Below, one piece after another: positions 1 to 64,000 of a DNA stretch of 64,000 nt. Source of the stretch: Streptomyces sp. NBC_01142 (GTDB lineage Bacteria > Actinomycetota > Actinomycetes > Streptomycetales > Streptomycetaceae); assembly GCF_026341125.1 (NCBI RefSeq), contig NZ_JAPEOR010000002.1, forward strand, positions 2,368,501 through 2,432,500, read 5' to 3'. The notes beneath the pieces were generated by a model that searched no databases, was not told the DNA's origin, and saw nothing but the letters and a program-made list of their open reading frames with translations. The position numbers and the translations under genes were made by a program. Numbering within the stretch: the first letter of the stretch is position 1; each line of letters begins with the position of its first letter.

Positions 1-132
1 CGGCGTGGCGCAGGTACTGGTACGGATCCCAAGTTGGTGCGGAATGCATGCTCGAGCCCCCTTACAGGAACGGTGCGCCGAAGCGGAACGGTAGTTCCAG
101 CCCGACCATGCCCAAGCTTGCGCCCGAATATA

Positions 133-146
133 TCTTGATGTCAAGA
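133..146. promoter_or_regulatory. MarR-type operator palindrome
   Basis: TCTTGA-TG-TCAAGA is a perfect 6+6 inverted repeat 36 bp upstream of the MarR-family start codon. This kind of TTGA/TCAA dyad is typical of MarR-family operators, so autoregulation is the simplest reading (inference). The rest of 1-181 holds no gene I can support. Confidence 0.5.
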
Positions 147-181
147 GACTTCACGTCGACAGACCATCTACACTGATCGAC

Positions 182-679
182 ATGGAGGACGAGGTCGATC
201 GACTGGTCGCAGCATGGCGCCGTGAGCGCCCCGACCTCGACGTGGAACCACTCGAGGTGCTCAGCCGCGTCTCCAGGCTTGCACGCCATCTCGACCGGGC
301 CCGGCGGCTTGCCTTTTCCGAGCACAATCTGGAGCCGTGGGAGTTCGACGTACTGACCTCGCTGCGGCGAGCGGGGGCTCCGTACCAGCTCTCGCCCGGC
401 CAGCTGCTCACTCAGACGCTGGTCACCTCGGGCACCATGACCAACCGCATCGACCGGCTCGCCAAGAAAGACCTGGTCGAGCGGCTGCCCGACCCCAGCG
501 ACCGGCGAGGGGTGCTGGTGCGCCTCACCCCCGAGGGCCGCGACCGCGCCGACCAGGCACTGGCCGGTCTGCTCGCCCAGGAACGCGCCATCCTCTCCGA
601 GCTGTCACCCGCACAACGGGGTGAACTGGCGGGTTTGCTACGCCAGTTGACCGCCCCGTTCGACAACATCCCCGGCTAG
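182..679 (+). CDS. MarR family transcriptional regulator
   Basis: A 165-aa winged-helix DNA-binding protein of usual MarR length. The recognition helix region reads LVTSGTMTNRIDRL (about residues 80-95), followed by the typical wing DPSDRRGVLVRLT (about 107-120) and a helical C-terminus for dimerisation. The N-terminal helix carries the W-x-F-D-V-L-T element usual in the family. The ligand cannot be told from sequence. It overlaps the end of the convergent response regulator gene by 42 bp. A palindrome just upstream suggests that it represses itself. Confidence 0.9.
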   Translation: MEDEVDRLVAAWRRERPDLDVEPLEVLSRVSRLARHLDRARRLAFSEHNLEPWEFDVLTSLRRAGAPYQLSPGQLLTQTLVTSGTMTNRIDRLAKKDLVERLPDPSDRRGVLVRLTPEGRDRADQALAGLLAQERAILSELSPAQRGELAGLLRQLTAPFDNIPG

Positions 680-1423
680 GTCGACCGGACCCACCCCGGC
701 GCGGCGCGCGAGGGCGACCGCGGCGAGCGTGGAGTGCACGCCCAGCTTCCCCAGAACGTTCTGCATATGCGTACGAACGGTGTGCGGGGACAGGAAGAGG
801 CGCTCGGCGACGGCCTTGCGCCCCAGACCCGCAACCATGCACCGCAGCACCTCCCGCTCACGCGGGGTGAGCGACTCCACGAGCCGCTCACTCTCGGTGC
901 GGTGCTTGCGGGCTGCGGTCAACTCCCGCAGTACGCCGGTGAGCAGGGCGGGTGGCAGATGCGTCTCGTCCCGCAGCACCCCCCGTATCACCACGAGCAG
1001 GCGCTGCAGCGAGCAGTCCTTGGCGACCCAGCCCGAGGCGCCCGCCTGGAGCGCGAGGGCCGCGCGGCGCGGGTCGTCCTTCTCGGCGAGCACGACGGTA
1101 CGGACGGCTGGCTGCCCGGTACGGACTCCGGCGACCAGGGAGATGCCGTCGACGAGGCCCTCCTCGCCGTTGTCCGGGACGGCGCGGGCCACCGGCGCGA
1201 TGTGGCCGCCGGGCACCGCGAGGGCGCCGAGGTCGGCGTCGACCAGCATCACATCGAATCTGCGCCCCTCGGCGGCCGCCCGCTCCAGGCAGCGCAACGC
1301 GGCGGGACCGCTGCCGGCCGCCGCGACGTCGACGTCGGGCTCGGCCGCGAGGGCCGCTGCGAGCGACTCGGCGAAGATGCGGTGGTCGTCCACCACCAGG
1401 ACCCGGATACGAACCACAGACAC
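638..1423 (-). CDS. NarL/LuxR-type response regulator
   Basis: A 261-aa protein with an N-terminal receiver and a C-terminal LuxR helix-turn-helix. The receiver shows the acidic DDH motif at residues 12-14, a candidate phospho-acceptor Asp at about 62 (MLVDADLG) and the conserved Lys in GWVAKD. It carries an insertion of roughly 30 residues after the acceptor loop. The output domain begins LTPREREVLRCMVAG and has the recognition helix LSPHTVRTHMQNVLGKLGV. No histidine kinase is adjacent, so it is an orphan regulator. Its 3' end overlaps the convergent MarR gene. Confidence 0.9.
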   Translation of the reverse strand: MSVVRIRVLVVDDHRIFAESLAAALAAEPDVDVAAAGSGPAALRCLERAAAEGRRFDVMLVDADLGALAVPGGHIAPVARAVPDNGEEGLVDGISLVAGVRTGQPAVRTVVLAEKDDPRRAALALQAGASGWVAKDCSLQRLLVVIRGVLRDETHLPPALLTGVLRELTAARKHRTESERLVESLTPREREVLRCMVAGLGRKAVAERLFLSPHTVRTHMQNVLGKLGVHSTLAAVALARRAGVGPVDLAGDVVERGGQLA

Positions 1424-1658
1424 CCCCAGTGTCGGAGGACGGACCGGCGCGGATACGGCGCCCGGGCAGATGGAGTACTACAGCCTTCGCCCGGCCGCCG
1501 TGCTGTGACTGATACCCCGCCCCGGGCGTCGTACCCGGCTGTCTCGCCCCCTGATCAGCACCGGCCCCCACCGGTGTTGAGCATCAGAGTACGGCTGGGG
1601 GGCTGGAGCGGAAGGCTATTTGCAGAACTGACTGGCCAGGGTGTTTAGGGTGTGCCTC

Positions 1659-2108
1659 ATGTTTCGTATGGAGACAGAAGTCGACAAAGATCGGCGGATC
1701 CTGCTCGGCGAACGGCTGGAGCAGAGCAACGCGGAACGGTCACCGGCGATACGGGTGTTGCGGGGTACGCCGCACGAGGACGAAGTGCCGCTGGAGGTCT
1801 GGGCGTTCGAGGACGCATCGGGCGAACTGGCCGCCGGCCTGACGGCCTTCACCTGGGCGCGATGGCTCCACGTGGACCTGCTCTGGGTCGCGGACCGTCA
1901 CCGCGGCACGGGCCTGGGCACCCGCCTCCTGACGGAAGCGGAACGCGCGGCGCGGGAGGAGAGGGGCTGCGGGTGGGCGCGTGTGGAGACTTGGGACTTC
2001 CAGGCGCCGGGGTTCTACGGGAAGAGAGGGTACGAGGTGGTGGGCCGGGTGGAGGACTATCCGCCGGGGGCGACGGAGTTCATCCTCGCGAAGCGCCTGA
2101 GCGCCTGA
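1659..2108 (+). CDS. GNAT family N-acetyltransferase
   Basis: About 149 aa, a single GNAT fold expected to transfer an acetyl group from acetyl-CoA to an unknown amine. The acetyl-CoA binding signature is HRGTGLGTRLL, followed by the C-terminal GFYGKRGYEVVGRVEDYPPG typical of small GNATs. I chose the ATG at 1659 (MFRMETEV); a GTG at 1641 in frame would add six residues with no better ribosome site. It stands alone and converges on the gal operon across a G/C-rich hairpin. Confidence 0.85.
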   Translation: MFRMETEVDKDRRILLGERLEQSNAERSPAIRVLRGTPHEDEVPLEVWAFEDASGELAAGLTAFTWARWLHVDLLWVADRHRGTGLGTRLLTEAERAAREERGCGWARVETWDFQAPGFYGKRGYEVVGRVEDYPPGATEFILAKRLSA

Positions 2109-2181
2109 GCGCCTCGCGGTCTGAGGGGGTGCTCTCCCCCACCCCGTCCCTATCCCTGAACCGGGGGCCAACCGGGGGCCA

Positions 2182-2200
2182 TGGGGGGCTTCGCCCCCCA
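2182..2200. terminator. GC hairpin between convergent genes
   Basis: TGGGGGGC-TTC-GCCCCCCA forms an 8-bp stem with a tight TTC loop, lying between the GNAT gene (ends 2108, plus) and galK (ends 2375, minus). It could stop transcription from both sides. A short direct repeat (ccgggggcca) sits just to its left. Nothing else is seen in 2109-2374. Confidence 0.55.
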
Positions 2201-2374
2201 CACCCCCAAAGCGCCTGCTTCGCGGCGCCGTCGGCCCGGCGGCGGCGGTATGGCGGGCCCGGCGGGCACGGGCCTCAGCGGCACGGTGACCCGCACATGC
2301 CGCCGGCGCAAGGAGACGTGCGGCAGCTCCGGCGACCTCGCGGGGGCATGAGCACTGCCGGAGTGAGCACCCCC

Positions 2375-3499
2375 TCAGGACAGGCGCGTTGCGCCCTTGG
2401 ACGGGGTGGCCGGGAAGATGCGTGGGTCCGCGTGGGATCCGGACGCGAATGCCTCCTCGATCGACTTCGTCACGGTCGGGGCCGTCGACACGTCCGTCAG
2501 GACGATCGCCGAGCCGCCGAAGCCGCCGCCCGTCATCCTCGCGCCCAGTGCGCCCGCCGACAGGGCCGCGTCGACCACCAGGTCCAGCTCCGGGCAGGAG
2601 ACCCGGAAGTCGTCCCGCAGCGAGGCGTGCCCCTCCGTGAGGACCGGGCCGATCGCCGGGACCTCGCCCGCCTCGAGGAGGGCGATCACTCGCTCCACCC
2701 GGTGGTTCTCCGTCACGATGTGGCGTACCAGAGCGCGTACCTCCGGGTCGTCCAGCCGGGACAGAGCCGCCGGCAGGTCCGCGTACGGGATGTCCCGCAG
2801 CGCCGGCACCCCCAGCGCCGCCGCTCCCGCCTCGCAGCCCGCGCGGCGCTTGCCGTACTCGCCCTCGCTGTGCGCGTGCTTGACCCGGGTGTCGACGACC
2901 AGGAGTTCCAGACCGAGCGCCGCCAGGTCGAAGGGGATCTGGCGCTGCGAGAGATCCCGGGTGTCCAGATACAGCGCGTGGCCCGCGGTGCAGCATGCCG
3001 AGGCCGTCTGGTCCATGATCCCGGTGGGGGCGCCGACGTAGACGTTCTCGGCGCGCTGGCACAGCCGGGCCATCCGCCACCGCTCCAGGCCCAGTTCGTA
3101 CAGGTCGTTCAGGGCGAGGGCGGTGACGACCTCCAGCGCGGCGGACGACGAGAGTCCCGCGCCCGCCGGGACCGTCGACTCGAAGTGGACGTCCGCGCCG
3201 CCCACCGCGTGCCCCGCGTCCCGCAGCGCCCACACGACCCCCGCCGGGTAGTCCGTCCAGCCGCCCGGACCCCGCCCCGGCGCGAGTTCGTCGATGCGCA
3301 GTTCGACCGCGCCGCCCGCCGCGCCCGCCGTGTCCGCCGTGTCCGCCGTGTGGAGCCGCAGCACGCCGTCGTTCCGGCGCGCCACGGTCGCGACAGTGGT
3401 GTGCGGCAGCGCGAAGGGCATCACGAAACCGTCGTTGTAGTCGGTGTGCTCACCGATCAGGTTCACCCGACCGGGGGCCGCCCACACACCCTGGCTCAT
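2375..3499 (-). CDS. galK: Galactokinase
   Basis: Phosphorylates alpha-D-galactose to galactose-1-phosphate, the first committed step of the Leloir pathway. The 374-aa protein has the GHMP-kinase features: the galactokinase signature [19 protein letters not shown] near the N-terminus, the ATP-binding loop [14 protein letters not shown] and the C-terminal [16 protein letters not shown]. The start ATG overlaps the galE stop by 4 bp (ATGA, 3496-3499), so the two are translationally coupled. The open frame runs further upstream inside galE, but the kinase homology begins at MSQGVW. Last gene of galT-galE-galK. Confidence 0.97.
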
Positions 3500-4464
3500 G
3501 ACGCGCTTCCCCTCCCACGGGCAAAGGCCCAGGCGTCCGCCACGATGCCTGCCAGGTCGGCGCGGCTCGGGTGCCAGCCCAGGCGTTCCTGGGCGGTCGC
3601 CGCCGAGGCGACCAGCACCGCCGGGTCGCCGCCGCGGCGCGCGGCCATGACCTCCGGGACCGGGTGCCCCGTGACCTTGCGGACGGTCTCGATGACCTCG
3701 CGGACCGAGAATCCGTTGCCGTTGCCGAGATTGCAGATCAGGTGCTCGCCGGACCTCGCCGCGTCCAGCGCGAGCAGATGGGCTTCCGCCAGATCCGCGA
3801 CATGGATGTAGTCGCGTACGCAGGTGCCGTCCGGGGTCGGGTAGTCGTCCCCGTACACCGAGATCGACGCCCGCTTGCCGAGGGCGACCTGCAGCACCAG
3901 CGGGATGAGGTGCGACTCCGGGTCGTGGCGCTCCCCGTAATTCCCGTACGCGCCCGCCACGTTGAAGTACCGGAGGGAGACCGCCGCGAGACCGTGCGCG
4001 GTCGCCTCGCCCGTGATCAGGTGGTCGACCGCGAGCTTGGACGCGCCGTAGGGGCTGGTGGGGGCGGTCGGGTCGGCCTCGGTGATCGGGGTCGAGACGG
4101 GCTCTCCGTACGTCGCCGCGGTGGAGGAGAAGACGAGCCTTCGCACCCCCGCGGACCGCATCGCGGCGAGCAGCTCCATCGTCCCGCCGACATTGTTCGC
4201 CCAGTACTTCTCCGGCTTCACGACGGACTCGCCGACCTGCGAGAACGCCGCGAAGTGCAGCACCCCGTCGTACGAGGAGTCCAGCCACTTCTCAGCGTCC
4301 TGGATCCGGCCCTCGATGAACTCCGCGCCCGCCGGCACCCCCTCCCGGAACCCGGTGGAGAGATCGTCGAGCACGGTCACTCGGTGCCCGGCCTCCAGCA
4401 GATGCTGGGCAACCACGCTGCCGACATACCCCGCGCCGCCCGTGACCATGTACTTCTTGCTCAC
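3496..4464 (-). CDS. galE: UDP-glucose 4-epimerase
   Basis: Interconverts UDP-galactose and UDP-glucose with bound NAD. The 322-aa extended-SDR enzyme starts [16 protein letters not shown] (GxxGxxG dinucleotide motif) and carries the catalytic YGASK (Tyr-x-x-x-Lys) near residue 145. FSSTAATYG supplies the catalytic Ser/Thr. It overlaps galT upstream by 4 bp (4461-4464) and galK downstream by 4 bp, so all three Leloir genes form one coupled operon. Confidence 0.97.
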
Positions 4465-5513
4465 TCGCTCGCTACCTCTCGCAGTCGCTCTGCCGCGGTT
4501 TCCGGCGGCACGTCATTGATGAACACGCTCATACCGGACTCGGAACCCGCGAGGAACTTCAGCTTGCCGGAAGTGCGGCGAATGGTGAAAAGCTCGAGAT
4601 GGAGGCCGAAGTCGCTCCGGTTGACGCCCCGCATCTCGACGAACGGCGCCTGGTGCCAGGCCGCGATGTACGGCGTCGGCGGTTCGGCGTCCCCGAAGAT
4701 CCGGTCGAAGCGCCTCAACAGTTCCAGATAGATCTGTGGGAACTCTGTGCGCGCCGCGTCGTCCAGCGCCCGCAGATCCGGCACCCGCCGCCGGGGGTAG
4801 AGGTGCACCTCGTACGGCCAGTGCGCCGCGTACGGCACGAAGGCCACCCAGTGCTCGCCCTCCAGCACGACCCGTACCCCGTCCGCCCGCTCGCGTGCGA
4901 CGAGGTCGTCGAAGAGGTTGCGGCCGGTACTCGCCCGGTGCTCGCCCGCCGAGCGCAGCATCAGCTCGGTGCGCGGGGTCACGAAGGGGTACGCGTAGAT
5001 CTGGCCGTGCGGGTGCCCCAGCGTGACCCCGATCTCGGCGCCCCGGTTCTCGAAGCAGAAGACCTGCTTCACCTGTGGGAGCTCGGCGAGCTCGGCGGTG
5101 CGGTCCGTCCACGCCTCGAGGACCAGGCCCGCCCGGTCCTCGGTGAGGTCGGCGAACGAGGCGTCGTGGTCGGAGGTGAAGCAGACGACCTCGCACCGGC
5201 CCGAGTCGCCGGCCAGCGACGGGAAGCGGTTCTCGAAGACGGCGACGTCGTAGTCGGCGGCCGGGATCTCGCTCAGCCGCCCGTCCCGGGAGGGGCAGAG
5301 CGGACATTCGTCGGCCGGTGGGTGGTAGGTGCGGGCCTGTCGGTGCGAGGCGATGGCCACCGCGTCGCCGAGCAGCGGGTCGCCGCGGACCTCGGCGGTG
5401 GTGGAGATCGGATCGAGCGGCCGCCGGTCGACGGCGTCGCGTACGGCGTCGTCCCGGGAGTCGTAGTAGAGCAGTTCACGACCGTCGGCGAGCCGGGTCG
5501 ACGTCTTCTTCAC
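4461..5513 (-). CDS. galT: Galactose-1-phosphate uridylyltransferase
   Basis: Exchanges UMP between UDP-glucose and galactose-1-phosphate. The 350-aa protein has the HIT-superfamily active site [11 protein letters not shown] (nucleophilic His in HPHGQ) and a zinc pair CPLCPSR near residue 70. First gene of galT-galE-galK; the promoter must lie in 5514-5757. The C-terminus has the family pattern FGLHLELF. No regulator that is obviously dedicated to galactose lies beside it; the upstream regulator gene is an atypical NarL type. Confidence 0.97.
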
Positions 5514-5580
5514 TGTGAAGCTCCCTCACCGCACCCATCAAACAGAACCGCACACAAAAAATCACAAGCCAACAGTAGCG

Positions 5581-5692
5581 TCAATGGGTGAACAGCAAGA
5601 CCGACATCCCGACGAGGACAAGAACGAGCACGACCACGACCACGACGACCAGGACAACCAGGACGACGAGGACGACGAGGACGACGAGAGCT
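5581..5692 (-). repeat. GAC/GTC triplet-rich low-complexity tract with hydrophobic reading frame
   Basis: A run of imperfect GAC, GAG and CAC triplets fills the gap between galT and the response regulator. Read on the minus strand it encodes an almost pure Val/Leu peptide ending GMSVLLFTH (stop at 5581-5583), long enough for one membrane span. An in-frame stop lies just upstream and only GTG codons are available as starts. Read on the plus strand the same tract is Asp/Glu/His-rich. It may be a tiny membrane peptide or only a triplet expansion. The remainder of 5514-5757 should contain the galT promoter; I cannot assign its elements. Confidence 0.3.
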
Positions 5693-5757
5693 CAGGGAAA
5701 AGGCTGACGGTGACGTATCTGATCGGCGGGAGCCGCGCCCGACGGCTCCGGCGACGG

Positions 5758-6453
5758 CTACTCCGCTGCCGGCCGTCCGGGCCCGGTCACGATCGTCGCC
5801 CGGTCCAGCAGTCCGGTGCGCGCGGCCAGCGCCGCCGCCTCCAGCCGGGAGCCCACCCCCAGCTTCATCAGCACCCGCTGCACATGCGTACGGGCCGTGC
5901 TCGGCGCGATCCCCATCCCGGCCGCGATCAGCCGGGTGTCCTCGCCCTCCGCGACCCTGACCAGTACCTCGACCTCGCGCGGGGTGAGCAGTTGCAGCAG
6001 CCGCTGCCCTTCGTCGTCCGGCTGGGCGGCCGGGTTGAGCAGCTCGGCGAAGGCGCCCTGCAGCAGCTGCGGCGCCACCACCGCCTCGCCCGCGCGCGCT
6101 TTGACCATGGCCCGCTCGACGCCCTCGATGCGCTCGTCGTGGCGTACGTAACCGGATGCACCGGCCGCGAAGGCCGCGGCGATCCCGCGGGGGCTCGGCA
6201 CCGGGCCGAGGACCACCACGGCCACCTGAGGGCGCTCCCGCTTGATCCGTACGATCGGGTCGAAGGCGCCCGGCTCCGCGGGCGTCGCCGTGCCCAGCAG
6301 GCACACCTCGGGCGCTCTGGCCACCACCAGCTCGGCCGCTCCGGCCGCGGGCGCGGCCGCCGCGAGCACCCGGTGCCCACGCAGTTTCAAGGCCGAGGCG
6401 AGTGCCTCGGCGAGCAGTCTGTGGTCGTCGACCACCATGAGCCGCACGCCCAT
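5758..6453 (-). CDS. Atypical NarL-type response regulator with degenerate receiver
   Basis: A 231-aa protein: receiver (about 1-120) and LuxR helix-turn-helix (about 160-225; LTPREVEVLVRVAEG, IAPSTARTHVQRVLMKLGV). The acidic pocket VVDDH (8-11) is kept. However, the acceptor position reads CLLGTAT, with Gly at about residue 54 where Asp is expected, and the conserved Lys is replaced (GYVRHDE). Phosphorylation in the normal way is therefore unlikely (inference). I chose the ATG at 6453 (MGVRLMVVDD); an in-frame ATG at 6525 with AGGGG upstream would add 24 residues. No kinase gene is adjacent. Confidence 0.85.
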   Translation of the reverse strand: MGVRLMVVDDHRLLAEALASALKLRGHRVLAAAAPAAGAAELVVARAPEVCLLGTATPAEPGAFDPIVRIKRERPQVAVVVLGPVPSPRGIAAAFAAGASGYVRHDERIEGVERAMVKARAGEAVVAPQLLQGAFAELLNPAAQPDDEGQRLLQLLTPREVEVLVRVAEGEDTRLIAAGMGIAPSTARTHVQRVLMKLGVGSRLEAAALAARTGLLDRATIVTGPGRPAAE

Positions 6454-6593
6454 CGAGCAACCCCCATCCCCGCTGGAGCTGGCCCCCCGGCTCCTGCCCC
6501 GGCAAGCTACACGCTTGTTCGACATTGCGCGCCCCTAACTCGGCAGAAGCCCCCCAGAATGCCGAATTCTTCGCCAAACAGGGCTACTTACGA

Positions 6594-6635
6594 CCGTGGC
6601 CCGTCACATCGGAGATCCAATGTGACGGGCCACGG
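6594..6635 (-). terminator. Strong stem-loop terminator
   Basis: Two 16-base arms (6594-6609 and 6620-6635) pair perfectly around a 10-base loop. The hairpin lies just past the stop of the first beta-propeller gene (6659, minus strand), so it most likely ends transcripts of the propeller genes before the response regulator. Confidence 0.8.
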
Positions 6636-6658
6636 GCCGTGGGGTGTGCCGTCCGGGG

Positions 6659-8524
6659 TCAGTCGACCACGCTGAAAGCGATGGCGAGATACTTCTTGTT
6701 GAAGGCCGTAGCGGCCGAATCCCGCTTGCTCATCAGGTGCTGCGAGATGAACAGCCGGCCGGCCGCGTAGCGGTACTCGGCGCCGGTCTCGGTACTGCTG
6801 GTCTCCGCCGCACGGATCGTCTTGTCGGAGGGGTTCTGCATGAGCACGGTCTGCTTGGCCGTGGCACCGTCGATGCTCACGACCTGGCCACCCTTGTTGT
6901 AGGGGGGCCACTTGTAGACGATCAGGTTGCCGCCGTCCATGCGCAGCGGAAGGGCCTTGTACCCGGGGCCGGCGTCGGCCCGGTCGCTGGTGCCCTTGCC
7001 GGTGGCGAGGTCGAAGGAGATGATCTCGTTGGTCCGGGTGCCGGGCTCGCCGGAGCCTGCGTGCTCCAGCGTCGGCACGTAGATCCGGTCGTTGCCGACG
7101 ACCACGAACACGCAGCCCTCGACGTTGTCCGAGGCCGGGCACCTCGCCTCGTACTTGTCGCCGGGGGCCGAAATCTTGGCCCGCAGCTTTCCGGTCTTGG
7201 CATCGATGGAGAAGAAGTCCGAGATGCCGAACGTTCCCGTGCGACCGACGTCGGCGGCGACGACCAGCGGCTTGGTGGAGACGACCCGCGCGCTGTCGAC
7301 GCCGGGCGGCATCTTGAACGTGGAGAGCGGGGCGCCGCTGTCGGGGTTGACCGGCTGGATGGTCACCGTCTCGTCGCCGGACGAACCGCACCGGCGCACG
7401 GCGACGAGAGCCTCGCCACCTCCGTACCCGATGTCGCGGCACTCGTTGCCGTCGACCGTGGGCTTCCAGCGGACGGCTCCGGTGGTGAGGTCGAAGGCCG
7501 CACTGCCGGAGAGATCGCCCGCGGCCACCGTGTTGCCGCTGAGGGTGACCTCGTCGAACCTGGCCTTTTCGTCACCGGTGGCGTCGCCCGTGACGGACTT
7601 GCTCCACTTCAGTTCGCCGGTGGTCAGGTCGATCACGCCGACCTCGGTGCACGGCTCGTAGAACTCCGGCCCGGTCCGCTTGACGGCCTCGAAGACGATC
7701 GCCGTCTTGTTGTCCTTGGTGACATGGCGCGAGGCGGCGCAGATCTGGCCGGGCAGCTTGGTGGTCCACAGCGGGGTGCCCTTGGCCACGTCGTAGCCGA
7801 CGATCGAGTTGACGCCGGGCTTGACGAAGGCCTTGTCGGTGACCCAGGAGCCCACAACGGCCGTGAGATCCTCCATCGGCGGCTCCGGCAGCTGGAAGGC
7901 CACCTTGGAGTTGACGTTCGCGGGCGCCTTCTCCTTGCCGGGACCGTCGGCGGCCTTGCCGCCGCCGTCGTCGTCGGAGCCCCCGGACGTACCGCCCGAG
8001 CTGCTCTTGCTCTCGTCCTTCTTGCCGCTGTCGCTGCTGGAGGCGTACACGATGCCGCCGACGACGATCAGCACCACGGCGAGGGACGCCGCGATGATGA
8101 TCTGCATCTGCGTGCTCAGCTTCTTGCCGCCACCGCCGCCGCTACCGCCGCCACCGACTCCGGGCTGGGGCGGCATGTACGGGGGCTGCGGCTGCATGGG
8201 CTGGGTCGGATAGCCGTAACCGGGCTGTCCGGGCGGCGGCCCCTGCGGCGGCTGTCCGGGCGGCGTCTGCGGGTAGGCGTATCCGGCCTGGGCCGGCGGC
8301 GTCTGCGGGTAGCCGTAACCGGGCTGGGCCGGCGGCGGCGTCTGCGGGTAGCCGTAACCGGGCTGCGCCGGCGGAGGGCCCTGCGGCGGTCCTTGCGGCG
8401 GTCCCTGCGGGGGCGGCGTCGGGGCTCCGAATCCGCCCGGCGGAGGGTTCTGGGGAGCGCCGAACCCGCCCTGCGGGGGCTGCCCCGGGGGCTGGTTCGG
8501 CGGTGGCGGCGGTGGCTGGGTCAT
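6659..8524 (-). CDS. Membrane-anchored PQQ-like beta-propeller protein (copy 1)
   Basis: A 621-aa protein in three parts. Residues 1-130 are an extreme Pro/Gln/Gly-rich tail with several PAQPGYGYPQTPP-type units. Residues about 137-160 are one membrane span (IIIAASLAVVLIVVGGIVY). The rest is an outer domain of repeats shaped like DLTTGELKW, DLTTGAVRW and DLATGKG, the pattern of PQQ/quinoprotein-type propeller blades. No catalytic residues or signal cleavage site are seen. A scaffold or ligand-sensing role outside the cell is possible but unproven. It lies 78 bp downstream of a paralogue (copy 2). Confidence 0.8.
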   Translation of the reverse strand: MTQPPPPPPNQPPGQPPQGGFGAPQNPPPGGFGAPTPPPQGPPQGPPQGPPPAQPGYGYPQTPPPAQPGYGYPQTPPAQAGYAYPQTPPGQPPQGPPPGQPGYGYPTQPMQPQPPYMPPQPGVGGGGSGGGGGKKLSTQMQIIIAASLAVVLIVVGGIVYASSSDSGKKDESKSSSGGTSGGSDDDGGGKAADGPGKEKAPANVNSKVAFQLPEPPMEDLTAVVGSWVTDKAFVKPGVNSIVGYDVAKGTPLWTTKLPGQICAASRHVTKDNKTAIVFEAVKRTGPEFYEPCTEVGVIDLTTGELKWSKSVTGDATGDEKARFDEVTLSGNTVAAGDLSGSAAFDLTTGAVRWKPTVDGNECRDIGYGGGEALVAVRRCGSSGDETVTIQPVNPDSGAPLSTFKMPPGVDSARVVSTKPLVVAADVGRTGTFGISDFFSIDAKTGKLRAKISAPGDKYEARCPASDNVEGCVFVVVGNDRIYVPTLEHAGSGEPGTRTNEIISFDLATGKGTSDRADAGPGYKALPLRMDGGNLIVYKWPPYNKGGQVVSIDGATAKQTVLMQNPSDKTIRAAETSSTETGAEYRYAAGRLFISQHLMSKRDSAATAFNKKYLAIAFSVVD

Positions 8525-8602
8525 GGGGTGCTTACCTCGGGAGAAGGAGAGAAGGAGCGGAGGAGAAACGAGTGGGAGTGTCCGACTGACTTCGGAGCGC
8601 GG

Positions 8603-10417
8603 TCACTTGCCGAAGGCCAGCATGGTCTTCGTCTCCTTCTCCTCCGCGTCGTTCGAGGCACTGACGCGGCCGCTGGCCAGGAAGAACCGGCCTTCCGCGT
8701 ACGCCATCTTCGGGGAGTAGAAGGAGTTCTCGATCTCCGCGGTCGAGACCGGGTGCTTGAGGAGTGTCTTGGGCGCACCACCGGTCGGGGCGATCGTGGC
8801 GACCTCGCCGCCCTTGTCGTACGAGGCGCCCTTGTAGACGAGAACGTTTCCGCCCTCCATGCCCAGAGGCGTCATCCCCGTCTCGCCGCCGGAGGCTGAA
8901 CGCCACTTCTCCTTGCCGGTGTCGAGGCTGAACGCCACGACGTGGTTGGGGCTGCGGACCGTGGCGGGCTCGGTGGACATGTAGAAGGTGCCCGCATCGG
9001 CGGCGACGCCGGTGCAGCCCTCCAGGTTCTGGCCGAAGATCACGAACGAACCACCGCAGCGCGTCGCGTACTTGTCCTTGCCACCGTCGATCTGCGAGCG
9101 CAGCTTGCCGCTGTCGGTCAGCGCGATGATCGACCGCGTCTTCTTCTCACGCTGGACGATGTTGATGACCAGCGGGCTGACCGAATAGACCTTGTCGATC
9201 TCCCAGCCGGTGGGCGTGTTGTACGTCCACTTGGCCTTGCCGGTGGCCGGATCGACCTCCTGCACCTGGTGCTTGGGGTTCTTGTAGTCCGAGGTGGGGC
9301 AGCTCGCGGCGGCGATCAGTTTGGGGCCACCCGCGAACGCGAACGGCTTGCAGTCGCCGTCCGGCTTGCCGAACAGCTGCTTTCCGTCGGACACCGAGAA
9401 GCCGTAGGAGTTGCCCGTGCCACCCGCCGCGAGAGTGTTGCCGCTGATCGACAGGGTGAAGTCGGAGAGCGAGCTGAAGGCGCCGCTGCTCTTGGGGATC
9501 GGCTTCTTCCAGCCGGCCTTGCCGGTCTTGAGGTCGATCATCTGCATATCGAGGCAGTCGGCCTTTTCGGTGAGGCCGTTCTTGATCCCCACGACGATCT
9601 TGCCGTCGGTCGAGGTCTGCACCGGAGCGGAGCACACCTCGGTGCCGAGCGGCACGCTCCACTTCTTCTTGCCGTCGGTCACCGAGTACCCGGCGACCTC
9701 CCGGTACATGGCCTTGACGACGGTGTCGCCGACGACCCACGGGCCGAAGACGTCGGAGCCGTTGCGCGGCAGGTCGACGTCGTTCTTCAGCAGGAACAGG
9801 GCCTTGGCCTCGCCCGGCTGACGCCCGGCGTTGAGGTCGTCCTCGCCGTCGCGGCCGGTGCCTTCGCCGTCGCCCTGGTCGACGGTGTCCGAGCCGGTCG
9901 GCTTGGGGGCGGGGCTGCTCTTGCTGACGTCGGGCTTCTCGTCCTTCCCGTCACCGCTGAGGGCGAACCAGGTTCCGCCGCCGACCACCAGCAGCCCGGC
10001 CACGGCCGCGGCAATCACGATGCCGGGCCTGCCCTTGAAGAAGCCGCCACCGCCGCCACCGGGCGGGGTGGGCGCACCGGGGTACTGCGGCTGGGTGGGG
10101 TAGCCGCTGTACGGACCCTGCTGCTGGGCATACGGACCGGGCTGCTGGGCGTACGGCCCCGGCTGCTGGGCGTAAGGACCGGGCTGCTGCCCGTACGGAC
10201 CCGGCTGGCCGGGGGCCTGCTGGGGGTAGCCGTAACCGGGCTGGGCGGGCGGCGTCTGCGGATATCCGTAACCGGGAGCCGGCGCATCCGGGGCCGGCGC
10301 ACCGGGCGGCGGCGTGGGCGGCATCTGCGGCGGCTGGGCGGGCGGCTGAGGAGCTCCGTAGCCACCCTGCGGGGGCTGACTCGGCGGCTGGGGCGGCTGG
10401 TTCGGCGGCTGCGTCAT
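8603..10417 (-). CDS. Membrane-anchored PQQ-like beta-propeller protein (copy 2)
   Basis: A 604-aa paralogue of the next gene with the same plan. It has a Pro/Gln/Tyr-rich tail (residues 1-120) that includes four to five GPYAQQP units, a single span at about 130-150 (GIVIAAAVAGLLVVGGGTW), and an outer domain with propeller-blade signatures such as DLKTGKAGW, DPATGKAKW and SLDTGKEKW. The C-terminus NDAEEKETKTMLAFGK is shared with the decayed third copy upstream. Function unknown. The tandem placement points to duplication followed by divergence. Confidence 0.8.
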   Translation of the reverse strand: MTQPPNQPPQPPSQPPQGGYGAPQPPAQPPQMPPTPPPGAPAPDAPAPGYGYPQTPPAQPGYGYPQQAPGQPGPYGQQPGPYAQQPGPYAQQPGPYAQQQGPYSGYPTQPQYPGAPTPPGGGGGGFFKGRPGIVIAAAVAGLLVVGGGTWFALSGDGKDEKPDVSKSSPAPKPTGSDTVDQGDGEGTGRDGEDDLNAGRQPGEAKALFLLKNDVDLPRNGSDVFGPWVVGDTVVKAMYREVAGYSVTDGKKKWSVPLGTEVCSAPVQTSTDGKIVVGIKNGLTEKADCLDMQMIDLKTGKAGWKKPIPKSSGAFSSLSDFTLSISGNTLAAGGTGNSYGFSVSDGKQLFGKPDGDCKPFAFAGGPKLIAAASCPTSDYKNPKHQVQEVDPATGKAKWTYNTPTGWEIDKVYSVSPLVINIVQREKKTRSIIALTDSGKLRSQIDGGKDKYATRCGGSFVIFGQNLEGCTGVAADAGTFYMSTEPATVRSPNHVVAFSLDTGKEKWRSASGGETGMTPLGMEGGNVLVYKGASYDKGGEVATIAPTGGAPKTLLKHPVSTAEIENSFYSPKMAYAEGRFFLASGRVSASNDAEEKETKTMLAFGK

Positions 10418-10481
10418 GGCGTGCTTACCTCTGAAGATAGGAAGAAGGAGTGGAGATGTCCGAATGACTCAGAACGCGCGG

Positions 10482-10858
10482 TTACTTACCGAAGGCCATC
10501 ATCGTCTTCGTCTCCTTTTCCTCCGCGTCGTTTCCGGCACTGACCGAGCTGCTGGCGATGAAGAACCGGCCGTCCGCATACGCCGTGGCCGGAGGCCTGC
10601 TGGGAGTAGCCGCCACCGGGCCGAGCGGGTGGCGTCTGCGGATATTCATGCGCCGGGAGCCGTCGCACCCGGGACCTGCGCACCGGGCGGCGGCGTGGGC
10701 GTCAGCGTGGGCGGCGCACCGGACGGCGGCGTGGGCGGCATCTGCGGAACCGGTGGCATCTGCGGCGGCTGTGCGGGCGGTTGAGGAACCCCGTACTGCG
10801 GGCCGTACGAAGCGCCGAAGCCTCCCTGCGCCGGCGGCTGGCCGGGTGGCTGAGTCAT
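10482..10858 (-). pseudogene. Remnant of a third PQQ-like propeller paralogue
   Basis: Starting at the ATG at 10858, the sequence encodes the same leader as its neighbours (MTQPPGQPPAQGGFGA...). It then drops through two other frames (a PQTPPARPGGGYSQQ stretch survives in one) and ends at 10482 with TAYADGRFFIASSSVS and NDAEEKETKTMMAFGK, nearly identical to the copy 2 C-terminus. The membrane span and almost the whole propeller (roughly 450 codons) are missing. An internal deletion plus frameshifts explains this. Confidence 0.8.
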
Positions 10859-11012
10859 CAGTACTTCCCCCTTCGTGCCGTCCGCTGCCCGTCGGCTTCC
10901 CCCGCTGTTCCGGCGAGCACGTGTCTCCGGAACGGAGCGATTCGGACATGGATTCCGCTGCGTCACGTCAGTCGAGCGGAACTTCTTTCTATCACTCGGG
11001 GGGAGTCGAACA

Positions 11013-11054
11013 ACGGGCCGGTCCGCCCCTGTTCCCAAGGGAGGACCGGCCCGT
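11013..11054 (-). terminator. Stem-loop terminator after the ABC-F gene
   Basis: ACGGGCCGGTCC (11013-11024) pairs perfectly with GGACCGGCCCGT (11043-11054) around an 18-base loop. It lies 33 bp beyond the stop of the ABC-F gene on the minus strand. The remaining gap up to 10859 carries the promoter region of the decayed propeller gene. Confidence 0.7.
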
Positions 11055-11086
11055 AATGCGGTTGTTACGCGCCCTGCACGGCTTCT

Positions 11087-12895
11087 CTACGCGTCTTCCG
11101 CGAGCTCCAGCCAACGCATTTCCAACTCATCGCGCTGGACGATCAGTTCACGCAACTCCGCGTCCAGTTTCGCCACCTTCTCGAAGTCCGTGGCGTTATC
11201 GGCGATTTGGGCGTGCAGGCTGGTTTCCCGGTCGGAGCACTTGTTCAGCTGCCGCTCGATCTTCTGCAGTTCCTTCTTCGCCGCGCGGACGTCGCCCGCC
11301 GACTTCTCCGGCTTCTCCTTCGCGGTGGGCGCGGGTGCCGGCGCCGGAACGGCGGACTCGATCATCCGCTGCCTGCGCTCCAGATACTCGTCGATACCGC
11401 GCGGCAGCATCCGCAGCGTCGCGTCGCCGAGCAGCGCGAACGTCCGGTCCGTCGTCCGCTCGATGAAGAAACGGTCGTGGGAGATGACGACCATCGAGCC
11501 CGGCCAGCCGTCGAGCAGGTCCTCCAGCTGGGTCAGCGTCTCGATGTCGAGGTCGTTGGTGGGCTCGTCGAGGAAGAGGACGTTCGGCTCGTCCATCAGC
11601 AGCCGCAGGATCTGGAGCCGGCGCCGCTCACCGCCGGAGAGGTCGCCGACGGGCGTCCACTGCTTGTCCTTGGTGAAGCCGAACTGCTCGCACAGCTGAC
11701 CCGCGGTCATCTCCCGGCCCTTGCCGAGGTCGACCCGGTCCCGCACCTGCTGCACAGCCTCCAGCACCCGCAGGGCCGGGTCGAGTTCACCGACCTCCTG
11801 GGAGAGGTAGGCCAGCTTCACGGTCTTGCCGACGACGACACGCCCGGCCGCGGGCTGTACGTCGCCGTCGCTGCGGGCCGCCTGCGCCAGGGCGCGCAGC
11901 AGCGAGGTCTTGCCCGCGCCGTTGACGCCGACCAGGCCGATGCGGTCGCCGGGGCCGAGCTGCCAGGTGAGGTGCTTCAGCAGCACCTTCGGGCCGGCCT
12001 GGACGGTCACGTCCTCCAGCTCGAAGACGGTCTTGCCGAGGCGGGCATTGGCGAACTTCATCAGCTCGGAGGTGTCGCGCGGCGGCGGCACATCGGCGAT
12101 CAGCTCGTTGGCCGCCTCGATGCGGTAGCGCGGCTTGGAGGTACGGGCCGGGGCACCGCGCCGCAGCCAGGCCAGCTCCTTGCGCATCAGGTTCTGCCGC
12201 TTGGACTCCTCTGTCGCCGCGATGCGCTCGCGCTCGGCGCGCGCGAAGACGTAGTCGCTGTAGCCGCCCTCGTACTCGTGCACCGCGCCGCGCTGGACGT
12301 CCCACATCCGCGTACAGACCTGGTCGAGGAACCAGCGGTCGTGGGTGACGCAGACGAGCGCCGAACGGCGCGTCCGCAGATGCTTCGCCAGCCAGGCGAT
12401 GCCCTCCACGTCGAGATGGTTGGTGGGCTCGTCGAGGACGATCAGGTCCTGCTCGGCGATGAGCAGCTTGGCGAGCGCGATCCGGCGGCGCTCACCGCCG
12501 GACAACGGCCCGATGACCGTGTCCAGCCCCTGCTCGAAGCCCGGCAGGTGCAGATCGCCGAAGAGCCCGGTGAGTACGTCGCGGATCTTGGCGTTGCCCG
12601 CCCACTCGTGGTCGGCCATGTCCCCGATGACCTCGTGCCGGACCGTGGCCGCCGGGTCGAGGGAGTCGTGCTGGGTGAGCACACCGAGGCGCAGCCCGCC
12701 GCTCTGGGTGACCCGGCCGGAGTCGGGCTCCTCCAGCTTGGCGAGCATCCGGATGAGGGTCGTCTTGCCGTCGCCGTTGCGGCCGACGACGCCGATGCGG
12801 TCTCCCTCGGACACGCCGAGGGAGACTCCGTCGAGCAGGGCACGTGTTCCGTACACCTTGCTGACTGCCTCGACATTGACGAGGTTGACGGCCAT
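11087..12895 (-). CDS. ABC-F family ATPase (Uup-like)
   Basis: A 602-aa soluble protein with two ATP-binding cassettes and no membrane segments. Cassette 1 has Walker A GRNGDGKTT, signature LSGGERRR and Walker B IVLDEPTNHLD; cassette 2 has GVNGAGKTS, LSGGERRRLQ and LFLDEPTNDLD. An inter-domain linker (about 240-300) and a charged coiled-coil C-terminus (about 530-602) follow the Uup plan. ABC-F proteins act on the ribosome or on nucleic acid rather than in transport. Whether this one gives antibiotic protection cannot be judged here. It appears monocistronic. Confidence 0.9.
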   Translation of the reverse strand: MAVNLVNVEAVSKVYGTRALLDGVSLGVSEGDRIGVVGRNGDGKTTLIRMLAKLEEPDSGRVTQSGGLRLGVLTQHDSLDPAATVRHEVIGDMADHEWAGNAKIRDVLTGLFGDLHLPGFEQGLDTVIGPLSGGERRRIALAKLLIAEQDLIVLDEPTNHLDVEGIAWLAKHLRTRRSALVCVTHDRWFLDQVCTRMWDVQRGAVHEYEGGYSDYVFARAERERIAATEESKRQNLMRKELAWLRRGAPARTSKPRYRIEAANELIADVPPPRDTSELMKFANARLGKTVFELEDVTVQAGPKVLLKHLTWQLGPGDRIGLVGVNGAGKTSLLRALAQAARSDGDVQPAAGRVVVGKTVKLAYLSQEVGELDPALRVLEAVQQVRDRVDLGKGREMTAGQLCEQFGFTKDKQWTPVGDLSGGERRRLQILRLLMDEPNVLFLDEPTNDLDIETLTQLEDLLDGWPGSMVVISHDRFFIERTTDRTFALLGDATLRMLPRGIDEYLERRQRMIESAVPAPAPAPTAKEKPEKSAGDVRAAKKELQKIERQLNKCSDRETSLHAQIADNATDFEKVAKLDAELRELIVQRDELEMRWLELAEDA

Positions 12896-13001
12896 TTCTC
12901 TCCTGACAGGGGGGACGATCGACGTCCCAGAGTAGTCGCCGCGGGGGGCGGGGGCGTGCGGCGATCGACCACCGGGGCAAGCCCCGGTCCGCGCGCCCGT
13001 C

Positions 13002-14384
13002 TCAGGAGCGGTGGCGGCCCGCCCGCTCGACCAGCAGCCAGCCGGCCAGCGCCATCGTGACGGCGACGGGGGCGGTGACGCGTACGGCGACCAGCATCGC
13101 TGACTTGCCCTCCAGCATCCCGCCGAAGCCGACCATGGACAGACCGAGCACCCCGAACAGGCAGAGCGCGATCCCGAGGGCCGCGGCGGGACCGGACCCC
13201 GAGGCCGCCCTCGCCGCGCGCGACGCCGGCGCCGGCCCGTCCGGGCCTGCCGCGGGGCGGACAGCCGCCGGACGCTCGAAGCTGCGGAAGGCGGCGACGA
13301 GTACGGCGGTCAGCGCGGCCGCCACCGCGATACGGACCGGGACCTGTGCCCACCAGGCGCCGGACGCCGGTGCGGGCAGCGGCACGTCGAGCGCGAGCAT
13401 CGCGCCGTACACCCCGAGCATGGCGGTCAGATGCCACAGGAACGCGGTCATCGCGATCCCGTTGGCGGCGACGACGGCCCGCCAGACCCGGGCCCGCTGC
13501 ACCAGACGGGTGCCGGGCGTACGGAGCAGCTCCACCGCGCCGACCAGCCACAGCCCGTGGCAGAGGAGGGCGAGGGTGGGCGGGGCCATGTTGGAGACCT
13601 TCTCGCCGGGCATCCCGACCATGCTCAGGGGGTACGGCCCGAACGCGACGAGCCCCGCGGCCCCGGCGAGCCCGGCCGCGGCCAGCGCCGAAGGCATCCG
13701 GATCCGCCCGTCCGCACGCAGGAACCCGAGCTGGTGCACGGCCAGCCAGACGAAGGCGAAGTTCAGGAACTCCACGAACGGCACCCCACCGAGGAACCGC
13801 AGCCCGTCGACGAGGCAGGCGCCCGCGACCAGCGCGCCGAAGGCTCCCCAGCCGTACCGCTCGTGCAGCTTCAGCAGCGGCGGTGTGAAGGCGACCATGG
13901 CCAGATAGATCCCGATGAACCAGAGCGGCTGGGCGACGAGCCGCAGCGCGACGCCCGTCAGCCCCGTCGTTTCACCGCCCCCACCGAGAAGTTGGACGAT
14001 CAGTGCGGCCGCGCCCCAGACGAGGATGAAGACCATGGTGGGACGCAGCAGCCGCTGGAGCCGGGCGCGCAGGAAGGCGGCGTAGACGGAACCATCCGTC
14101 CTGCGGGACAGCGAGCGGTACGAGAGGGCGTGCGAGAAGCCGCCGACGAAGAAGAAGACCGGCATGATCTGCAGCGCCCAGGTGAGCAGTTGCAGCTCGG
14201 GCACGACGGCGAGGAGATTGTCCACCCCGTCGCCGGTGACGACGGCCATCAGCCAGTGCCCGAGGACGACGGTCCCCAGTGAGGCGACCCGCAGCAGGTC
14301 GATGTACCGGTCCCGCGTACCGGGCGTGGCAGCGGCGAGCTCGCGAACGCTTGATCCCATGGGGATACGGTGCCGCGGGGCCAC
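13002..14384 (-). CDS. Acyltransferase-3 family membrane protein
   Basis: About 460 aa with around ten hydrophobic spans. It opens RDRYIDLLRVASLGTVVLGHW, the typical first helix and His of the acyltransferase-3 (OafA/NodX-like) family, whose members move acyl groups onto extracellular sugars or other envelope components. Start uncertain: GTG at 14384 (GGAA six bases upstream) or in-frame ATG at 14360. The acceptor is unknown. Confidence 0.8.
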   Translation of the reverse strand: MAPRHRIPMGSSVRELAAATPGTRDRYIDLLRVASLGTVVLGHWLMAVVTGDGVDNLLAVVPELQLLTWALQIMPVFFFVGGFSHALSYRSLSRRTDGSVYAAFLRARLQRLLRPTMVFILVWGAAALIVQLLGGGGETTGLTGVALRLVAQPLWFIGIYLAMVAFTPPLLKLHERYGWGAFGALVAGACLVDGLRFLGGVPFVEFLNFAFVWLAVHQLGFLRADGRIRMPSALAAAGLAGAAGLVAFGPYPLSMVGMPGEKVSNMAPPTLALLCHGLWLVGAVELLRTPGTRLVQRARVWRAVVAANGIAMTAFLWHLTAMLGVYGAMLALDVPLPAPASGAWWAQVPVRIAVAAALTAVLVAAFRSFERPAAVRPAAGPDGPAPASRAARAASGSGPAAALGIALCLFGVLGLSMVGFGGMLEGKSAMLVAVRVTAPVAVTMALAGWLLVERAGRHRS

Positions 14385-14495
14385 CGGGTTCCGTGAGCGC
14401 TCAGATACTCATCCGTGGCCTGAGTACCCCACTCCCGAAACCCGGGGCAGGCCCCCGCCCCCTGCAAAGGAGCGGGGTAGGGAAATCCAGCCGCC

Positions 14496-15389
14496 CTAGA
14501 CGACCAGCGCGCCCCCCGCCGGGGACCCCGCCACCCTCGCCGTGCGGCAGGTGCCTGAGGTCAGGAGCGCCTCGGCCACCTGCTGCGCGTCGTCCGGGGT
14601 CTTCGTCAGGAACGCCGTCGTCGGGCCCGAGCCCGAGACCAGCGACGCCAGCGCACCCGCCGCCGTGCCCGCCGCGAGCGTGTCGGCCAGGGACGGGCGC
14701 AGGGACAGGGCCGCCGGCTGGAGGTCGTTCAGCAGGGCGCCCGCCAGCGCCGACGCATCGCCGGTGCGCAGGGCGTCCAGCAGGCCCGGTGAGGCCACCG
14801 GCGCGGGGACGTCCAAGCCCTCGGCCAGCCGGTCGAACTCCCGGTACACCGCGGGCGTGGACAGACCGCCGTCCGCCACCGCGAACACCCAGTGGAAGTC
14901 CCCGCCGACCTCGAGCTCCGTCAGCTGCTCTCCGCGTCCGGTGCCCAGCGCCGCACCGCCCACCAGACTGAACGGCACATCGCTGCCCAACTCGGCGCAG
15001 ATCGCGAGGAGTTCGTCGCGGGAGGAGCCCGTACCCCACAGCGCGTCGCACGCGAGCAGCGCCCCCGCGCCGTCCGCGCTGCCGCCCGCCATGCCGCCCG
15101 CGACCGGGATGTCCTTGGCGATGTGGATGTGGACGGCAGGGTCGATGCCATGGCGTGCGGCAAGGAGTCCGGCCGCGCGGGCCGCCAGGTTGGTGCGGTC
15201 GAGCGGTACCTGATGCGCGTCCGGGCCGGAGCACGTGATCCGCAGCGACTCGGCCGGCGTCACCGTGACCTCGTCGTACAGGCCGACCGCCAGAAAGACA
15301 TTGGCGAGGTCGTGGAAGCCGTCGGACCGGACTCCGCCCACCGCCAGTTGCACATTGACCTTCGCCGGGACTCGTACGGTGACACTCAC
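14496..15389 (-). CDS. ispE: 4-diphosphocytidyl-2-C-methyl-D-erythritol kinase
   Basis: Phosphorylates CDP-ME in the MEP route to isoprenoid precursors. The 297-aa GHMP kinase opens [15 protein letters not shown] and has the ATP loop [17 protein letters not shown] and the C-terminal [12 protein letters not shown]. Its GTG start overlaps the rsmA stop by 4 bp (15386-15389), so it is coupled to rsmA and rpfB, an order common in actinobacteria. Confidence 0.95.
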
Positions 15390-16252
15390 TGACCGGCCCC
15401 CCGGTTCTCCGCGATCCGCGCGAACTCCTCGACCGTCAGCGCCTCCCCGCGCGCCTGCGGCGAGATCCCCGCCGCGACCAGCGCCGCCTCGGCCGCCGCC
15501 GGGGAACCCGCCCAGCCCGCCAGCGCCGCCCGCAGCGTCTTGCGCCGCTGCGCGAACGCCGCGTCGACCGCCGCGAAGACCTCTGCCCTGGTGGCGGTGG
15601 TCTTCGGCGGGTCGCGGCGCACCAGCGAGACCAGACCCGAGTCGACATTCGGGGCGGGCCAGAAGACGTTGCGGCCGATCGAGCCCGCCCGCTTCACCTC
15701 GGCGTACCAGTTGGCCTTCACCGACGGGACGCCGTACACCTTGTTGCCCGGCCGCGCCGCGAGCCGGTCCGCGACCTCCGCCTGGACCATGACCAGCGTG
15801 CGCTCGATCGTCGGGAAGCGGGCCAGCATATGGAGGAGGACGGGCACAGCCACGTTGTACGGAAGGTTCGCGACCAGCGCGGTCGGCGCGGGGCCCGGCA
15901 GCTCCTGCACCTGCATCGCGTCGGTGTGCACCAGCGCGAAGTGGTCGGCGCGCTTCGGCAGACGGGCCGCGATCGTCGACGGCAGCGCACCGGCGAGCAC
16001 ATCGTCGATCTCGACGGCGATGACCCGGTCCGCCGTCTCCAGCAGCGCCAGGGTCAGTGATCCGAGCCCGGGGCCGACCTCGACGACCACGTCGTCCCCC
16101 CGCACCTCGGCCGTCCGTACGATCCGGCGGACCGTATTGGCGTCGATGACGAAGTTCTGCCCGCGCTGCTTGGTGGGGCGTACGCCCAGCGCTGCGGCCA
16201 GTTCACGGATGTCGGCGGGGCCGAGGAGTGCGTCGGGCTCAGTGGTGCTCAC
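15386..16252 (-). CDS. rsmA: 16S rRNA dimethyladenosine transferase
   Basis: Dimethylates the two adjacent adenines near the 3' end of 16S rRNA (KsgA activity), late in 30S assembly. The 288-aa protein has SAM motif [16 protein letters not shown] and catalytic motif [14 protein letters not shown]. It starts at GTG 16252, overlapping the rpfB stop by 4 bp, and overlaps ispE at its end by 4 bp. Confidence 0.95.
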
Positions 16253-17652
16253 CGATACAGCCTACGGCCGCAGTGCGGCCACGGACTCGCCCCCCGCTTC
16301 GCGAAGAGCTTCTTCGCCCGGTACGTCTGCTCCTCCGCGGTGGCGTCCTGCGGCCGGCCGCTGCCGCCCAGGGACCGCCAGGTCCCGGTGTCGAACTGGT
16401 ACAGCCCGCCGTACGTCCCCGACGGATCGACCGCCCCCGGCCGCCCGCCCGACTCGCAGTCGGCCAGTGAGTCCCAGTTCAGCCCGTCCGCGCCCTGCAC
16501 CGAGTACGGCAGCGGCCTGGTACCGACCTTCACCAGCTGCGTGACGGGCTCCCGCACCACCTCGTCGTCGATCTTCCGCGGCTTCTGCCTGACTCCGTTG
16601 ACCGTCCGCAGGGCGAAGGTGACGCGGCGCGCGCCCTGCTCGCCCTGCCGTACGACGACCTCGGTGCCCGCGAACAGCGAGGAGTCGAGGGTCTTGTCGA
16701 CGGTGAAGGCGATGGGCATCTCGCGGATCTCCCTGCTGTTGGTGATCCGCATGACGGTGATGGTCTGGCCGTCGCCGGGGAAGCTCGTGGGCGGCACGGA
16801 GGTGGTGTCCTGTCCGCGCAGCGCGATGCCTGCCTCGGCCAGCGCCTCGTGCACCGTCGCCGCGTTCGTACGGATGGTGCGCTCGCGCCCGTCGGCCATG
16901 AGGGTGACGGTCCGCTCCGTCCGCACATCCAGCGCGAGGCCCTGCCGGGAGATCGCGGAGGAGCGGGAGGTGGACAGATACGCGCCTTCGGCCCGCACCC
17001 CGAGCTGGTGCAGCGCGTCGTCGACCGTGCGGGCGGTGGTCCACACCCAGCGCCGCTGCCCGTCCAGGGTGAGGGTGAGCGGACGGCCGTAGCGGACGAC
17101 GATCTCGTCGCCGCTGACGAGGGCCGCGCCGGGGGCGGGGGCGACGATGTCGTGCGCGCTGACCTCGAGGCCCTCGTCCTCCAGGAGCTCGCGCACATCG
17201 TCGGCGAAGGTGTGCCTCGTGTGCGGTACGCCGTCGACGCTCAGCCGTACCGCCTTGTCGCTGGCGACGAAGGCCGCCGTGCCGCCGGCCAGGAAGGCGA
17301 CGACGAGGACTTGGGGGAGGAGTCTGCGCAGGGTGTCGGGCTTCCGGCCGGCTCTGCGGCGGCGGTCGGCGCGGCGGGCCTCGGCACGGCCGCCGCCTCC
17401 CGCCGGCACATTCACCGCGGGGACGTCGGGGAGAGTGGGAACAGGGACGACAGGGGGAACGGCGGGGAGAGTGGGAGCCTGGCTCTGGTTCTGGCGCGGC
17501 AGCGGCGCCGCCTCACGGAGGTCGCGGGCCTCGTACGCCGCCGCGCCCGGGTCGTAGCCGTCGTACACAGGCGTTTCGTACGGATCCGCTGCCCTGGCGG
17601 CGGCGCGGTGCCCGCCGCGCGCGGCACGGTGACTGCCCTGCGAATTGCTCAC
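16249..17652 (-). CDS. rpfB: Resuscitation-promoting factor RpfB (cell-wall lytic transglycosylase)
   Basis: About 467 aa. After a basic cytoplasmic tail comes one membrane anchor (about 110-130, [17 protein letters not shown]). Then come three ubiquitin-like DUF348 repeats (about 135-300), a G5 domain (about 310-385) and the lysozyme-like Rpf catalytic domain at the end ([14 protein letters not shown] with the catalytic Glu, then [12 protein letters not shown]). Such factors cleave peptidoglycan and promote growth resumption. I chose GTG 17652 (MSNSQGSHR); the frame stays open to 17724. First gene of rpfB-rsmA-ispE. Confidence 0.93.
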
Positions 17653-17824
17653 GACGCTCCGTAAGGTCCGGTCCGGTCCGCTCGATGGCGTTGCGGGCCG
17701 GGACACTAGCGGAGTGACGATCACTCTCCAAAGCCACTCGACTACGGAGTGTCGTGAGGCTACTCCGCGCCGAGCCCCGCCTCTGAGCCGTCCGTGCGGC
17801 CGGCCGGGCGTCCTGCGCTATCGC

Positions 17825-18694
17825 TCAGTAGCCAAATGCGCGTGCTGTGTTGGCCGAGATCGCAGCGGCCAGGGTGTCCTCGTGCAGACCCTTCACCGCC
17901 GCCATCGCGCGCAGCGTGACCGGAATGAGATACGGCGCATTAGGCCGTCCGCGGTAGGGCGCCGGGGTGAGAAAGGGCGCGTCCGTTTCGACGAGTACGA
18001 GTTCTTCCGGGGCAACGGCCAGCGCATCGCGCAGCGGCTGGGCGTTCTTGAAGGTCACATTGCCCGCGAAGGACATGAAGTAGCCCGCGGCCGCGCACAC
18101 CCGGGCCATTTCCGCGTCGCCCGAATAGCAGTGGAAGACGGTGCGCTCGGGAGCGCCCTCCTCGGCGAGAATCCGCAGGACATCGGCGTGTGCCTCGCGG
18201 TCATGGATGACCAGGGCCTTGTCGTGCCGCTTGGCGATCTCGATATGGGCGCGGAAGGACCGCTCCTGGGCGGCCATGCCCTCGGCTCCCGTACGGAAGT
18301 AGTCCAGGCCCGTCTCACCGACCGCGCGCACCTGCTCCAGTGCGGCCAGCGCGTCGATCTCGGCGAGCGCGTCGTCGAGCCCCCCGTCGCCGCCGCCCTC
18401 GCGCGCACCCTGGCGCGACCAGCCGTCCGGATCTCCGTGGACGATGCGCGGGGCCTCATTGGGGTGCAGGGCCACGGCGGCATGCACGCTCGCGTGCGCG
18501 GCGGCCGTCTCCGCGGCCCAGCGGGAACCCTTGATGTCGCAACCCACCTGGACCACGGCAGTCACCCCTACCGCGGCGGCCCTGGCCAGCGCCTCCTCGA
18601 CGGTGCCCTCCTGCATGTCCAGGTGGGTGTGCGAATCGGCGACCGGCACTCCGAGAGGCTCGGGCAGCGGCGGTGGGGTGGACTTCGAACTCAT
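17825..18694 (-). CDS. TatD family metal-dependent hydrolase
   Basis: A 289-aa amidohydrolase-fold protein with the N-terminal metal-binding VADSHTHLD, the Glu of VGETGLDYFR, the internal His in VIHDREAH and FHCYSG, and the C-terminal metal Asp in LVETDAPFLTP. TatD enzymes act as 3'-5' DNA exonucleases in repair; the exact substrate here is not shown. It reads towards rpfB, with 172 bp between that carry no clear feature apart from the rpfB promoter. Confidence 0.92.
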   Translation of the reverse strand: MSSKSTPPPLPEPLGVPVADSHTHLDMQEGTVEEALARAAAVGVTAVVQVGCDIKGSRWAAETAAAHASVHAAVALHPNEAPRIVHGDPDGWSRQGAREGGGDGGLDDALAEIDALAALEQVRAVGETGLDYFRTGAEGMAAQERSFRAHIEIAKRHDKALVIHDREAHADVLRILAEEGAPERTVFHCYSGDAEMARVCAAAGYFMSFAGNVTFKNAQPLRDALAVAPEELVLVETDAPFLTPAPYRGRPNAPYLIPVTLRAMAAVKGLHEDTLAAAISANTARAFGY

Positions 18695-18727
18695 GGGCGC
18701 GATCCTACGAGGCGCGCGCCCCTGGCC

Positions 18728-19129
18728 TCACCGGTGGTGGAAGGGGTGCAGGAGATCGGAGAGATGCCAGTGGTGGGACCGGGCCGGCGGGGGCTGCTCG
18801 GCCGACGCCGGCTGCTCGCCCTCCTTCACCGCCGCTGCCGCCGCGGTCTTCGCCGCGGGCTTCGGCGTGGGATGCGCCATCAGGTCCAGCACCGATGACA
18901 CCTGCCCGGCCCTCATGATCCGTACGACATGCCCGCCGCAGTTCAGGCAGGTCGGGCTCGAGAGCGGGGACGGCACCCGCTCGCCGTCGGCGACGTAGAC
19001 GACGAATTCCTGGCCCGAGGCGTCCATGTGGTGTGCTATCTCGTAGGACTGCTCCCAGCCGTGCCCACAGCGCATGCAGGCAAAGGCGTACGCCTCATGG
19101 ACCTTGGCGGTGCCTGTGATCTCACTCAT
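18728..19129 (-). CDS. Zinc-ribbon hypothetical protein
   Basis: A 133-aa protein starting at ATG 19129, with a good AAAGGAG ribosome site. The first half holds a two-knuckle zinc ribbon, CMRC at about residues 18-21 and CLNC at about 61-64. The second half is Ala/Pro-rich and ends in a His-rich tail (RSHHWHLSDLLHPFHHR). No enzyme motif is visible; a protein- or nucleic-acid-binding role is possible. It lies upstream of the TatD gene on the same strand. Confidence 0.8.
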   Translation of the reverse strand: MSEITGTAKVHEAYAFACMRCGHGWEQSYEIAHHMDASGQEFVVYVADGERVPSPLSSPTCLNCGGHVVRIMRAGQVSSVLDLMAHPTPKPAAKTAAAAAVKEGEQPASAEQPPPARSHHWHLSDLLHPFHHR

Positions 19130-19257
19130 GCCAGCTCCTTTCCACTGACCCAGTGGACGCCTGTTCCGGCTGGAGCGCATCAGCGCCTGTCGAGAAATGG
19201 TCTGGTCTTTGGCCTTCCCATGCACAAAGGCTCAGGACACGGTCTGCGCTTTGCCTT

Positions 19258-20145
19258 TCACGATAGACCTTTACCGTCCGCAGGAACCGATCGGTCCGCA
19301 TTCTTTGCCGCCACCACGGCATCGAACACCTCGCGCTTGGGTACCCCCGCCTCGGCGGCGACCGCCGCAATCGCCTCCTTGCGCCGCTCCCCCGCCTCCT
19401 CGCGCACCCGCACCCTGCGCACCAGCTCGGCGGGGTCGAGATCACCGGGCCCCGCCTCGGGAGCGCCCTCGACGACGACGGTGATCTCCCCGCGTACGCC
19501 GTCGGCGGCCCACGCGGCCAGCTCGGCGAGACCGCCGCGCTTCACTTCCTCGTAGGTCTTGGTCAGCTCGCGGCAGACGGCGGCCCGCCGTTCGGCGCCG
19601 AACACCTCCGCCATTGCGGCGAGCGTGTCGTCGAGCCGGTGCGGGGCCTCGAAGTAGACGAGGGTGCGCCGCTCGCCCTCGACCTCGCGCAGCCTGCCGA
19701 GCCGCTCGCCCGCCTTGCGCGGCAGGAATCCCTCGAAGCAGAAGCGGTCCACGGGCAGGCCGGACAGGGCGAGCGCGGTCAGCACCGCGGACGGTCCGGG
19801 CACCGCCGTGACCTTGATGTCCTTCTCGACGGCGGCGGCGACCAGGCGGTAGCCGGGGTCGGAGACGGACGGCATGCCGGCGTCGGTGACCAGCAGCACC
19901 CGGGCCCCGCCGGTGAGCGCCTCGACCAGCTCGGGCGTACGGGCGGACTCATTGCCCTCGAAATACGACACGACCCGCCCCCGGGTGTGCACACCGAGCG
20001 CCTGGGTGAGCCTGCGCAGCCGCCTGGTGTCCTCCGCGGCCACGACGTCGGCGCGCTCCAGTTCGGCGGCGAGCCGGGGCGGCGCGTCCGCGACATCACC
20101 GATGGGGGTCCCTGCGAGTACCAGCGTTCCAGTCACATACGCCAT
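19258..20145 (-). CDS. rsmI: 16S rRNA (cytidine-1402-2'-O)-methyltransferase
   Basis: Methylates the ribose of C1402 in the decoding centre of 16S rRNA. The 295-aa tetrapyrrole-methylase-fold protein has the N-terminal GTLVLAGTPIGDVADAP, the SAM loop VTDAGMPSVSDPG and the family motif ALSGLPVDRFCFEGFLPRK. It is divergent from pmt with a 53-bp gap. Confidence 0.95.
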   Translation of the reverse strand: MAYVTGTLVLAGTPIGDVADAPPRLAAELERADVVAAEDTRRLRRLTQALGVHTRGRVVSYFEGNESARTPELVEALTGGARVLLVTDAGMPSVSDPGYRLVAAAVEKDIKVTAVPGPSAVLTALALSGLPVDRFCFEGFLPRKAGERLGRLREVEGERRTLVYFEAPHRLDDTLAAMAEVFGAERRAAVCRELTKTYEEVKRGGLAELAAWAADGVRGEITVVVEGAPEAGPGDLDPAELVRRVRVREEAGERRKEAIAAVAAEAGVPKREVFDAVVAAKNADRSVPADGKGLS

Positions 20146-20198
20146 CCTCGCAGGACCGGCCGCACGACTCGCACAGCCGCGTTCCCTACGATGGCGCG

Positions 20199-21923
20199 GT
20201 GACCAGTACCGCGCCAGAGACCCTGCAGGGCAAGGCCGCCGAGCAACAGCCGCCCGGCTGGCAGCAGCGGCTGCGCAGATTCGGCTACGTTCCGCAGCCC
20301 GTGATCGGGCTGCGTGAGCGCCTGGTACCGCCGTACACCCGCCCGTCCGGGCGGCTGTGGCCGGTGTTCGGGATCCCTCCGGTGGCCGCGGAGTGGGTAC
20401 TCAAGCTCGCCGCATGGGGCGGTCCGCTGCTGGTCGCGCTGGTCGCGGGAGTGCTGCGGTTCTGGAACCTCGGCAAGCCCAAGGCGGTGATATTCGACGA
20501 GACGTACTACGCCAAGGACGCCTGGGCCCTGATCAATCAGGGGTACGAGGGCAGCTGGCCGAAGGACGTCGACGCGCGGATCCTCAAGGACCCCTCGTCG
20601 GTTCCGATCCCGGACGACCCCGGCTATGTGGTGCATCCACCGGTCGGCAAGTGGGTCATCGGCCTCGGCGAGCAGCTCATCGGCTTCACGCCCTTCGGCT
20701 GGCGCTTCATGGTCGCCGTGCTCGGCACGCTGTCGGTGCTGATGCTCTGCCGGATCGGCCGACGGCTGTTCCGCTCGACGTTCCTGGGCTGTGTGGCGGG
20801 CGTGCTGCTCACCTTCGACGGGCTGCACTTCGTGATGAGCCGCACGGCGCTGCTCGACCAGGTGCTGACGTTCTTCGTGCTGGCCGCCTTCGGGTGTCTG
20901 GTCATCGACCGGGACTGGGCGCGACGGCGCCTCGCGGCGGCACTGCCAACGGATCCCGACGGGGTGCTGCGACCGGACGCGATGGTCGCGGAGAGGCTGC
21001 GGCTCGGCTGGCGGCCGTGGCGGCTGACGGCGGGCGTGATGCTGGGACTTGCCGCGGGCACCAAGTGGAACGGCCTCGTGGTGATGGCCGTGTTCTGTGT
21101 GATGACTGTGCTGTGGGACGTGGGCTCGCGGCGGACGGCCGGCGCGGTGCAGCCGTACAAAGCGGTCCTCCTGAAGGACCTCGTGCCCGCGTTCGTCTCG
21201 ACGGTCCCCGTGGCGATCGTGACGTACATCGCGTCCTGGACCGGCTGGATCGTCACGGACAAGGGGTACTTCAGGAACTGGGCGGCGACGGACGGGAAGG
21301 ACAGCAGCTGGAGCTGGCTGTTCCCGGACTGGTGGCGCAGCCTGTGGCACTACGAGAACCGGGTCTACGACTTCCACGTCGAGCTGACCTCCGGGCACAC
21401 CTACGAGTCCAACGCCTGGAGCTGGCTCGTGCTGGGCCGCCCGGTCTCGTACTACTACGAGGACCCGAAGGCGGGCCACGGCGGGTGCCCGGCGGGCACC
21501 GCCGACAAGTGCGCCAGCGAGGTTCTGGCGCTGGGCACACCGCTGCTGTGGTGGGCGGCCTGTTTCGCGATCTGCTACATCCTGTGGCGCTGGCTGTTCC
21601 GCCGCGACTGGCGGGCGGGCGCGATCGCCGGCGCGATCGCGGCGGGCTGGGTGCCCTGGCTGCACTACCAGGAGCGCACGATCTTCCTGTTCTACGCGGT
21701 CGTGTTCGTGCCGTACCTGTGTCTGGCGGTGGCGATGATGATCGGCGCGATCCTGGGGCCACCGGGCTCGGACGAACGGCGGCGGGCGATCGGGGCGATC
21801 GGCGCCGGGGTGCTGGTACTGCTGATCATCTGGAACTTCATCTACTTCTATCCGCTGTACACGGGCAGACCGATCCCGGTCGAGGAGTGGCGCAACAGGA
21901 TGTGGCTGGACAGCTGGGTGTAG
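20199..21923 (+). CDS. pmt: Protein O-mannosyltransferase
   Basis: Transfers mannose from polyprenyl-phosphate-mannose to Ser/Thr of exported proteins. The 574-aa GT39 membrane enzyme has about eleven spans. Its first outer loop carries the catalytic Asp-Glu pair in AVIFDETYYAKD (about residue 100), followed by PPVGKWVIGLGEQ. The C-terminal spans run from about 430 onwards. Starts at GTG 20199. In Streptomyces, Pmt is needed for glycoprotein formation and phage receptor activity (family knowledge). Confidence 0.93.
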   Translation: MTSTAPETLQGKAAEQQPPGWQQRLRRFGYVPQPVIGLRERLVPPYTRPSGRLWPVFGIPPVAAEWVLKLAAWGGPLLVALVAGVLRFWNLGKPKAVIFDETYYAKDAWALINQGYEGSWPKDVDARILKDPSSVPIPDDPGYVVHPPVGKWVIGLGEQLIGFTPFGWRFMVAVLGTLSVLMLCRIGRRLFRSTFLGCVAGVLLTFDGLHFVMSRTALLDQVLTFFVLAAFGCLVIDRDWARRRLAAALPTDPDGVLRPDAMVAERLRLGWRPWRLTAGVMLGLAAGTKWNGLVVMAVFCVMTVLWDVGSRRTAGAVQPYKAVLLKDLVPAFVSTVPVAIVTYIASWTGWIVTDKGYFRNWAATDGKDSSWSWLFPDWWRSLWHYENRVYDFHVELTSGHTYESNAWSWLVLGRPVSYYYEDPKAGHGGCPAGTADKCASEVLALGTPLLWWAACFAICYILWRWLFRRDWRAGAIAGAIAAGWVPWLHYQERTIFLFYAVVFVPYLCLAVAMMIGAILGPPGSDERRRAIGAIGAGVLVLLIIWNFIYFYPLYTGRPIPVEEWRNRMWLDSWV

Positions 21924-21927
21924 CAGG

Positions 21928-21947
21928 GCCCCCGGTGGTCCGGGGGC
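21928..21947 (+). terminator. Hairpin terminator after pmt
   Basis: GCCCCCGG-TGGT-CCGGGGGC, an 8-bp perfect stem with a 4-base loop, begins five bases after the pmt stop. The rest of the gap to 22187 has no gene I can support. Confidence 0.75.
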
Positions 21948-22187
21948 GACCCTTGACGGCCCACAGCCGGCCCAGCGCTCGGGCTGCCAGGGACGCCTAT
22001 GTCGTTGGCGCACCTCGCACCTGCACTCCCGCTGACGGAAGAGGGAGCGAACACGCGGGACGAAATCCTCAAGACGCTTGAGGAGTAGCTGCACGGTATT
22101 CGTCAGTTTGACGTTAATTTGCCGGAACCTGATCCTCAGCGGACCCCGCTCTGCGATGCTAGGGGCCCATCGAGAAGGGCCGCAGCG

Positions 22188-22721
22188 ATGCAGTGGAAGA
22201 TCCACGGGGAACGTCCGATCTACGAAAACCCATGGGTCAACGTGTGGTTGACCGATGTGGAGCAGCCGGACGGACGCCGGTGGGAGTACCACGTCGTCAA
22301 GCTTCGCCACCTGGCCGTGGCTGCTGTGATCAACGACCGGCAAGAGATCCTGATGATGTGGCGCCACCGCTTCATCACGGACGCATGGGCTTGGGAACTG
22401 CCCATGGGCCTTGTCGAGGTTGGGGAGACTCCCGCTGAGGCTGCCGCGCGTGAAGTACTGGAAGAGACGGGCTGGCGACCGGGGTCGATGAAGCCGCTGA
22501 TCTACGCGGAACCGGCGAACGGGATCACGGACTCACAGCACCATCTGTTCCGCGCCGACGGGGCCGCATACGTCGGTCCGCCAACCGAGAAGAACGAGTC
22601 CGACCGCATCGAGTGGATCCCGTTGGCGGACATCCGGGGCATGATCGACCGCCGCGAGATCGTCAGCAGTGGATCCCTCGTTGGTCTCTTGTACGTGCTC
22701 ATGGATGAGGGGATCCGCTGA
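22188..22721 (+). CDS. NUDIX hydrolase (ADP-ribose pyrophosphatase-like)
   Basis: A 177-aa protein with a complete Nudix box, GLVEVGETPAEAA followed by AREVLEETGW (about residues 75-98). The Mg-binding REVLEE core is intact. Its overall shape (MQWKIHGERPIYENPW, then the box, then a FRADGA segment) resembles ADP-sugar pyrophosphatases. ATG 22188 has an AAGGG site about 10 bases upstream. Substrate not determinable. Confidence 0.88.
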   Translation: MQWKIHGERPIYENPWVNVWLTDVEQPDGRRWEYHVVKLRHLAVAAVINDRQEILMMWRHRFITDAWAWELPMGLVEVGETPAEAAAREVLEETGWRPGSMKPLIYAEPANGITDSQHHLFRADGAAYVGPPTEKNESDRIEWIPLADIRGMIDRREIVSSGSLVGLLYVLMDEGIR

Positions 22722-22980
22722 CCTGCGTAGGGAGGATTTCCCGCAGACGTGACTCGAAGGCTACGGCCACCGGCTCCCGTCGGTGCGGGGCCAACTCTCC
22801 GTAGAACTCCCCAAGGTGTTCCGCTACGCGCTCGGAGGCGACCGCAGTTGCGGGCCACGAAAGGCCGGACCACCCCTTCCGTGCCCGCCGCGGTCGTTGT
22901 CGGCGTCGGCAGGTCCGATGTTCCGTTCGCGTAACGGCCGTCACCACCGTCACGCCTGTCCCGTAAAGTTCTCCGAGCAA
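22699..22980 (-). other. Possible relic open frame in the NUDIX-PBP gap
   Basis: The 308-bp gap 22722-23029 has no clear gene. On the minus strand a 93-codon frame reads ERVAEHLGEFYGELAPHR and AFESRLREILPTQV, which looks protein-like in its second half. Its first half is Arg-rich with no convincing ribosome site. It may be the tail of a lost gene. I do not recognise a family. Confidence 0.25.
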
Positions 22981-22981
22981 T

Positions 22982-23001
22982 TACTTGAACATGTTCAAGT
23001 A
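22982..23001. promoter_or_regulatory. Perfect 20-bp palindrome upstream of the PBP gene
   Basis: TACTTGAACA followed directly by its exact reverse complement TGTTCAAGTA, ending 28 bp before the ATG of the penicillin-binding protein. Its length, perfect symmetry and lower GC content make it a probable operator for a dimeric repressor. A ribosome site (GGGGAGGGGG) follows between it and the gene. Confidence 0.6.
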
Positions 23002-23029
23002 GTGCTCCTGGGGAGGGGGACTGCACATT

Positions 23030-24682
23030 ATGCGCAGTGGAGCGAAGGTTGCCGTCGTCGGCGGCATATTTCTCGTGGTCGCCAGTGGCGTGGGCTACGG
23101 CGGCTACAACCTGTACAACGGGATGACCGGCGGGAACGGCGGAGGCGACGGCACCGACGCCAAGACCGCCTCCGCGCCGAGGAAGACCGGACCGCCCAGT
23201 GCGGACGAGATCGACAAGACCGCCGAGGACTTCCTGACCGCGTGGGCAGGGGGCAACGCACCCGAAGCCGCGCAGCTGACCAACAACGCCGTCGACGCCG
23301 GGCCCCTGCTGGCCGGCTACCGCGACCGGGCCCATGTCTCCAAGGCCGTGATCACGCCGGGCAGGGCGGTCGGCGCGAAGGTGCCGTTCACGGTCAGCGC
23401 GACGGTGACGTACGAAGGGCAGAGCAAGCCCTGGTCGTACGCCTCCGAGCTGACCGTGGTGCGCGGGCTGACCACCGGCAAGGCGCTCGTCGACTGGGCG
23501 CCGACCGTGGTCCACCCGAAGCTGACCAAGGGCGCCGCCCTCACCACGGAGAAGGCCTCGGCCCCGCCGATCAAGGCGGTCGACCGCAATGGCGTCGAGC
23601 TGACGAAGGAGAAGTACCCGTCGCTCGGGCCGGTCCTGGACGTGCTGCGCAAGAAGTACGGCAAGGACGCGGGCGGGACACCCGGCATCGAGCTGGCGAT
23701 CACGTCCGCGGACGAAGCCGCGCACGACCAGACCCTGCTGGCCCTGACCAAGGGCAAGGAGGGCAGGCTGCCGACCACGCTGGACGCGGGCGTACAGGCT
23801 GCCGCCGAGCAGGCGGTGAAGAAGTACGGACAGGCGTCGGTCGTCGCGGTCAGGCCCAGCACGGGAGAGATCCGCGCGATCGCCAACAGCCCGGCGGGCG
23901 GCTTCAACACGGCGGTGCAGGGGGCGCAGGCTCCCGGCTCGACGATGAAGATCGTGACGACGGCGATGATGATGGACAACGGGCTGGTGAGCGGCCCCGG
24001 CTCGGCGGTGGAGTGCCCCGCGACCGTCACGTGGGACGGCGTGCCCTTCCACAACCTCAAGAACTTCGACATCCCGGGCGGCACCCTCAGGGACAGCTTC
24101 AGCCGCTCGTGCAACACCGCCTTCATCAAGGCGATCAAGCCGCTCACCGCACGCGGGATCGCCGGTACCGCGCTGGGCGACACCGCCCGGAAGTACTTCG
24201 GTATCGGGCTCGACTGGCAGACGGGCATCACCACCGTCGACGGCAGTGTGCCGCAGTCGACGGGATCGGAGACCGCCGCGTCGTACATCGGCCAGGGCAG
24301 GATCACGATGAACGCGCTCACGATGGCGTCCGTCGCCGCCACCGCGAAGAACGGGGCCTTCAAGCAGCCGGTGATCGTCTCGAGGACCCTCGACGACCGT
24401 GAACTGGCCGTGGCGCGGCCGCTTCCCGGCAACATCGCCCAGGCCCTGCGCGAGATGATGAGGACCACCGCGACCAGCGGCACCGGCGCGAGCGCCATGT
24501 CCGTGGTCGGTGGCGAGAAGGGCGCCAAGACCGGATCGGCCGAGGTCGACGGGCAGGGCAAGTCCAACAGCTGGTTCACCGGATACGCCGACGACCTGGC
24601 AGCGGCCGCGGTCGTGCAGTCCGGCGGGCACGGCAGTGACGCGGCGGGCCCGGTGGTCGCCCAGGTGCTGCGCGCCCGCTGA
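23030..24682 (+). CDS. Class B penicillin-binding protein (transpeptidase)
   Basis: A 550-aa secreted or anchored D,D-transpeptidase that cross-links peptidoglycan. An N-terminal anchor (VAVVGGIFLVVASGVGYGGY) is followed by an NTF2-like domain of the MecA-N type (about 60-180), a dimerisation region, and the catalytic domain with SxxK (GSTMKI, about residue 305), SxN (SRSCNTAF) and KTG (AKTGSAEV). Activity residues are all present. S. coelicolor has a related tandem pair; only one is here. A 20-bp palindrome precedes it. Confidence 0.92.
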   Translation: MRSGAKVAVVGGIFLVVASGVGYGGYNLYNGMTGGNGGGDGTDAKTASAPRKTGPPSADEIDKTAEDFLTAWAGGNAPEAAQLTNNAVDAGPLLAGYRDRAHVSKAVITPGRAVGAKVPFTVSATVTYEGQSKPWSYASELTVVRGLTTGKALVDWAPTVVHPKLTKGAALTTEKASAPPIKAVDRNGVELTKEKYPSLGPVLDVLRKKYGKDAGGTPGIELAITSADEAAHDQTLLALTKGKEGRLPTTLDAGVQAAAEQAVKKYGQASVVAVRPSTGEIRAIANSPAGGFNTAVQGAQAPGSTMKIVTTAMMMDNGLVSGPGSAVECPATVTWDGVPFHNLKNFDIPGGTLRDSFSRSCNTAFIKAIKPLTARGIAGTALGDTARKYFGIGLDWQTGITTVDGSVPQSTGSETAASYIGQGRITMNALTMASVAATAKNGAFKQPVIVSRTLDDRELAVARPLPGNIAQALREMMRTTATSGTGASAMSVVGGEKGAKTGSAEVDGQGKSNSWFTGYADDLAAAAVVQSGGHGSDAAGPVVAQVLRAR

Positions 24683-24733
24683 CGCCGGAAAGCCACTCGC
24701 ATGGCCCGTACAGCTACCGCTAGCGTGCGGGCC

Positions 24734-25252
24734 ATGAGCACTCAGGACACCGACGCCCATCCCCGTTTCGCCGAGGCGCTGCGCGAGCTCGGACTCCAGG
24801 TCCCGGTCCGCCGCTTCCCCGACGCCACCCGCACCGCGGCCGAGGCGGCCGCCGCGATCGGCTGCGACGTCAGCGAGATCGTCAAGTCTCTGGTCTTCGA
24901 GGCATGGTGGTCCCCCCGGGCCGGCGGCTCCGGGGGAAGGGCGCCGGTGCTGGTGCTGATGGACGGCTCGTCGCGGGTGGACCTCGAGCGGGTACGGGAG
25001 GAGCTCGGCGCCGAGAAGGTCGAGCGCGCCGACGCCGGCCTGGTCCGCGAGACCACCGGTTACGCGATCGGCGGTGTACCGCCCTTCGGGCACGCCACCA
25101 GGACCCGCGTCCTGGCGGACCGCGGTCTGCTCGACCACGAGGTGGTGTGGGCGGCGGCCGGAACCCCGCACACGGTCTTCCCGCTCGACCCCACGTCGCT
25201 GATCGCTCACGCGGGCGGCACGCTGGTGGACGTCCGCGAGCGTACGGCGTGA
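24734..25252 (+). CDS. YbaK/EbsC-type aminoacyl-tRNA deacylase
   Basis: A 172-aa protein of the YbaK fold, expected to hydrolyse mischarged tRNAs (for example Cys-tRNAPro). Recognisable segments are IGCDVSEIVKSLVFEA with the conserved Lys, VLVLMDGSSRVDL and the GGVPPFGH loop. I chose ATG 24734 (MSTQDTD); the upstream in-frame GTG at 24701 lies in the promoter region. It overlaps the following EamA gene by 4 bp (GTGA). Confidence 0.88.
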   Translation: MSTQDTDAHPRFAEALRELGLQVPVRRFPDATRTAAEAAAAIGCDVSEIVKSLVFEAWWSPRAGGSGGRAPVLVLMDGSSRVDLERVREELGAEKVERADAGLVRETTGYAIGGVPPFGHATRTRVLADRGLLDHEVVWAAAGTPHTVFPLDPTSLIAHAGGTLVDVRERTA

Positions 25253-26100
25253 CGCTCCTGGTCGCCACGGCGGTCCTGATCGCCGCGGTGACACACGCCA
25301 GTTGGAACGCCCTCGCGCACACCATCGAGGACCAGCGGATCGCGTTCACCCTCATCGGCGGCGGAGCGGCGGCCATCGGGGGTGTCATCGCCTGTTTCAG
25401 CCCGCTGCCGGCAGGCGGGGCCTGGCCGTATCTGATCGTCTCCGCGCTGCTGCACGTCGGCTACCAGCTGCTGCTGATGCGGTCGTTCAGCCTCGGCGAC
25501 TTCGGCCAGATGTACCCGATCGCCCGCGGCACCGCACCACTGCTGGTGACCGTGCTCGCCGCGCTCTTCGTCGGCGAGACGCTCAACGGCTGGCAACTGG
25601 CGGGCGTGGTGCTCGCGTCCACGGGCCTGGTCGGGGTGGCCCTGTGGGGCATCAGAGGCTCCGGCACCCGGCCGCACTGGCCCGCCCTGCTGGCCGCGCT
25701 GGCGACCGGCGTGTCCATCGCCGCGTACACGGTCGTGGACGGTGTCGGCGTACGCGCGTCGGGGACCGCGATCGGCTACATCGCCTGGCTGATGATCCTT
25801 GAGGGGCTGCTCATCCCCGCGTACACGCTGTACGTGCACCGGGGCGACCTGCCGGCCCTGCTGCGGCCGCACGCGGCCCGTGGGCTGCTCGGCGCCGCAC
25901 TGTCGATGGGCGCGTACGGGCTGGTGCTGTGGGCGCAGACCCGGGCGCCGCTGGCACCGGTCGCGGCACTGCGCGAGTCGTCGATCATCGTGGGCGCGGC
26001 GATAGGGGCGGTCTTCTTCAAGGAACGGTTCGGGGCACCGAGGATCGCGGCGGCCGGGCTGATGGTGGTGGGCATCGGCCTGATGCTCCGGGCGAGCTAA
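25249..26100 (+). CDS. EamA/DMT family transporter
   Basis: About 283 aa with ten predicted spans arranged as two EamA repeats, the plan of drug/metabolite exporters. It starts at GTG 25249, overlapping the deacylase stop, so it is translationally coupled. The second repeat ends FFKERFGAPRIAAAGLMVVGIGLML, a typical EamA end. Substrate unknown. Confidence 0.88.
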   Translation: MTLLVATAVLIAAVTHASWNALAHTIEDQRIAFTLIGGGAAAIGGVIACFSPLPAGGAWPYLIVSALLHVGYQLLLMRSFSLGDFGQMYPIARGTAPLLVTVLAALFVGETLNGWQLAGVVLASTGLVGVALWGIRGSGTRPHWPALLAALATGVSIAAYTVVDGVGVRASGTAIGYIAWLMILEGLLIPAYTLYVHRGDLPALLRPHAARGLLGAALSMGAYGLVLWAQTRAPLAPVAALRESSIIVGAAIGAVFFKERFGAPRIAAAGLMVVGIGLMLRAS

Positions 26101-26160
26101 ACCTGAACCACCCGAATCCCTGATCGAACCGCGGGAGCCGCTCCGGGCGTCCTCCCCTGC

Positions 26161-26946
26161 ATGGGAACGATCGTGCACTGGACACAACAGCTGCTCCGCT
26201 TCGGCTGGCTGCAGGCCCGCTGCTGCGCCTTCGCGGTCGCGCTCGTCGGCGGCATCGCCGTCTCGGCCCTGCTGCCCGAACTGCCGATCGCCCGTTACGA
26301 CCTGGTGCTGCTGTACGGGATCCTGCTCGCGGTACTGGCCAGGAAGCTCGGGTGGGACAGCGCACGCGACACCGCGGTGATCGCCGGCTGCCATCTCATC
26401 GGGCTGATCTTCGAGCTGGTCAAGGTGCGGATGGGGTCCTGGGTCTACCCCGAGGAGGCGCTGACGAAGGTCGGGGGCGTGCCGCTGTACGGCGGCTTTC
26501 TGTACGCGGCCGTGGGCAGCTATGTCTGCCGCTCCTGGCACCTCCTCGAACTGCGCCTGGACGGCTACCGGCCGCGGATCATGGCCGCCCTCGCCGGCGC
26601 CGTCTATCTGAACTTCTTCAGCCACCACTGGCTGCCCGACATCCGCTGGGCGCTGGCCGCGCTGCTGGTGTGCGCGACCGCCGGGACATGGGTGGGCTAC
26701 CGGGTGGGGGCGCACGCCTACCGCATGCCGCTCGCCCTGGCGTTCGTGCTCATCGGGTTCTTCCTCTGGGTCGCGGAGAACATCGCGACGTACGTGGGTG
26801 CCTGGAGCTATCCGGACCAGCTCGGCGGCTGGCAGCCGGTGTCGGTGGCGAAGTTCGGGGCGTGGGCGCTGCTGATCAGCGTCACCTTCGTACTGGCGGC
26901 GGGGCAGCGTCGTACCGCGGCCCCGGCCGCGCCCCGGCTGTCGTAG
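26161..26946 (+). CDS. DUF817 family membrane protein
   Basis: A 261-aa protein with about eight hydrophobic spans. Segments such as ELVKVRMGSWVYPEE, GGVPLYGGFLYAAVGSY and NFFSHHWLPDIRW match the DUF817 family as I know it. The function of the family is not established. The conserved His pair and acidic residues inside the membrane suggest a bound metal or a proton path, but this is a guess. Confidence 0.8.
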   Translation: MGTIVHWTQQLLRFGWLQARCCAFAVALVGGIAVSALLPELPIARYDLVLLYGILLAVLARKLGWDSARDTAVIAGCHLIGLIFELVKVRMGSWVYPEEALTKVGGVPLYGGFLYAAVGSYVCRSWHLLELRLDGYRPRIMAALAGAVYLNFFSHHWLPDIRWALAALLVCATAGTWVGYRVGAHAYRMPLALAFVLIGFFLWVAENIATYVGAWSYPDQLGGWQPVSVAKFGAWALLISVTFVLAAGQRRTAAPAAPRLS

Positions 26947-26988
26947 GCGGACTGCCGGAGCACCCCGGACACTTCCGGGCGAGCCTCG

Positions 26989-27756
26989 TCACCCCTCCGA
27001 CAGAATCCGGCCGACCGCCGTGTTCACCGCGAGCAGTCCGCCGTCCACCCGCAGCGTCGTGCCCGTGATCCACGCCGCGTCGCGCGAGGCCAGGAAGGCC
27101 ACCGCCGCCGCGATGTCCTCCGGCTCACCGACCCGGCCCAGCGGGTAGACCCCGTCGAGCTGGGCGATGCGTGCCTCGCGGCCCGACCACGTGGGCGTCC
27201 GGACCGTACCGGGGTTGATCTGGTTGACGCGGACCCCGCGCGGGGCCGCGTCGCCCGCCAGCGTGCGGGTCAGGGACGCCAGGCCCGCCTTGGCCGCGCT
27301 GTAGGCGTGGTTGCCGAAGTCCTGCTCGCCGTTGACGGAGCCGATGTTGACGATCGCGCCGCGGCCGGTGGCGGCCAGGTGGGGCAGTGCGGCGCGGGCA
27401 CAGCGGAAGGCGCCGGTCAGCGTGATGTCCAGGTCCCGGTGCCAGGACTCGTCGGGCTGGTCCTCGAGCAGCGGGGTGTCGGGGCTGCACGAGTGTGCGT
27501 TGTTGACCAGAACGTCCAGGGCGCCGAAGCGTTCGACGGCGTACGCGACGGCCGCCTCGACCGCCGTACGGTCGCTCACGTCGCAGCCGAAGGAGTCGGC
27601 TCCCTCGATCGACCCGGCCGTCTTCGCGGCGCGTGCCTCGTCCACGTCGGCGACCAGGACGCGGGCCCCTTCGGAGGCGAGCCGGCGGGCGGTCGCCTCG
27701 CCGATGCCGCGTGCCCCGCCCGTGATCAGTACGCCGTACCCCTCGAATCGCCTCAT
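26989..27756 (-). CDS. SDR family oxidoreductase
   Basis: A 255-aa classical short-chain dehydrogenase. It has the NAD(P) motif ITGGARGIGEATA, NNAHS (NNAG-type), catalytic Ser in VNIGSVNG and YSAAK. The frame is open far upstream but SDR homology starts at MRRFEGYGVLIT (ATG 27756), which overlaps the serine hydrolase stop by 4 bp. Substrate unknown. Confidence 0.9.
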   Translation of the reverse strand: MRRFEGYGVLITGGARGIGEATARRLASEGARVLVADVDEARAAKTAGSIEGADSFGCDVSDRTAVEAAVAYAVERFGALDVLVNNAHSCSPDTPLLEDQPDESWHRDLDITLTGAFRCARAALPHLAATGRGAIVNIGSVNGEQDFGNHAYSAAKAGLASLTRTLAGDAAPRGVRVNQINPGTVRTPTWSGREARIAQLDGVYPLGRVGEPEDIAAAVAFLASRDAAWITGTTLRVDGGLLAVNTAVGRILSEG

Positions 27757-28994
27757 AGAGCCGACCGTACCGCCCTGATCAGTGCCTGGGCACGCGGATC
27801 GGCCGTAACTCCCTTGCGCATGCCGTTGGTTGCGTAGCCGAGCGCGATACCCGACTCCGGGTCGGCGAAGCCGAGCGAGCCACCGCGGCCCGGGTGACCG
27901 AAGGAGCCGGGGCCGAGGAGCGGGGAGGCGGGGCCGTGCAGCATGTAGCCGAGGCCGAAACGGGTGGGCACGACCAGGACGCGGTCGGGGCCCGCGGACT
28001 CCTCGGTGCGGGCGAGGGTGAGCGTCGCCGGGGCGAAGAGACGCGGTCCGCCGTCGACCTCGCCGATCGTCGAGGCGTAGAAGCGGGCCAGCGCGCGGGC
28101 GGTGGAGATGCCGTTGGACGCGGGGAGTTCGGCGGCGCGGTAGGCGGGGTCGTTCTCGTCGGGCAGCGGATCGATCGCCCCGAACGCCCGGCGGGTGAGG
28201 GAGCCGGGGTCGCGGTAGGCCTCGGAGACGGCGCGCTTGGGGCGCAGCTTGAGGCCGCCCCCGTCCGCCGCGGCCGGCTCGTCGACCGGGCCGATCCTGC
28301 CGATCCGCCGGATTTCGTCCTCGGGCAGCCCGATCCAGAAGTCCAGGCCGAGCGGGCGGGCGATCTCCTCGGCGGTCCAGCGGCCGATGGTGCGGCCGGT
28401 GACGCGGCGTACGAGTTCGCCGATCAGCCAGCTGTACGTCTGCGCGTGGTAGCCGTGGTCGGTACCGGGCTGCCACTCGGGGCGCTGCGCGGCGAGCGCG
28501 GCGGGGCCGCTCACACCGTCCTGTGCCTCGGCCGGGGTGAGCGGGCGGTCCAGGACCGGCAGCCCGGCGCGGTGCGACAGCAGCTGTCGTACGAGCACCC
28601 GTTCCTTGCCGGCCGCCTTGAACTCCGGCCAGTACGTGCCGACGGGGGCGTCCAGGTCGATCTGGCCGCGCTGGTGGAGCAGGAGCACCACGGCAGCGGC
28701 GATGCCCTTGGTCGCGGAGCGGACGGTCTGCGCGGTGTCCACGGCCCAGGGCTCGTGACCGTCCACGTCGCGGGTACCGGCCCACAGGTCGACGACCTTG
28801 CGCCCGTCCCGGTAGACGGCGACGGCCGCGCCGCGCTCGCCGCGCTGTTCGAAGTTGCGTACGAAGGCGTCCTCGACCGCCTCGAAACCTTCCGCCACTG
28901 TGCCCCGGACGTCCACTGTGCCTGCTCTCCCGCTCATGCCTCCATGGTGCGGTGCGGCGTGTGCGGGCGGTGCCGCCGGGGGGTGGGTTGACAC
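27753..28994 (-). CDS. Serine hydrolase, beta-lactamase-fold (esterase family VIII type)
   Basis: About 413 aa with the penicillin-binding-like active site SxxK in VRSATKGIAAAV (about residue 95), a Tyr motif in HAQTYSWLIGE, and the C-terminal GHPGRGGSLGFADPE. No signal peptide, so it is probably a cytoplasmic esterase. Start uncertain: GTG 28994 or ATG 28937 (MSGRAGTVDV). It is coupled by a 4-bp overlap to the downstream SDR. Confidence 0.87.
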   Translation of the reverse strand: MSTHPPAAPPAHAAPHHGGMSGRAGTVDVRGTVAEGFEAVEDAFVRNFEQRGERGAAVAVYRDGRKVVDLWAGTRDVDGHEPWAVDTAQTVRSATKGIAAAVVLLLHQRGQIDLDAPVGTYWPEFKAAGKERVLVRQLLSHRAGLPVLDRPLTPAEAQDGVSGPAALAAQRPEWQPGTDHGYHAQTYSWLIGELVRRVTGRTIGRWTAEEIARPLGLDFWIGLPEDEIRRIGRIGPVDEPAAADGGGLKLRPKRAVSEAYRDPGSLTRRAFGAIDPLPDENDPAYRAAELPASNGISTARALARFYASTIGEVDGGPRLFAPATLTLARTEESAGPDRVLVVPTRFGLGYMLHGPASPLLGPGSFGHPGRGGSLGFADPESGIALGYATNGMRKGVTADPRAQALIRAVRSAL

Positions 28995-29051
28995 GGCCTC
29001 CGGACATGCTTGTCCTCGGTCGCCGGACGGGCCCGGTTCTTTCGGCCCGGG

Positions 29052-29794
<743 letters not shown>

Positions 29795-29798
<4 letters not shown>

Positions 29799-30556
29799 AG
29801 GGTCCAGCCAAGCAGACAGACCGCGAGAGCGGTCAGCGGGAGTGCGGCGGCCTGCGACCACTGCGTACGGCTCGCGGTCACCTCGTCGATGACCGGCATG
29901 GTCCCCGTGTACCCCCGGCTCACCATGGCCAGATGTACCCGCTCACCGCGCTCGTAGGAGCGGATGAAGAGCGCGCCCGCGGATTTGGCGAGGACGCCCC
30001 AGTGGCGCACACCGCTCGCCTCGAACCCGCGCGACCTGCGTGCGATCGACATCCGGCGCATCTCGTCGCTGATGACATCGCCGTAACGGATCATGAAGGA
30101 CGCGATCTGGACCAGCATCGGCGGCAGTTTGAGGCGTTGCAGACCGAGCAGCAGGGAGCGCAGATCGGTCGTCGAGGCGAGGAGGACGGAGGCGGCGACA
30201 CCCAGCGTCCCCTTGGCCAGGATGTTCCACGCGCCCCACAGTCCGGGGACGCTGAGCGAGATGCCCAGTACGGAGATCTGCTCACCGGGCACCACGAAGG
30301 GCATCAGGAACGCGAAGGCCACGAACGGGATCTCGATGAGGAGCCGGCGCAGCAGAAAACCGGCGGGGACACGGGACACGCCCGCGACGACCGCGAGCAG
30401 CACTGCGTACAGACCGAAGGCCCAGACCGCCTCGCGGGGGGTGGAGACGACCACCAGGACGAAGCAGAAGACGGCAGCGAGCTTGCAGTGTGCGGGCAGT
30501 TCGTGGACCGGCGAGTGGCCGTGCCGGTAGAGCTTGTGGCTGTGTCCCGCGCCCAT
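29795..30556 (-). CDS. cbiQ: Cobalt/nickel ECF transporter T component (CbiQ/NikQ)
   Basis: A 253-aa membrane coupling protein with about five spans. The cytoplasmic coupling helices bear the Ala-Arg-Gly signatures of T components (IARRSRGFEA and MVSRGYTG). It links the ATPase to the M substrate-binding subunit. It starts one base downstream of the cbiMN stop. Confidence 0.92.
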
Positions 30557-30557
30557 G

Positions 30558-31646
30558 TCAGACGGAGTCCGGTACGCGGGCGGGGCCGGCGTCGGTGGTG
30601 GTACGGCGGCTGCGCACCACCCAGAAGATGCCGGTGCCCACGACGACCGTGGCGCCGACGCCGATCACGCCGGCGAGGCCGCCGGAGATCCGGGCGTTGG
30701 AGATGTCCTTGATGCCGTAGTCGGCGAGCGGGGAGTCGGCGGCGGCGTGCTCCTCGACCGTCTTGTCGATGCCCTTGTCGGCGGCGACCTTCTCCAGGCC
30801 GTCGGGGCTGGCGGAGGCGTAGAAGGAGCCGAAGCCGGCGAGGACGAGGGCGGTGGCCAGGCCGGCCAGCCAGAGCTTGCGGGGTGAGCCTGCGGCGACC
30901 GGCGCGGAGACGGGTGCGGGCGAGGGCGCGGCGTCGACCAGCTCCCCGCCGACGCGCAGCTTGAGCGGGGCGGAGAGCCCGCGGGCCCCGTAGACCAGAT
31001 CCGGCCGTACGGCGATGACGGCACCGACCGTCAGCATGGTGATCGCGGCTTCGCCGATGCCGATCAGGACGTGGACGCCGACCATCGCGGAGAGCACGGT
31101 GCCGACCGGGACCTCGGTGAGGCCGCCGACGGCGTAGAGCAGGGTGAAGGCCGCGGCCGCGGCCGGCACGGAGACCAGCGCGGCGACGAAGGACGCGGCG
31201 GTGATCGAGCGGCGGGTGCGCGGCAGGACCTTGACCAGGCCGCGGAAGAGTCCGTACGCGACGAGGACCGTGATCACGCCCATGACGGTGATGTTCACGC
31301 CGAGCGCGGTGAGTCCGCCGTCCGCGAAGAGGAGGCCCTGCATCAGCAGCACGACGGATATGCAGAGCACGCCGGTGAACGGACCGACGAGGATCGCGGC
31401 GAGCGCGCCGCCCAGCAGATGTCCGCTGGTGCCGGCCGCGACGGGGAAGTTCAGCATCTGTACGGCGAAGATGAAGGCGGCGACGAGCCCGGCCAGCGGT
31501 GCGGTGCGGTCCGCGCCGGCCAGTGCCACGGGTGAACCGCCCAGTTCACGGCGGGCGCCGCGCAGGCTGACGGCAACGGCCCCTGCGGCGGCGGCGCCTG
31601 CGGCCACTGAGACGGGTGCATTGATGAATCCGTCGGGTACGTGCAT
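30558..31646 (-). CDS. cbiM: Fused CbiM-CbiN substrate-specific subunit of a cobalt/nickel ECF transporter
   Basis: About 362 aa. The mature N-terminus MHVPDGFIN carries the Met-His that coordinates the metal in CbiM/NikM proteins. About seven spans follow to residue 240 (including FPVAAGTSGHLLGGALAAIL), then a CbiN-like part with two spans and the outer loop GLEKVAADKGIDKTVEEHA. M and N are commonly fused. Whether the ion is Ni or Co cannot be decided from the protein; a Nur-box-like site upstream favours nickel. Confidence 0.92.
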   Translation of the reverse strand: MHVPDGFINAPVSVAAGAAAAGAVAVSLRGARRELGGSPVALAGADRTAPLAGLVAAFIFAVQMLNFPVAAGTSGHLLGGALAAILVGPFTGVLCISVVLLMQGLLFADGGLTALGVNITVMGVITVLVAYGLFRGLVKVLPRTRRSITAASFVAALVSVPAAAAAFTLLYAVGGLTEVPVGTVLSAMVGVHVLIGIGEAAITMLTVGAVIAVRPDLVYGARGLSAPLKLRVGGELVDAAPSPAPVSAPVAAGSPRKLWLAGLATALVLAGFGSFYASASPDGLEKVAADKGIDKTVEEHAAADSPLADYGIKDISNARISGGLAGVIGVGATVVVGTGIFWVVRSRRTTTDAGPARVPDSV

Positions 31647-31695
31647 GGCGGGCTCCGCTTCGGACAGTCGGTGAACCTCTCGATGATGCGGCCTG

Positions 31696-31712
31696 TTGCA
31701 AACAACTCGCAA
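31696..31712. promoter_or_regulatory. Nur-box-like nickel regulatory site
   Basis: TTGCAA-ACAAC-TCGCAA, 50 bp upstream of cbiM, fits the Streptomyces Nur consensus tTGCaa-N5-ttGCAA at 11 of 12 defined positions (consensus quoted from memory of published Nur work). Nur is the nickel-sensing Fur homologue that represses nickel uptake, so this site would shut the importer off when nickel is plentiful. Confidence 0.55.
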
Positions 31713-31799
31713 GAGCGAACAAGTCACAAAAGAGTTCGAGCCTTCCGTCCAAAATATGCGACATTAGAGGATGAATCGGACGAGTGCAAGGAGCTGGAT

Positions 31800-32147
31800 A
31801 TGCCGATCACCGTCGAAGACCCCGCATTGGCCAGGATTGTCACCGATGCTCCGCAGTACCGCCCCGTCCGCGTCTCCCTCTGCTACGACCCCGCCGGCGA
31901 TCCGCTGGCGGTGCGCTTCGCCTTCCCCAGCGGACGCGAATGGACCTTCCCCCGCGAACTGCTGGAGACGGGACTGCGCGCGCCGGCACGGCGCGGCGAT
32001 GTCGAGGTCTGGCCGTGCGGACGGGTCCAGGCAGTGGTCGAGTTCCACACCCCCGACGGTGTCGCGGTGCTCCAGTTCGACACCAAGGTGCTGATCCGCT
32101 TTCTGAACCACACATACGAAGCGGCCGCACCCGCCCCCACTGGCTGA
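31800..32147 (+). CDS. ssgE: SsgA-like sporulation/cell-division protein
   Basis: A 115-aa SALP-family protein. Family features are the RYRPVRVSLCYDPAGDP-like strand, WTFPRELLETGLRAP, the GDVEVWP motif and the VLIRFLNHTY end. SALPs are confined to sporulating actinobacteria and steer septum placement and wall events. The ssgE label rests on length and on my recollection that ssgE lies near PBP genes; another SALP paralogue is possible. ATG 31800 has an AAGGAG site six bases upstream. Confidence 0.85.
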   Translation: MPITVEDPALARIVTDAPQYRPVRVSLCYDPAGDPLAVRFAFPSGREWTFPRELLETGLRAPARRGDVEVWPCGRVQAVVEFHTPDGVAVLQFDTKVLIRFLNHTYEAAAPAPTG

Positions 32148-32268
32148 CGGATACGACCACCGCGCACCGCGCCGGCCCCCGTCCCCACGGTGCCGCCGCG
32201 CTACCGGGGACGCGCGCTCCGCTCAAGCGGCGCCCCCGGGGTCCTGTGCCTGACGCAGGCTGCCGGAG

Positions 32269-34431
32269 TCAGACGCGTACCAACTCCCGCTTCTCGTCCG
32301 GGTCCCCGTCCGTGGCGAGCTCCTTGTGCAGCTTCTCGCCCTCCACATCCACGTTGGGCAGTGCCCGGTCCAGCCAGCGCGGCAGCCACCAGGCCTTCTC
32401 GCCCAGCAGCGCGAGCACCGCCGGCACGATCGCCATCCGGACGACGAAGGCGTCGAAGAAGACCGCGATCGCGAGGCCGAAGCCGATCATCTTGACCATC
32501 TGCTCACTGGAGCCGATGAAGCCGGAGAACACCGCGATCATGATCACGGCGGCGGCGGTGACCACCCGGGCGCCGTGCCGGAATCCGGTGACGATCGCCT
32601 CGCCGGGCCGCTCCCCGTGGACGTACGCCTCCCGCATCCGCGTCACGAGGAAGACCTCGTAGTCCATGGCGAGGCCGAAGACGACACCCACCATGAAGAT
32701 CGGCATCATCGACATGATCGGGCCGGTCTGTTCCACACCGAAGAGCGAACCGAGCCAGCCCCACTGGAAGACGGCGACGACCGCGCCCAGCGCCGCGACC
32801 ACGGAGAGCAGGAAGCCGAGGGCCGCCTTCAACGGCACCAGCACCGAGCGGAAGACCAGCATCAGCAGCAGGAAGGCGAGACCGACGACGAGCGCGAGAT
32901 AGGGCAGCAGCGCGTCGTTCATCTTCTGCGAGAAGTCGATGTTCATCGCCGTGGCGCCGGTGACCAGTACGTCGTCGCCGCTGCCGTCGCGGATGGAGTG
33001 AACCAGGTCCTCCGTCTCGAGGGACGAGGGGCGGTCCTTCGGCACGACCGTGATCATCGCGGTGTCGCCGGCCTTGTTGAGGGTCGGCGGGGTGACGGCC
33101 GCGACTCCGTCCAGGCCCTGGATGTCCTTGACGGTACGGTCGGCGGTGCCCTTGTCGCCGTCGACGACCACCATCAGCGGACCGTTGAAGCCGGGGCCGA
33201 AACCGTCGGAGAGCAGGTCGTACGCCTTGCGCTGGGTGGTGCTCGTGGGCTGCGATCCGTCGTCGGGCAGCCCCATCTCCAGCGAAGCGGCAGGCAGGGC
33301 GATGGCGCCCAGGCCCACCACACCGGCGAGCAGCACGGTGACCGGACGCCGCAGCACGAAGCGCGCCCAGCGGGTGCCCATGTTCGGCTTCTCTTCGACC
33401 GGCTTGCCCTTGCGGGCCTTGCGGCCGAGCACCCGCTTGCCGGCGAAGCCGAGCAGCGCGGGTATGAGGGTGAGCGCGATGAGGACCGCGATCACGACCG
33501 TGCCGGCCGCGGCGAAGCCCATCTTGCTGAGCATCGGGATATTGACGACGGCAAGGCCGACGAGGGCGATGACGACCGTCAGGCCCGCGAAGACGACCGC
33601 GGAGCCCGCGGTGCCCACGGCCCGTCCGGCCGCTTCCTCGTGCTCGCGGCCCTCGGCCAGTTCGGCGCGGTAGCGGGAGACGATGAAGAGCGCGTAGTCG
33701 ATGCCGACCGCGAGGCCGATCATCGTCGCCAGCGTGGAGGTGGTGGAGCCGAGGTCGAGGACGTTCGCGAGCGCGGTGATCGTGGAGATGCCTATGCCCA
33801 CGCCGATGATGGCGGTGAGCAGCGGCAGCCCGGCGGCGACCAGCGAGCCGAAGGTGATGACCAGGACGACCGCGGCGACCGCGACACCGATGATCTCGCC
33901 GGGGCCGCTCTCGGGGGCGGCCTGCAGCGCGTCGCCGCCGATCTCCACCGTCAGCCCGGCGTCACGGGCCTCGGCGCCGGCCTCCTTGAGCTCCTCGCGC
34001 GTCTCCTCGGTCAGCTCCATCGAGTTGACCTTGTACGTGACGGACACGTACGCGGTCCCGCCGTCCTTGGAGACGGCCTTGGTGAGGTACGGGTCGGTGA
34101 CGGAGGCGATCTGGTCGGAGCCGGACTTCAGCTCGCCGACCGCCTTGTTCACCTCGGCCTTGTGACCGGGTTCGGTCATCTTCTGGCCGGCGGGGGCCTT
34201 GAAGACCACGCGGGCGGTTGCGCCGTCGGCGCTGCCCCCGGGGAAGCGCTGTTCCAGCAGGTCGAAGGCCTTCTGGGCCTCCGTGCCCGGCATGGAGAAC
34301 GAGGAAGAGGTAGCGGTGGACGCGGAGGCCGCACCGAAGCCGGCGAGCGCCAGCAGCGCCACCCACAGCAGGGCGACGAGACGGCGGCGCCGGAAGGCGG
34401 ACCGTCCGAGTTTGTAGAGGAACGTGGCCAC
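32269..34431 (-). CDS. MMPL/RND family transporter
   Basis: About 720 aa in two homologous halves. Each half has one N-terminal span, a large outer domain and a block of five spans. Motifs include IGLAVGIDYALFIVSRYR and VVFGLAMDYEVFLVTRMRE, the proton-relay Asp-Tyr elements of MMPL proteins. These export lipids or hydrophobic compounds. I chose GTG 34431 (VATFLYKLGRSAF) with GGGAG nine bases upstream; ATG 34467 is an in-frame alternative. It lies downstream of a TetR gene, probably in one operon. Confidence 0.92.
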   Translation of the reverse strand: MATFLYKLGRSAFRRRRLVALLWVALLALAGFGAASASTATSSSFSMPGTEAQKAFDLLEQRFPGGSADGATARVVFKAPAGQKMTEPGHKAEVNKAVGELKSGSDQIASVTDPYLTKAVSKDGGTAYVSVTYKVNSMELTEETREELKEAGAEARDAGLTVEIGGDALQAAPESGPGEIIGVAVAAVVLVITFGSLVAAGLPLLTAIIGVGIGISTITALANVLDLGSTTSTLATMIGLAVGIDYALFIVSRYRAELAEGREHEEAAGRAVGTAGSAVVFAGLTVVIALVGLAVVNIPMLSKMGFAAAGTVVIAVLIALTLIPALLGFAGKRVLGRKARKGKPVEEKPNMGTRWARFVLRRPVTVLLAGVVGLGAIALPAASLEMGLPDDGSQPTSTTQRKAYDLLSDGFGPGFNGPLMVVVDGDKGTADRTVKDIQGLDGVAAVTPPTLNKAGDTAMITVVPKDRPSSLETEDLVHSIRDGSGDDVLVTGATAMNIDFSQKMNDALLPYLALVVGLAFLLLMLVFRSVLVPLKAALGFLLSVVAALGAVVAVFQWGWLGSLFGVEQTGPIMSMMPIFMVGVVFGLAMDYEVFLVTRMREAYVHGERPGEAIVTGFRHGARVVTAAAVIMIAVFSGFIGSSEQMVKMIGFGLAIAVFFDAFVVRMAIVPAVLALLGEKAWWLPRWLDRALPNVDVEGEKLHKELATDGDPDEKRELVRV

Positions 34432-34566
34432 GAGGGCGTACTCCCGTGTGTGAGGTGAACAGGGCATGGGGAGCCGGCCCGACGACGAGAGCGGCGCACG
34501 TCAGGTGGAACTGGCGGAACTGGCGGTACGGGGACCTGCGGGGAGCTGTGGGGAGCTGGGAGGAGT

Positions 34567-35139
34567 TCAGACGCCGAGGGCGGGGAGCACCACTGCGTCC
34601 AGGTAGTCGGTGAGGAAGGTCCGGTCGGGGGTCCGGTCCTCGATCAGCTGCCGGGCGACGAAGGCGCCGACCAGCATGTGCGGGACGTATTTCAGCGCGG
34701 GGTTGTCCGCGCCGACCTCGTCCCGGTCCACGGCCCGCCGCAACAGCACGTCGAGTCCGGTGATCTCGGGCTCTATCAGCAGCTCCCGCAGGGCTTCGTG
34801 GAGATCGGGGTTTCCGTGGATGGCCTGGGCCAGACCCCGCATCAGCGCGGAGTCCTTCTCCATCTGACAGTCGTCGGTGCGGTCCAGCATTGTGTGGAAG
34901 TCACCACGCAGGGTGCCGGTGTCGATGTCGGCGACACTCACCGGCTTGTTGTGCCTCAGCGCCTTGGCGACCAGCTCCGGTTTGCTCCGCCACTGGCGGT
35001 AGAGCGTGGCCTTGCTCGATCGGGTGCGGGCGGCGACGGCGTCCATGGTCACGGCGTCGTAGCCGACCTCGCGAAGCAGGTCGAGCACGGCTTCGTACAG
35101 CTCTGCCTCGCGCTCGGGTGTGAGCCGGGTGCGCGTCAT
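34567..35139 (-). CDS. TetR family transcriptional repressor
   Basis: A 190-aa regulator. The N-terminal helix-turn-helix reads VTMDAVAARTRSSKATLYRQW (about residues 30-50); the larger C-terminal part is the TetR_C-type ligand and dimerisation domain. ATG 35139 has a GGGAGG site six bases upstream. The MMPL transporter follows on the same strand, and the tricorn gene is divergent across 180 bp that hold two palindromes, so it likely controls itself with the transporter and perhaps the protease. Confidence 0.92.
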   Translation of the reverse strand: MTRTRLTPEREAELYEAVLDLLREVGYDAVTMDAVAARTRSSKATLYRQWRSKPELVAKALRHNKPVSVADIDTGTLRGDFHTMLDRTDDCQMEKDSALMRGLAQAIHGNPDLHEALRELLIEPEITGLDVLLRRAVDRDEVGADNPALKYVPHMLVGAFVARQLIEDRTPDRTFLTDYLDAVVLPALGV

Positions 35140-35163
35140 GGTCGACCTCCCATCACCAGCCGA

Positions 35164-35178
35164 ACGAAACGGTTTCGT
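35164..35178. promoter_or_regulatory. TetR operator 1
   Basis: ACGAAAC-G-GTTTCGT, a perfect 7+7 dyad 25 bp upstream of the tetR ATG. It shares its half-site (CGAAAC/GTTTCG) with the second palindrome 27 bp away. Shared half-sites argue for one regulator binding both. Confidence 0.65.
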
Positions 35179-35204
35179 ACAGGACGACCATAGCCCGGAC
35201 CGCG

Positions 35205-35226
35205 AGCGAAACGAAATCGTTTCGCT
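35205..35226. promoter_or_regulatory. TetR operator 2
   Basis: AGCGAAACGA-AA-TCGTTTCGCT, a perfect 10+10 dyad midway between the divergent tetR and tricorn genes. It carries the same CGAAAC core as operator 1. It is placed to cover both promoters. Confidence 0.7.
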
Positions 35227-35319
35227 TGTGGTGTGGGTCACGCGGCCCGCACGGCGGCGAAGAAGGTTCACCCGGCTCCACGAGTTGCCGCACCCCCTTA
35301 CCGCGGAAAGCATTGGGGG

Positions 35320-38300
35320 GTGAGTACCGACGTCGCGTATCTCCGTTTTCCGCATCTGCACGAAGACTTGCTGTGCTTCGCCGCCGAGGACGATCTCTGG
35401 GTCGCCCCTCTGGTGCCGGAGGGGCACCGCCCGGGGCGCGCCTGGCGTATCACCGTCGACCGGACCAGGATCGGCCATCCACGCTTCTCCCCCGACGGCC
35501 GCCAGATCGCCTACACGACCTGGCGCAGCCTCGACCCGGAGATCCATCTCGCACCGGTCGACGGCGGGCCGGCCCGCCGGCTGAGCTACTGGGGCTCGAC
35601 CGACACCCGGGTCTGCGGCTGGACTCCGGACGGCCATATCCTCGCCGTCTCCTCGCACGGCCAGCCCTTCTCGTACTTCTCCTGGGCCTACACCGTCCCG
35701 ACCGACGGCCACCCCGGCGGAAAGCTGCCCTGGGGGCCGGTCGCCGACATCGCCGTCACGGACCTCAACGGCAGCTCCTCCCGGCCCGCAGACGACTCCC
35801 CGCCAGGAGACGACTCCCAGTCCGGCGACTCCTCCCGGCCCGCCGACTCCGGGACAGAACGCCGCACCCTGCTGCTCACCGGCAAGCCCCCGCACGAACC
35901 GGCCGCGTGGAAGCGCTACCGGGGCGGGGCGACGGGCCGGCTGTGGCTGCACGGCAAGCGACTGCTCCCCGACCTGAACGGCCATCTGGACTGCCCGATG
36001 TTCGTCTCGGGGCGGATCGCGTTCCTCTCGGACCACGAAGGCATCGGCAATCTCTACTCCTGCCTGCCCGACGGGACCGGCCTCCTGCGCCACACCGACC
36101 ATGACGACTTCTATGCCCGGCACGCCTCGAGCGACGGTCGCAGGGTCGTGTACCAGTGCGCCGGCGAGTTGTGGATCGTCGACGACCTGACCGTCCCGGA
36201 CGCGGCGCCGCGCAAGCTGGAGGTACGGCTCGGGGGCCCGCGCGCCGGACGCCGCACCTACCAGGTGCCCGCCGCCAATCACGTCGACGCGATCTCGGTC
36301 GACACGACGGGGCGGGCCAGCGCCGTCAACGTACGCGGCAGCCTGTACTGGCTGACGCACCGCGACGGCCCGGCCCGCACGATCGCGGACACCCCGGGCG
36401 TACGGGTCCGGCAGCCCGAGATGCTCGGCAGCGGCGGCCAGGTCGCCTATGTCACGGACGCGGACGGCGAAGACGCCGTGGAGATCGCCTATCTGCCGCG
36501 CGCAAGCGGCGAACGGGAGCCGCGGCGGCTGGCCTCCGGAGAGCTGGGCCACGTCCAGGAGCTGGTCTCCGACCCGGACGGGGAACGGATCGCCATCGCC
36601 TCGCACGACGGGCGGCTGCTGCTCATCGACGCGACCGAGGAGTCCGACGGGGACGTCACGGAGCTGATCCGCTCCATCAACGGCCCCGTCCGCGACCTGG
36701 CCTTCTCACCGGACGGCGGGTGGCTCACCTGGTCGCAGCCCGGCATCGGCCGCTCGCTGCGCCAGATCAAGATGGCCCGGATCGCCGACCGTACGATCGT
36801 GGATGTCACCAACGGCCGCTTCGAGGACGAGAATCCGGTCTTCACCCGGGACGGCCGCTATCTCGCCTTCCTTTCCTGGCGGGGCTTCGACCCCGTGTAC
36901 GACGTGCACACCGGGGACCTGTCCTTCCCGCTGGGCTGCCGCCCCTATCTGCTGCCGCTGTCCTCCGCGACGCCCTCCCCGTTCGCACTGTCGCCGGACG
37001 GACGGCCGGCGGCGGGCGGACTCGACCCGCTGGACGACTCCGAGGAGGGTACGGCGGTGACGGTCGAGATCGAGGGCCTGGAGAGCAGGGTGACGCCGTT
37101 CCCCGTGTCCGCCTCCAAGTACTCGGCACTCCATCCGGTCAGCGGCGGCGGTCTGGTCTGGCTGCGCTGGCCGATCTCCGGTGCGCTCGGCGAGACCTTC
37201 GCCAACCCTGCGGACACCTCCGGCCGCCCCACGCTGGAACACTTCGACATCACCAAGGCGCGCAAGACCGAACTGATGGGCCATCTGGACTGGTTCTCGG
37301 TGAGCCGCGACGGCACCCGGCTGGTGGTCGTGGACGACGGGGAGCTGCGCGCCGTCCCGGCCACGGAGTCGGGCGACAGCGACTCGACGGTCTATCTGGA
37401 CCTGCGCCGGATCCTGCACGACGTCGACCCGGCGTCCGAATGGCGTCAGGCGTACGGGGAGGCGGGCCGCATCATCCGCGCGTACTTCTGGGAGCCGGGG
37501 ATGTGCGGCATCGACTGGGACGCGGTGCTCGCGCAGTACCGTCCGCTGGTCGAACGGGTCGCGTCGCCTGACGAGTTCGCGGATCTGCTGCGCGAGGTGC
37601 TGGGCGAACTGGGCACGTCCCACGCGTACGTCAGCCCGGCCCGGCGCAACGAAGGGCCGCCGCACTACCAGCGGCCGATGGGCCTGCTGGGCGCGAATCT
37701 GGTCTGCCGCGACGGGAGTTGGATGGTCTCCCGGATCCTGCCCGGCGAATCGTCCGACTCCAAGGCGCGCTCGCCGCTGGCCGGTACGGGCATCCGCGAG
37801 GGCGCGGTGCTCACGCATGTGGACGGCCGTCCGGTGGACCCGGTGACCGGTCCCTACCCGATGCTCGCTGCGGCGGGCGGCACGACGGTCGAGCTCACCT
37901 TCCATCCGACGGAGGGCGAAGGGCCCGCCCGCCGGGTCGCGGTGATCCCCCTGATCGACGAGCGGCCGCTGCGGTACCAGGACTGGGTGGCCAAACGCCG
38001 GGAGGTCGTACGGGAGTTGAGCGGCGGCAAATGCGGCTACCTGCACATCCCGGACATGGGCGGTTCGGGCTGGGCCCAGTTCAACCGCGATCTGCGCCTC
38101 GAAGTGTCCCGGCCGGCGCTGATCGTGGACGTACGGGGCAATGCGGGAGGCCACATCAGCGAGCTGGTGGTGGAGAAGCTCACCCGCAAGATCCTGGGCT
38201 GGGACCTGACGCGCAACGCCCAGCCCGTCTCGTACGCCTCCAACGCGCCACGCGGCCCGGTGGTCGCGCTGGCCGACGAGGCGACGTCCTCGGACGGCGA

Positions 38301-38658
38301 CATGATCACGGCGGCATTCAAACTCCTGGGCCTGGGCCCGGTGGTGGGCTGCCGGACGTGGGGCGGGGTGGTGGGGATGACGGGCCGCCACCGCCTGGGA
38401 GACGGCACGGTGATCACGGTCCCGATGAACGCGGCGTGGTTCGACGCGTACGGCTGGTCGATCGAGAACCACGGCGTGGAACCGGACCTGGACGCGCTGC
38501 GCACTCCCCTGGACTGGGCGGAGGGCCGCCACACCGAGATGGACGACGCGATCCACCTGGCCCTGGACCTCCTGAGAACGCACTCCCCGGCTATGCCCCC
38601 GGACTACAGCGACGCCCCGAACCTCCGCCGCCCGAAGCTCCCGCCCCGGGGTGCGTGA
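35320..38658 (+). CDS. Tricorn protease (S41 family)
   Basis: About 1112 aa, the size of tricorn proteins that trim peptides released by the proteasome. The order is N-terminal beta-propellers (about 1-680), a C1 region, a PDZ domain (about 775-870; RPMGLLGANL) and the S41 core. The catalytic set is complete when compared with archaeal tricorn: Ser767-His768 in GTSHAYV, the nucleophile Ser991-Asp992 in EATSSDGD, and Glu1049 in SIENHGVEPD. I chose GTG 35320 after GGGGGG; the frame is open to 35233. A Ser/Asp/Pro-rich insert lies near residues 150-185. Confidence 0.92.
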   Translation: MSTDVAYLRFPHLHEDLLCFAAEDDLWVAPLVPEGHRPGRAWRITVDRTRIGHPRFSPDGRQIAYTTWRSLDPEIHLAPVDGGPARRLSYWGSTDTRVCGWTPDGHILAVSSHGQPFSYFSWAYTVPTDGHPGGKLPWGPVADIAVTDLNGSSSRPADDSPPGDDSQSGDSSRPADSGTERRTLLLTGKPPHEPAAWKRYRGGATGRLWLHGKRLLPDLNGHLDCPMFVSGRIAFLSDHEGIGNLYSCLPDGTGLLRHTDHDDFYARHASSDGRRVVYQCAGELWIVDDLTVPDAAPRKLEVRLGGPRAGRRTYQVPAANHVDAISVDTTGRASAVNVRGSLYWLTHRDGPARTIADTPGVRVRQPEMLGSGGQVAYVTDADGEDAVEIAYLPRASGEREPRRLASGELGHVQELVSDPDGERIAIASHDGRLLLIDATEESDGDVTELIRSINGPVRDLAFSPDGGWLTWSQPGIGRSLRQIKMARIADRTIVDVTNGRFEDENPVFTRDGRYLAFLSWRGFDPVYDVHTGDLSFPLGCRPYLLPLSSATPSPFALSPDGRPAAGGLDPLDDSEEGTAVTVEIEGLESRVTPFPVSASKYSALHPVSGGGLVWLRWPISGALGETFANPADTSGRPTLEHFDITKARKTELMGHLDWFSVSRDGTRLVVVDDGELRAVPATESGDSDSTVYLDLRRILHDVDPASEWRQAYGEAGRIIRAYFWEPGMCGIDWDAVLAQYRPLVERVASPDEFADLLREVLGELGTSHAYVSPARRNEGPPHYQRPMGLLGANLVCRDGSWMVSRILPGESSDSKARSPLAGTGIREGAVLTHVDGRPVDPVTGPYPMLAAAGGTTVELTFHPTEGEGPARRVAVIPLIDERPLRYQDWVAKRREVVRELSGGKCGYLHIPDMGGSGWAQFNRDLRLEVSRPALIVDVRGNAGGHISELVVEKLTRKILGWDLTRNAQPVSYASNAPRGPVVALADEATSSDGDMITAAFKLLGLGPVVGCRTWGGVVGMTGRHRLGDGTVITVPMNAAWFDAYGWSIENHGVEPDLDALRTPLDWAEGRHTEMDDAIHLALDLLRTHSPAMPPDYSDAPNLRRPKLPPRGA

Positions 38659-38701
38659 GGGGCCGGGCGCAGGCTTCCCCGGGCCCGGCGAGAACACCCG
38701 C

Positions 38702-38847
38702 GCCACGCGCGGCATCAGTTCCACCTACCCATCAGCCGGGGACGGACTCCCGCACCCGCAGGGGCCCCAGCCCCCGCGCCCTCGACGACGCGAAGCTGCC
38801 GCTGCCGCGCGTGGCACGGCAACACCCCGAAGCCCCGCCCCGGTGTG
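38702..38847. repeat. Tandem repeat unit A (195-bp period)
   Basis: A 146-bp block beginning GCCACGCGCGGCATCAGTT and ending CCCCGCCCCGGTGTG, repeated with few changes at +195. It contains the core GCGAAGCTGCCGCT found again at 44.0-44.2 kb. A related tail motif (CCGCCCCGGGGTGCGTGAGG) already overlaps the end of the tricorn gene. The whole gap 38659-39042 is occupied by this repeat; no gene is supported there. Confidence 0.85.
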
Positions 38848-38896
38848 CGTGAGGGAGGAAGCGCCGGCCCATCGACGCCCCGGCGAAGGCACCCGT

Positions 38897-39042
38897 GCCA
38901 CGCGCGGCATCAGTTACACCCACTCATCAGCCGGGGACGGACTCCCGCACCCGCAGGGGCCCCAGCCCCCGCACCCTCGACGGCGCGAAGCTGCCGCTGC
39001 CGCGCGTGGCACGGGAACACCCCGAAGCCCCGCCCCGGTGTG
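38897..39042. repeat. Tandem repeat unit B (195-bp period)
   Basis: Second copy of the 146-bp block, about 95 percent identical by eye. The array breaks off at GGTGTG where the IS30-type element begins, as if the element had inserted at the unit end. Confidence 0.85.
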
Positions 39043-40448
39043 GGCAGATCTTGGGTTCTAGCGGTCGTCGCAACACCCCAGCTCAAGGGGTGCGATGGAG
39101 TTCGAGGTCCGTAAGGTCCGGACGGTGGCTCAGGGGCCCAGGAAGCTCCGCGCTGAGCGGGCGGAATACTTCCGGCTCGTGAAAGCGGGCTACAGCAACA
39201 AGGACGCATGCCGGATCGTCGGCGTGAACGAGCGGACCGGCCGTGAGTGGCGCAATGGCCGGTGGGATCCGCAGCGGCTCAGGAAGCCGGCGGATGCCCA
39301 GTGGGCAGCTGCTCAGGCCGACCGGCCACAGTCCTACACCGGTCGGGTACCCGTTCCCCAGGAGCGGGTACCCGGCACCGGTCAAGGGCTGACAACCGCC
39401 GCGGCTGCGCCGTCGCGGTATCTATCGGAGCTGGAGCGGATCCACATCGCTGACCGGCTCGGGGAGAAGGCATCGATCCGCGCGATCGCTGCCGAGCTCG
39501 GCCGTAGTCCCTCGACGGTCAGCCGGGAGATCCGCCGCAACCGCACTGTCGGTACTCGCGTCCAGTGGCACTACCGGCCGTTCGCCGCCCAGGCCCGTGC
39601 CGACGCCCGTCGTCCCCGCCCGAAACCGCGGAAGATCAGCCAGAACACCGAGCTGCGGGACGCCGTCCAGGCGGGCCTGGACGTGCAGTGGAGCCCAGAG
39701 CAGATCTGTCACGCTCTGCGCAGGCAGTTCCCCCACCGGCCGGAGATGCACGTGTCCACGAGACGATCTACCAGGCGCTCTACGTTCAGGGACGCGGAGC
39801 ACTGCGGCGCGAGCTGGCCGGCGCCCTACGCAGTGGACGAGCCCGCCGCAAGCCCCACTGCCAGGCCAACTGCCGACAGCCTCGCTTCACCGATCCCATG
39901 GTCATGATCAGCGAACGTCCCGCCGAAGCGGACGACCGGGCCGTGCCCGGCCACTGGGAAGGCGACCTGATCATCGGCAAGAACAGCGGCTCGGCGATCG
40001 GCACCCTCGTCGAACGCAGCACCCGCTATGTGATGCTCCTGCACCTGCCCACCGACCACACCGCAGCCAGCGTCCGAGACGCCTTGACGGAGACCGCACA
40101 GAGACTCCCGCAGCACCTCAAACGGTCTCTGACCTGGGACCAGGGCTCCGAGATGGCCGCCCACCGCAGCTTCACTCTCGCCACGGACATCCGGGTCTAC
40201 TTCTGCAACCCCGGCAGCCCCTGGCAGCGCGGCTCGAACGAAAACACCAACGGCCTGCTCCGGCAGTACTTCCCCAAGGGCACCGACCTGTCCGTCCATA
40301 CCCGTGAGCACCTCGACGCCGTCGCCGCCCAACTCAACGGACGCCCACGCAAAACGCTCGACTGGGAAACCCCAGCCGAGCGTCTGCATAAACTGCTCGC
40401 CGTCTGACACAACCGATCATGTGTTGCGACGATCTCTAGAATCTGCCC
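39042..40448. mobile_element. IS30-family insertion sequence
   Basis: The element is bounded by imperfect inverted repeats. The inner arms are TTCTAGCGGTCGTCGCAACAC-like: 39056-39076 against 40421-40441, 19 of 21 matching. An outer GGGCAGAT (39042-39049) faces ATCTGCCC (40441-40448). The left end has six or seven extra bases between outer and inner arms. It contains one transposase gene, now frameshifted. No clear target duplication is visible. Confidence 0.8.
39095..40407 (+). pseudogene. IS30-family transposase, frameshifted
   Basis: The first part (39095 to about 39757) gives the N-terminal DNA-binding helices (AGYSNKDACRIVGVNERTG and [19 protein letters not shown]). The frame then breaks after HRPEMHVS and continues in the other frame as [12 protein letters not shown]. 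Loss of one C at 39757-39758 explains it. The second part carries the DDE core: Asp in [11 protein letters not shown], Asp in LTWDQGSEM, and Glu in [18 protein letters not shown]. There is no slippery heptamer at the break, so a mutation is likelier than programmed frameshifting. Confidence 0.85.
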
Positions 40449-40725
40449 AAGCAATGCCGGGCGGGGCTTCTGCTGTGCGTTCGACAGCCGATTCGGTCTA
40501 TCAGAGGCAGGCACTCACGTCCGTGACCCGTCGGCGCGTACCGCATCTGACTGCGACCCCGCGGGCCATGAAACGGGGCGCAGGAGCCGGTGTGGCCGCC
40601 GTTTCTGGCGGCGGCACGCCCAGCTTCAATGCTTGACCGCGCCGCCAAGTCAAGACGCGCCAGCGTCCCCACACGCAGGCGAAGCCGGGAGGAATCTTAC
40701 AGATTTCCTGCGCCTCGGACGGGAG
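40449..40725. other. Gap between IS30 element and lectin-like gene
   Basis: The 277 bp hold no gene I can support. A 6-bp hairpin GCCGCC-GTTTCT-GGCGGC lies at 40595-40612. It is too far from the lectin-like gene stop to be called its terminator with confidence. Confidence 0.3.
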
Positions 40726-41241
40726 TTACTTCCAGACCTGCCAGTCCCCACCATCGCACTTGTTGGTGTAGACACGGCCCTTGGCATCACTGTCGAGACA
40801 CAGGCCGGTCTGCCGGTTTACGATCTGCATGCCGTCACCCGTCCAATTCTCATACCACTGCTGGTAATAGTTGGCCGGCTTGTCACAGGGCTCGATAAGG
40901 ACCTTACCAAGCCCGCTCTCGTCGGCATACCAGCTAGCCAGGCAGCGGCCGGAGAAAAACGTATTGTTGGTCGTGATCTTCCAGGCGCCGTTCGGATTCT
41001 CGAGACCACTCTGCGAGTCATCCCATTTATCGCTTACATACTTTTGCGGGTGGAAACAGTGCAACAGACCCTGGGCGTCGGTGTCGACAGCAGTGTTGTT
41101 CCAGACCCTAAGGCAAGCACCTGTGGCCTTGTTGCGCCAGGTAATGTTGGACGATGCCGATGCAGGCGTGGAGACGGCCGCCACAATCACCGGCACCGAT
41201 ACCATCACCATCGCGGCGCGAATTTTCGAAGACTTGCGCAT
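40726..41241 (-). CDS. Secreted beta-trefoil (ricin-B-like) protein
   Basis: A 171-aa protein with a classic signal peptide (MRKSSKIRAAMVMVSVPVI then AAVSTPASA, cleavage after about residue 30). The mature 140 residues show the repeating pattern of beta-trefoil lectins: ATGACLRVWNN, SGRCLASWY, QTGLCLDSD and KCDGGDWQVWK, with several Cys. Carbohydrate binding is likely but not proven. The gene and its upstream DNA are clearly less GC-rich than the surroundings, which suggests acquisition by transfer. No enzyme domain is attached. Confidence 0.7.
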   Translation of the reverse strand: MRKSSKIRAAMVMVSVPVIVAAVSTPASASSNITWRNKATGACLRVWNNTAVDTDAQGLLHCFHPQKYVSDKWDDSQSGLENPNGAWKITTNNTFFSGRCLASWYADESGLGKVLIEPCDKPANYYQQWYENWTGDGMQIVNRQTGLCLDSDAKGRVYTNKCDGGDWQVWK

Positions 41242-41319
41242 AAATGTTTACCGTTCACCTAGGCAGTCGAAACCGAGTAAGGGATGATATTGCTAGATTC
41301 CCTCGACATGCCTTGAACT

Positions 41320-41892
41320 TTAGACGAGAGAGTTTGAAATAGACAATAACTTGATCAACATTTGAGCTGGAATAGGACGCTCCGCTTCAGCCTCTCTTCG
41401 CCCCCCGAGATTGGTTTCCAGGCAGGCTTCTTGGCATGGGTGCCGTCTCTCGCATGAATGTAAGGAGTACGGCCAGCCCGGAATGAACTGCGACGCCGTC
41501 TTCGCACGGCCGTAGACGTGGCAGAACAGAGGGTCCGCCGAGCACGGCGCGTCCGAGCGGAGCCACGGCGACACATCGACCGCCAAGACCAGGCGCCCAC
41601 CGTCGAAATGCGGCAGCGGCAGCACGGCCCGCAGTCGGCCGATGTCGATGCGGCCGTGGTTCAAGCCGCCGTACATCGCTCCGTGCCCCCGACGGTGCTC
41701 GGGCAGCAGAGTCAGGTCCACCGGGGACCTCACCGCACCGTCCGCGCACAGCACCGCGTCCACGAGCTCGAACAACTCGTCACGCCGGGCGGTCAGACAC
41801 TCGTAGAACTCGCCCCGGAAGCGTGACGCTTCCGGGAACGCCTTCCTCCGGACAGCATCAGGCAGCAGACTCACCCTCACCGCCTTCGTCAT
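41320..41892 (-). pseudogene. Truncated transposase (DDE, IS701-like N-terminus)
   Basis: From ATG 41892 the product reads FRGEFYECLTARRDELFELVDAV-like sequence, then LPEHRRGHGAMYGGLNHGR, AVDVSPWLRSDAPCS and GRAKTASQFIPGWPYS. This is the start of a transposase family common in Streptomyces (first catalytic Asp in AVDVS). Similarity stops at 41464. The remaining frame to 41320 is unrelated, so about two thirds of the protein is gone. Confidence 0.75.
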
Positions 41893-42032
41893 GTCACGTG
41901 CACCTTGGTCGGAGCACATGATCAGACGGAGGCCGCCCCCGCGTCCGGTGAATCCCCATGCGAGCGAATCCGTTCGAGACGCCATTCGAGACCGTGGCAC
42001 CATGTACCGCATGACGACGAACCGAAAGGTCC

Positions 42033-42431
42033 ATGCCGCGTAGACGGCCAGGACAGATCCGCGCCGACGCCCCCGCCAGACACCGGACAACGGGCACAAG
42101 GCCAGTCATCGACGGCCTGTCCTCACATGCACGGTCCGAGATCATCCGTCTCGAGCACACCCGCAACTATCTGCAGCCAGGCGACGTCAGCGCGGCTGTG
42201 AGCCTGTGGAAGAACTACGTCCACCAGCCCGCGCGTGGTCTGTGGCACGACTACGAGTGGGGCAACATGCACTGGTACTGCTGCGGCAACCCCCTCGAAG
42301 CCCGAGCCCTCCTTGACACGGTGATGCAGGCCGTATCACCACGAAGCGCCCGCGAACTCCGAAAGATCGTCGGCCGGTCAGATGCCCTCTGGAACCTTCC
42401 GTCCCCGCCCTACGACGCGGACGGAAGATAG
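42033..42431 (+). CDS. Hypothetical protein of accessory regions
   Basis: A 132-aa protein. The basic N-terminus (MPRRRPGQIRADAP) is followed by a helical region, SEIIRLEHTRNYLQPGDV, and a Trp/Tyr/Cys-rich segment, LWHDYEWGNMHWYCCGNP. No known catalytic motif. An AAAGG site precedes ATG 42033. It lies between a broken transposase and a broken serine recombinase, so it may have come with them. Function unknown. Confidence 0.6.
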   Translation: MPRRRPGQIRADAPARHRTTGTRPVIDGLSSHARSEIIRLEHTRNYLQPGDVSAAVSLWKNYVHQPARGLWHDYEWGNMHWYCCGNPLEARALLDTVMQAVSPRSARELRKIVGRSDALWNLPSPPYDADGR

Positions 42432-42440
42432 AGAACAAGC

Positions 42441-43995
42441 TCAGGCAGCTTTGCCCTTGACTCGCTTGATCCGGTCTGCGGCCGGGAGCCCGCGCCCGCG
42501 TGTGATGCGCATTTCGCCCAGCACCTCGGGTGACAGCAGCCGCCGGGCGACCTCACGCTGCGCGGACAGCGGAGCAGCCGCCCAGCCCTGCGCTACGTCT
42601 TCACCGGGTGTGATCAGGTCGGAGATCACGCCCGGCGTGGCCAGGGCCCGTTCCTCGGCCTCCAGTCGGGTGATCTTACTCCTCCAGCTCGGTGACTTTC
42701 CGCGCGATCATGCGGACCTCTGCCAGGGACTCCGCCTTGTCTGCCTCGGGCCCTTCCATCTCGTCCTTGTTCGCCCGTAGGCGCGCGATCTCAGCCCTGA
42801 TCTGCTCCGCGCTGGCCGAGTCCTCCGGGGAAGAGGCGAAGTCCTCATATACTCGGTCGCTGGCGAGGTAGGCCAGGATCAGCCCGTACTTCTGGGGGTC
42901 CTTCGGATCGCCGATGATCACCGCGTCCACGGCCGCCTTGTTGATCGTCGTGCACGTCTTGTCACGGCACACGTAGTAGGCACGAGTCACGGCCATCGGC
43001 CCCGAGCACACGTCGCACCGCAGGGTCATAGTCAGTACATGCTTCGCGCGCCCCGTGCGTGTCGTACGGCGCTCCGGGGCAAGCAGCATGCGGCGCACGG
43101 CCCAGAAGGTCTCTTTGTCCACGAGTGCATCCCAGATGGCGCGGGTCAGCGTCGCGTCTTCCTGCTGTGCCTTGAACGACCGGCCTCGACTCTTGGGCGA
43201 GTGCACCCGGTATCCGCCGTAGGCCGGGCGCAGCGCCATGGACCGCAGATGCTGATCGCTGAACGGCTTGCCGGACCGGTTGACGTAGCCCAGAGCTTCG
43301 AAGTCCCGGGCGATCGACCTCAGGGACTGGCCCTTGCGGAGCCGCTCGAACAGCGCCTTGGGCACCGTGGACTCGTCGGGGTTCTCCACCCAGTTGACGA
43401 GTTTGCCCGTCTTCTCGTCGTAGACCGGTTTGTAGCCGTGCGGGGCCACTCCGTTCGGGCGGCCCTGCTCCGCCATCGCTGCGGAGGTACGGCGGTTGCG
43501 CATGCTGATCTTGTCGCTCTCCGTCTCGGAGTCCGACGCATCCTCGCGGAGGTTGCGCCGGTCCTTCCAGTGAGACAGGTCGTAGAGCTGGTTGTCGCTG
43601 GTGATGAAGATCTTCACGTCCCGGCGCTCGCAGCTCTTCATGAGCTGGAGCCATTCCAGGGTCTCGCGGGACCCGCGTGAGTTCTCCCATAAGACCAGCA
43701 CGTCAGCGCCGAACGCACCCGACTCCAGGTCGGCCATCAGCCGCGCGAAGTCGTCGCGGGTCTTGTCCGTATACCGGCTCGCGCTGATCCCGTTGTCCAC
43801 ATAGGGCCTGCCGGTGATTCCTATCCCGTGGCGTCCGGTGGAGCGCTCGTTGTCGTCGTGCTGCTCCGTGACGGAGCGCTGCCGCCCGGAGTCGTCCTGA
43901 GACACCCGCAGATACTCACGGCCCCGGAGCGCGGCGGGGACGGTGGATCCGGCAGTGGTGGCTGTGCGCGTCGTTGAAGGCCATACATCGAGCAT
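42441..43995 (-). pseudogene. Large serine recombinase with C-terminal frameshift
   Basis: From ATG 43995 it gives the resolvase domain with catalytic Ser in YLRVSQDD and the Arg cluster GRPYVDNGISASRYTD. The recombinase domain follows (PHGYKPVYDE, YGGYRVHSPKSRG), then a zinc ribbon (LRCDVCSGPM ... CRDKTC) and a coiled-coil. The frame stops at 42676 after KVTELEE. One base less there would join it to SKITRLEAEERALATPG and on to RIKRVKGKAA, ending at 42441. A single inserted G near 42676-42684 is the simplest explanation. The catalytic part is intact, so residual activity is possible. Confidence 0.8.
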
Positions 43996-44043
43996 GCCGG
44001 GACTACCCACCCCTGGCAATGCGCACCGCCCCCGACCCCGCAC

Positions 44044-44215
44044 CTCGACGACGCGAAGCCGCCGCTCCCGGCAGGGGCGTGGAGGCACCCGCACCCCACA
44101 ACTCCTGGCGGGCGGCGGCTTCTTTCCCACCCGCCCGCGTTCCCGGCGGCGCGAAGCTGCCGCTCCCCGCAGGGGCGTGGGGACACCATCCCCCCCACAA
44201 CTCAGGGCGGGCGGG
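44044..44215. repeat. Dispersed repeat units C and D
   Basis: Two imperfect copies start at 44044 and 44142. Each has GCGAAGC(C/T)GCCGCTCCC, GCAGGGGCGTGG and CCCCACAACTC in order. The first core is shared with units A and B at 38.7-39.0 kb. They fill most of the 332-bp gap 43996-44327; no gene is supported. Confidence 0.75.
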
Positions 44216-44255
44216 TGGGAAACGAAACCGCTCCCGCCCCAACCGCCCCGCACGC

Positions 44256-44291
44256 GAAGAGGCGTACCCGTCGTCACGGGTACGCCTCTTC
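44256..44291 (-). terminator. Perfect 16-bp stem-loop terminator
   Basis: GAAGAGGCGTACCCGT and its exact complement ACGGGTACGCCTCTTC flank a CGTC loop. It lies 36 bp past the stop of the small charged protein gene on the minus strand. Confidence 0.85.
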
Positions 44292-44327
44292 ATCCGCCGC
44301 AGCGCAGTGCGCAGCGCGCAGCCCGAC

Positions 44328-44615
44328 TCAGGCGTCGTAGTCCTGGTCGAACCTGTCCTGCGCCTCCTGCATGGCCTCCTCGGTGGACTTTTCCCGGGGC
44401 CTGTCCTTGGGCTTGTCCTGCGGCCTGCCCTTCGTCCGGTCCTGGGACCCTTCCTTCGTCCGGTCCTGGGACCCTTCCTTCGTCCGGCCCTGGGACCTCG
44501 ACGCCCGCCCCGACGCCTCGCCCTGCGTGCCACCCGTCTGCTGCTTCGCCCGCTGTGCCTGCTCCTTGAGCTCCTGCGCCTTGTCCTGGAACTGGTCCTT
44601 GCTGCCCATGAACAT
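44328..44615 (-). CDS. Small, highly charged repeat protein
   Basis: About 95 aa, hydrophilic throughout. The N-terminal helix KDQFQDKAQELKEQAQRAKQ precedes a low-complexity middle made of GSQDRTKE units repeated two to three times. The C-terminus is EAMQEAQDRFDQDYDA. No membrane segment or enzyme motif. It resembles the short CsbD-like or stress-related charged proteins of streptomycetes in style only. An AGGAG site serves ATG 44615 or 44609. Confidence 0.65.
   Translation of the reverse strand: MFMGSKDQFQDKAQELKEQAQRAKQQTGGTQGEASGRASRSQGRTKEGSQDRTKEGSQDRTKGRPQDKPKDRPREKSTEEAMQEAQDRFDQDYDA
44431..44496. repeat. 24-bp in-frame tandem repeat
   Basis: TTCGTCCGGTCCTGGGACCC plus TTCC is repeated 2.75 times with one or two changes, encoding the 8-residue unit of the charged protein. 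The unit length keeps the frame, so copy number can vary without breaking the gene. Confidence 0.85.
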
Positions 44616-44707
44616 TCACTCCTAGAAGGGTGAGTGGGAGACCGGGAGCCGATACGACCCCTGGGCCTCGACCAGCCTGACACGCAAGGACATAGCCCGC
44701 ATTTTGA

Positions 44708-45598
44708 TCAATGACCCTGTGTGTGCGACGTACGCGCCTCCTCGTCCGCCGCCCCGCCCGCTCCCACGAGCCCCTTCCCGACCCCCTGCAGCCGCGGCTC
44801 GAAGCGCCGCATCTCCCGCTGCCCCACTGCCCCGATGAGCCCCGGCAGATAGCCCCGTACCGACTGCATCCCCCGCAGCCACCACTGCGCGTACACATGC
44901 GACGACCGCCGTTCGATCCCGGCCACGATCCGGTCCACCGCCGGGCCGAGCGGATACGTACGGTTCGACGGCCACGGCAGCCGCTGCCGCAGCTCCCGCA
45001 TCACCTCGTCCCGGTCCGCGCCCCGCACCATGTCCGTGTCCGTCCAGGACAGATAACCGACCCCGACCCGCACGCCCTTGTACCCGACCTCCGCCCGCAG
45101 GCTGTGCGCAAACGCCTCCACACCCGACTTCGACGCGCAGTACGCCGTCATCATCGGCGCCGGCGTGATCGCCGCCAGCGACGCGATCTGCAGGAAGTAC
45201 CCCCGGCTCTCCGTCAGCACCGGCAGGAACGCCCGGCCCGTCACCGCACTCCCGATCAGGTTGACCTCGATCACCCGCCGCCACGCGACCGGGTCCGAGT
45301 CCACGAACGGACCCCCCGAAGCGACGCCCGCGTTCGCGACGACGATGTCGACCTTGCCGAAGCGCGCCTTGACCTCCTCGGCGACCCGGGCCATCGCCTC
45401 GTGGTCGGTCACATCGGCATGCCACCAGTCGCTCTCGGTGTGCAGCCTGCCGGAGACCTTCTTCAGCTCGTCCGGCTCGAGACCCACCAGCGCCACCCGC
45501 GCGCCGCGCGCCGAGAGTTTGCGGGCCAGCAGCTCGCCCACGCCGCGCGCCGCGCCCGTGACGACGGCTACCTGACCCTCCAGGCCGGTCCTGCTCAT
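44708..45598 (-). CDS. SDR family oxidoreductase (SadH-like)
   Basis: A 296-aa classical short-chain dehydrogenase with VVTGAARGVGELLA, VANAGVASGG, catalytic Ser in LQIASLAAI and YCASKSG. A C-terminal extension of about 50 residues follows the core. It is the third gene of an operon with an FMO and a hydrolase, which is the mycobacterial mymA-lipR-sadH order; it may reduce or oxidise an acyl or alcohol intermediate. It overlaps the hydrolase by 4 bp. Confidence 0.9.
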   Translation of the reverse strand: MSRTGLEGQVAVVTGAARGVGELLARKLSARGARVALVGLEPDELKKVSGRLHTESDWWHADVTDHEAMARVAEEVKARFGKVDIVVANAGVASGGPFVDSDPVAWRRVIEVNLIGSAVTGRAFLPVLTESRGYFLQIASLAAITPAPMMTAYCASKSGVEAFAHSLRAEVGYKGVRVGVGYLSWTDTDMVRGADRDEVMRELRQRLPWPSNRTYPLGPAVDRIVAGIERRSSHVYAQWWLRGMQSVRGYLPGLIGAVGQREMRRFEPRLQGVGKGLVGAGGAADEEARTSHTQGH

Positions 45599-46602
45599 GC
45601 GACCTCCTCCTCGGCGCTCGCCTTCACGCCCGCGCCTGTCTTTGCCTTCGCCTTCACGTTCGCCTTCACGTTCACGTTCGCCTTCGCCTTCACGTTCGCC
45701 TTCACGTTCAGGTACGTACCGACCAGCTCACGGATCTTCGCGGTGACGGCCTCCGGGGCCTCCACCGGTGTCATGTGCCCCATGCCGGCGAGCTCCACGA
45801 CCTCCAGACACTCGGGCAGCGCGGCGGCCAGCCGCTGGGCGTGCACCGGTGGGGTGAGCCGGTCCGCGGTGCCCGCCAGCACGACCGCGGGCACTCTCAA
45901 CTCCCGTACACCGGCTCCGAGATCGAGCTCACCGAGCACATGCGCCCAGGCCACCCGTGAAGCCCGCGGGCAGGCGTGCACGATACGAGCGCACTCCGCG
46001 ACCCGCTCCGGCGCCGAACCGGGGCCCATCGTCCCGTACTTGAGGATGCGCCTGGAGAGCGGCGTCACCGGCCCGAGCGGCGCCCGCGCCCCGAGGATCA
46101 TCCGGGTGAGCCGGGTCCGTATACGCCCGGGGCGCAGCGGCAGCACCAGCGACTCCGCGACCAGCCCTGCGCTGCCCGTACTGCACAGCAGCACGGCGGC
46201 CGCGTGCTCCCGGAAGGCGGCCCGCCCGGATGCGGCCATCAGCGTCATCCCGCCCATGGAGTGCCCGGCGAGCACGGCCTTCTCGCCCGGAGCGAGTACG
46301 GCCCCGAGCACCGCTTCCAGGTCGTCGGCGAGGAGGTCCGCACCGACGGCGGCCGACGGCGTACGGCCGTGGCCCCGCTGGTCGTAGACGACGACCCGGT
46401 GGTCGGCCGCCAGGTCCCGCACCTGGGCTGCCCAGAAGTGCGTGGAGCAGCTCCAGCCGTGGGCGAGCACGACCGTGGGCGCACCCTCGGGACCGTGCAC
46501 CTCGACGTGGATCCGCGACCCGTCGGCGGAGCCGGCGGTCAGTTCACGATCGGCAACGGGAGGGGCGGGAGAGAAGCCCGTCCGTCGCAGCAGTCGGCTC
46601 AT
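45595..46602 (-). CDS. Alpha/beta hydrolase with repetitive tail
   Basis: About 335 aa. The hydrolase core has the oxyanion HGWS, the nucleophile elbow GHSMGG, the acid Asp in GTADRLTPP and the His in GMGHMTPVE. After residue 300 comes a low-complexity tail built from VKANVKAKAN-type units, encoded by a hexamer-like tandem repeat at about 45640-45715. It overlaps the FMO gene and the SDR gene by 4 bp each, so all three are coupled. Confidence 0.9.
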   Translation of the reverse strand: MSRLLRRTGFSPAPPVADRELTAGSADGSRIHVEVHGPEGAPTVVLAHGWSCSTHFWAAQVRDLAADHRVVVYDQRGHGRTPSAAVGADLLADDLEAVLGAVLAPGEKAVLAGHSMGGMTLMAASGRAAFREHAAAVLLCSTGSAGLVAESLVLPLRPGRIRTRLTRMILGARAPLGPVTPLSRRILKYGTMGPGSAPERVAECARIVHACPRASRVAWAHVLGELDLGAGVRELRVPAVVLAGTADRLTPPVHAQRLAAALPECLEVVELAGMGHMTPVEAPEAVTAKIRELVGTYLNVKANVKAKANVNVKANVKAKAKTGAGVKASAEEEVA

Positions 46603-48209
46603 CGCACGGCCTCCGCGTCCTTGACGACCGTCGTCGTCCCCGACGCCGAGGGTGCTGACGCCGACGGCGCTGACGCTGAAGGCGCCGGCACCGAAGGCGC
46701 CGTCGCCCGCACGACGTCGTACTCCGCGAGGTCCACCGCCCGCGTCGCACTGCGGAACTCGCCGGTCGTCCCCGGCCAGATCGTGGTGTTGCGGCCGCTG
46801 GAGTCCAGGTACCAGCTGGTGCAACCACCCGTGCTCCACACGGTCCGCTTCATCCGTTCCTGTACCCGGCGGTTCCACGCGTTCACGGCCGACGGCCGGG
46901 CGGCGAGCGCGGCGCGGCCGCCCAGAACGTTCAACTGCCGCATGTAGTCGGCCATGTAGTTCAGCTGGGACTCGATCATCAGGATCATCGAGGAGTTCCC
47001 GAGCCCGGTGTTCGGGCCGATGATCGTCATCCAGTTGGGGAAGCCGGCCGCGGTCGCGCCGCGCAGCGACTCCATCCCGCCCTTCCACACCTCAGCAAGC
47101 GTGATCCCCTCGGCACCCACCACCCGCTCGGCGATCGGCATGTCCGTCACATGGAATCCCGTACCGAAGATGATCGCGTCGACCTCGGTCTCGGTGCCGT
47201 CGGCGGCCACCAGCGTCGACCCGCGCACCTCGCTGAGCCCCGAAGCGACCAGATCCACATTGGGCCGGGCGAGGGCGGGGTAGTACGAACTCGACAGCAG
47301 GATGCGCTTGCAGCCGATGCGGTACGACGGCGTCAACTTGACGCGCAGGGCAGGGTCCTTGATGGACTTCGCCATGTTGGCCCTGGCAAGGGACTCGATG
47401 AGGCCGAGCTGATTCGGCCGCTTGGTGAAGGCCTGGACCTGCAACTCCCGGATGCCCCACAGCAGTCCGCGCCGCGCGGCCCCGGTGAACGGCAGCCGGC
47501 GGTGCAGCGAGCGCTCCGCCCCGCTGATCTTGCGGTCCATCCGCGGCATCACCCACGGCGGGGTCCGCTGGAAGAGCGTCAGCCGGGCGACGTCCGGCTG
47601 GATCGACGGCACGATCTGGATCGCCGAGGCGCCGGTCCCGATCATCGCGACGCGCTTGCCGCGCAGGTCGTAGTCGTGGTCCCAGCGGGCGGAGTGGAAG
47701 ACCTTGCCCGGGAAGTCGGCAAGCCCCGGAACCTCGGGGATCTTCGGATCCGACAGCGGCCCGGTCGCGGAGACGACGACGTCGGCGGTCAGCGTCCCCT
47801 GCGAGGTCTGGATCTCCCAGCGCAGCTCGGCGTTGTCCCAGCGCATCATCCGCACTTCGTGGTTGAGGCGGAGATGGGAGCGGAGCCGGAAGGTGTCCGC
47901 GACATGCTCGAGGTAGGCACGGATGTGCTCCTGCCCGGAGAAGGTGCGCGGCCAGTCGGGGTTGGGGGCGAAGGAGAAGGAGTACAGGTGCGAGGGCACA
48001 TCGCAGGCGCACCCCGGATAGTTGTTGTCCCGCCACGTCCCGCCGACCGCGTCCGCGCGCTCCAGGACGACGAAGTCGGTGATCCCTTCGCGGCGCAGCC
48101 GGACGGCGGCTCCCAGACCGCCGAACCCGGATCCGATCACCGCCACACGTACATGCTCGTGCTCGTCGTGCTCGTGTCCGCGCTCGTGCTCGCGCTCGTG
48201 CTGGCCCAT
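46599..48209 (-). CDS. Flavin-containing monooxygenase (Baeyer-Villiger type)
   Basis: About 536 aa. It has an FAD Rossmann motif VIGSGFGGLGAA, a second dinucleotide motif MIGTGASAIQIVP for NADPH, and the Baeyer-Villiger fingerprint FPGKVFHSARWD between them. The N-terminus is His/Glu-rich (HEREHERGHEHDEHEH) and the C-terminus has PSASAPSASAPSASG repeats. I chose ATG 48209 (MGQHERE) with GGGAGG seven bases upstream; ATG 48230 is also possible. First gene of an operon with the hydrolase and SDR. Substrate unknown. Confidence 0.9.
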   Translation of the reverse strand: MGQHEREHERGHEHDEHEHVRVAVIGSGFGGLGAAVRLRREGITDFVVLERADAVGGTWRDNNYPGCACDVPSHLYSFSFAPNPDWPRTFSGQEHIRAYLEHVADTFRLRSHLRLNHEVRMMRWDNAELRWEIQTSQGTLTADVVVSATGPLSDPKIPEVPGLADFPGKVFHSARWDHDYDLRGKRVAMIGTGASAIQIVPSIQPDVARLTLFQRTPPWVMPRMDRKISGAERSLHRRLPFTGAARRGLLWGIRELQVQAFTKRPNQLGLIESLARANMAKSIKDPALRVKLTPSYRIGCKRILLSSSYYPALARPNVDLVASGLSEVRGSTLVAADGTETEVDAIIFGTGFHVTDMPIAERVVGAEGITLAEVWKGGMESLRGATAAGFPNWMTIIGPNTGLGNSSMILMIESQLNYMADYMRQLNVLGGRAALAARPSAVNAWNRRVQERMKRTVWSTGGCTSWYLDSSGRNTTIWPGTTGEFRSATRAVDLAEYDVVRATAPSVPAPSASAPSASAPSASGTTTVVKDAEAVR

Positions 48210-48281
48210 GCCGCCGCCTCCCGCTGACATCCCAACGCCGCCAGCAATCACTGGCATGGTTGGGAGGGTAGAGCAGCAACA

Positions 48282-48324
48282 TACCGAGCGGTAGGGGTCA
48301 GGCCGGGGAAAGTTACCCGCGGTA
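48282..48324. promoter_or_regulatory. Pair of TACC/GGTA palindromes between FMO and MerR genes
   Basis: TACCG-AG-CGGTA (48282-48293) and TACC-CGC-GGTA (48314-48324) lie in the divergent intergenic region. Related half-sites 32 bp apart, centre to centre, suggest a common regulator, either the adjacent MerR or a TetR-type factor; TACCGnnCGGTA is a frequent TetR-style operator. Confidence 0.5.
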
Positions 48325-48342
48325 CAACATAGGCTGGCGAAC

Positions 48343-49029
48343 GTGGCAGAAGGACAAGCAGGACGCGAGTACCGCATGGAGGAGCTGGCCAAGGAGGCCG
48401 GCATCACGGTGCGCACTCTGCGCTTCTACCGCGAGCGCGGGCTGATTCCGCCGCCACGCCGCGAGGGGCGCATCGCCTGGTACGACGACCATCACCTGGC
48501 CAGACTCCGTACGATCGCCGCCCTGCTGGAACGCGGCCACACGCTGAACGGCATCGCGGATCTCGCCACCGCCTTCGAGAGCGGGCGCGACGTCGGCGAG
48601 GTGCTCGGCCTCGGCGAACCCACCGAGGAAACTCCGGTCCGGCTCACACCGGAGGCGCTCGCCGACTATTTCGAGGGCGAGGTCACCCCGGAGAACCTGG
48701 CTGCCGCGCTGGACCTCGGCTATCTGGCGACGGACGGCGAGGAGATCGTCCACATCAGCCGCCGCCTCCTGGACGTCTCCGCGGCACTGGTCCGGGCGGG
48801 CGTCCCACTCGCCGCGGTCCTGGACGCGGGCCGCCGCGTCCGCACACACGCGGACGCGCTGGCCGAGCTGTTCGTCGACATACTGCGCGCGCACACGGCG
48901 GAGACGGAGATGGACCGGCTGCGCCCGCTGGCCAAGAGCGTCGTGGAGGCGGAACTCTCGATGGCCCTGGACCGCCGTATGCGCGACGCGTCAGCCGCCA
49001 CCCGCACGGAGCCGAGCCGGCCGGGCTAG
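48343..49029 (+). CDS. MerR family transcriptional regulator
   Basis: A 228-aa regulator with the winged helix YRMEELAKEAGITVRTLRFY, the wing GRIAWYDDHHLARLR and a helical region after it (about residues 20-85). The larger C-terminal part is of the type seen in MerR proteins without metal-binding Cys. Starts at GTG 48343. Divergent from the FMO operon, which it likely controls. The stop codon lies in an 18-bp repeat. Confidence 0.9.
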   Translation: MAEGQAGREYRMEELAKEAGITVRTLRFYRERGLIPPPRREGRIAWYDDHHLARLRTIAALLERGHTLNGIADLATAFESGRDVGEVLGLGEPTEETPVRLTPEALADYFEGEVTPENLAAALDLGYLATDGEEIVHISRRLLDVSAALVRAGVPLAAVLDAGRRVRTHADALAELFVDILRAHTAETEMDRLRPLAKSVVEAELSMALDRRMRDASAATRTEPSRPG

Positions 49030-49113
49030 CCGAGCCGGCCGGGCTAGCCGAGCCGGGCTCACAGAGTCCGGGGAGCCGGCCGGGCCGGCCGGGCTAGCAG
49101 AGTCCGGGGAGCC
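49013..49113. repeat. 18-bp tandem repeat at convergent gene ends
   Basis: CGAGCCGGCCGGGCTAGC occurs at 49013-49030 and 49031-49048, with partial copies up to 49098. CAGAGTCCGGGGAGCCG also occurs twice. The palindromic GCTAGC gives a TAG stop on either strand: MerR stops at 49029 and the opposing hypothetical gene stops at 49094-49096. Confidence 0.75.
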
Positions 49114-49699
49114 GCCCGGCGACCGTGACGATCTTCTCCGAGCGGTAGGCATCCAGGTCCGCCGCGACCCAGGACTCCCCCGCGCGCATCCGGTGGAAGC
49201 GGAAGGTCGCGCTGGAGTCGTTCGCGGACACAAGGCACTGCACGGGAACCGGCGGTTCGAGGGCTCCCGCCAGTCGGCAGACCTCGGTCGCGAGGGCGAA
49301 CCCGTGCTGAAGGAGCAGCAGCTGTACGTCCTCGTCAAGCGCAGGCACGCCGTCTTCGGAGACCGTCGTGCGCACCGGGACGAAGTCCTCCAGATGCAGG
49401 CTGGTGACGGAGCACTCCCAGCCGGTCAGGTCGGGGAAACCTCCCGGAACAACACCGTCACGGGACCCGGAACCGGAACCAGTACCAGTACCGGCACCGG
49501 CACCGGCACCGGCACCGGCAGCTGGACCAGCCCCGGCCCCCGCCCCGGCCCACATCAGCACCTGCCCCCGGCGGACGATCCCGCGCGCCACCCGCTCCGC
49601 CAGCGCCGGCGCCAGCCCTCCGGCCGGCCCCCATGCCCCCGGCGCGCACCGCGCCCCGAGAGCCTCGGCCGCCGCCTCGTTCAGCAGCACACTCAGCAC
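49094..49699 (-). CDS. Hypothetical protein with Gly/Ala/Thr repeat insert
   Basis: A 201-aa protein. Residues 1-45 are ordinary helix (LSVLLNEAAAEALGARC), about 50-85 are a low-complexity stretch (AGAGAGTGTGSGSGS) coded by GGCACC-type hexamers, and about 90-200 are a folded domain (WECSVTSLHLEDFVPVR; LLLLQHGFALATEVCRLAGAL; SATFRFHRMRAGESW). No family recognised with confidence. The gene lies 10 bp downstream of exonuclease III on the same strand, so it is probably co-transcribed with it. Confidence 0.7.
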   Translation of the reverse strand: MLSVLLNEAAAEALGARCAPGAWGPAGGLAPALAERVARGIVRRGQVLMWAGAGAGAGPAAGAGAGAGAGTGTGSGSGSRDGVVPGGFPDLTGWECSVTSLHLEDFVPVRTTVSEDGVPALDEDVQLLLLQHGFALATEVCRLAGALEPPVPVQCLVSANDSSATFRFHRMRAGESWVAADLDAYRSEKIVTVAGRLPGLC

Positions 49700-49709
49700 G
49701 GCAGCGGCG

Positions 49710-50507
49710 TCAGAGCTCGTAGACCGCCGTCACCGGCGCATGGTCGCTCCACCGTTCGCCGTGCGTCGCCGCCCGCTCGACCCACGCCTTCACCGCGCGC
49801 TCCGCCAGCCGCTCCGTGGCCACCTGGTAGTCGATGCGCCAGCCCGTGTCGTTGTCGAAGGCACGCCCCCGGTACGACCACCAGGAGTACGGCCCCTCCT
49901 GGTCCGGATGCAGCGCCCGCACCACGTCCACGTACGCCGCCTCGCCGAAGACCCGCGTCAGCCACTCCCGCTCCTCGGGCAGGAACCCGGAGTTCTTCCT
50001 GTTGCCCTTCCAGTTCTTGAGGTCGGCCTCCTGGTGGGCGATGTTCCAGTCGCCGCAGACCACGACCTCGCGCCCGTCCGCCGCCGCGCGCGACTTCAGC
50101 TCGCTCAGATACGGCAGGAACTCCGCCATGAACCGCATCTTCTCGTCCTGTCGCTCCGTCCCCACCTCGCCCGAGGGCAGATACAGGCTCGCGACCGTGA
50201 CACCCGGCAGGTCCGCCTCGACGTACCGCCCGCTCCCGTCGAACTCGCTCGAGCCGAATCCGATCCGCACCCGGTCGGGCTCACGGCGCGTATAGAGGGA
50301 GACACCCGCTCGGCCCTTCGCGGCGGCCGGGGCGTGCACCGTGAACCAGCCCTTAGGCTCCCGGACCTCGTCGGGGAGCTGATGTGCCTCGGCCCGCACC
50401 TCCTGAAGGCAGATCGCGTCGGCGGCGGTGCCGGCCAGCCACTCCACGAAGCCCTTCTTCGCTGCGGCGCGGAGCCCATTCACATTCACGGTTGTCACGG
50501 TGAGCAT
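49710..50507 (-). CDS. xth: Exodeoxyribonuclease III
   Basis: A 265-aa Mg-dependent AP endonuclease / 3'-5' exonuclease of base-excision repair. Motifs in order: TVNVNGLRAAAKKG (metal Asn), AICLQEVRA (Glu), VVCGDWNIAHQEADLKN (Asp/Asn pair), RIDYQVAT and the catalytic WSDHAPV. Chosen start ATG 50507 (MLTVTTVNVNG); the frame is open to 50543. Confidence 0.94.
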   Translation of the reverse strand: MLTVTTVNVNGLRAAAKKGFVEWLAGTAADAICLQEVRAEAHQLPDEVREPKGWFTVHAPAAAKGRAGVSLYTRREPDRVRIGFGSSEFDGSGRYVEADLPGVTVASLYLPSGEVGTERQDEKMRFMAEFLPYLSELKSRAAADGREVVVCGDWNIAHQEADLKNWKGNRKNSGFLPEEREWLTRVFGEAAYVDVVRALHPDQEGPYSWWSYRGRAFDNDTGWRIDYQVATERLAERAVKAWVERAATHGERWSDHAPVTAVYEL

Positions 50508-50557
50508 CCCGGCACCATACCGACCACCCGTCCCGGCAGACACGTACGCTGATTCGC

Positions 50558-51058
50558 ATGCATTTCCGAACCGTGGCGTACGACCACCCCGACGCCGTCA
50601 AACTCAACGACGAGGTCCAGCTCGAATACGCCGAGCGGTACAAGGACGACGGCGGGAGTGAGGGCGACGTCACACCGCTCGACGCCACGATGTTCGCACC
50701 GCCCCACGGTCTCTATCTCCTCGCGTACGACGATCAGGACCGGCCCGTCGCCAGCGGCGGCTGGCGTTCCCAGGACGAGAACGAGGCGGGCTACTTGGAC
50801 GGAGATGCCGAGCTCAAGCGCATGTATGTGATCCACGAGGCCCGCGGCCTGGGTCTCGCCCGCCACATCCTCGCCGCCCTGGAGGACGACGCCCGCGCGG
50901 CCGGACGCACCCGCATGGTCCTGGAGACCGGCATCAGACAGCCCGAGGCGATCGCCCTCTACACCTCCAGCGGCTATGCGCTCTGCGCGCAGAAATTCGG
51001 CCACTACCGCGACTACGAGAACAGCCGCTGCTTCGCGAAGCTCTTGTCGCGCCCCTGA
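50558..51058 (+). CDS. GNAT family N-acetyltransferase
   Basis: A 166-aa protein with the acetyl-CoA motif RGLGLARHILAALE and the C-terminal QPEAIALYTSSGY. Substrate unknown. Divergent from xth with a 50-bp gap. Confidence 0.88.
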   Translation: MHFRTVAYDHPDAVKLNDEVQLEYAERYKDDGGSEGDVTPLDATMFAPPHGLYLLAYDDQDRPVASGGWRSQDENEAGYLDGDAELKRMYVIHEARGLGLARHILAALEDDARAAGRTRMVLETGIRQPEAIALYTSSGYALCAQKFGHYRDYENSRCFAKLLSRP

Positions 51059-51168
51059 CATATCCAAGATTCCCGTGGCACTCTGCCTCACGCACGCCGA
51101 TCCGCACCGCCTCATCCCCCACCCTGCCCGCGCGACACCACGCGCGGGCACGGCAGAAGGAGACATGC

Positions 51169-52113
51169 GTGAGACGCCATCGCACCGCCGCCGGAATCCT
51201 GTTGGCCGTCGGCACTCTGCTCACCGGCGCACTGTCGGCCACCACCGCCGGCGCCGCCCCCTCCCCGGCTTCCCCCACGGTCTTCAAGCAGCAGCAGACG
51301 AAGGGCTTCTGGACCGCGGAACGGATGCGCAACGCCACCCCGCTGGACCTGCTGCCCCTCACCCGTGACGGGCGCAAGGCGCTCAAGGCCCCCGAGCCGA
51401 GCGGCACGCCGACCGCAGTCGCCCCCACCGCCTTCCCGCAGGCCGGCGGCCCGTGGACGGGCGGCGGCGCCGTGGTCAAGACGTCCGGTCGGGTGTTCTT
51501 CACCATGCAGGGCCGTACGGCTTCCTGCTCCGGCAACTCGGTCACCAGCCAGAACGGCAGCACGGTGATCACCGCGGGCCACTGCGTGAAGTACCAGGGC
51601 GGCTGGCACACCAACTGGGTCTTCGTGCCCGGGTACAACAACGGCCAGGCTCCGTACGGACAGTGGAGCGCGACCAAGACGCTGGCCACCGACCAGTGGG
51701 CGGCGAGCGAGAACATCAACTACGACGTCGGCGCGGCCGTCGTCGCCCCGCTGAACGGCAAGAAGCTCGCCGATACGGTCGGCGCGCAGGGCCTGTCGTT
51801 CAACGGCGGCTACAACAAGGCGATGTACGCCTTCGGCTTCCCCGCGGCCTCCCCGTACGACGGCTCGAAGCTGATCCACTGCAGCGGGAACAGCTCGAAG
51901 GACTTCCTGTTCTCGCAGGACCACAGCCTGGGCTGCAACATGACGGGCGGATCGAGCGGCGGCCCCTGGTTCACCTCGTTCGACGAAGCCACCGGCACCG
52001 GTCTGCAGGCCTCGGTGAACAGCTTCGGCTATATCTTCCTGCCGAACCGGATGTTCGGTCCGTACTTCGGCAACGAGGCCAAGGCGCTCTACGACAAGGC
52101 GCAGGCGTCCTGA
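51169..52113 (+). CDS. Secreted trypsin-like serine protease
   Basis: A 314-aa exported protein. The signal peptide (RRHRTAAGILLAVGTLLTG then ALSATTAGAA) is followed by a pro-region of about 70 residues and an S1-fold catalytic domain with His in ITAGHCV, Asp in NYDVGAAVV and the nucleophile Ser in GGSSGGPW. Two or more Cys pairs fit disulphide bonding. Starts at GTG 51169 with AAGGAG seven bases upstream. Glutamyl-endopeptidase-like by layout; specificity not clear. Confidence 0.9.
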   Translation: MRRHRTAAGILLAVGTLLTGALSATTAGAAPSPASPTVFKQQQTKGFWTAERMRNATPLDLLPLTRDGRKALKAPEPSGTPTAVAPTAFPQAGGPWTGGGAVVKTSGRVFFTMQGRTASCSGNSVTSQNGSTVITAGHCVKYQGGWHTNWVFVPGYNNGQAPYGQWSATKTLATDQWAASENINYDVGAAVVAPLNGKKLADTVGAQGLSFNGGYNKAMYAFGFPAASPYDGSKLIHCSGNSSKDFLFSQDHSLGCNMTGGSSGGPWFTSFDEATGTGLQASVNSFGYIFLPNRMFGPYFGNEAKALYDKAQAS

Positions 52114-52205
52114 CCCGACCCCGTCCGGCCTGACGTGACCTGAACCGGCCCTGCCCGGACCGAGGCCGGGCAGGGCCGGCCCGCCCGGCCTCGGCGACAC
52201 AGCAA

Positions 52206-52238
52206 AGAGCCCCTGCCGGATTCCCCGGCAGGGGCTCT
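52206..52238 (+). terminator. Stem-loop terminator after the protease gene
   Basis: AGAGCCCCTGCCGG pairs with CCGGCAGGGGCTCT around a five-base loop, 93 bp after the protease stop and before the convergent MFS gene. A second G/C dyad (GGCCGGGC type) precedes it. Confidence 0.75.
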
Positions 52239-52367
52239 CAGTTGCTGTTGTGGGGTGTTCACGAGTGCGTCTGACCAGCATCGGAGAAGCAGCCTGAAGA
52301 TCGCTTCCCAGATCGTCAGAGATCGTTTCCCAGCCACCAGCCTCGCCGAGAAAGCTGTCGACCTCCA

Positions 52368-53630
52368 TCAGCTGGTGACGTCATCGGTGTCCCGGTCCTC
52401 GACGCGATCTGATTCTCCCAGGTCGGGGGCTGCTACGTGTGTCCGCCCACGGCTACCAAGGAGGCAGCTGACCGCGGCGGTGGCCGCTGCGGTTCCGGCA
52501 ACGAGTAGCAGGACGCGGTAGTCCACGAGCACAAGCAGACCCGCTCCGGCAGCCAGGGCTACGGCGTTGGGGGCGTAGAGGAGGGTGTTGGCGGTGGCCG
52601 CCACTCTGCCCAGGAGGTGGTCCGGGGACTCGCGTTGGACGGCCGTCAGAGCTGCGATCAGCACGCAGGGCAGCCCCGCGCCGATCATCGCGCTGGCAAG
52701 CAGAACAACTGGCTCCGAGGGAATGACGCGCAGGGCGACGCCCGCTGCGAACAGCATGATCCCGGCTGCGGCGAAGACCCGTTCGGGCATCCGCCGCAGC
52801 AGAGCACCGGCGAACAGCCCGATGACCACGGAGCCGATGCCCTGCGCGGCGTAGAGGATCCCGGCGAAGGCGGGCGGACGGTGAAGACCAGCGTCGACCA
52901 CCGCATAGACCGACGCTCCGTTCAGCCCGGCCACGCCCATGGTTGCCGCCCCGGCCAACACCAGCCGCCACAGAACCGGGTGGTGTCGCAGATAACGGAT
53001 TCCCTCGGCGGCCTGGGCACTCCATCGTTGGGCTTCAGCCGGGCGGGGCGCGGGTTCCGACACGCGTATGAGGGCGAAAGCTATCGCGGCAAGCACGAAG
53101 GTGACCGCGTCCAACAGGGCCACTGCTGTGCCGCCAAACTGAACGAACAGAAGCGCGCCCAGAAGCGGGGCGACCAGTTTCATGCCCTCGTTCGCCGTCA
53201 TCCGCAGGCCGTTGAAGTCGCCGCGCAGTGTTTCCGGTACAGCGGTCGCTACCAGTGCGGCCTCCGCCGCATCCAGCAGTACCGAGCTGGTGCCGTACAC
53301 GATCAGTACAGCAAACAGAATCCAGATCTGGTCGCTGGAGTGGACGGTGAGAAGCGGCAGCAGCACCGCGGCCATGCCGAGATTGGTCCAGATCAGCAAC
53401 GGCCGCCGGCGCGCCCGGTCGGCCAGTGTCCCGATCAGCGGGCCGAACAGAATGGGCGCCCATACGCAGAAGGTCGTCAGGGCAGCCAGACTGTCCGACC
53501 CGGTGAGCGACTTGGTCCACACACCGGCTGCCAGGGCCATAGCAGAGCTACCGAAGCCCGAGACCACCACACCGCTCAGGTAAAACACCACATTGCGGTC
53601 GCGTAAGACCCGCCCTCCGCCCCAGTCCAT
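52368..53630 (-). CDS. MFS exporter
   Basis: About 420 aa with 11-12 spans, of the type that exports drugs (MFS_3 / enterobactin-exporter-like layout). It has the first cytoplasmic loop GTLADRARRRPLLIWTN and the second-half LYAAQGIGSVVIGLFAG. I chose ATG 53630 (MDWGGGRVLRD), preceded by AAGGGG; the frame is open to 53708. Its codon use includes more AT-ending codons than core genes nearby. Left-most gene of accessory stretch 2. Confidence 0.88.
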   Translation of the reverse strand: MDWGGGRVLRDRNVVFYLSGVVVSGFGSSAMALAAGVWTKSLTGSDSLAALTTFCVWAPILFGPLIGTLADRARRRPLLIWTNLGMAAVLLPLLTVHSSDQIWILFAVLIVYGTSSVLLDAAEAALVATAVPETLRGDFNGLRMTANEGMKLVAPLLGALLFVQFGGTAVALLDAVTFVLAAIAFALIRVSEPAPRPAEAQRWSAQAAEGIRYLRHHPVLWRLVLAGAATMGVAGLNGASVYAVVDAGLHRPPAFAGILYAAQGIGSVVIGLFAGALLRRMPERVFAAAGIMLFAAGVALRVIPSEPVVLLASAMIGAGLPCVLIAALTAVQRESPDHLLGRVAATANTLLYAPNAVALAAGAGLLVLVDYRVLLLVAGTAAATAAVSCLLGSRGRTHVAAPDLGESDRVEDRDTDDVTS

Positions 53631-53941
53631 CCCCTTGCCCCTTCCACCGCCACGAAGACCCAGGCGCACCCCCGCCCGGCGTATGGAAAGCATTCTGCCC
53701 GCAAGCACCAGGGCGGAGGCAGGCCGTGCCCGTAGCGGTGAGCCTTTGACCGAGCAAGAGGCCCGCCGTGGTGGGCGGGAGTTGTCCGTCTGCGGTTCGC
53801 TGCGGGCTCAAGGCGATCGCGGGCGGTCGATTGGGGGCATTTGCGGTCACCTTCTGCGATCTTGCTATGGCCGCCCCTACGTTTAGCTGGGGCTCGGAGT
53901 GCCGTCGGGCTCGGGGATCGGCAAGCGAAGGCGAGGCCGGG
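53631..53941. other. Divergent intergenic region
   Basis: 311 bp between the MFS gene and a winged-helix gene reading away from it. It must hold both promoters. No palindrome or convincing gene is seen. Confidence 0.4.
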
Positions 53942-54481
53942 ATGACGCCACTGTTCGAGCGTCTGGATCAGGAAGAGGCGGTTGTTCGTGGCGAGTTGGA
54001 TGCTCTGCGCGAGAAGGTCGCGGCGACTGAGAAGCGGCTGGCTCATCTGACGATCACTCGGGAGACGCTGTTGTCTCTGGGCGCCGAGGAGCACGTCAAC
54101 CAGGATGACGGTACGCAATGGCCGCCGGAGAGCCCCGCAGCCGAGCCGATGCCGAATGGCCTTGCCCCCGATCCCCAACCCGCCGATGCGGAAGTACCTG
54201 CCAGTGGGCCCGTTTCGGCCGGCCCGTTGGAGTGGGAAGTGGCGCGAGAGCGGATGTTGGTGCTGCTTGCGGGGGCGGGTCGGGCGATGAAGGTGCAGGA
54301 CATTGCGTCGGCGATCGGCGAGGACGTCTCGACCATGTCGAAGGGCCGGCGGGTGGAGACGACCAGGTCCCGGCTGAAGCGTCTGGTGAAGGAGGGCCGC
54401 GTGACTGAAGGTCCGACGGCCTGGTTCACGATCTCTCCGGTCGATGCCGGCAAACCACGGCAGGGGGATCCTCGGGGGTGA
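53942..54481 (+). CDS. Coiled-coil plus winged-helix hypothetical protein
   Basis: A 179-aa protein. Residues about 5-45 form a coiled-coil (LDQEEAVVRGELDALREKV then AATEKRLAHLTITRE), about 50-90 are a Pro/Asp/Glu linker, and about 95-165 look like a winged helix (ARERMLVLLAGAGRAMKVQD, TTRSRLKRLVKEGRVTEG). I do not recognise the family. It could be a DNA-binding dimer. It is followed by a terminator, so it is a one-gene unit. Confidence 0.65.
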   Translation: MTPLFERLDQEEAVVRGELDALREKVAATEKRLAHLTITRETLLSLGAEEHVNQDDGTQWPPESPAAEPMPNGLAPDPQPADAEVPASGPVSAGPLEWEVARERMLVLLAGAGRAMKVQDIASAIGEDVSTMSKGRRVETTRSRLKRLVKEGRVTEGPTAWFTISPVDAGKPRQGDPRG

Positions 54482-54513
54482 ACCGGGGCCGCGGGCGCGC
54501 GGCAGGAGAGGGT

Positions 54514-54551
54514 GGCACCGCCGAGGGATTACCCATCGACTCGGCGGTGCC
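54514..54551 (+). terminator. Stem-loop terminator after the winged-helix gene
   Basis: GGCACCGCCGAG and its complement CTCGGCGGTGCC flank a 14-base loop, beginning 33 bp after the stop codon. The rest of the gap up to 54685 shows nothing I can name. Confidence 0.75.
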
Positions 54552-54685
54552 GGGTGCGTGAGCGCCGTCTGACAGGTGGCTCCCGCGTTCTCGAGGGTAG
54601 TTGAGGCAGTCTCCTCTCGATGTGCGGAGCCACGAACTTCGTCATGCCCGGTCGCTGCTTGGCGTCTTTGGGCGTGGATCGAGGC

Positions 54686-55003
54686 TCAATGCGTTCTTTT
54701 GCGATCGGTGTTGGTGCCGTCCGGCCACAGGGTGGTGCCGGTGAAGTGGGCAAGGCGGGCGACGGTGGCCACGTCCGGCCAGGACCGTCCCGCGACGAGG
54801 TCGGCGATGACCTGCCGGTTCACTCCGGAGCCGGCGGCGGTCGCGCGCAGGCTCAGGCCCTGGTCGTTCAGGACCAGGGCGAGGGTACGTGCGATGAGGC
54901 GGACCGCTTCGGCGGCCACGTCGGCACTCGGCTGCTCGGGCCAGGCTTCCGGATCGTCGGTCAGCTCCCGGGGGGAGCGTGCGCGGGCGCGTCCGCCGAC
55001 CAT
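54686..55003 (-). CDS. Helix-turn-helix protein of the recombinase-transposase module
   Basis: A 105-aa protein with a central XRE-like helix-turn-helix: LNDQGLSLRATAAGSGV then NRQVIADLVAGRSWPDV (about residues 48-80). The N-terminus is Arg-rich and the C-terminus short. ATG 55003 has a GAAGGA site about eight bases upstream. It reads away from the integrase-like gene across 70 bp, the usual place for a repressor that controls both sides. Confidence 0.7.
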   Translation of the reverse strand: MVGGRARARSPRELTDDPEAWPEQPSADVAAEAVRLIARTLALVLNDQGLSLRATAAGSGVNRQVIADLVAGRSWPDVATVARLAHFTGTTLWPDGTNTDRKRTH

Positions 55004-55073
55004 GCGCGCACCATCCTTCGTTGAAGTTGATCAGCTGTGGAATGGCTGCTTGTCCAGCCGGTATGTATGGACC

Positions 55074-56006
55074 GTGGTCCTTGATCCCGTTACGTCCCTG
55101 AAGATCACTCGCTATCGGCCCAGGAGCGCTCCGCCGGTCTGGGCCGAGGTCGCTCCGCTGGTGCGGTCGATCGTTGCCGCGGCCGTGACAGCCGTCCCTT
55201 ATGACGTGGAGCGGTTGCTGCATGTGGTCGGCAGGCTGGCGTTGTGGGCCGAGGCGGCGGGGCTCGAACGGTCCGCGGACGCGTGGTTGCGCAATGAGGT
55301 GATCGACGCGTTCGTGCTCTCGCGGGTGGGGGAGATCGAGGGGGCATCGGTACGGACGTACCGGACGTGGCTGCTGCGCGTCCGCGACGCCCTCGCCTGG
55401 AGTGAGCGCGGGGAGGCGTCCCCGGCGCGGATGCATGCGGACACAAGCCCGCATCAGCCTTACTGCGCGGCCGAGTTGGCGGGACTGCGGCACTGGGCCA
55501 CTCATCTGCCCCGTCAGCAGCGGACCGACGCGCTCGCGTTGCTGGGGCTGGGCGCCGGCCTGGGCCTGATGCCAAAAGAGGTCGCGGCCAGCCGAGGTCT
55601 CGATCTGTGCCGTCCGAGCAGAGGCGGACCGCTGCTGCACCGGGGCGTCGAGCGGCTGGTCCCACTGGTCGCCAGGGCAGCCTGGGACACAGTTCTGGGG
55701 GAGCTGGCAGAAACGGCGGGCGGCGGCTACCTGTTCCGGCCGAGGCGGACCGTCGAGTACGCGAAGAACCTGATCGGCTCCTGGTCCCTGATCCACCGGC
55801 CGCCGCAGGAGCTGCCCGCGGTGTCGGTCGGCCGGCTGCGGGCGACGTGGATCGTCGAGCTGATGCGCGCGCACATCGATCACCAGCTGATCGCCCAGGC
55901 GGCCGGGCTCGCTTCCGCCGCGTCTCTGGCCCGCTGGCAGCACCTGGTCCCACCCGTGGACGAGCTGACTGCGGCGCGTCTCTTGCGAGGCCCGGAGGCG
56001 AGGTGA
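55074..56006 (+). CDS. Degenerate tyrosine-recombinase-like protein
   Basis: About 310 aa, laid out like a phage integrase: a helical N-terminal part (SAM-like, VPYDVERLLHVVGRLALWAE), then a catalytic-type fold. Catalytic positions look lost. The first Arg motif reads GAGLGLMPKEV (about 159-169). The H-x-x-R region reads SVGRLRATW (about 249-257), keeping an Arg. The Tyr position reads SLARWQHL (about 283). It is probably unable to cleave DNA and may act in DNA binding (inference). GTG 55074 start; it overlaps the next gene by 4 bp (GTGA). Confidence 0.65.
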   Translation: MVLDPVTSLKITRYRPRSAPPVWAEVAPLVRSIVAAAVTAVPYDVERLLHVVGRLALWAEAAGLERSADAWLRNEVIDAFVLSRVGEIEGASVRTYRTWLLRVRDALAWSERGEASPARMHADTSPHQPYCAAELAGLRHWATHLPRQQRTDALALLGLGAGLGLMPKEVAASRGLDLCRPSRGGPLLHRGVERLVPLVARAAWDTVLGELAETAGGGYLFRPRRTVEYAKNLIGSWSLIHRPPQELPAVSVGRLRATWIVELMRAHIDHQLIAQAAGLASAASLARWQHLVPPVDELTAARLLRGPEAR

Positions 56007-57826
56007 CCAGACCCCGGGCCTGGCGAAGCCCGGAGAAGATCAAGCAGTGTCGGCCTCGACCGGTCACCGACGCACCGATGGAGATCCCGGACTCCAAGGT
56101 CGGACAACTCGACGCGCTCCTGCGCGAGTCCGGAGTCCTCCATCTGATCGACACCGAGCTGGGAAATCGGCCAGGCCCCAAAGGGCTCCCGGTGCGGACC
56201 GTGCTGGTGGGATTGCTGCTGGCGCTGCACTATCACCGGAGCGCCAGCCTCGCGGTTGTCTCCCGCGTGCTCCTCGATGAACTCCGGGCCCCTGCGCGCT
56301 CCTGGCTCGGCGTTCCGGAGGGCAGTCGCGCCGATGACCACGCCAGGATCGCGTTCTCCCGTCGCATCTACCGCTCCTTCGACCGGCTGACCACAGTCCT
56401 CGACCCTTACCGCTGCGACCGGCGCAGCCGCCTGCCGGCCGAAGAGCCCAGAGCTGTCGCTGCCGCCTGGGAAGATGCGGACGCCGAGCGCAAGCGTCGG
56501 CGAGAGCTGTTGCAGGAGATCAGTGACCGTCTGGTGCTGGTCACCGTCCGCGCTGCCCACCGCCGGGGCCTGCTCAAGGGATGGCAGGGCGATATCGGAG
56601 CCGACACCACTCCGGTTCCCGCCTGGCACCATCCGCCCCGCGAACGGCGGGGCCTCGCATCCGTCGAACTCACCGCCGGCTGGCACTACTGCGGGGGCGC
56701 TGAGGAAGGAATCTTCGGACACTCCGCCAGTCTTCTGGTCGCTGCCAGCCGACGACACCGCGCTGGTCACCCGCAGGCCGGTGAACGCGTCAGCCGCCAC
56801 CCGCAACTGGCGCTCGGCCTCGTCCTGGACACCCCGGGCAAGCGCATCGGCCCGAACACAGTCCACTCCCTGACCCAGCTTGCCCCGCTCGGCTTCCCGA
56901 CAGGGCTGCTGGCCGCCGACCGGGCCTACACCGACCAGATGACCGAGCACTTCGCCCAGCCGGTCCGCACCCTGGGCTACCAACTGGTTCTCGACTACAA
57001 ACAGCAACACCGTGGCGTCCAGGGCACCCACCAAGGCGCCCTTCTCGTCGACGGATCCCTCGCCTGCCCCGCCATGCCGCCCGCACTGGCCCACGCAACC
57101 ACAGGGCTCAACGACAAGGCCGTACGCGACCTCGATGACGGCACCGAGCTCAGCGAGCGGATCGCGGGCCGGGAACCGTACTACCTCAAGCTCAAGGAGA
57201 CCGCCGACGAGCGGGGCGCGGTCAGGCTCCAGTGCCCGGCCAGCGGGCCCTCGCCCGCCGTGGTGTGTCCCCGCTTCAACCAGGTCCACCCCGTCCCGGC
57301 ACCACGGCCGGCCGTGGTCGACCTCACCGACAAGCGGGCCACCGCCGCACACACTGCGGCCAAACCCACCATCCCGATCCCTCAAGGTGAACGACTGCGA
57401 CCCCTGCCCCAGGACGAGCTGCCGCGGATCTGCCAGAAGCCCACGATCACTGTCCGCCCCGGCGCCCTCGGCAAGCTCGACAAGTTCCGCCAGAACCGGC
57501 ACTACCTCCACCCCACCTGGCAGGACGCCTACCGGCCCGAGCGAGCGAACATCGAGGGCCTCAACGGCAGGGCCAAGAGCCACGGCATCGATATCTCCGA
57601 CCCCACGAAGCGGCTCGCCCACGGGCGGGTCGCGCAGACCATCCTGCTGGCGCTGATGATCTGCAGCATCAACCTGCACATCCTCTTCAGCTGGCAGCAG
57701 ACTTCTCGAACACAAGCGAACCGGACGACCCACGGAGTCGCCGCGCTCGCCGGATCGGCATCCACGCCCCCCGACGCGGCCGGGCTGCCGCCGCCCACAG
57801 GGCCGGAGACCCGCGAGACCATCTGA
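56003..57826 (+). CDS. DDE transposase-like protein
   Basis: About 607 aa. A candidate RNase-H-type triad can be picked out: Asp201 (or Asp197) in GDIGADTTPVPAW, Asp306 in LLAADRAYTDQM and Glu518 in RANIEGLNGRAKSHG, with spacing reminiscent of IS1182/IS1634-like transposases. An N-terminal helical part (GPKGLPVRTVLVGLLLALH) precedes it. Starts at GTG 56003 inside the stop of the integrase-like gene, so the two proteins are made together. No terminal inverted repeats could be found around the module by eye. Confidence 0.65.
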   Translation: MTRPRAWRSPEKIKQCRPRPVTDAPMEIPDSKVGQLDALLRESGVLHLIDTELGNRPGPKGLPVRTVLVGLLLALHYHRSASLAVVSRVLLDELRAPARSWLGVPEGSRADDHARIAFSRRIYRSFDRLTTVLDPYRCDRRSRLPAEEPRAVAAAWEDADAERKRRRELLQEISDRLVLVTVRAAHRRGLLKGWQGDIGADTTPVPAWHHPPRERRGLASVELTAGWHYCGGAEEGIFGHSASLLVAASRRHRAGHPQAGERVSRHPQLALGLVLDTPGKRIGPNTVHSLTQLAPLGFPTGLLAADRAYTDQMTEHFAQPVRTLGYQLVLDYKQQHRGVQGTHQGALLVDGSLACPAMPPALAHATTGLNDKAVRDLDDGTELSERIAGREPYYLKLKETADERGAVRLQCPASGPSPAVVCPRFNQVHPVPAPRPAVVDLTDKRATAAHTAAKPTIPIPQGERLRPLPQDELPRICQKPTITVRPGALGKLDKFRQNRHYLHPTWQDAYRPERANIEGLNGRAKSHGIDISDPTKRLAHGRVAQTILLALMICSINLHILFSWQQTSRTQANRTTHGVAALAGSASTPPDAAGLPPPTGPETRETI

Positions 57827-57986
57827 GACCCCATCACCACACGCCGGGATCAAGCACGCCCGCCGACAGCCCAGAAACGCCTCACGCACCCGAACCACCC
57901 CGCAACATCAGGCCGACGACCGCCCGGCACCGCCTCCGACACCGATCGCGTTCGGACACTGCCTCGAACAGACCCCGGAAACGCCA

Positions 57987-58023
57987 AGATCCCGCCCGAT
58001 CAATCAGATCGGACGGGATCTTG
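57987..58023. terminator. Stem-loop between transposase-like gene and tRNA-Ala
   Basis: AAGATCCCGCCCGATC and GATCGGACGGGATCTT pair over 16 positions with one mismatch around AATCA. It lies 40 bp past the tRNA 3' end (minus strand) and 160 bp past the transposase-like stop, so it can serve both. The stretch 57827-57986 has nothing I can name. Confidence 0.75.
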
Positions 58024-58062
58024 TGAACTCTTCCTGAGCTAACTCAAGAACAGTCGTGTTGT

Positions 58063-58136
58063 GGACCTGTGGGGATTTGAACCCCAGACCCCCTCGATGC
58101 GAACGAGGTGCGCTACCAGACTGCGCCACAGGCCCT
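58063..58136 (-). tRNA. tRNA-Ala (CGC)
   Basis: 74 nt. Acceptor GGGCCTG/CAGGTCC with the G3-U70 pair that marks alanine tRNAs, D stem GCGC/GCGC, anticodon stem CCTCG/CGAGG around loop TTCGCAT (anticodon CGC), T stem TGGGG/CCCCA with TTCAAAT loop. CCA is not encoded. The 3' end faces the accessory stretch, the usual side for integration. Confidence 0.95.
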
Positions 58137-58223
58137 TGCAACGAGTGAAACTCTAGCATCCCCCTCGGGGTGCTTGGAAATCCGTTCCCCGCTGGTCACG
58201 GACCCCTGCCGGTGAGGCTCGGG

Positions 58224-59357
58224 TCACTCGTTGGCGGCGCGGGGCCGGTCCTCGTCGGCGTACTGGTCGAAGAGCGGGGTGCGGCCGCGGTCGCGGCTGC
58301 GACGCGACGCGGACGTGCGCTGACGCGGGGGCGCCTCGGCCGCCGGGGGTGGTGCCGGAGCCGGGGTCGGCTCCGCGGTCGAGGAGCGGGCCGCGCTCCA
58401 GGTCTCCGGGTCGCTGACGTCCACGCCGCTCGTCGCGCGCGGGGCGACGGGCGCGGTGACGTACGTCGGAAGCGGGACCGGGACCGGCTCCCAGCTGTCG
58501 CCGCGCGCCGGACCGCGTTCACGCTGCTGGTCCACCCACTCCGCGTGGTCCGTCTGCTCGACCAGCGCGCGGCGGCCGGCCTCCTGCGGGGAGAGCGCGG
58601 CGGCGGGCTCGGGCTCGGGCCGTGCCTCGGGTTCCTCGTCCGGTTCGGCGGCGGGCGCCGGAGCGGTCTGGTGCCGACGGGGACGGTTCTCGCGAAGCCG
58701 CTGCGCAGCGGCTTCGGCCCGGCGCCGGTCCATGACGAACACGAAGCGGCGTCGCTCCTGGCCGCGCAGATGCATGATGTATGCGCTCAGGAGCACCGCC
58801 GGCAGGGCCGGGGCCCAGAGGAAGCCGAGTCCGCCGACCGCGGCGATGATCGCGCCGAGCGTGAACGCGAGGAAGAGGACCATGGTGGTCCGTCTGCGGC
58901 GGGCCAGGACCTTGGTGCGCCGGGCGCGCTCGGCGGCGGCGCCGCGCTGACGCTGACGCGGGGGCCGGGGCTTGCCCGTCGCGGACCTGGCCGCAGACGT
59001 GGCCGCCGCGGGGTCGGCCTCCGGGTCGGTGCCGGGCGCGGGGCGTCCCGGGACGTCCAGCCGGGCTTCGGTACGGGGCCGGGGCGCGGCAAAGGCCCGG
59101 ACGTCCACGGAACTCAAACGATCCGTGGCGGCATCCGGGTCCGCGTCGGGCTCCGCCTCCTCGGCGGTGCGCTCCTGCAGCTCCCTGGCGTACCGGCGCT
59201 CCATCGCCCCGCGTCCGGACAGCAGCCGGATGGCGGTGGAGAAGCGTTCCGTCGGACGGGCTTCATTGAGCTCGTCCTGCCTGCGGAGCCACATCGGCAC
59301 CAAGTAGGCGGCCCAGGCCCCGACGATGACTGCGTAGATGAGGCCGCTGCTGCTCAC
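58224..59357 (-). CDS. glpR: GlpR, membrane receptor for the gephyrin-like protein Glp
   Basis: About 377 aa. The N-terminal span SGLIYAVIVGAWAAYLVPMW is followed by LRRQDELNEARPTERFSTA, a highly conserved actinobacterial stretch. After an Ala/Asp-rich region, two more spans lie in the middle (TMVLFLAFTLGAIIAAVGGL and the next helix). The C-terminus is a long disordered Pro/Arg region. In Corynebacterium the homologue binds Glp at the division site (published family knowledge). Here glp itself lies 2 kb upstream on the same strand. Confidence 0.8.
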   Translation of the reverse strand: MSSSGLIYAVIVGAWAAYLVPMWLRRQDELNEARPTERFSTAIRLLSGRGAMERRYARELQERTAEEAEPDADPDAATDRLSSVDVRAFAAPRPRTEARLDVPGRPAPGTDPEADPAAATSAARSATGKPRPPRQRQRGAAAERARRTKVLARRRRTTMVLFLAFTLGAIIAAVGGLGFLWAPALPAVLLSAYIMHLRGQERRRFVFVMDRRRAEAAAQRLRENRPRRHQTAPAPAAEPDEEPEARPEPEPAAALSPQEAGRRALVEQTDHAEWVDQQRERGPARGDSWEPVPVPLPTYVTAPVAPRATSGVDVSDPETWSAARSSTAEPTPAPAPPPAAEAPPRQRTSASRRSRDRGRTPLFDQYADEDRPRAANE

Positions 59358-59493
59358 GCATCACACCGTAGAGGGATTCGCGCGAGGGGATCCGCCAATT
59401 GGCCCGGTGTGTCGCACGATCTGGCTGATATCACGGACTTTTTTTGTGATTGTTCAGATCACATCATGGTCAGCGGCGATCGATTTCGAACAC

Positions 59494-60105
59494 TTATTTC
59501 ATTTCCCATGGCGTCCCGGGTCGTGCCTGGTGCCAGCGGTGGACCAGTCCTTCCGGGACCTCTTCGGCCGTGAGCGCGAAGACCAGATGGTCCCGCCACG
59601 CCCCGTCGATGTGCAGATATCGGGGGCGCATCCCCTCTTCCCGGAATCCGAGTTTCTCCACGACCCGGCGGCTGGGGCCGTTCTCGGGGCGAATGCAGAC
59701 CTCGATGCGGTGCAGCCCGACCGTACGGAAGCAGTGATCGACGGCGAGCGCGACGGCCGTCGGCATGACACCGCGGCCCGCGACCTGCCGGTCGACCCAG
59801 TAGCCGACATGGCCCGAACACATCGAGCCCCAGGTGATCCCGGCGACCGTCAACTGGCCGACGAGCTGCCCCTGGTACTCGATGACGAAGGGCAGCATCC
59901 GCCCGGCGTGGGCCTCGGCGCGCAGATGGCGGACCATCTGGCGGTACGTGGGGCGCCGGGCGGCCGGCCCGCCGGGGGCGGGCGGTGGAATGGTCGCCTC
60001 CCAGGGCCGGAGCCAGTCGCGGTTACGCCGGTTGACCTCACGCCATGCTCGCTGGTCGCGCAGCTTTATCGGGCGGAGAGCGACGTCGCCGTCCACCAGG
60101 ATCAC
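59494..60105 (-). CDS. GNAT family acetyltransferase (RimJ/RimL-like)
   Basis: A 203-aa acetyltransferase. It has the RimJ-type opening VALRPIKLRDQRAWREV, then GHVGYWVDRQVAGRGVMPTA with the acetyl-CoA motif and VVEKLGFREEG near the end. These acetylate the N-terminus of ribosomal proteins or other targets. Start GTG 60105. It lies between glpR and moaB on the same strand. Confidence 0.9.
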   Translation of the reverse strand: MILVDGDVALRPIKLRDQRAWREVNRRNRDWLRPWEATIPPPAPGGPAARRPTYRQMVRHLRAEAHAGRMLPFVIEYQGQLVGQLTVAGITWGSMCSGHVGYWVDRQVAGRGVMPTAVALAVDHCFRTVGLHRIEVCIRPENGPSRRVVEKLGFREEGMRPRYLHIDGAWRDHLVFALTAEEVPEGLVHRWHQARPGTPWEMK

Positions 60106-60122
60106 CGGCCAGGAGAAGGCGT

Positions 60123-60791
60123 TCAGCTCGGACTCCCGGCAGGTCTGGGATGGTCTCCGCCACGGATCTGGTCGACGGCGTGGAGAAGGAGCTGCTCCAG
60201 TACGGCCAGCCCGTCACGCACCCCGCCGCTGGAACCGGGGAGATTGACGACCAGGGTGCGGCCGGCCACCCCCGCGAGGCCCCGGGACAGGGCCGCGGTG
60301 GGCACCTTCTCGCGGCCGTACGCGCGGATCGCCTCGGGGATGCCGGGGATCTCGTGGTCCAGGACCCGGCGGGTGACCTCCGGAGTGCGGTCGGTGGGCG
60401 AGATCCCGGTGCCGCCGGTGGTGAGGATGACGTCGTACGCGGCTGCCACCCCGTCCCGCAGCGCCTGCTCGACCGGGTCACCGTCCGGGACGACCCGTGG
60501 GCCGTCGACCCGGAAACCGAGCGCGGCCAGCCCCTGGGCGAGGATCGGGCCGCCCTTGTCCTCGTAGACGCCTGCGGCGGCACGGTTGGAGGCGGTGACC
60601 ACGAGGGCTCTGTACGGCGCGCTGTCCGCGTCGCCCGGCCGCGCATCGCCGGAAACCTCGGTGGCCTCAGTGGCCTCAGTGGCCTCGGGGGTCTCCGGCG
60701 TCCTGGGGACCTCGGGGGCTCCCGGGACCTCCTGGCCGGGCCCGTGGCTGTGGCTGTGCACCTCGCCGCCACGCGGCGGTGACGGGCTCAT
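60123..60791 (-). CDS. moaB: Molybdenum cofactor protein MoaB/Mog
   Basis: A 222-aa protein. The core (about 62-210) has the molybdopterin-binding [15 protein letters not shown] and the [13 protein letters not shown] loop, typical of MoaB/MogA, which adenylates molybdopterin. The first 60 residues are an added low-complexity region ([10 protein letters not shown], His-rich start) not needed for the fold. It overlaps moaC by 4 bp. Confidence 0.9.
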
Positions 60792-61267
60792 GAACGGCTC
60801 CAGTCGCCGGACTTGCCGCCCGTCTTCTCCTCGACCCGGATGTCGGTGATGACGGCCGCCTTGTCGACGGCCTTGATCATGTCGACCACCGTGAGCGCGG
60901 CGACCGAGACCGCGGTCAGGGCCTCCATCTCGACGCCCGTACGGTCCGTGGTCTTCACGGTGGCCGTGATCTCCACCGCGTCGTCGGCCACCGACAGGTC
61001 CAGCTTCACTCCGGAGACGGCCAGCGGGTGGCAGAGCGGGATCAGGTCGGGCGTGCGCTTGGCGCCCATGATTCCCGCGATGCGCGCGGTCGCCAGGGCG
61101 TCGCCCTTGGGAACGCCCTCACCGCGCAGCAGCTCGATGACCTGCGGTGAGACGAGGACCCGGCCACTGGCGCGGGCCGTGCGCGCGGTGACGTCCTTTG
61201 CGGAGACGTCGACCATTCGGGCCGCACCCGCCTCGTCGATGTGCGTCAGCCTGCCGTGGGTACTCAT
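60788..61267 (-). CDS. moaC: Cyclic pyranopterin monophosphate synthase
   Basis: A 159-aa enzyme that, with MoaA, builds the first pterin of the molybdenum cofactor. Signatures: [32 protein letters not shown] and the catalytic Lys in DMIKAVDK. Chosen start ATG 61267 ([11 protein letters not shown]); the frame is open to 61342. It overlaps moaB by 4 bp. Confidence 0.95.
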
Positions 61268-61338
61268 TTGCTGTGGCGCTCCCGGTCCTGACCCTTGGGG
61301 CCTGTGTGGGCAGACACGGTACCGCCACAGCCCGCCGG

Positions 61339-62640
61339 TCACCCGATGAGGACCACTTCGACCTCCGCGCCGGGCTCGACCGAGGTGTCCGCCTCCGGGA
61401 CGACGATCAGGCAGTCGGCATGGGCGAGGGCCGCGATCAGATGGGAGCCGGAGCCACCCACCGGGGTGACGGAGCCCGGCTCGGGGTCGTACGCACCACG
61501 CAGGAACTGGCGCTTGCCGGAGGGGGACGAGAGCGGCTTGTCGGCCTTCAGGACCGCCCGGACCGTCGGCCGGCGGACGTCCTCGAGGCCCATCAGCGCC
61601 CGGATGGCGGGGCGCACGAACAGCTCGAAGGAGACGTACGACGAGACCGGATTGCCCGGCAGCGCGAGCAGGGGGGTGTGCTCCGGGCCGATCGAACCGA
61701 AGCCCTGCGGCTTGCCGGGCTGCATGGCGAGCTTACGGAAGTCGATCCCGCTGCCCGGCACGTCCTCGTCGCCCACCGACGACAGCGCTTCCTTCACCAC
61801 GTCGTACGCGCCGACGCTCACCCCGCCCGTGGTGACCAGCAGGTCGGCGCGGATCAGCTGGTCCTCGATGGTGGCGCGCAGCGTGTCCGCGTCGTCGGTG
61901 ACCGCGCCCACCCGGTAGGAGAGGGCGCCCGCGTCGCGCGCGGCGGCGCACAGCGCGAAGCTGTTGGAGTCGTAGATCTGGCCCTCGCCCAATTCCTCAC
62001 CCGGCTGGACCAGTTCGCTGCCGGTGGAGAGCACCACGACACGCGGTCGGGGCCGTACGCGCACGGTGCCGCGGCCGATCGCGGCGAGCAGGCCGATCTG
62101 CGGCGGGCCGAGGACGGTGCCCGCCTCCAGCGCCAGGTCGCCCGCCTGGACGTCGCTGCCGCGGGCGCGCACATGGGCGCGCGCCTCGACCGGGCGGTGG
62201 ACGCGCACCTCTCCGCTCGCGCCCTCCGGAGCCTCGCCGGCCGGGCGCATCGTCGTGGCCGCTCCCCCGCCGGTGCCGCCGTCGGTCCACTCGACCGGGA
62301 CGACCGCCTCCGCGCCGGGCGGCAGCGGGGCGCCGGTCATGATCCGCGCGGCCTGGCCGGGGCCGACCGTGGGCAGCCCGCCGCTGCCGGCCGCCACGTC
62401 GCCGATGACGGTGAGGACCGCGGGGAACTCCTCGGTGGCACCGGCGACATCGGCCGTACGGACCGCGTACCCGTCCATCGAGCTGTTGTCGAAGGGCGGC
62501 AGGGCGACCGCGACCGTGACGTCCTCGACCAGCACACAGCCCTGGGCGTCCGGCAGTTGCAGCTCGATGGGGTCGAGCGGGCGGATCGTGCCGAGGATGT
62601 CCTCCAGGTGGTCGTCCACCGACCAGATCGTGCTGCTCAC
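61339..62640 (-). CDS. glp: Gephyrin-like molybdotransferase Glp/MoeA
   Basis: A 433-aa MoeA-fold protein. Signatures: [25 protein letters not shown], the MPT-binding [14 protein letters not shown] and [11 protein letters not shown]. It may insert molybdate into molybdopterin. The same family in actinobacteria is also a cell-division partner of GlpR, and glpR is two genes downstream of moaB. Which role dominates cannot be told from sequence. It starts 4 bp after the galU stop. Confidence 0.9.
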
Positions 62641-62644
62641 GGTC

Positions 62645-63547
62645 CTACATCTCCTCGGTCACATAACTGCGAAGCCAGGTCCGGAACTCCGGGCCCAGGT
62701 CTTCACGTTCGCACGCGAGTCTGACAATTGCGCGCAGATAGTCCCCGCGGTCGCCGGTGTCATAGCGGCGGCCCTTGAAGACGACGCCGTGCACCGGGCC
62801 GCCGAGCTCCTCGTTGTCGGCGAGCTTCTGGAGCGCGTCGGTCAGCTGGATCTCGTTGCCGCGGCCCGGCTCGGTCTTGCGGAGTATGTCGAAGACCGCG
62901 GGGTCCAGGACATAGCGGCCGATGATCGCGAGGTTGCTGGGCGCGTCGGCCGGCTGCGGCTTCTCCACCAGGTCGGTGATCCTGACGACATCGCCGTCGG
63001 CGGTGGGCTCGACGGCCGCGCAGCCGTACAGGTGGATCTGGGCCGGGTCGACCTCCATCAGGGCGATGACGCTGCCGCCCTCCCGCTCCTGGATCTCGAC
63101 CATGCGGGCCAGCAGCGGATCGCGCGGGTCGATCAGGTCGTCGCCGAGGAGGACCGCGAAGGGCTGGTCGCCGACGTGCGGGGCGGCGCACAGCACGGCG
63201 TGCCCGAGGCCGCGGGGGTCGCCCTGGCGCACATAGTGCATGGTGGCGAGGTCGCTCGACTCCTGGACCTTCGCGAGACGTTCGGCGTCGCCCTTGCGGG
63301 TGAGCGCCTCCTCCAGCTCGTAATTGCGGTCGAAGTGGTCCTCGAGCGGGCGCTTGTTGCGGCCCGTGATCATGAGTACGTCGGAGAGGCCGGCCGCGAC
63401 CGCCTCCTCGACGACGTACTGGATCGCAGGCTTGTCGACGACAGGCAGCATCTCTTTGGGAGTGGCTTTCGTGGCCGGCAGGAACCGGGTACCGAGGCCT
63501 GCGGCAGGGATGACAGCCTTGCTGATCCTGGGGTGCGACTGAGTCAT
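62645..63547 (-). CDS. galU: UTP-glucose-1-phosphate uridylyltransferase
   Basis: A 300-aa enzyme making UDP-glucose. It has the nucleotidyltransferase start KAVIPAAGLGTRFLPATKA, EMLPVVDKPAIQYVVEEA, LGDDLIDP and EIQLTDAL. Chosen start ATG 63547 (MTQSHPRISK); the frame is open to 63619. It supplies UDP-glucose for the gal pathway and wall sugars. First gene of the galU-glp-moaC-moaB run. Confidence 0.95.
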   Translation of the reverse strand: MTQSHPRISKAVIPAAGLGTRFLPATKATPKEMLPVVDKPAIQYVVEEAVAAGLSDVLMITGRNKRPLEDHFDRNYELEEALTRKGDAERLAKVQESSDLATMHYVRQGDPRGLGHAVLCAAPHVGDQPFAVLLGDDLIDPRDPLLARMVEIQEREGGSVIALMEVDPAQIHLYGCAAVEPTADGDVVRITDLVEKPQPADAPSNLAIIGRYVLDPAVFDILRKTEPGRGNEIQLTDALQKLADNEELGGPVHGVVFKGRRYDTGDRGDYLRAIVRLACEREDLGPEFRTWLRSYVTEEM

Positions 63548-63641
63548 GCGCAGCACCATATCCGGTATGTATGGGCTGAAGATGAGCCTCCGGTTAACTT
63601 CATGCTCATAAATGCTCATACGAGAGGTTTACGAACGGACA

Positions 63642-64000
63642 ATGAGCGACAACGTGTACCGAAAGAGTGCGGTACGGCATGAACTCCTGGCCGCTCGGAG
63701 TCTCCTGTCTCCTCAGGACGTTACGGACGCCGCCGCGGTTCTCGCCCGTCGGGCCCTGGATCTGCCCGAACTGTCCGAGACGGGCACGGTCGCCGCATAT
63801 GTCTCGGTGGGGCGCGAGCCGGGGACGCGCACGCTGCTCGACGCGCTGCGCGCGCGGGGCGTACGCGTCCTGCTCCCGGTCCTGAAGGCGGACAACGACC
63901 TCGACTGGGGCGTGTACGAGGGCGCGGAGCATCTGGTGCGCGCGGGCCGCGGCCTGCTGGAACCGGACGGGGAACGGCTCGGGGTGCAGGCAGTGCTGGA
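63642..64000 (+). CDS. 5-formyltetrahydrofolate cyclo-ligase (partial, cut by window end)
   Basis: At least 119 residues, N-terminal part only. The substrate/ATP region RKSAVRHELLAARSLL and the AAYVSVGREPGTRTLLDALR, RVLLPVLKADNDLDWGVY segments match cyclo-ligases, which convert 5-formyl-THF to methenyl-THF. Divergent from galU. A short direct repeat (ATGCTCATA) sits in the gap at about 63602. Confidence 0.88.
   Translation, partial: MSDNVYRKSAVRHELLAARSLLSPQDVTDAAAVLARRALDLPELSETGTVAAYVSVGREPGTRTLLDALRARGVRVLLPVLKADNDLDWGVYEGAEHLVRAGRGLLEPDGERLGVQAVL

Follow-up and report, generated by a model that had tools for sequence, protein, structure and literature searches.

The window, which is the whole stretch of DNA analysed here, comprises 64,000 nt of Streptomyces sp. 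NBC_01142 (GCF_026341125.1, NZ_JAPEOR010000002.1, positions 2,368,501 to 2,432,500 of the forward strand). A preliminary description had singled out a three-gene module beside a tRNA-Ala gene and had read it either as a mobile element with a pseudo-recombinase as target selector or as a domesticated nuclease system. Its gene map is confirmed (Table 1): an XRE-like gene with a PF01381 match is divergent from an integrase-like gene on the plus strand, which overlaps the gene for a 607-aa protein by 4 bp (GTGA, 56003-56006). The neighbouring tRNA is tRNA-Ala(CGC), and 234 bp separate the end of the transposase gene from the tRNA 3' end. The three genes stand, but they are not the whole unit, which extends left to about 52254 and has two more genes and definable ends. 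We therefore assign the module to a larger mobile element of 5.8 kb (about 52254-58056), in which the left end is followed by the MFS cargo gene, the winged-helix-like gene, the XRE gene, the pseudo-recombinase gene, the transposase gene and a right end with a putative terminator.

Table 1. Features of the element and its target in the window.
Feature	Position	Strand	Remark
Target duplication, left copy, TGTTGTGG	52246..52253		Same as 58057-58064
Left end: tip GGTGTTCACGAG and repeats AGATCG(C/T)TTCCCA at 52298 and 52320	52254..52335	+	
MFS transporter, cargo	52368..53708	-	PF07690, E 8e-41
Small putative coiled-coil/winged-helix-like protein	53942..54481	+	Conserved element gene
XRE-type HTH protein	54686..55003	-	PF01381, E 1e-7
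Pseudo-tyrosine-recombinase, proposed target selector	55050..56006	+	Divergent from HTH gene
Predicted DDE transposase, 607 aa	56003..57826	+	Tn5-like fold, triad
Right-end hairpin	57986..58022		From sequence; similar hairpins in other right ends
Right-end tip, GTTC..GAG motif, inverted orientation	58025..58056		
Target duplication, right copy	58057..58064		Final 4 nt form the tRNA 3' tip
tRNA-Ala(CGC), target, intact	58061..58135	-	

The genes of the element differ in how widely they are shared. By tblastn, the XRE-type gene is found in 34 of 50 loci, also in Leu-type elements, and its product is probably a regulator of the element. The gene at 53942-54481 has matches in 22 of the 50; its sequence, with one weak Pfam match, suggests a coiled-coil or winged-helix-like product. 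The MFS cargo gene gave a single weak match (31%) in one of the 50 loci, L037, where the cargo is a different MFS protein. Cargo varies across the family and includes MFS transporters, a barstar-like protein, Fic, an ABC transporter, an oxidoreductase and several unknown proteins; these come from 20 scanned proteins, the window MFS among them, whose reading frames were picked mechanically by length and GC3. In L043 and L048, Fic/DOC-domain proteins lie in the cargo near the left end. The pseudo-recombinase probably starts at TTG 55050 or a codon close by, and ATG 55002 is also in frame.

Ends, target duplications and empty sites

The limits of the element were set from tandem junctions: in relatives with tandem copies, the match to 52239-52335 abuts the sequence that adjoins the tRNA in the window, giving the order right end, target, left end. 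A generic repeat search did not expose the ends, whereas this comparison did, and no repeat of at least 24 nt links both ends of the window element. Sequence similar to its left end recurs at the left ends of other elements and at tandem junctions. The tips are GGTGTTCACGAG on the left and, inverted, CGACTGTTCTTGAG on the right, and the 8-bp sequence TGTTGTGG is present at both flanks. L049, in which the left flank is likewise chromosomal, has the duplication CTGCGGTG and the tips GGCCGTTCACGAGT and GGCCGTTCTTGAGT. The right-end tips hold palindromes.

Terminal inverted repeats together with a target duplication are present in 12 Ala-type elements. The duplication test covered these 12 of 42 loci, in which a left end lies beside a matching target stretch, and left out the other 30; the 4-nt target stretches are identical in 10 of the 12 elements with both ends (3.0 expected), and at least 10 identical pairs were reached in 0 of 100,000 shuffled pairings. 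Of the 12 left flanks, nine consist of older tandem elements and three of chromosomal DNA (the window, L049 and L052), so not all 12 duplications are independent chromosomal insertions; in L052 the match is not exact. The motifs tried did not pick up the left ends of Leu-type elements.

Occupied and empty sites were compared at 30 tRNA-Ala(CGC) loci including the window, kept out of 116 genomes with a match. A right end is present at nine of them and absent from 21, which are empty; one of ten right-end calls, L068, was dropped by eye as a false match. In the empty sites L077, L083 and L090, a terminator and CTGCGGTGG stand immediately before the tRNA, and the element's own right-end hairpin stands approximately where the native terminator does. 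From its sequence, the window hairpin is likely to be the terminator for the transposase gene and the tRNA both. It is similar to native tRNA terminators at some of the empty sites and was perhaps captured from a tRNA-Ala locus. Duplication of a whole tRNA was considered for L051 and L060, which have two tRNA-Ala(GGC) genes, and was rejected, the second tRNA being outside the element in both. At L046:6241, an Ala-type right end has no adjoining tRNA, as either a rearrangement or an off-target insertion would leave it.

Module and flank identities were compared in eight loci. The module is the more similar in L042 (93.5% against 81%, right flanks), L044 (91.3 against 80%), L043 (84.8 against 76-80%), L032 (84.6 against 72-77%) and L035 (92.8 against 75-81%, short flanks); L033, L034 and L036 show no clear excess. 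Many copies of the pseudo-recombinase and transposase genes are partial or carry stops, and the distribution of the family is patchy.

The recombinase-like protein and its partner transposase

The recombinase-like protein (318 aa) has a tyrosine recombinase fold, with SroF, YopR and MrpR among its structural matches. The recombinase match covers residues 2-316, and a Pfam domain scan of the protein gave no match. The preliminary description held that the fold is kept while the usual Arg, His and Tyr residues are lost. This agrees with the window protein, in which ArgII is retained: the five catalytic columns read Met (ArgI), Gly (His), Arg (ArgII), Leu (GH-box His) and Trp (Tyr), so that the R-H-R-Y set of tyrosine integrases is incomplete. 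Among 33 aligned relatives, ArgI (the Box I Arg) and the GH-box His are missing in all 33 and the HxxR His in 32, while Tyr occupies the expected column in 20; no row has the full catalytic set. The dN/dS values lie between 0.10 and 0.28 (five pairs), and we regard the pseudo-recombinase as preserved by selection despite its lost catalytic residues. A distant pseudo-recombinase, L174:3806-5539, has ArgI, ArgII and Tyr and lacks the two His only; it may be an intermediate toward loss of catalysis. In the distant lineages L173-L178, two or three pseudo-recombinase domains stand in tandem upstream of the transposase and perhaps read a longer site. A canonical tyrosine recombinase gene (L178:430-1545) adjoins tRNA-Gly(CCC) on a contig that carries the pseudo-recombinase/transposase pair elsewhere.

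The 607-aa protein has a Tn5-like fold. Its plausible DDE triad, already pointed out in the preliminary description, consists of D201, D306 and E518 in an R-x3-E-x6-K context and is conserved in the family. As to membership in a known IS family, which would have counted against the preliminary reading, none of the catalogued IS family models is matched by the window protein, although distant members resemble IS1182. The curated model NF033551, used as the IS1182/IS4 test, is matched by one of 27 members of A5 and by all six distant members, the latter far below the model cut-off. On these sequence features we take the protein to be a DDE transposase and remote kin of IS1182. The genome of the window holds a second transposase relative (G000:C1:3417897-3419158, L181), decayed and very divergent, which adjoins tRNA-Met; no partner pseudo-recombinase gene was detected there.

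The two larger genes do co-occur, as the preliminary description had anticipated. Of 295 Streptomyces genomes, 40 have the pseudo-recombinase and 59 have the transposase. The transposase lies downstream in 29/31 pseudo-recombinase matches of at least 800 bp (35/43 of all lengths), and the pseudo-recombinase lies upstream in 24/28 transposase pieces of at least 900 bp (43/80 of all lengths); these counts cover 43 of 50 rows for the pseudo-recombinase and 80 of 100 for the transposase, since the others are additional pieces of genes already counted. In profile searches of the phylum, the transposase was found in 18 of 396 genomes and the pseudo-recombinase in 13 of 386, all 13 within the 18. The pseudo-recombinase is present in 10 of 15 phylum loci, six of which have more than one domain in a row. 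No pseudo-recombinase was detected in L167, L172, L180 and L181, where the transposase is near a tRNA, and L169, by a tmRNA, is cut by the contig end.

Proposed selection of tRNA 3' ends

The relation to tRNA genes was examined in 51 loci picked for the pseudo-recombinase and transposase genes, not for tRNAs, and the comparison of ends, duplications and tRNA neighbours envisaged in the preliminary description yielded, besides the ends and the 8-bp duplication, a fixed orientation. Of 44 transposase C-termini found, 38 point at the 3' end of a tRNA; the distance is 194-258 bp in 33 and -22, 50, 77, 115 and 185 bp in the other five. The chance expectation is about 0.12% per gene, from 79 tRNA matches in 10.1 Mb. 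The remaining six comprise the outer tandem-array members L036, L037, L043 and L138 as well as L046 and L134, which have no tRNA at the right end. The targets are Ala(CGC), Ala(GGC), Ala(TGC), Leu(GAG) and Leu(CAG). The search of the phylum Actinomycetota gave 15 loci, one of them from the genome of the window. In 10, a tRNA or tmRNA 3' end is about 130-270 bp away: Leu(CAG) twice, Met twice, Gly(CCC), Leu(TAA), Ser(GGA) twice, Tyr and tmRNA. In two more, the distance to a tmRNA is 1.6 and 4.0 kb, and the other three have no tRNA or tmRNA on the transposase side. A 52-bp copy of the tRNA 3' part (94% identical) at G013:C1:3815866-3815917 lies at a distance of 12.7 kb from the tRNA-Ala(CGC) of that genome, which suggests that the same tRNA gene is used by an ordinary integrase island.

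The target follows lineage, judging from both trees. Target labels require nine changes on the selector tree (39 rows; 18.7 in shuffles) and eight on the transposase tree (44 rows; 20.5 in shuffles), where rows with no target label were left out and near-copies add to the clustering. On the selector tree, L129, at Leu(GAG), is grouped with the Leu(CAG) set, a possible target switch.

We consider it probable that these elements form a transposon family in which an inactivated tyrosine recombinase picks out tRNA 3' ends as targets. The support comprises the ends, the duplication, the fixed orientation and distance, co-inheritance, the lost recombinase residues, the intact DDE triad and selection on both proteins; binding, recruitment, repression and chemistry, and the pseudo-recombinase itself as the target selector, are what we infer. 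The module would be the transposition core of the 5.8-kb transposon, which homes to the tRNA-Ala(CGC) 3' end. Integrases specific for tRNAs bind tRNA genes, and the pseudo-recombinase would likewise bind the tRNA gene sequence-specifically, with no cutting. It would then recruit the DDE transposase, which carries both element ends and would join them to the target at nicks staggered by about 8 bp, one within the terminal base pairs of the tRNA gene and the other just downstream. The duplication would keep the tRNA whole, and the right end would supply a new terminator. Lastly, the HTH protein would be a probable repressor of the divergent promoter.

The main rival, a different division of labour in which the transposase picks the tRNA itself and the pseudo-recombinase binds the element ends or serves as a regulator or architectural protein, seems to us unlikely. 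Phage regulators include catalytically dead recombinase folds, and SroF, YopR and MrpR are among the structural matches of the pseudo-recombinase, for which the right-end palindromes are possible sites. L167 lies by a tRNA with no partner detected, and the transposase tree also clusters by target; since both trees do so, selection by one protein is not cleanly separated from selection by the other. Pairs were compared in bands of equal transposase identity, in which the pairs are non-independent. In the band 0.30-0.36, same-target pseudo-recombinases are relatively more alike (+0.065, n 41, against -0.010, n 111), as they are at 0.45-0.55 (+0.006, n 40, against -0.023 for different targets, n 13), whereas the band 0.2-0.3 shows no excess (same-target 0.004, n 5; different-target 0.017, n 231). 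The bands give a weak and partly inconsistent indication that the pseudo-recombinase rather than the transposase tracks the target. In addition, targeting of tRNA and tmRNA genes is described as a typical tyrosine recombinase trait (PMC4383910), which also speaks for the pseudo-recombinase as selector.

It is very improbable that the recombinase-like protein retains activity with unusual residues and carries out the integration, leaving the DDE protein with another role. Location at tRNA 3' ends and tandem arrays would fit this, as in integrase islands, as would the Tyr in 20/33 relatives and the two Arg and Tyr of L174. However, ArgI and the GH-box His are present in 0/33 and the HxxR His in 1/33, and the window has Trp in the Tyr column; the flanking repeat of about 8 bp and the inverted terminal repeats are not the long tRNA-fragment identity of such islands, and the DDE triad is conserved. 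Least credible is a domesticated nuclease or defence system that merely adjoins tRNA genes. A single weak PADLOC hit (E 0.003) for the 607-aa protein points to it; the defined mobile ends with their duplications, the variable cargo, the decayed copies, the tandem arrays and the empty sites speak against it. A mobile element with a putative selector is by far the better fit of the two initial readings, favoured by the terminal repeats, duplications, variable cargo, arrays, empty sites, patchy distribution and a transposase gene that almost always points toward the tRNA 3' end.

Relation to known systems

Terminal repeats, short target duplications (as in IS1182 and Tn5), the R-x3-E-x6-K signature and a Tn5-like fold are traits of IS1182/IS4-type elements that are shared here. 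The partner gene, the cargo and the tRNA homing go beyond that type, and the window protein matches no IS model. In tyrosine-integrase islands (Islander), insertion likewise occurs in tRNA or tmRNA genes and leaves the gene intact (PMC4383910). Such islands depend on an active integrase, and a displaced piece of the tRNA is left behind; the present family has lost catalytic residues and shows an 8-bp duplication instead, and no displaced tRNA 3' fragment was found at the far end of the window element, where only the 8 bp are repeated.

The nearest precedent in function is, in our analysis, TnsF of Tn6022, an inactivated tyrosine recombinase by which a Tn7-like transposon reaches comM (Faure et al. 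2023, PMC10293859). Both are DDE transposons that encode an inactivated tyrosine recombinase as target selector, a role that is proposed here. In that account, TnsF has N-terminal zinc fingers and acts with TniQ and the Tn7 machinery; its target is comM rather than a tRNA or tmRNA gene, and its transposon is Tn7-like rather than Tn5/IS1182-like (PMC10293859). The five genes between the ends of the window element have no Pfam match to the AAA+ protein TnsC, TniQ/TnsD or TnsA/TnsB. The Tsy transposon also combines a recombinase-fold protein (a TnsF homologue) and an HTH protein in one mobile element, but it needs catalytically active tyrosine recombinases, and its reported genes (YRec, HTH, TnsF and a GIY-YIG nuclease) include no DDE transposase (PMC10293859). 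The tRNA-homing CAST I-B2 and I-D are likewise DDE transposons downstream of a tRNA gene, whereas they reportedly use TnsD as selector, together with Tn7 proteins and CRISPR parts (PMC10293859). Among eukaryotes, Dada transposons are also DNA transposons aimed at small RNA genes (PMC3706591, PMC8869645). No description of such elements was recognised in the literature searched, going by titles and abstract openings, and the architecture appears undescribed there.

We lean towards the broader view that these are phylum-wide, Tn7-independent two-component homing transposons, in which a dead tyrosine recombinase, diversified to recognise many tRNA and tmRNA genes, would steer a Tn5/IS1182-like DDE transposase directly, with no AAA+ adaptor. 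If true, this would add a second case in which a dead tyrosine recombinase serves as target selector, now beside a simple transposase and in the absence of Tn7 proteins, and would show a route by which a cut-and-paste transposon gains harmless, single-site targeting. The family would offer a natural set of selectors for different tRNA genes, so that selector swapping would be a direct test of target choice, and this set is a possible route to compact site-specific insertion tools.
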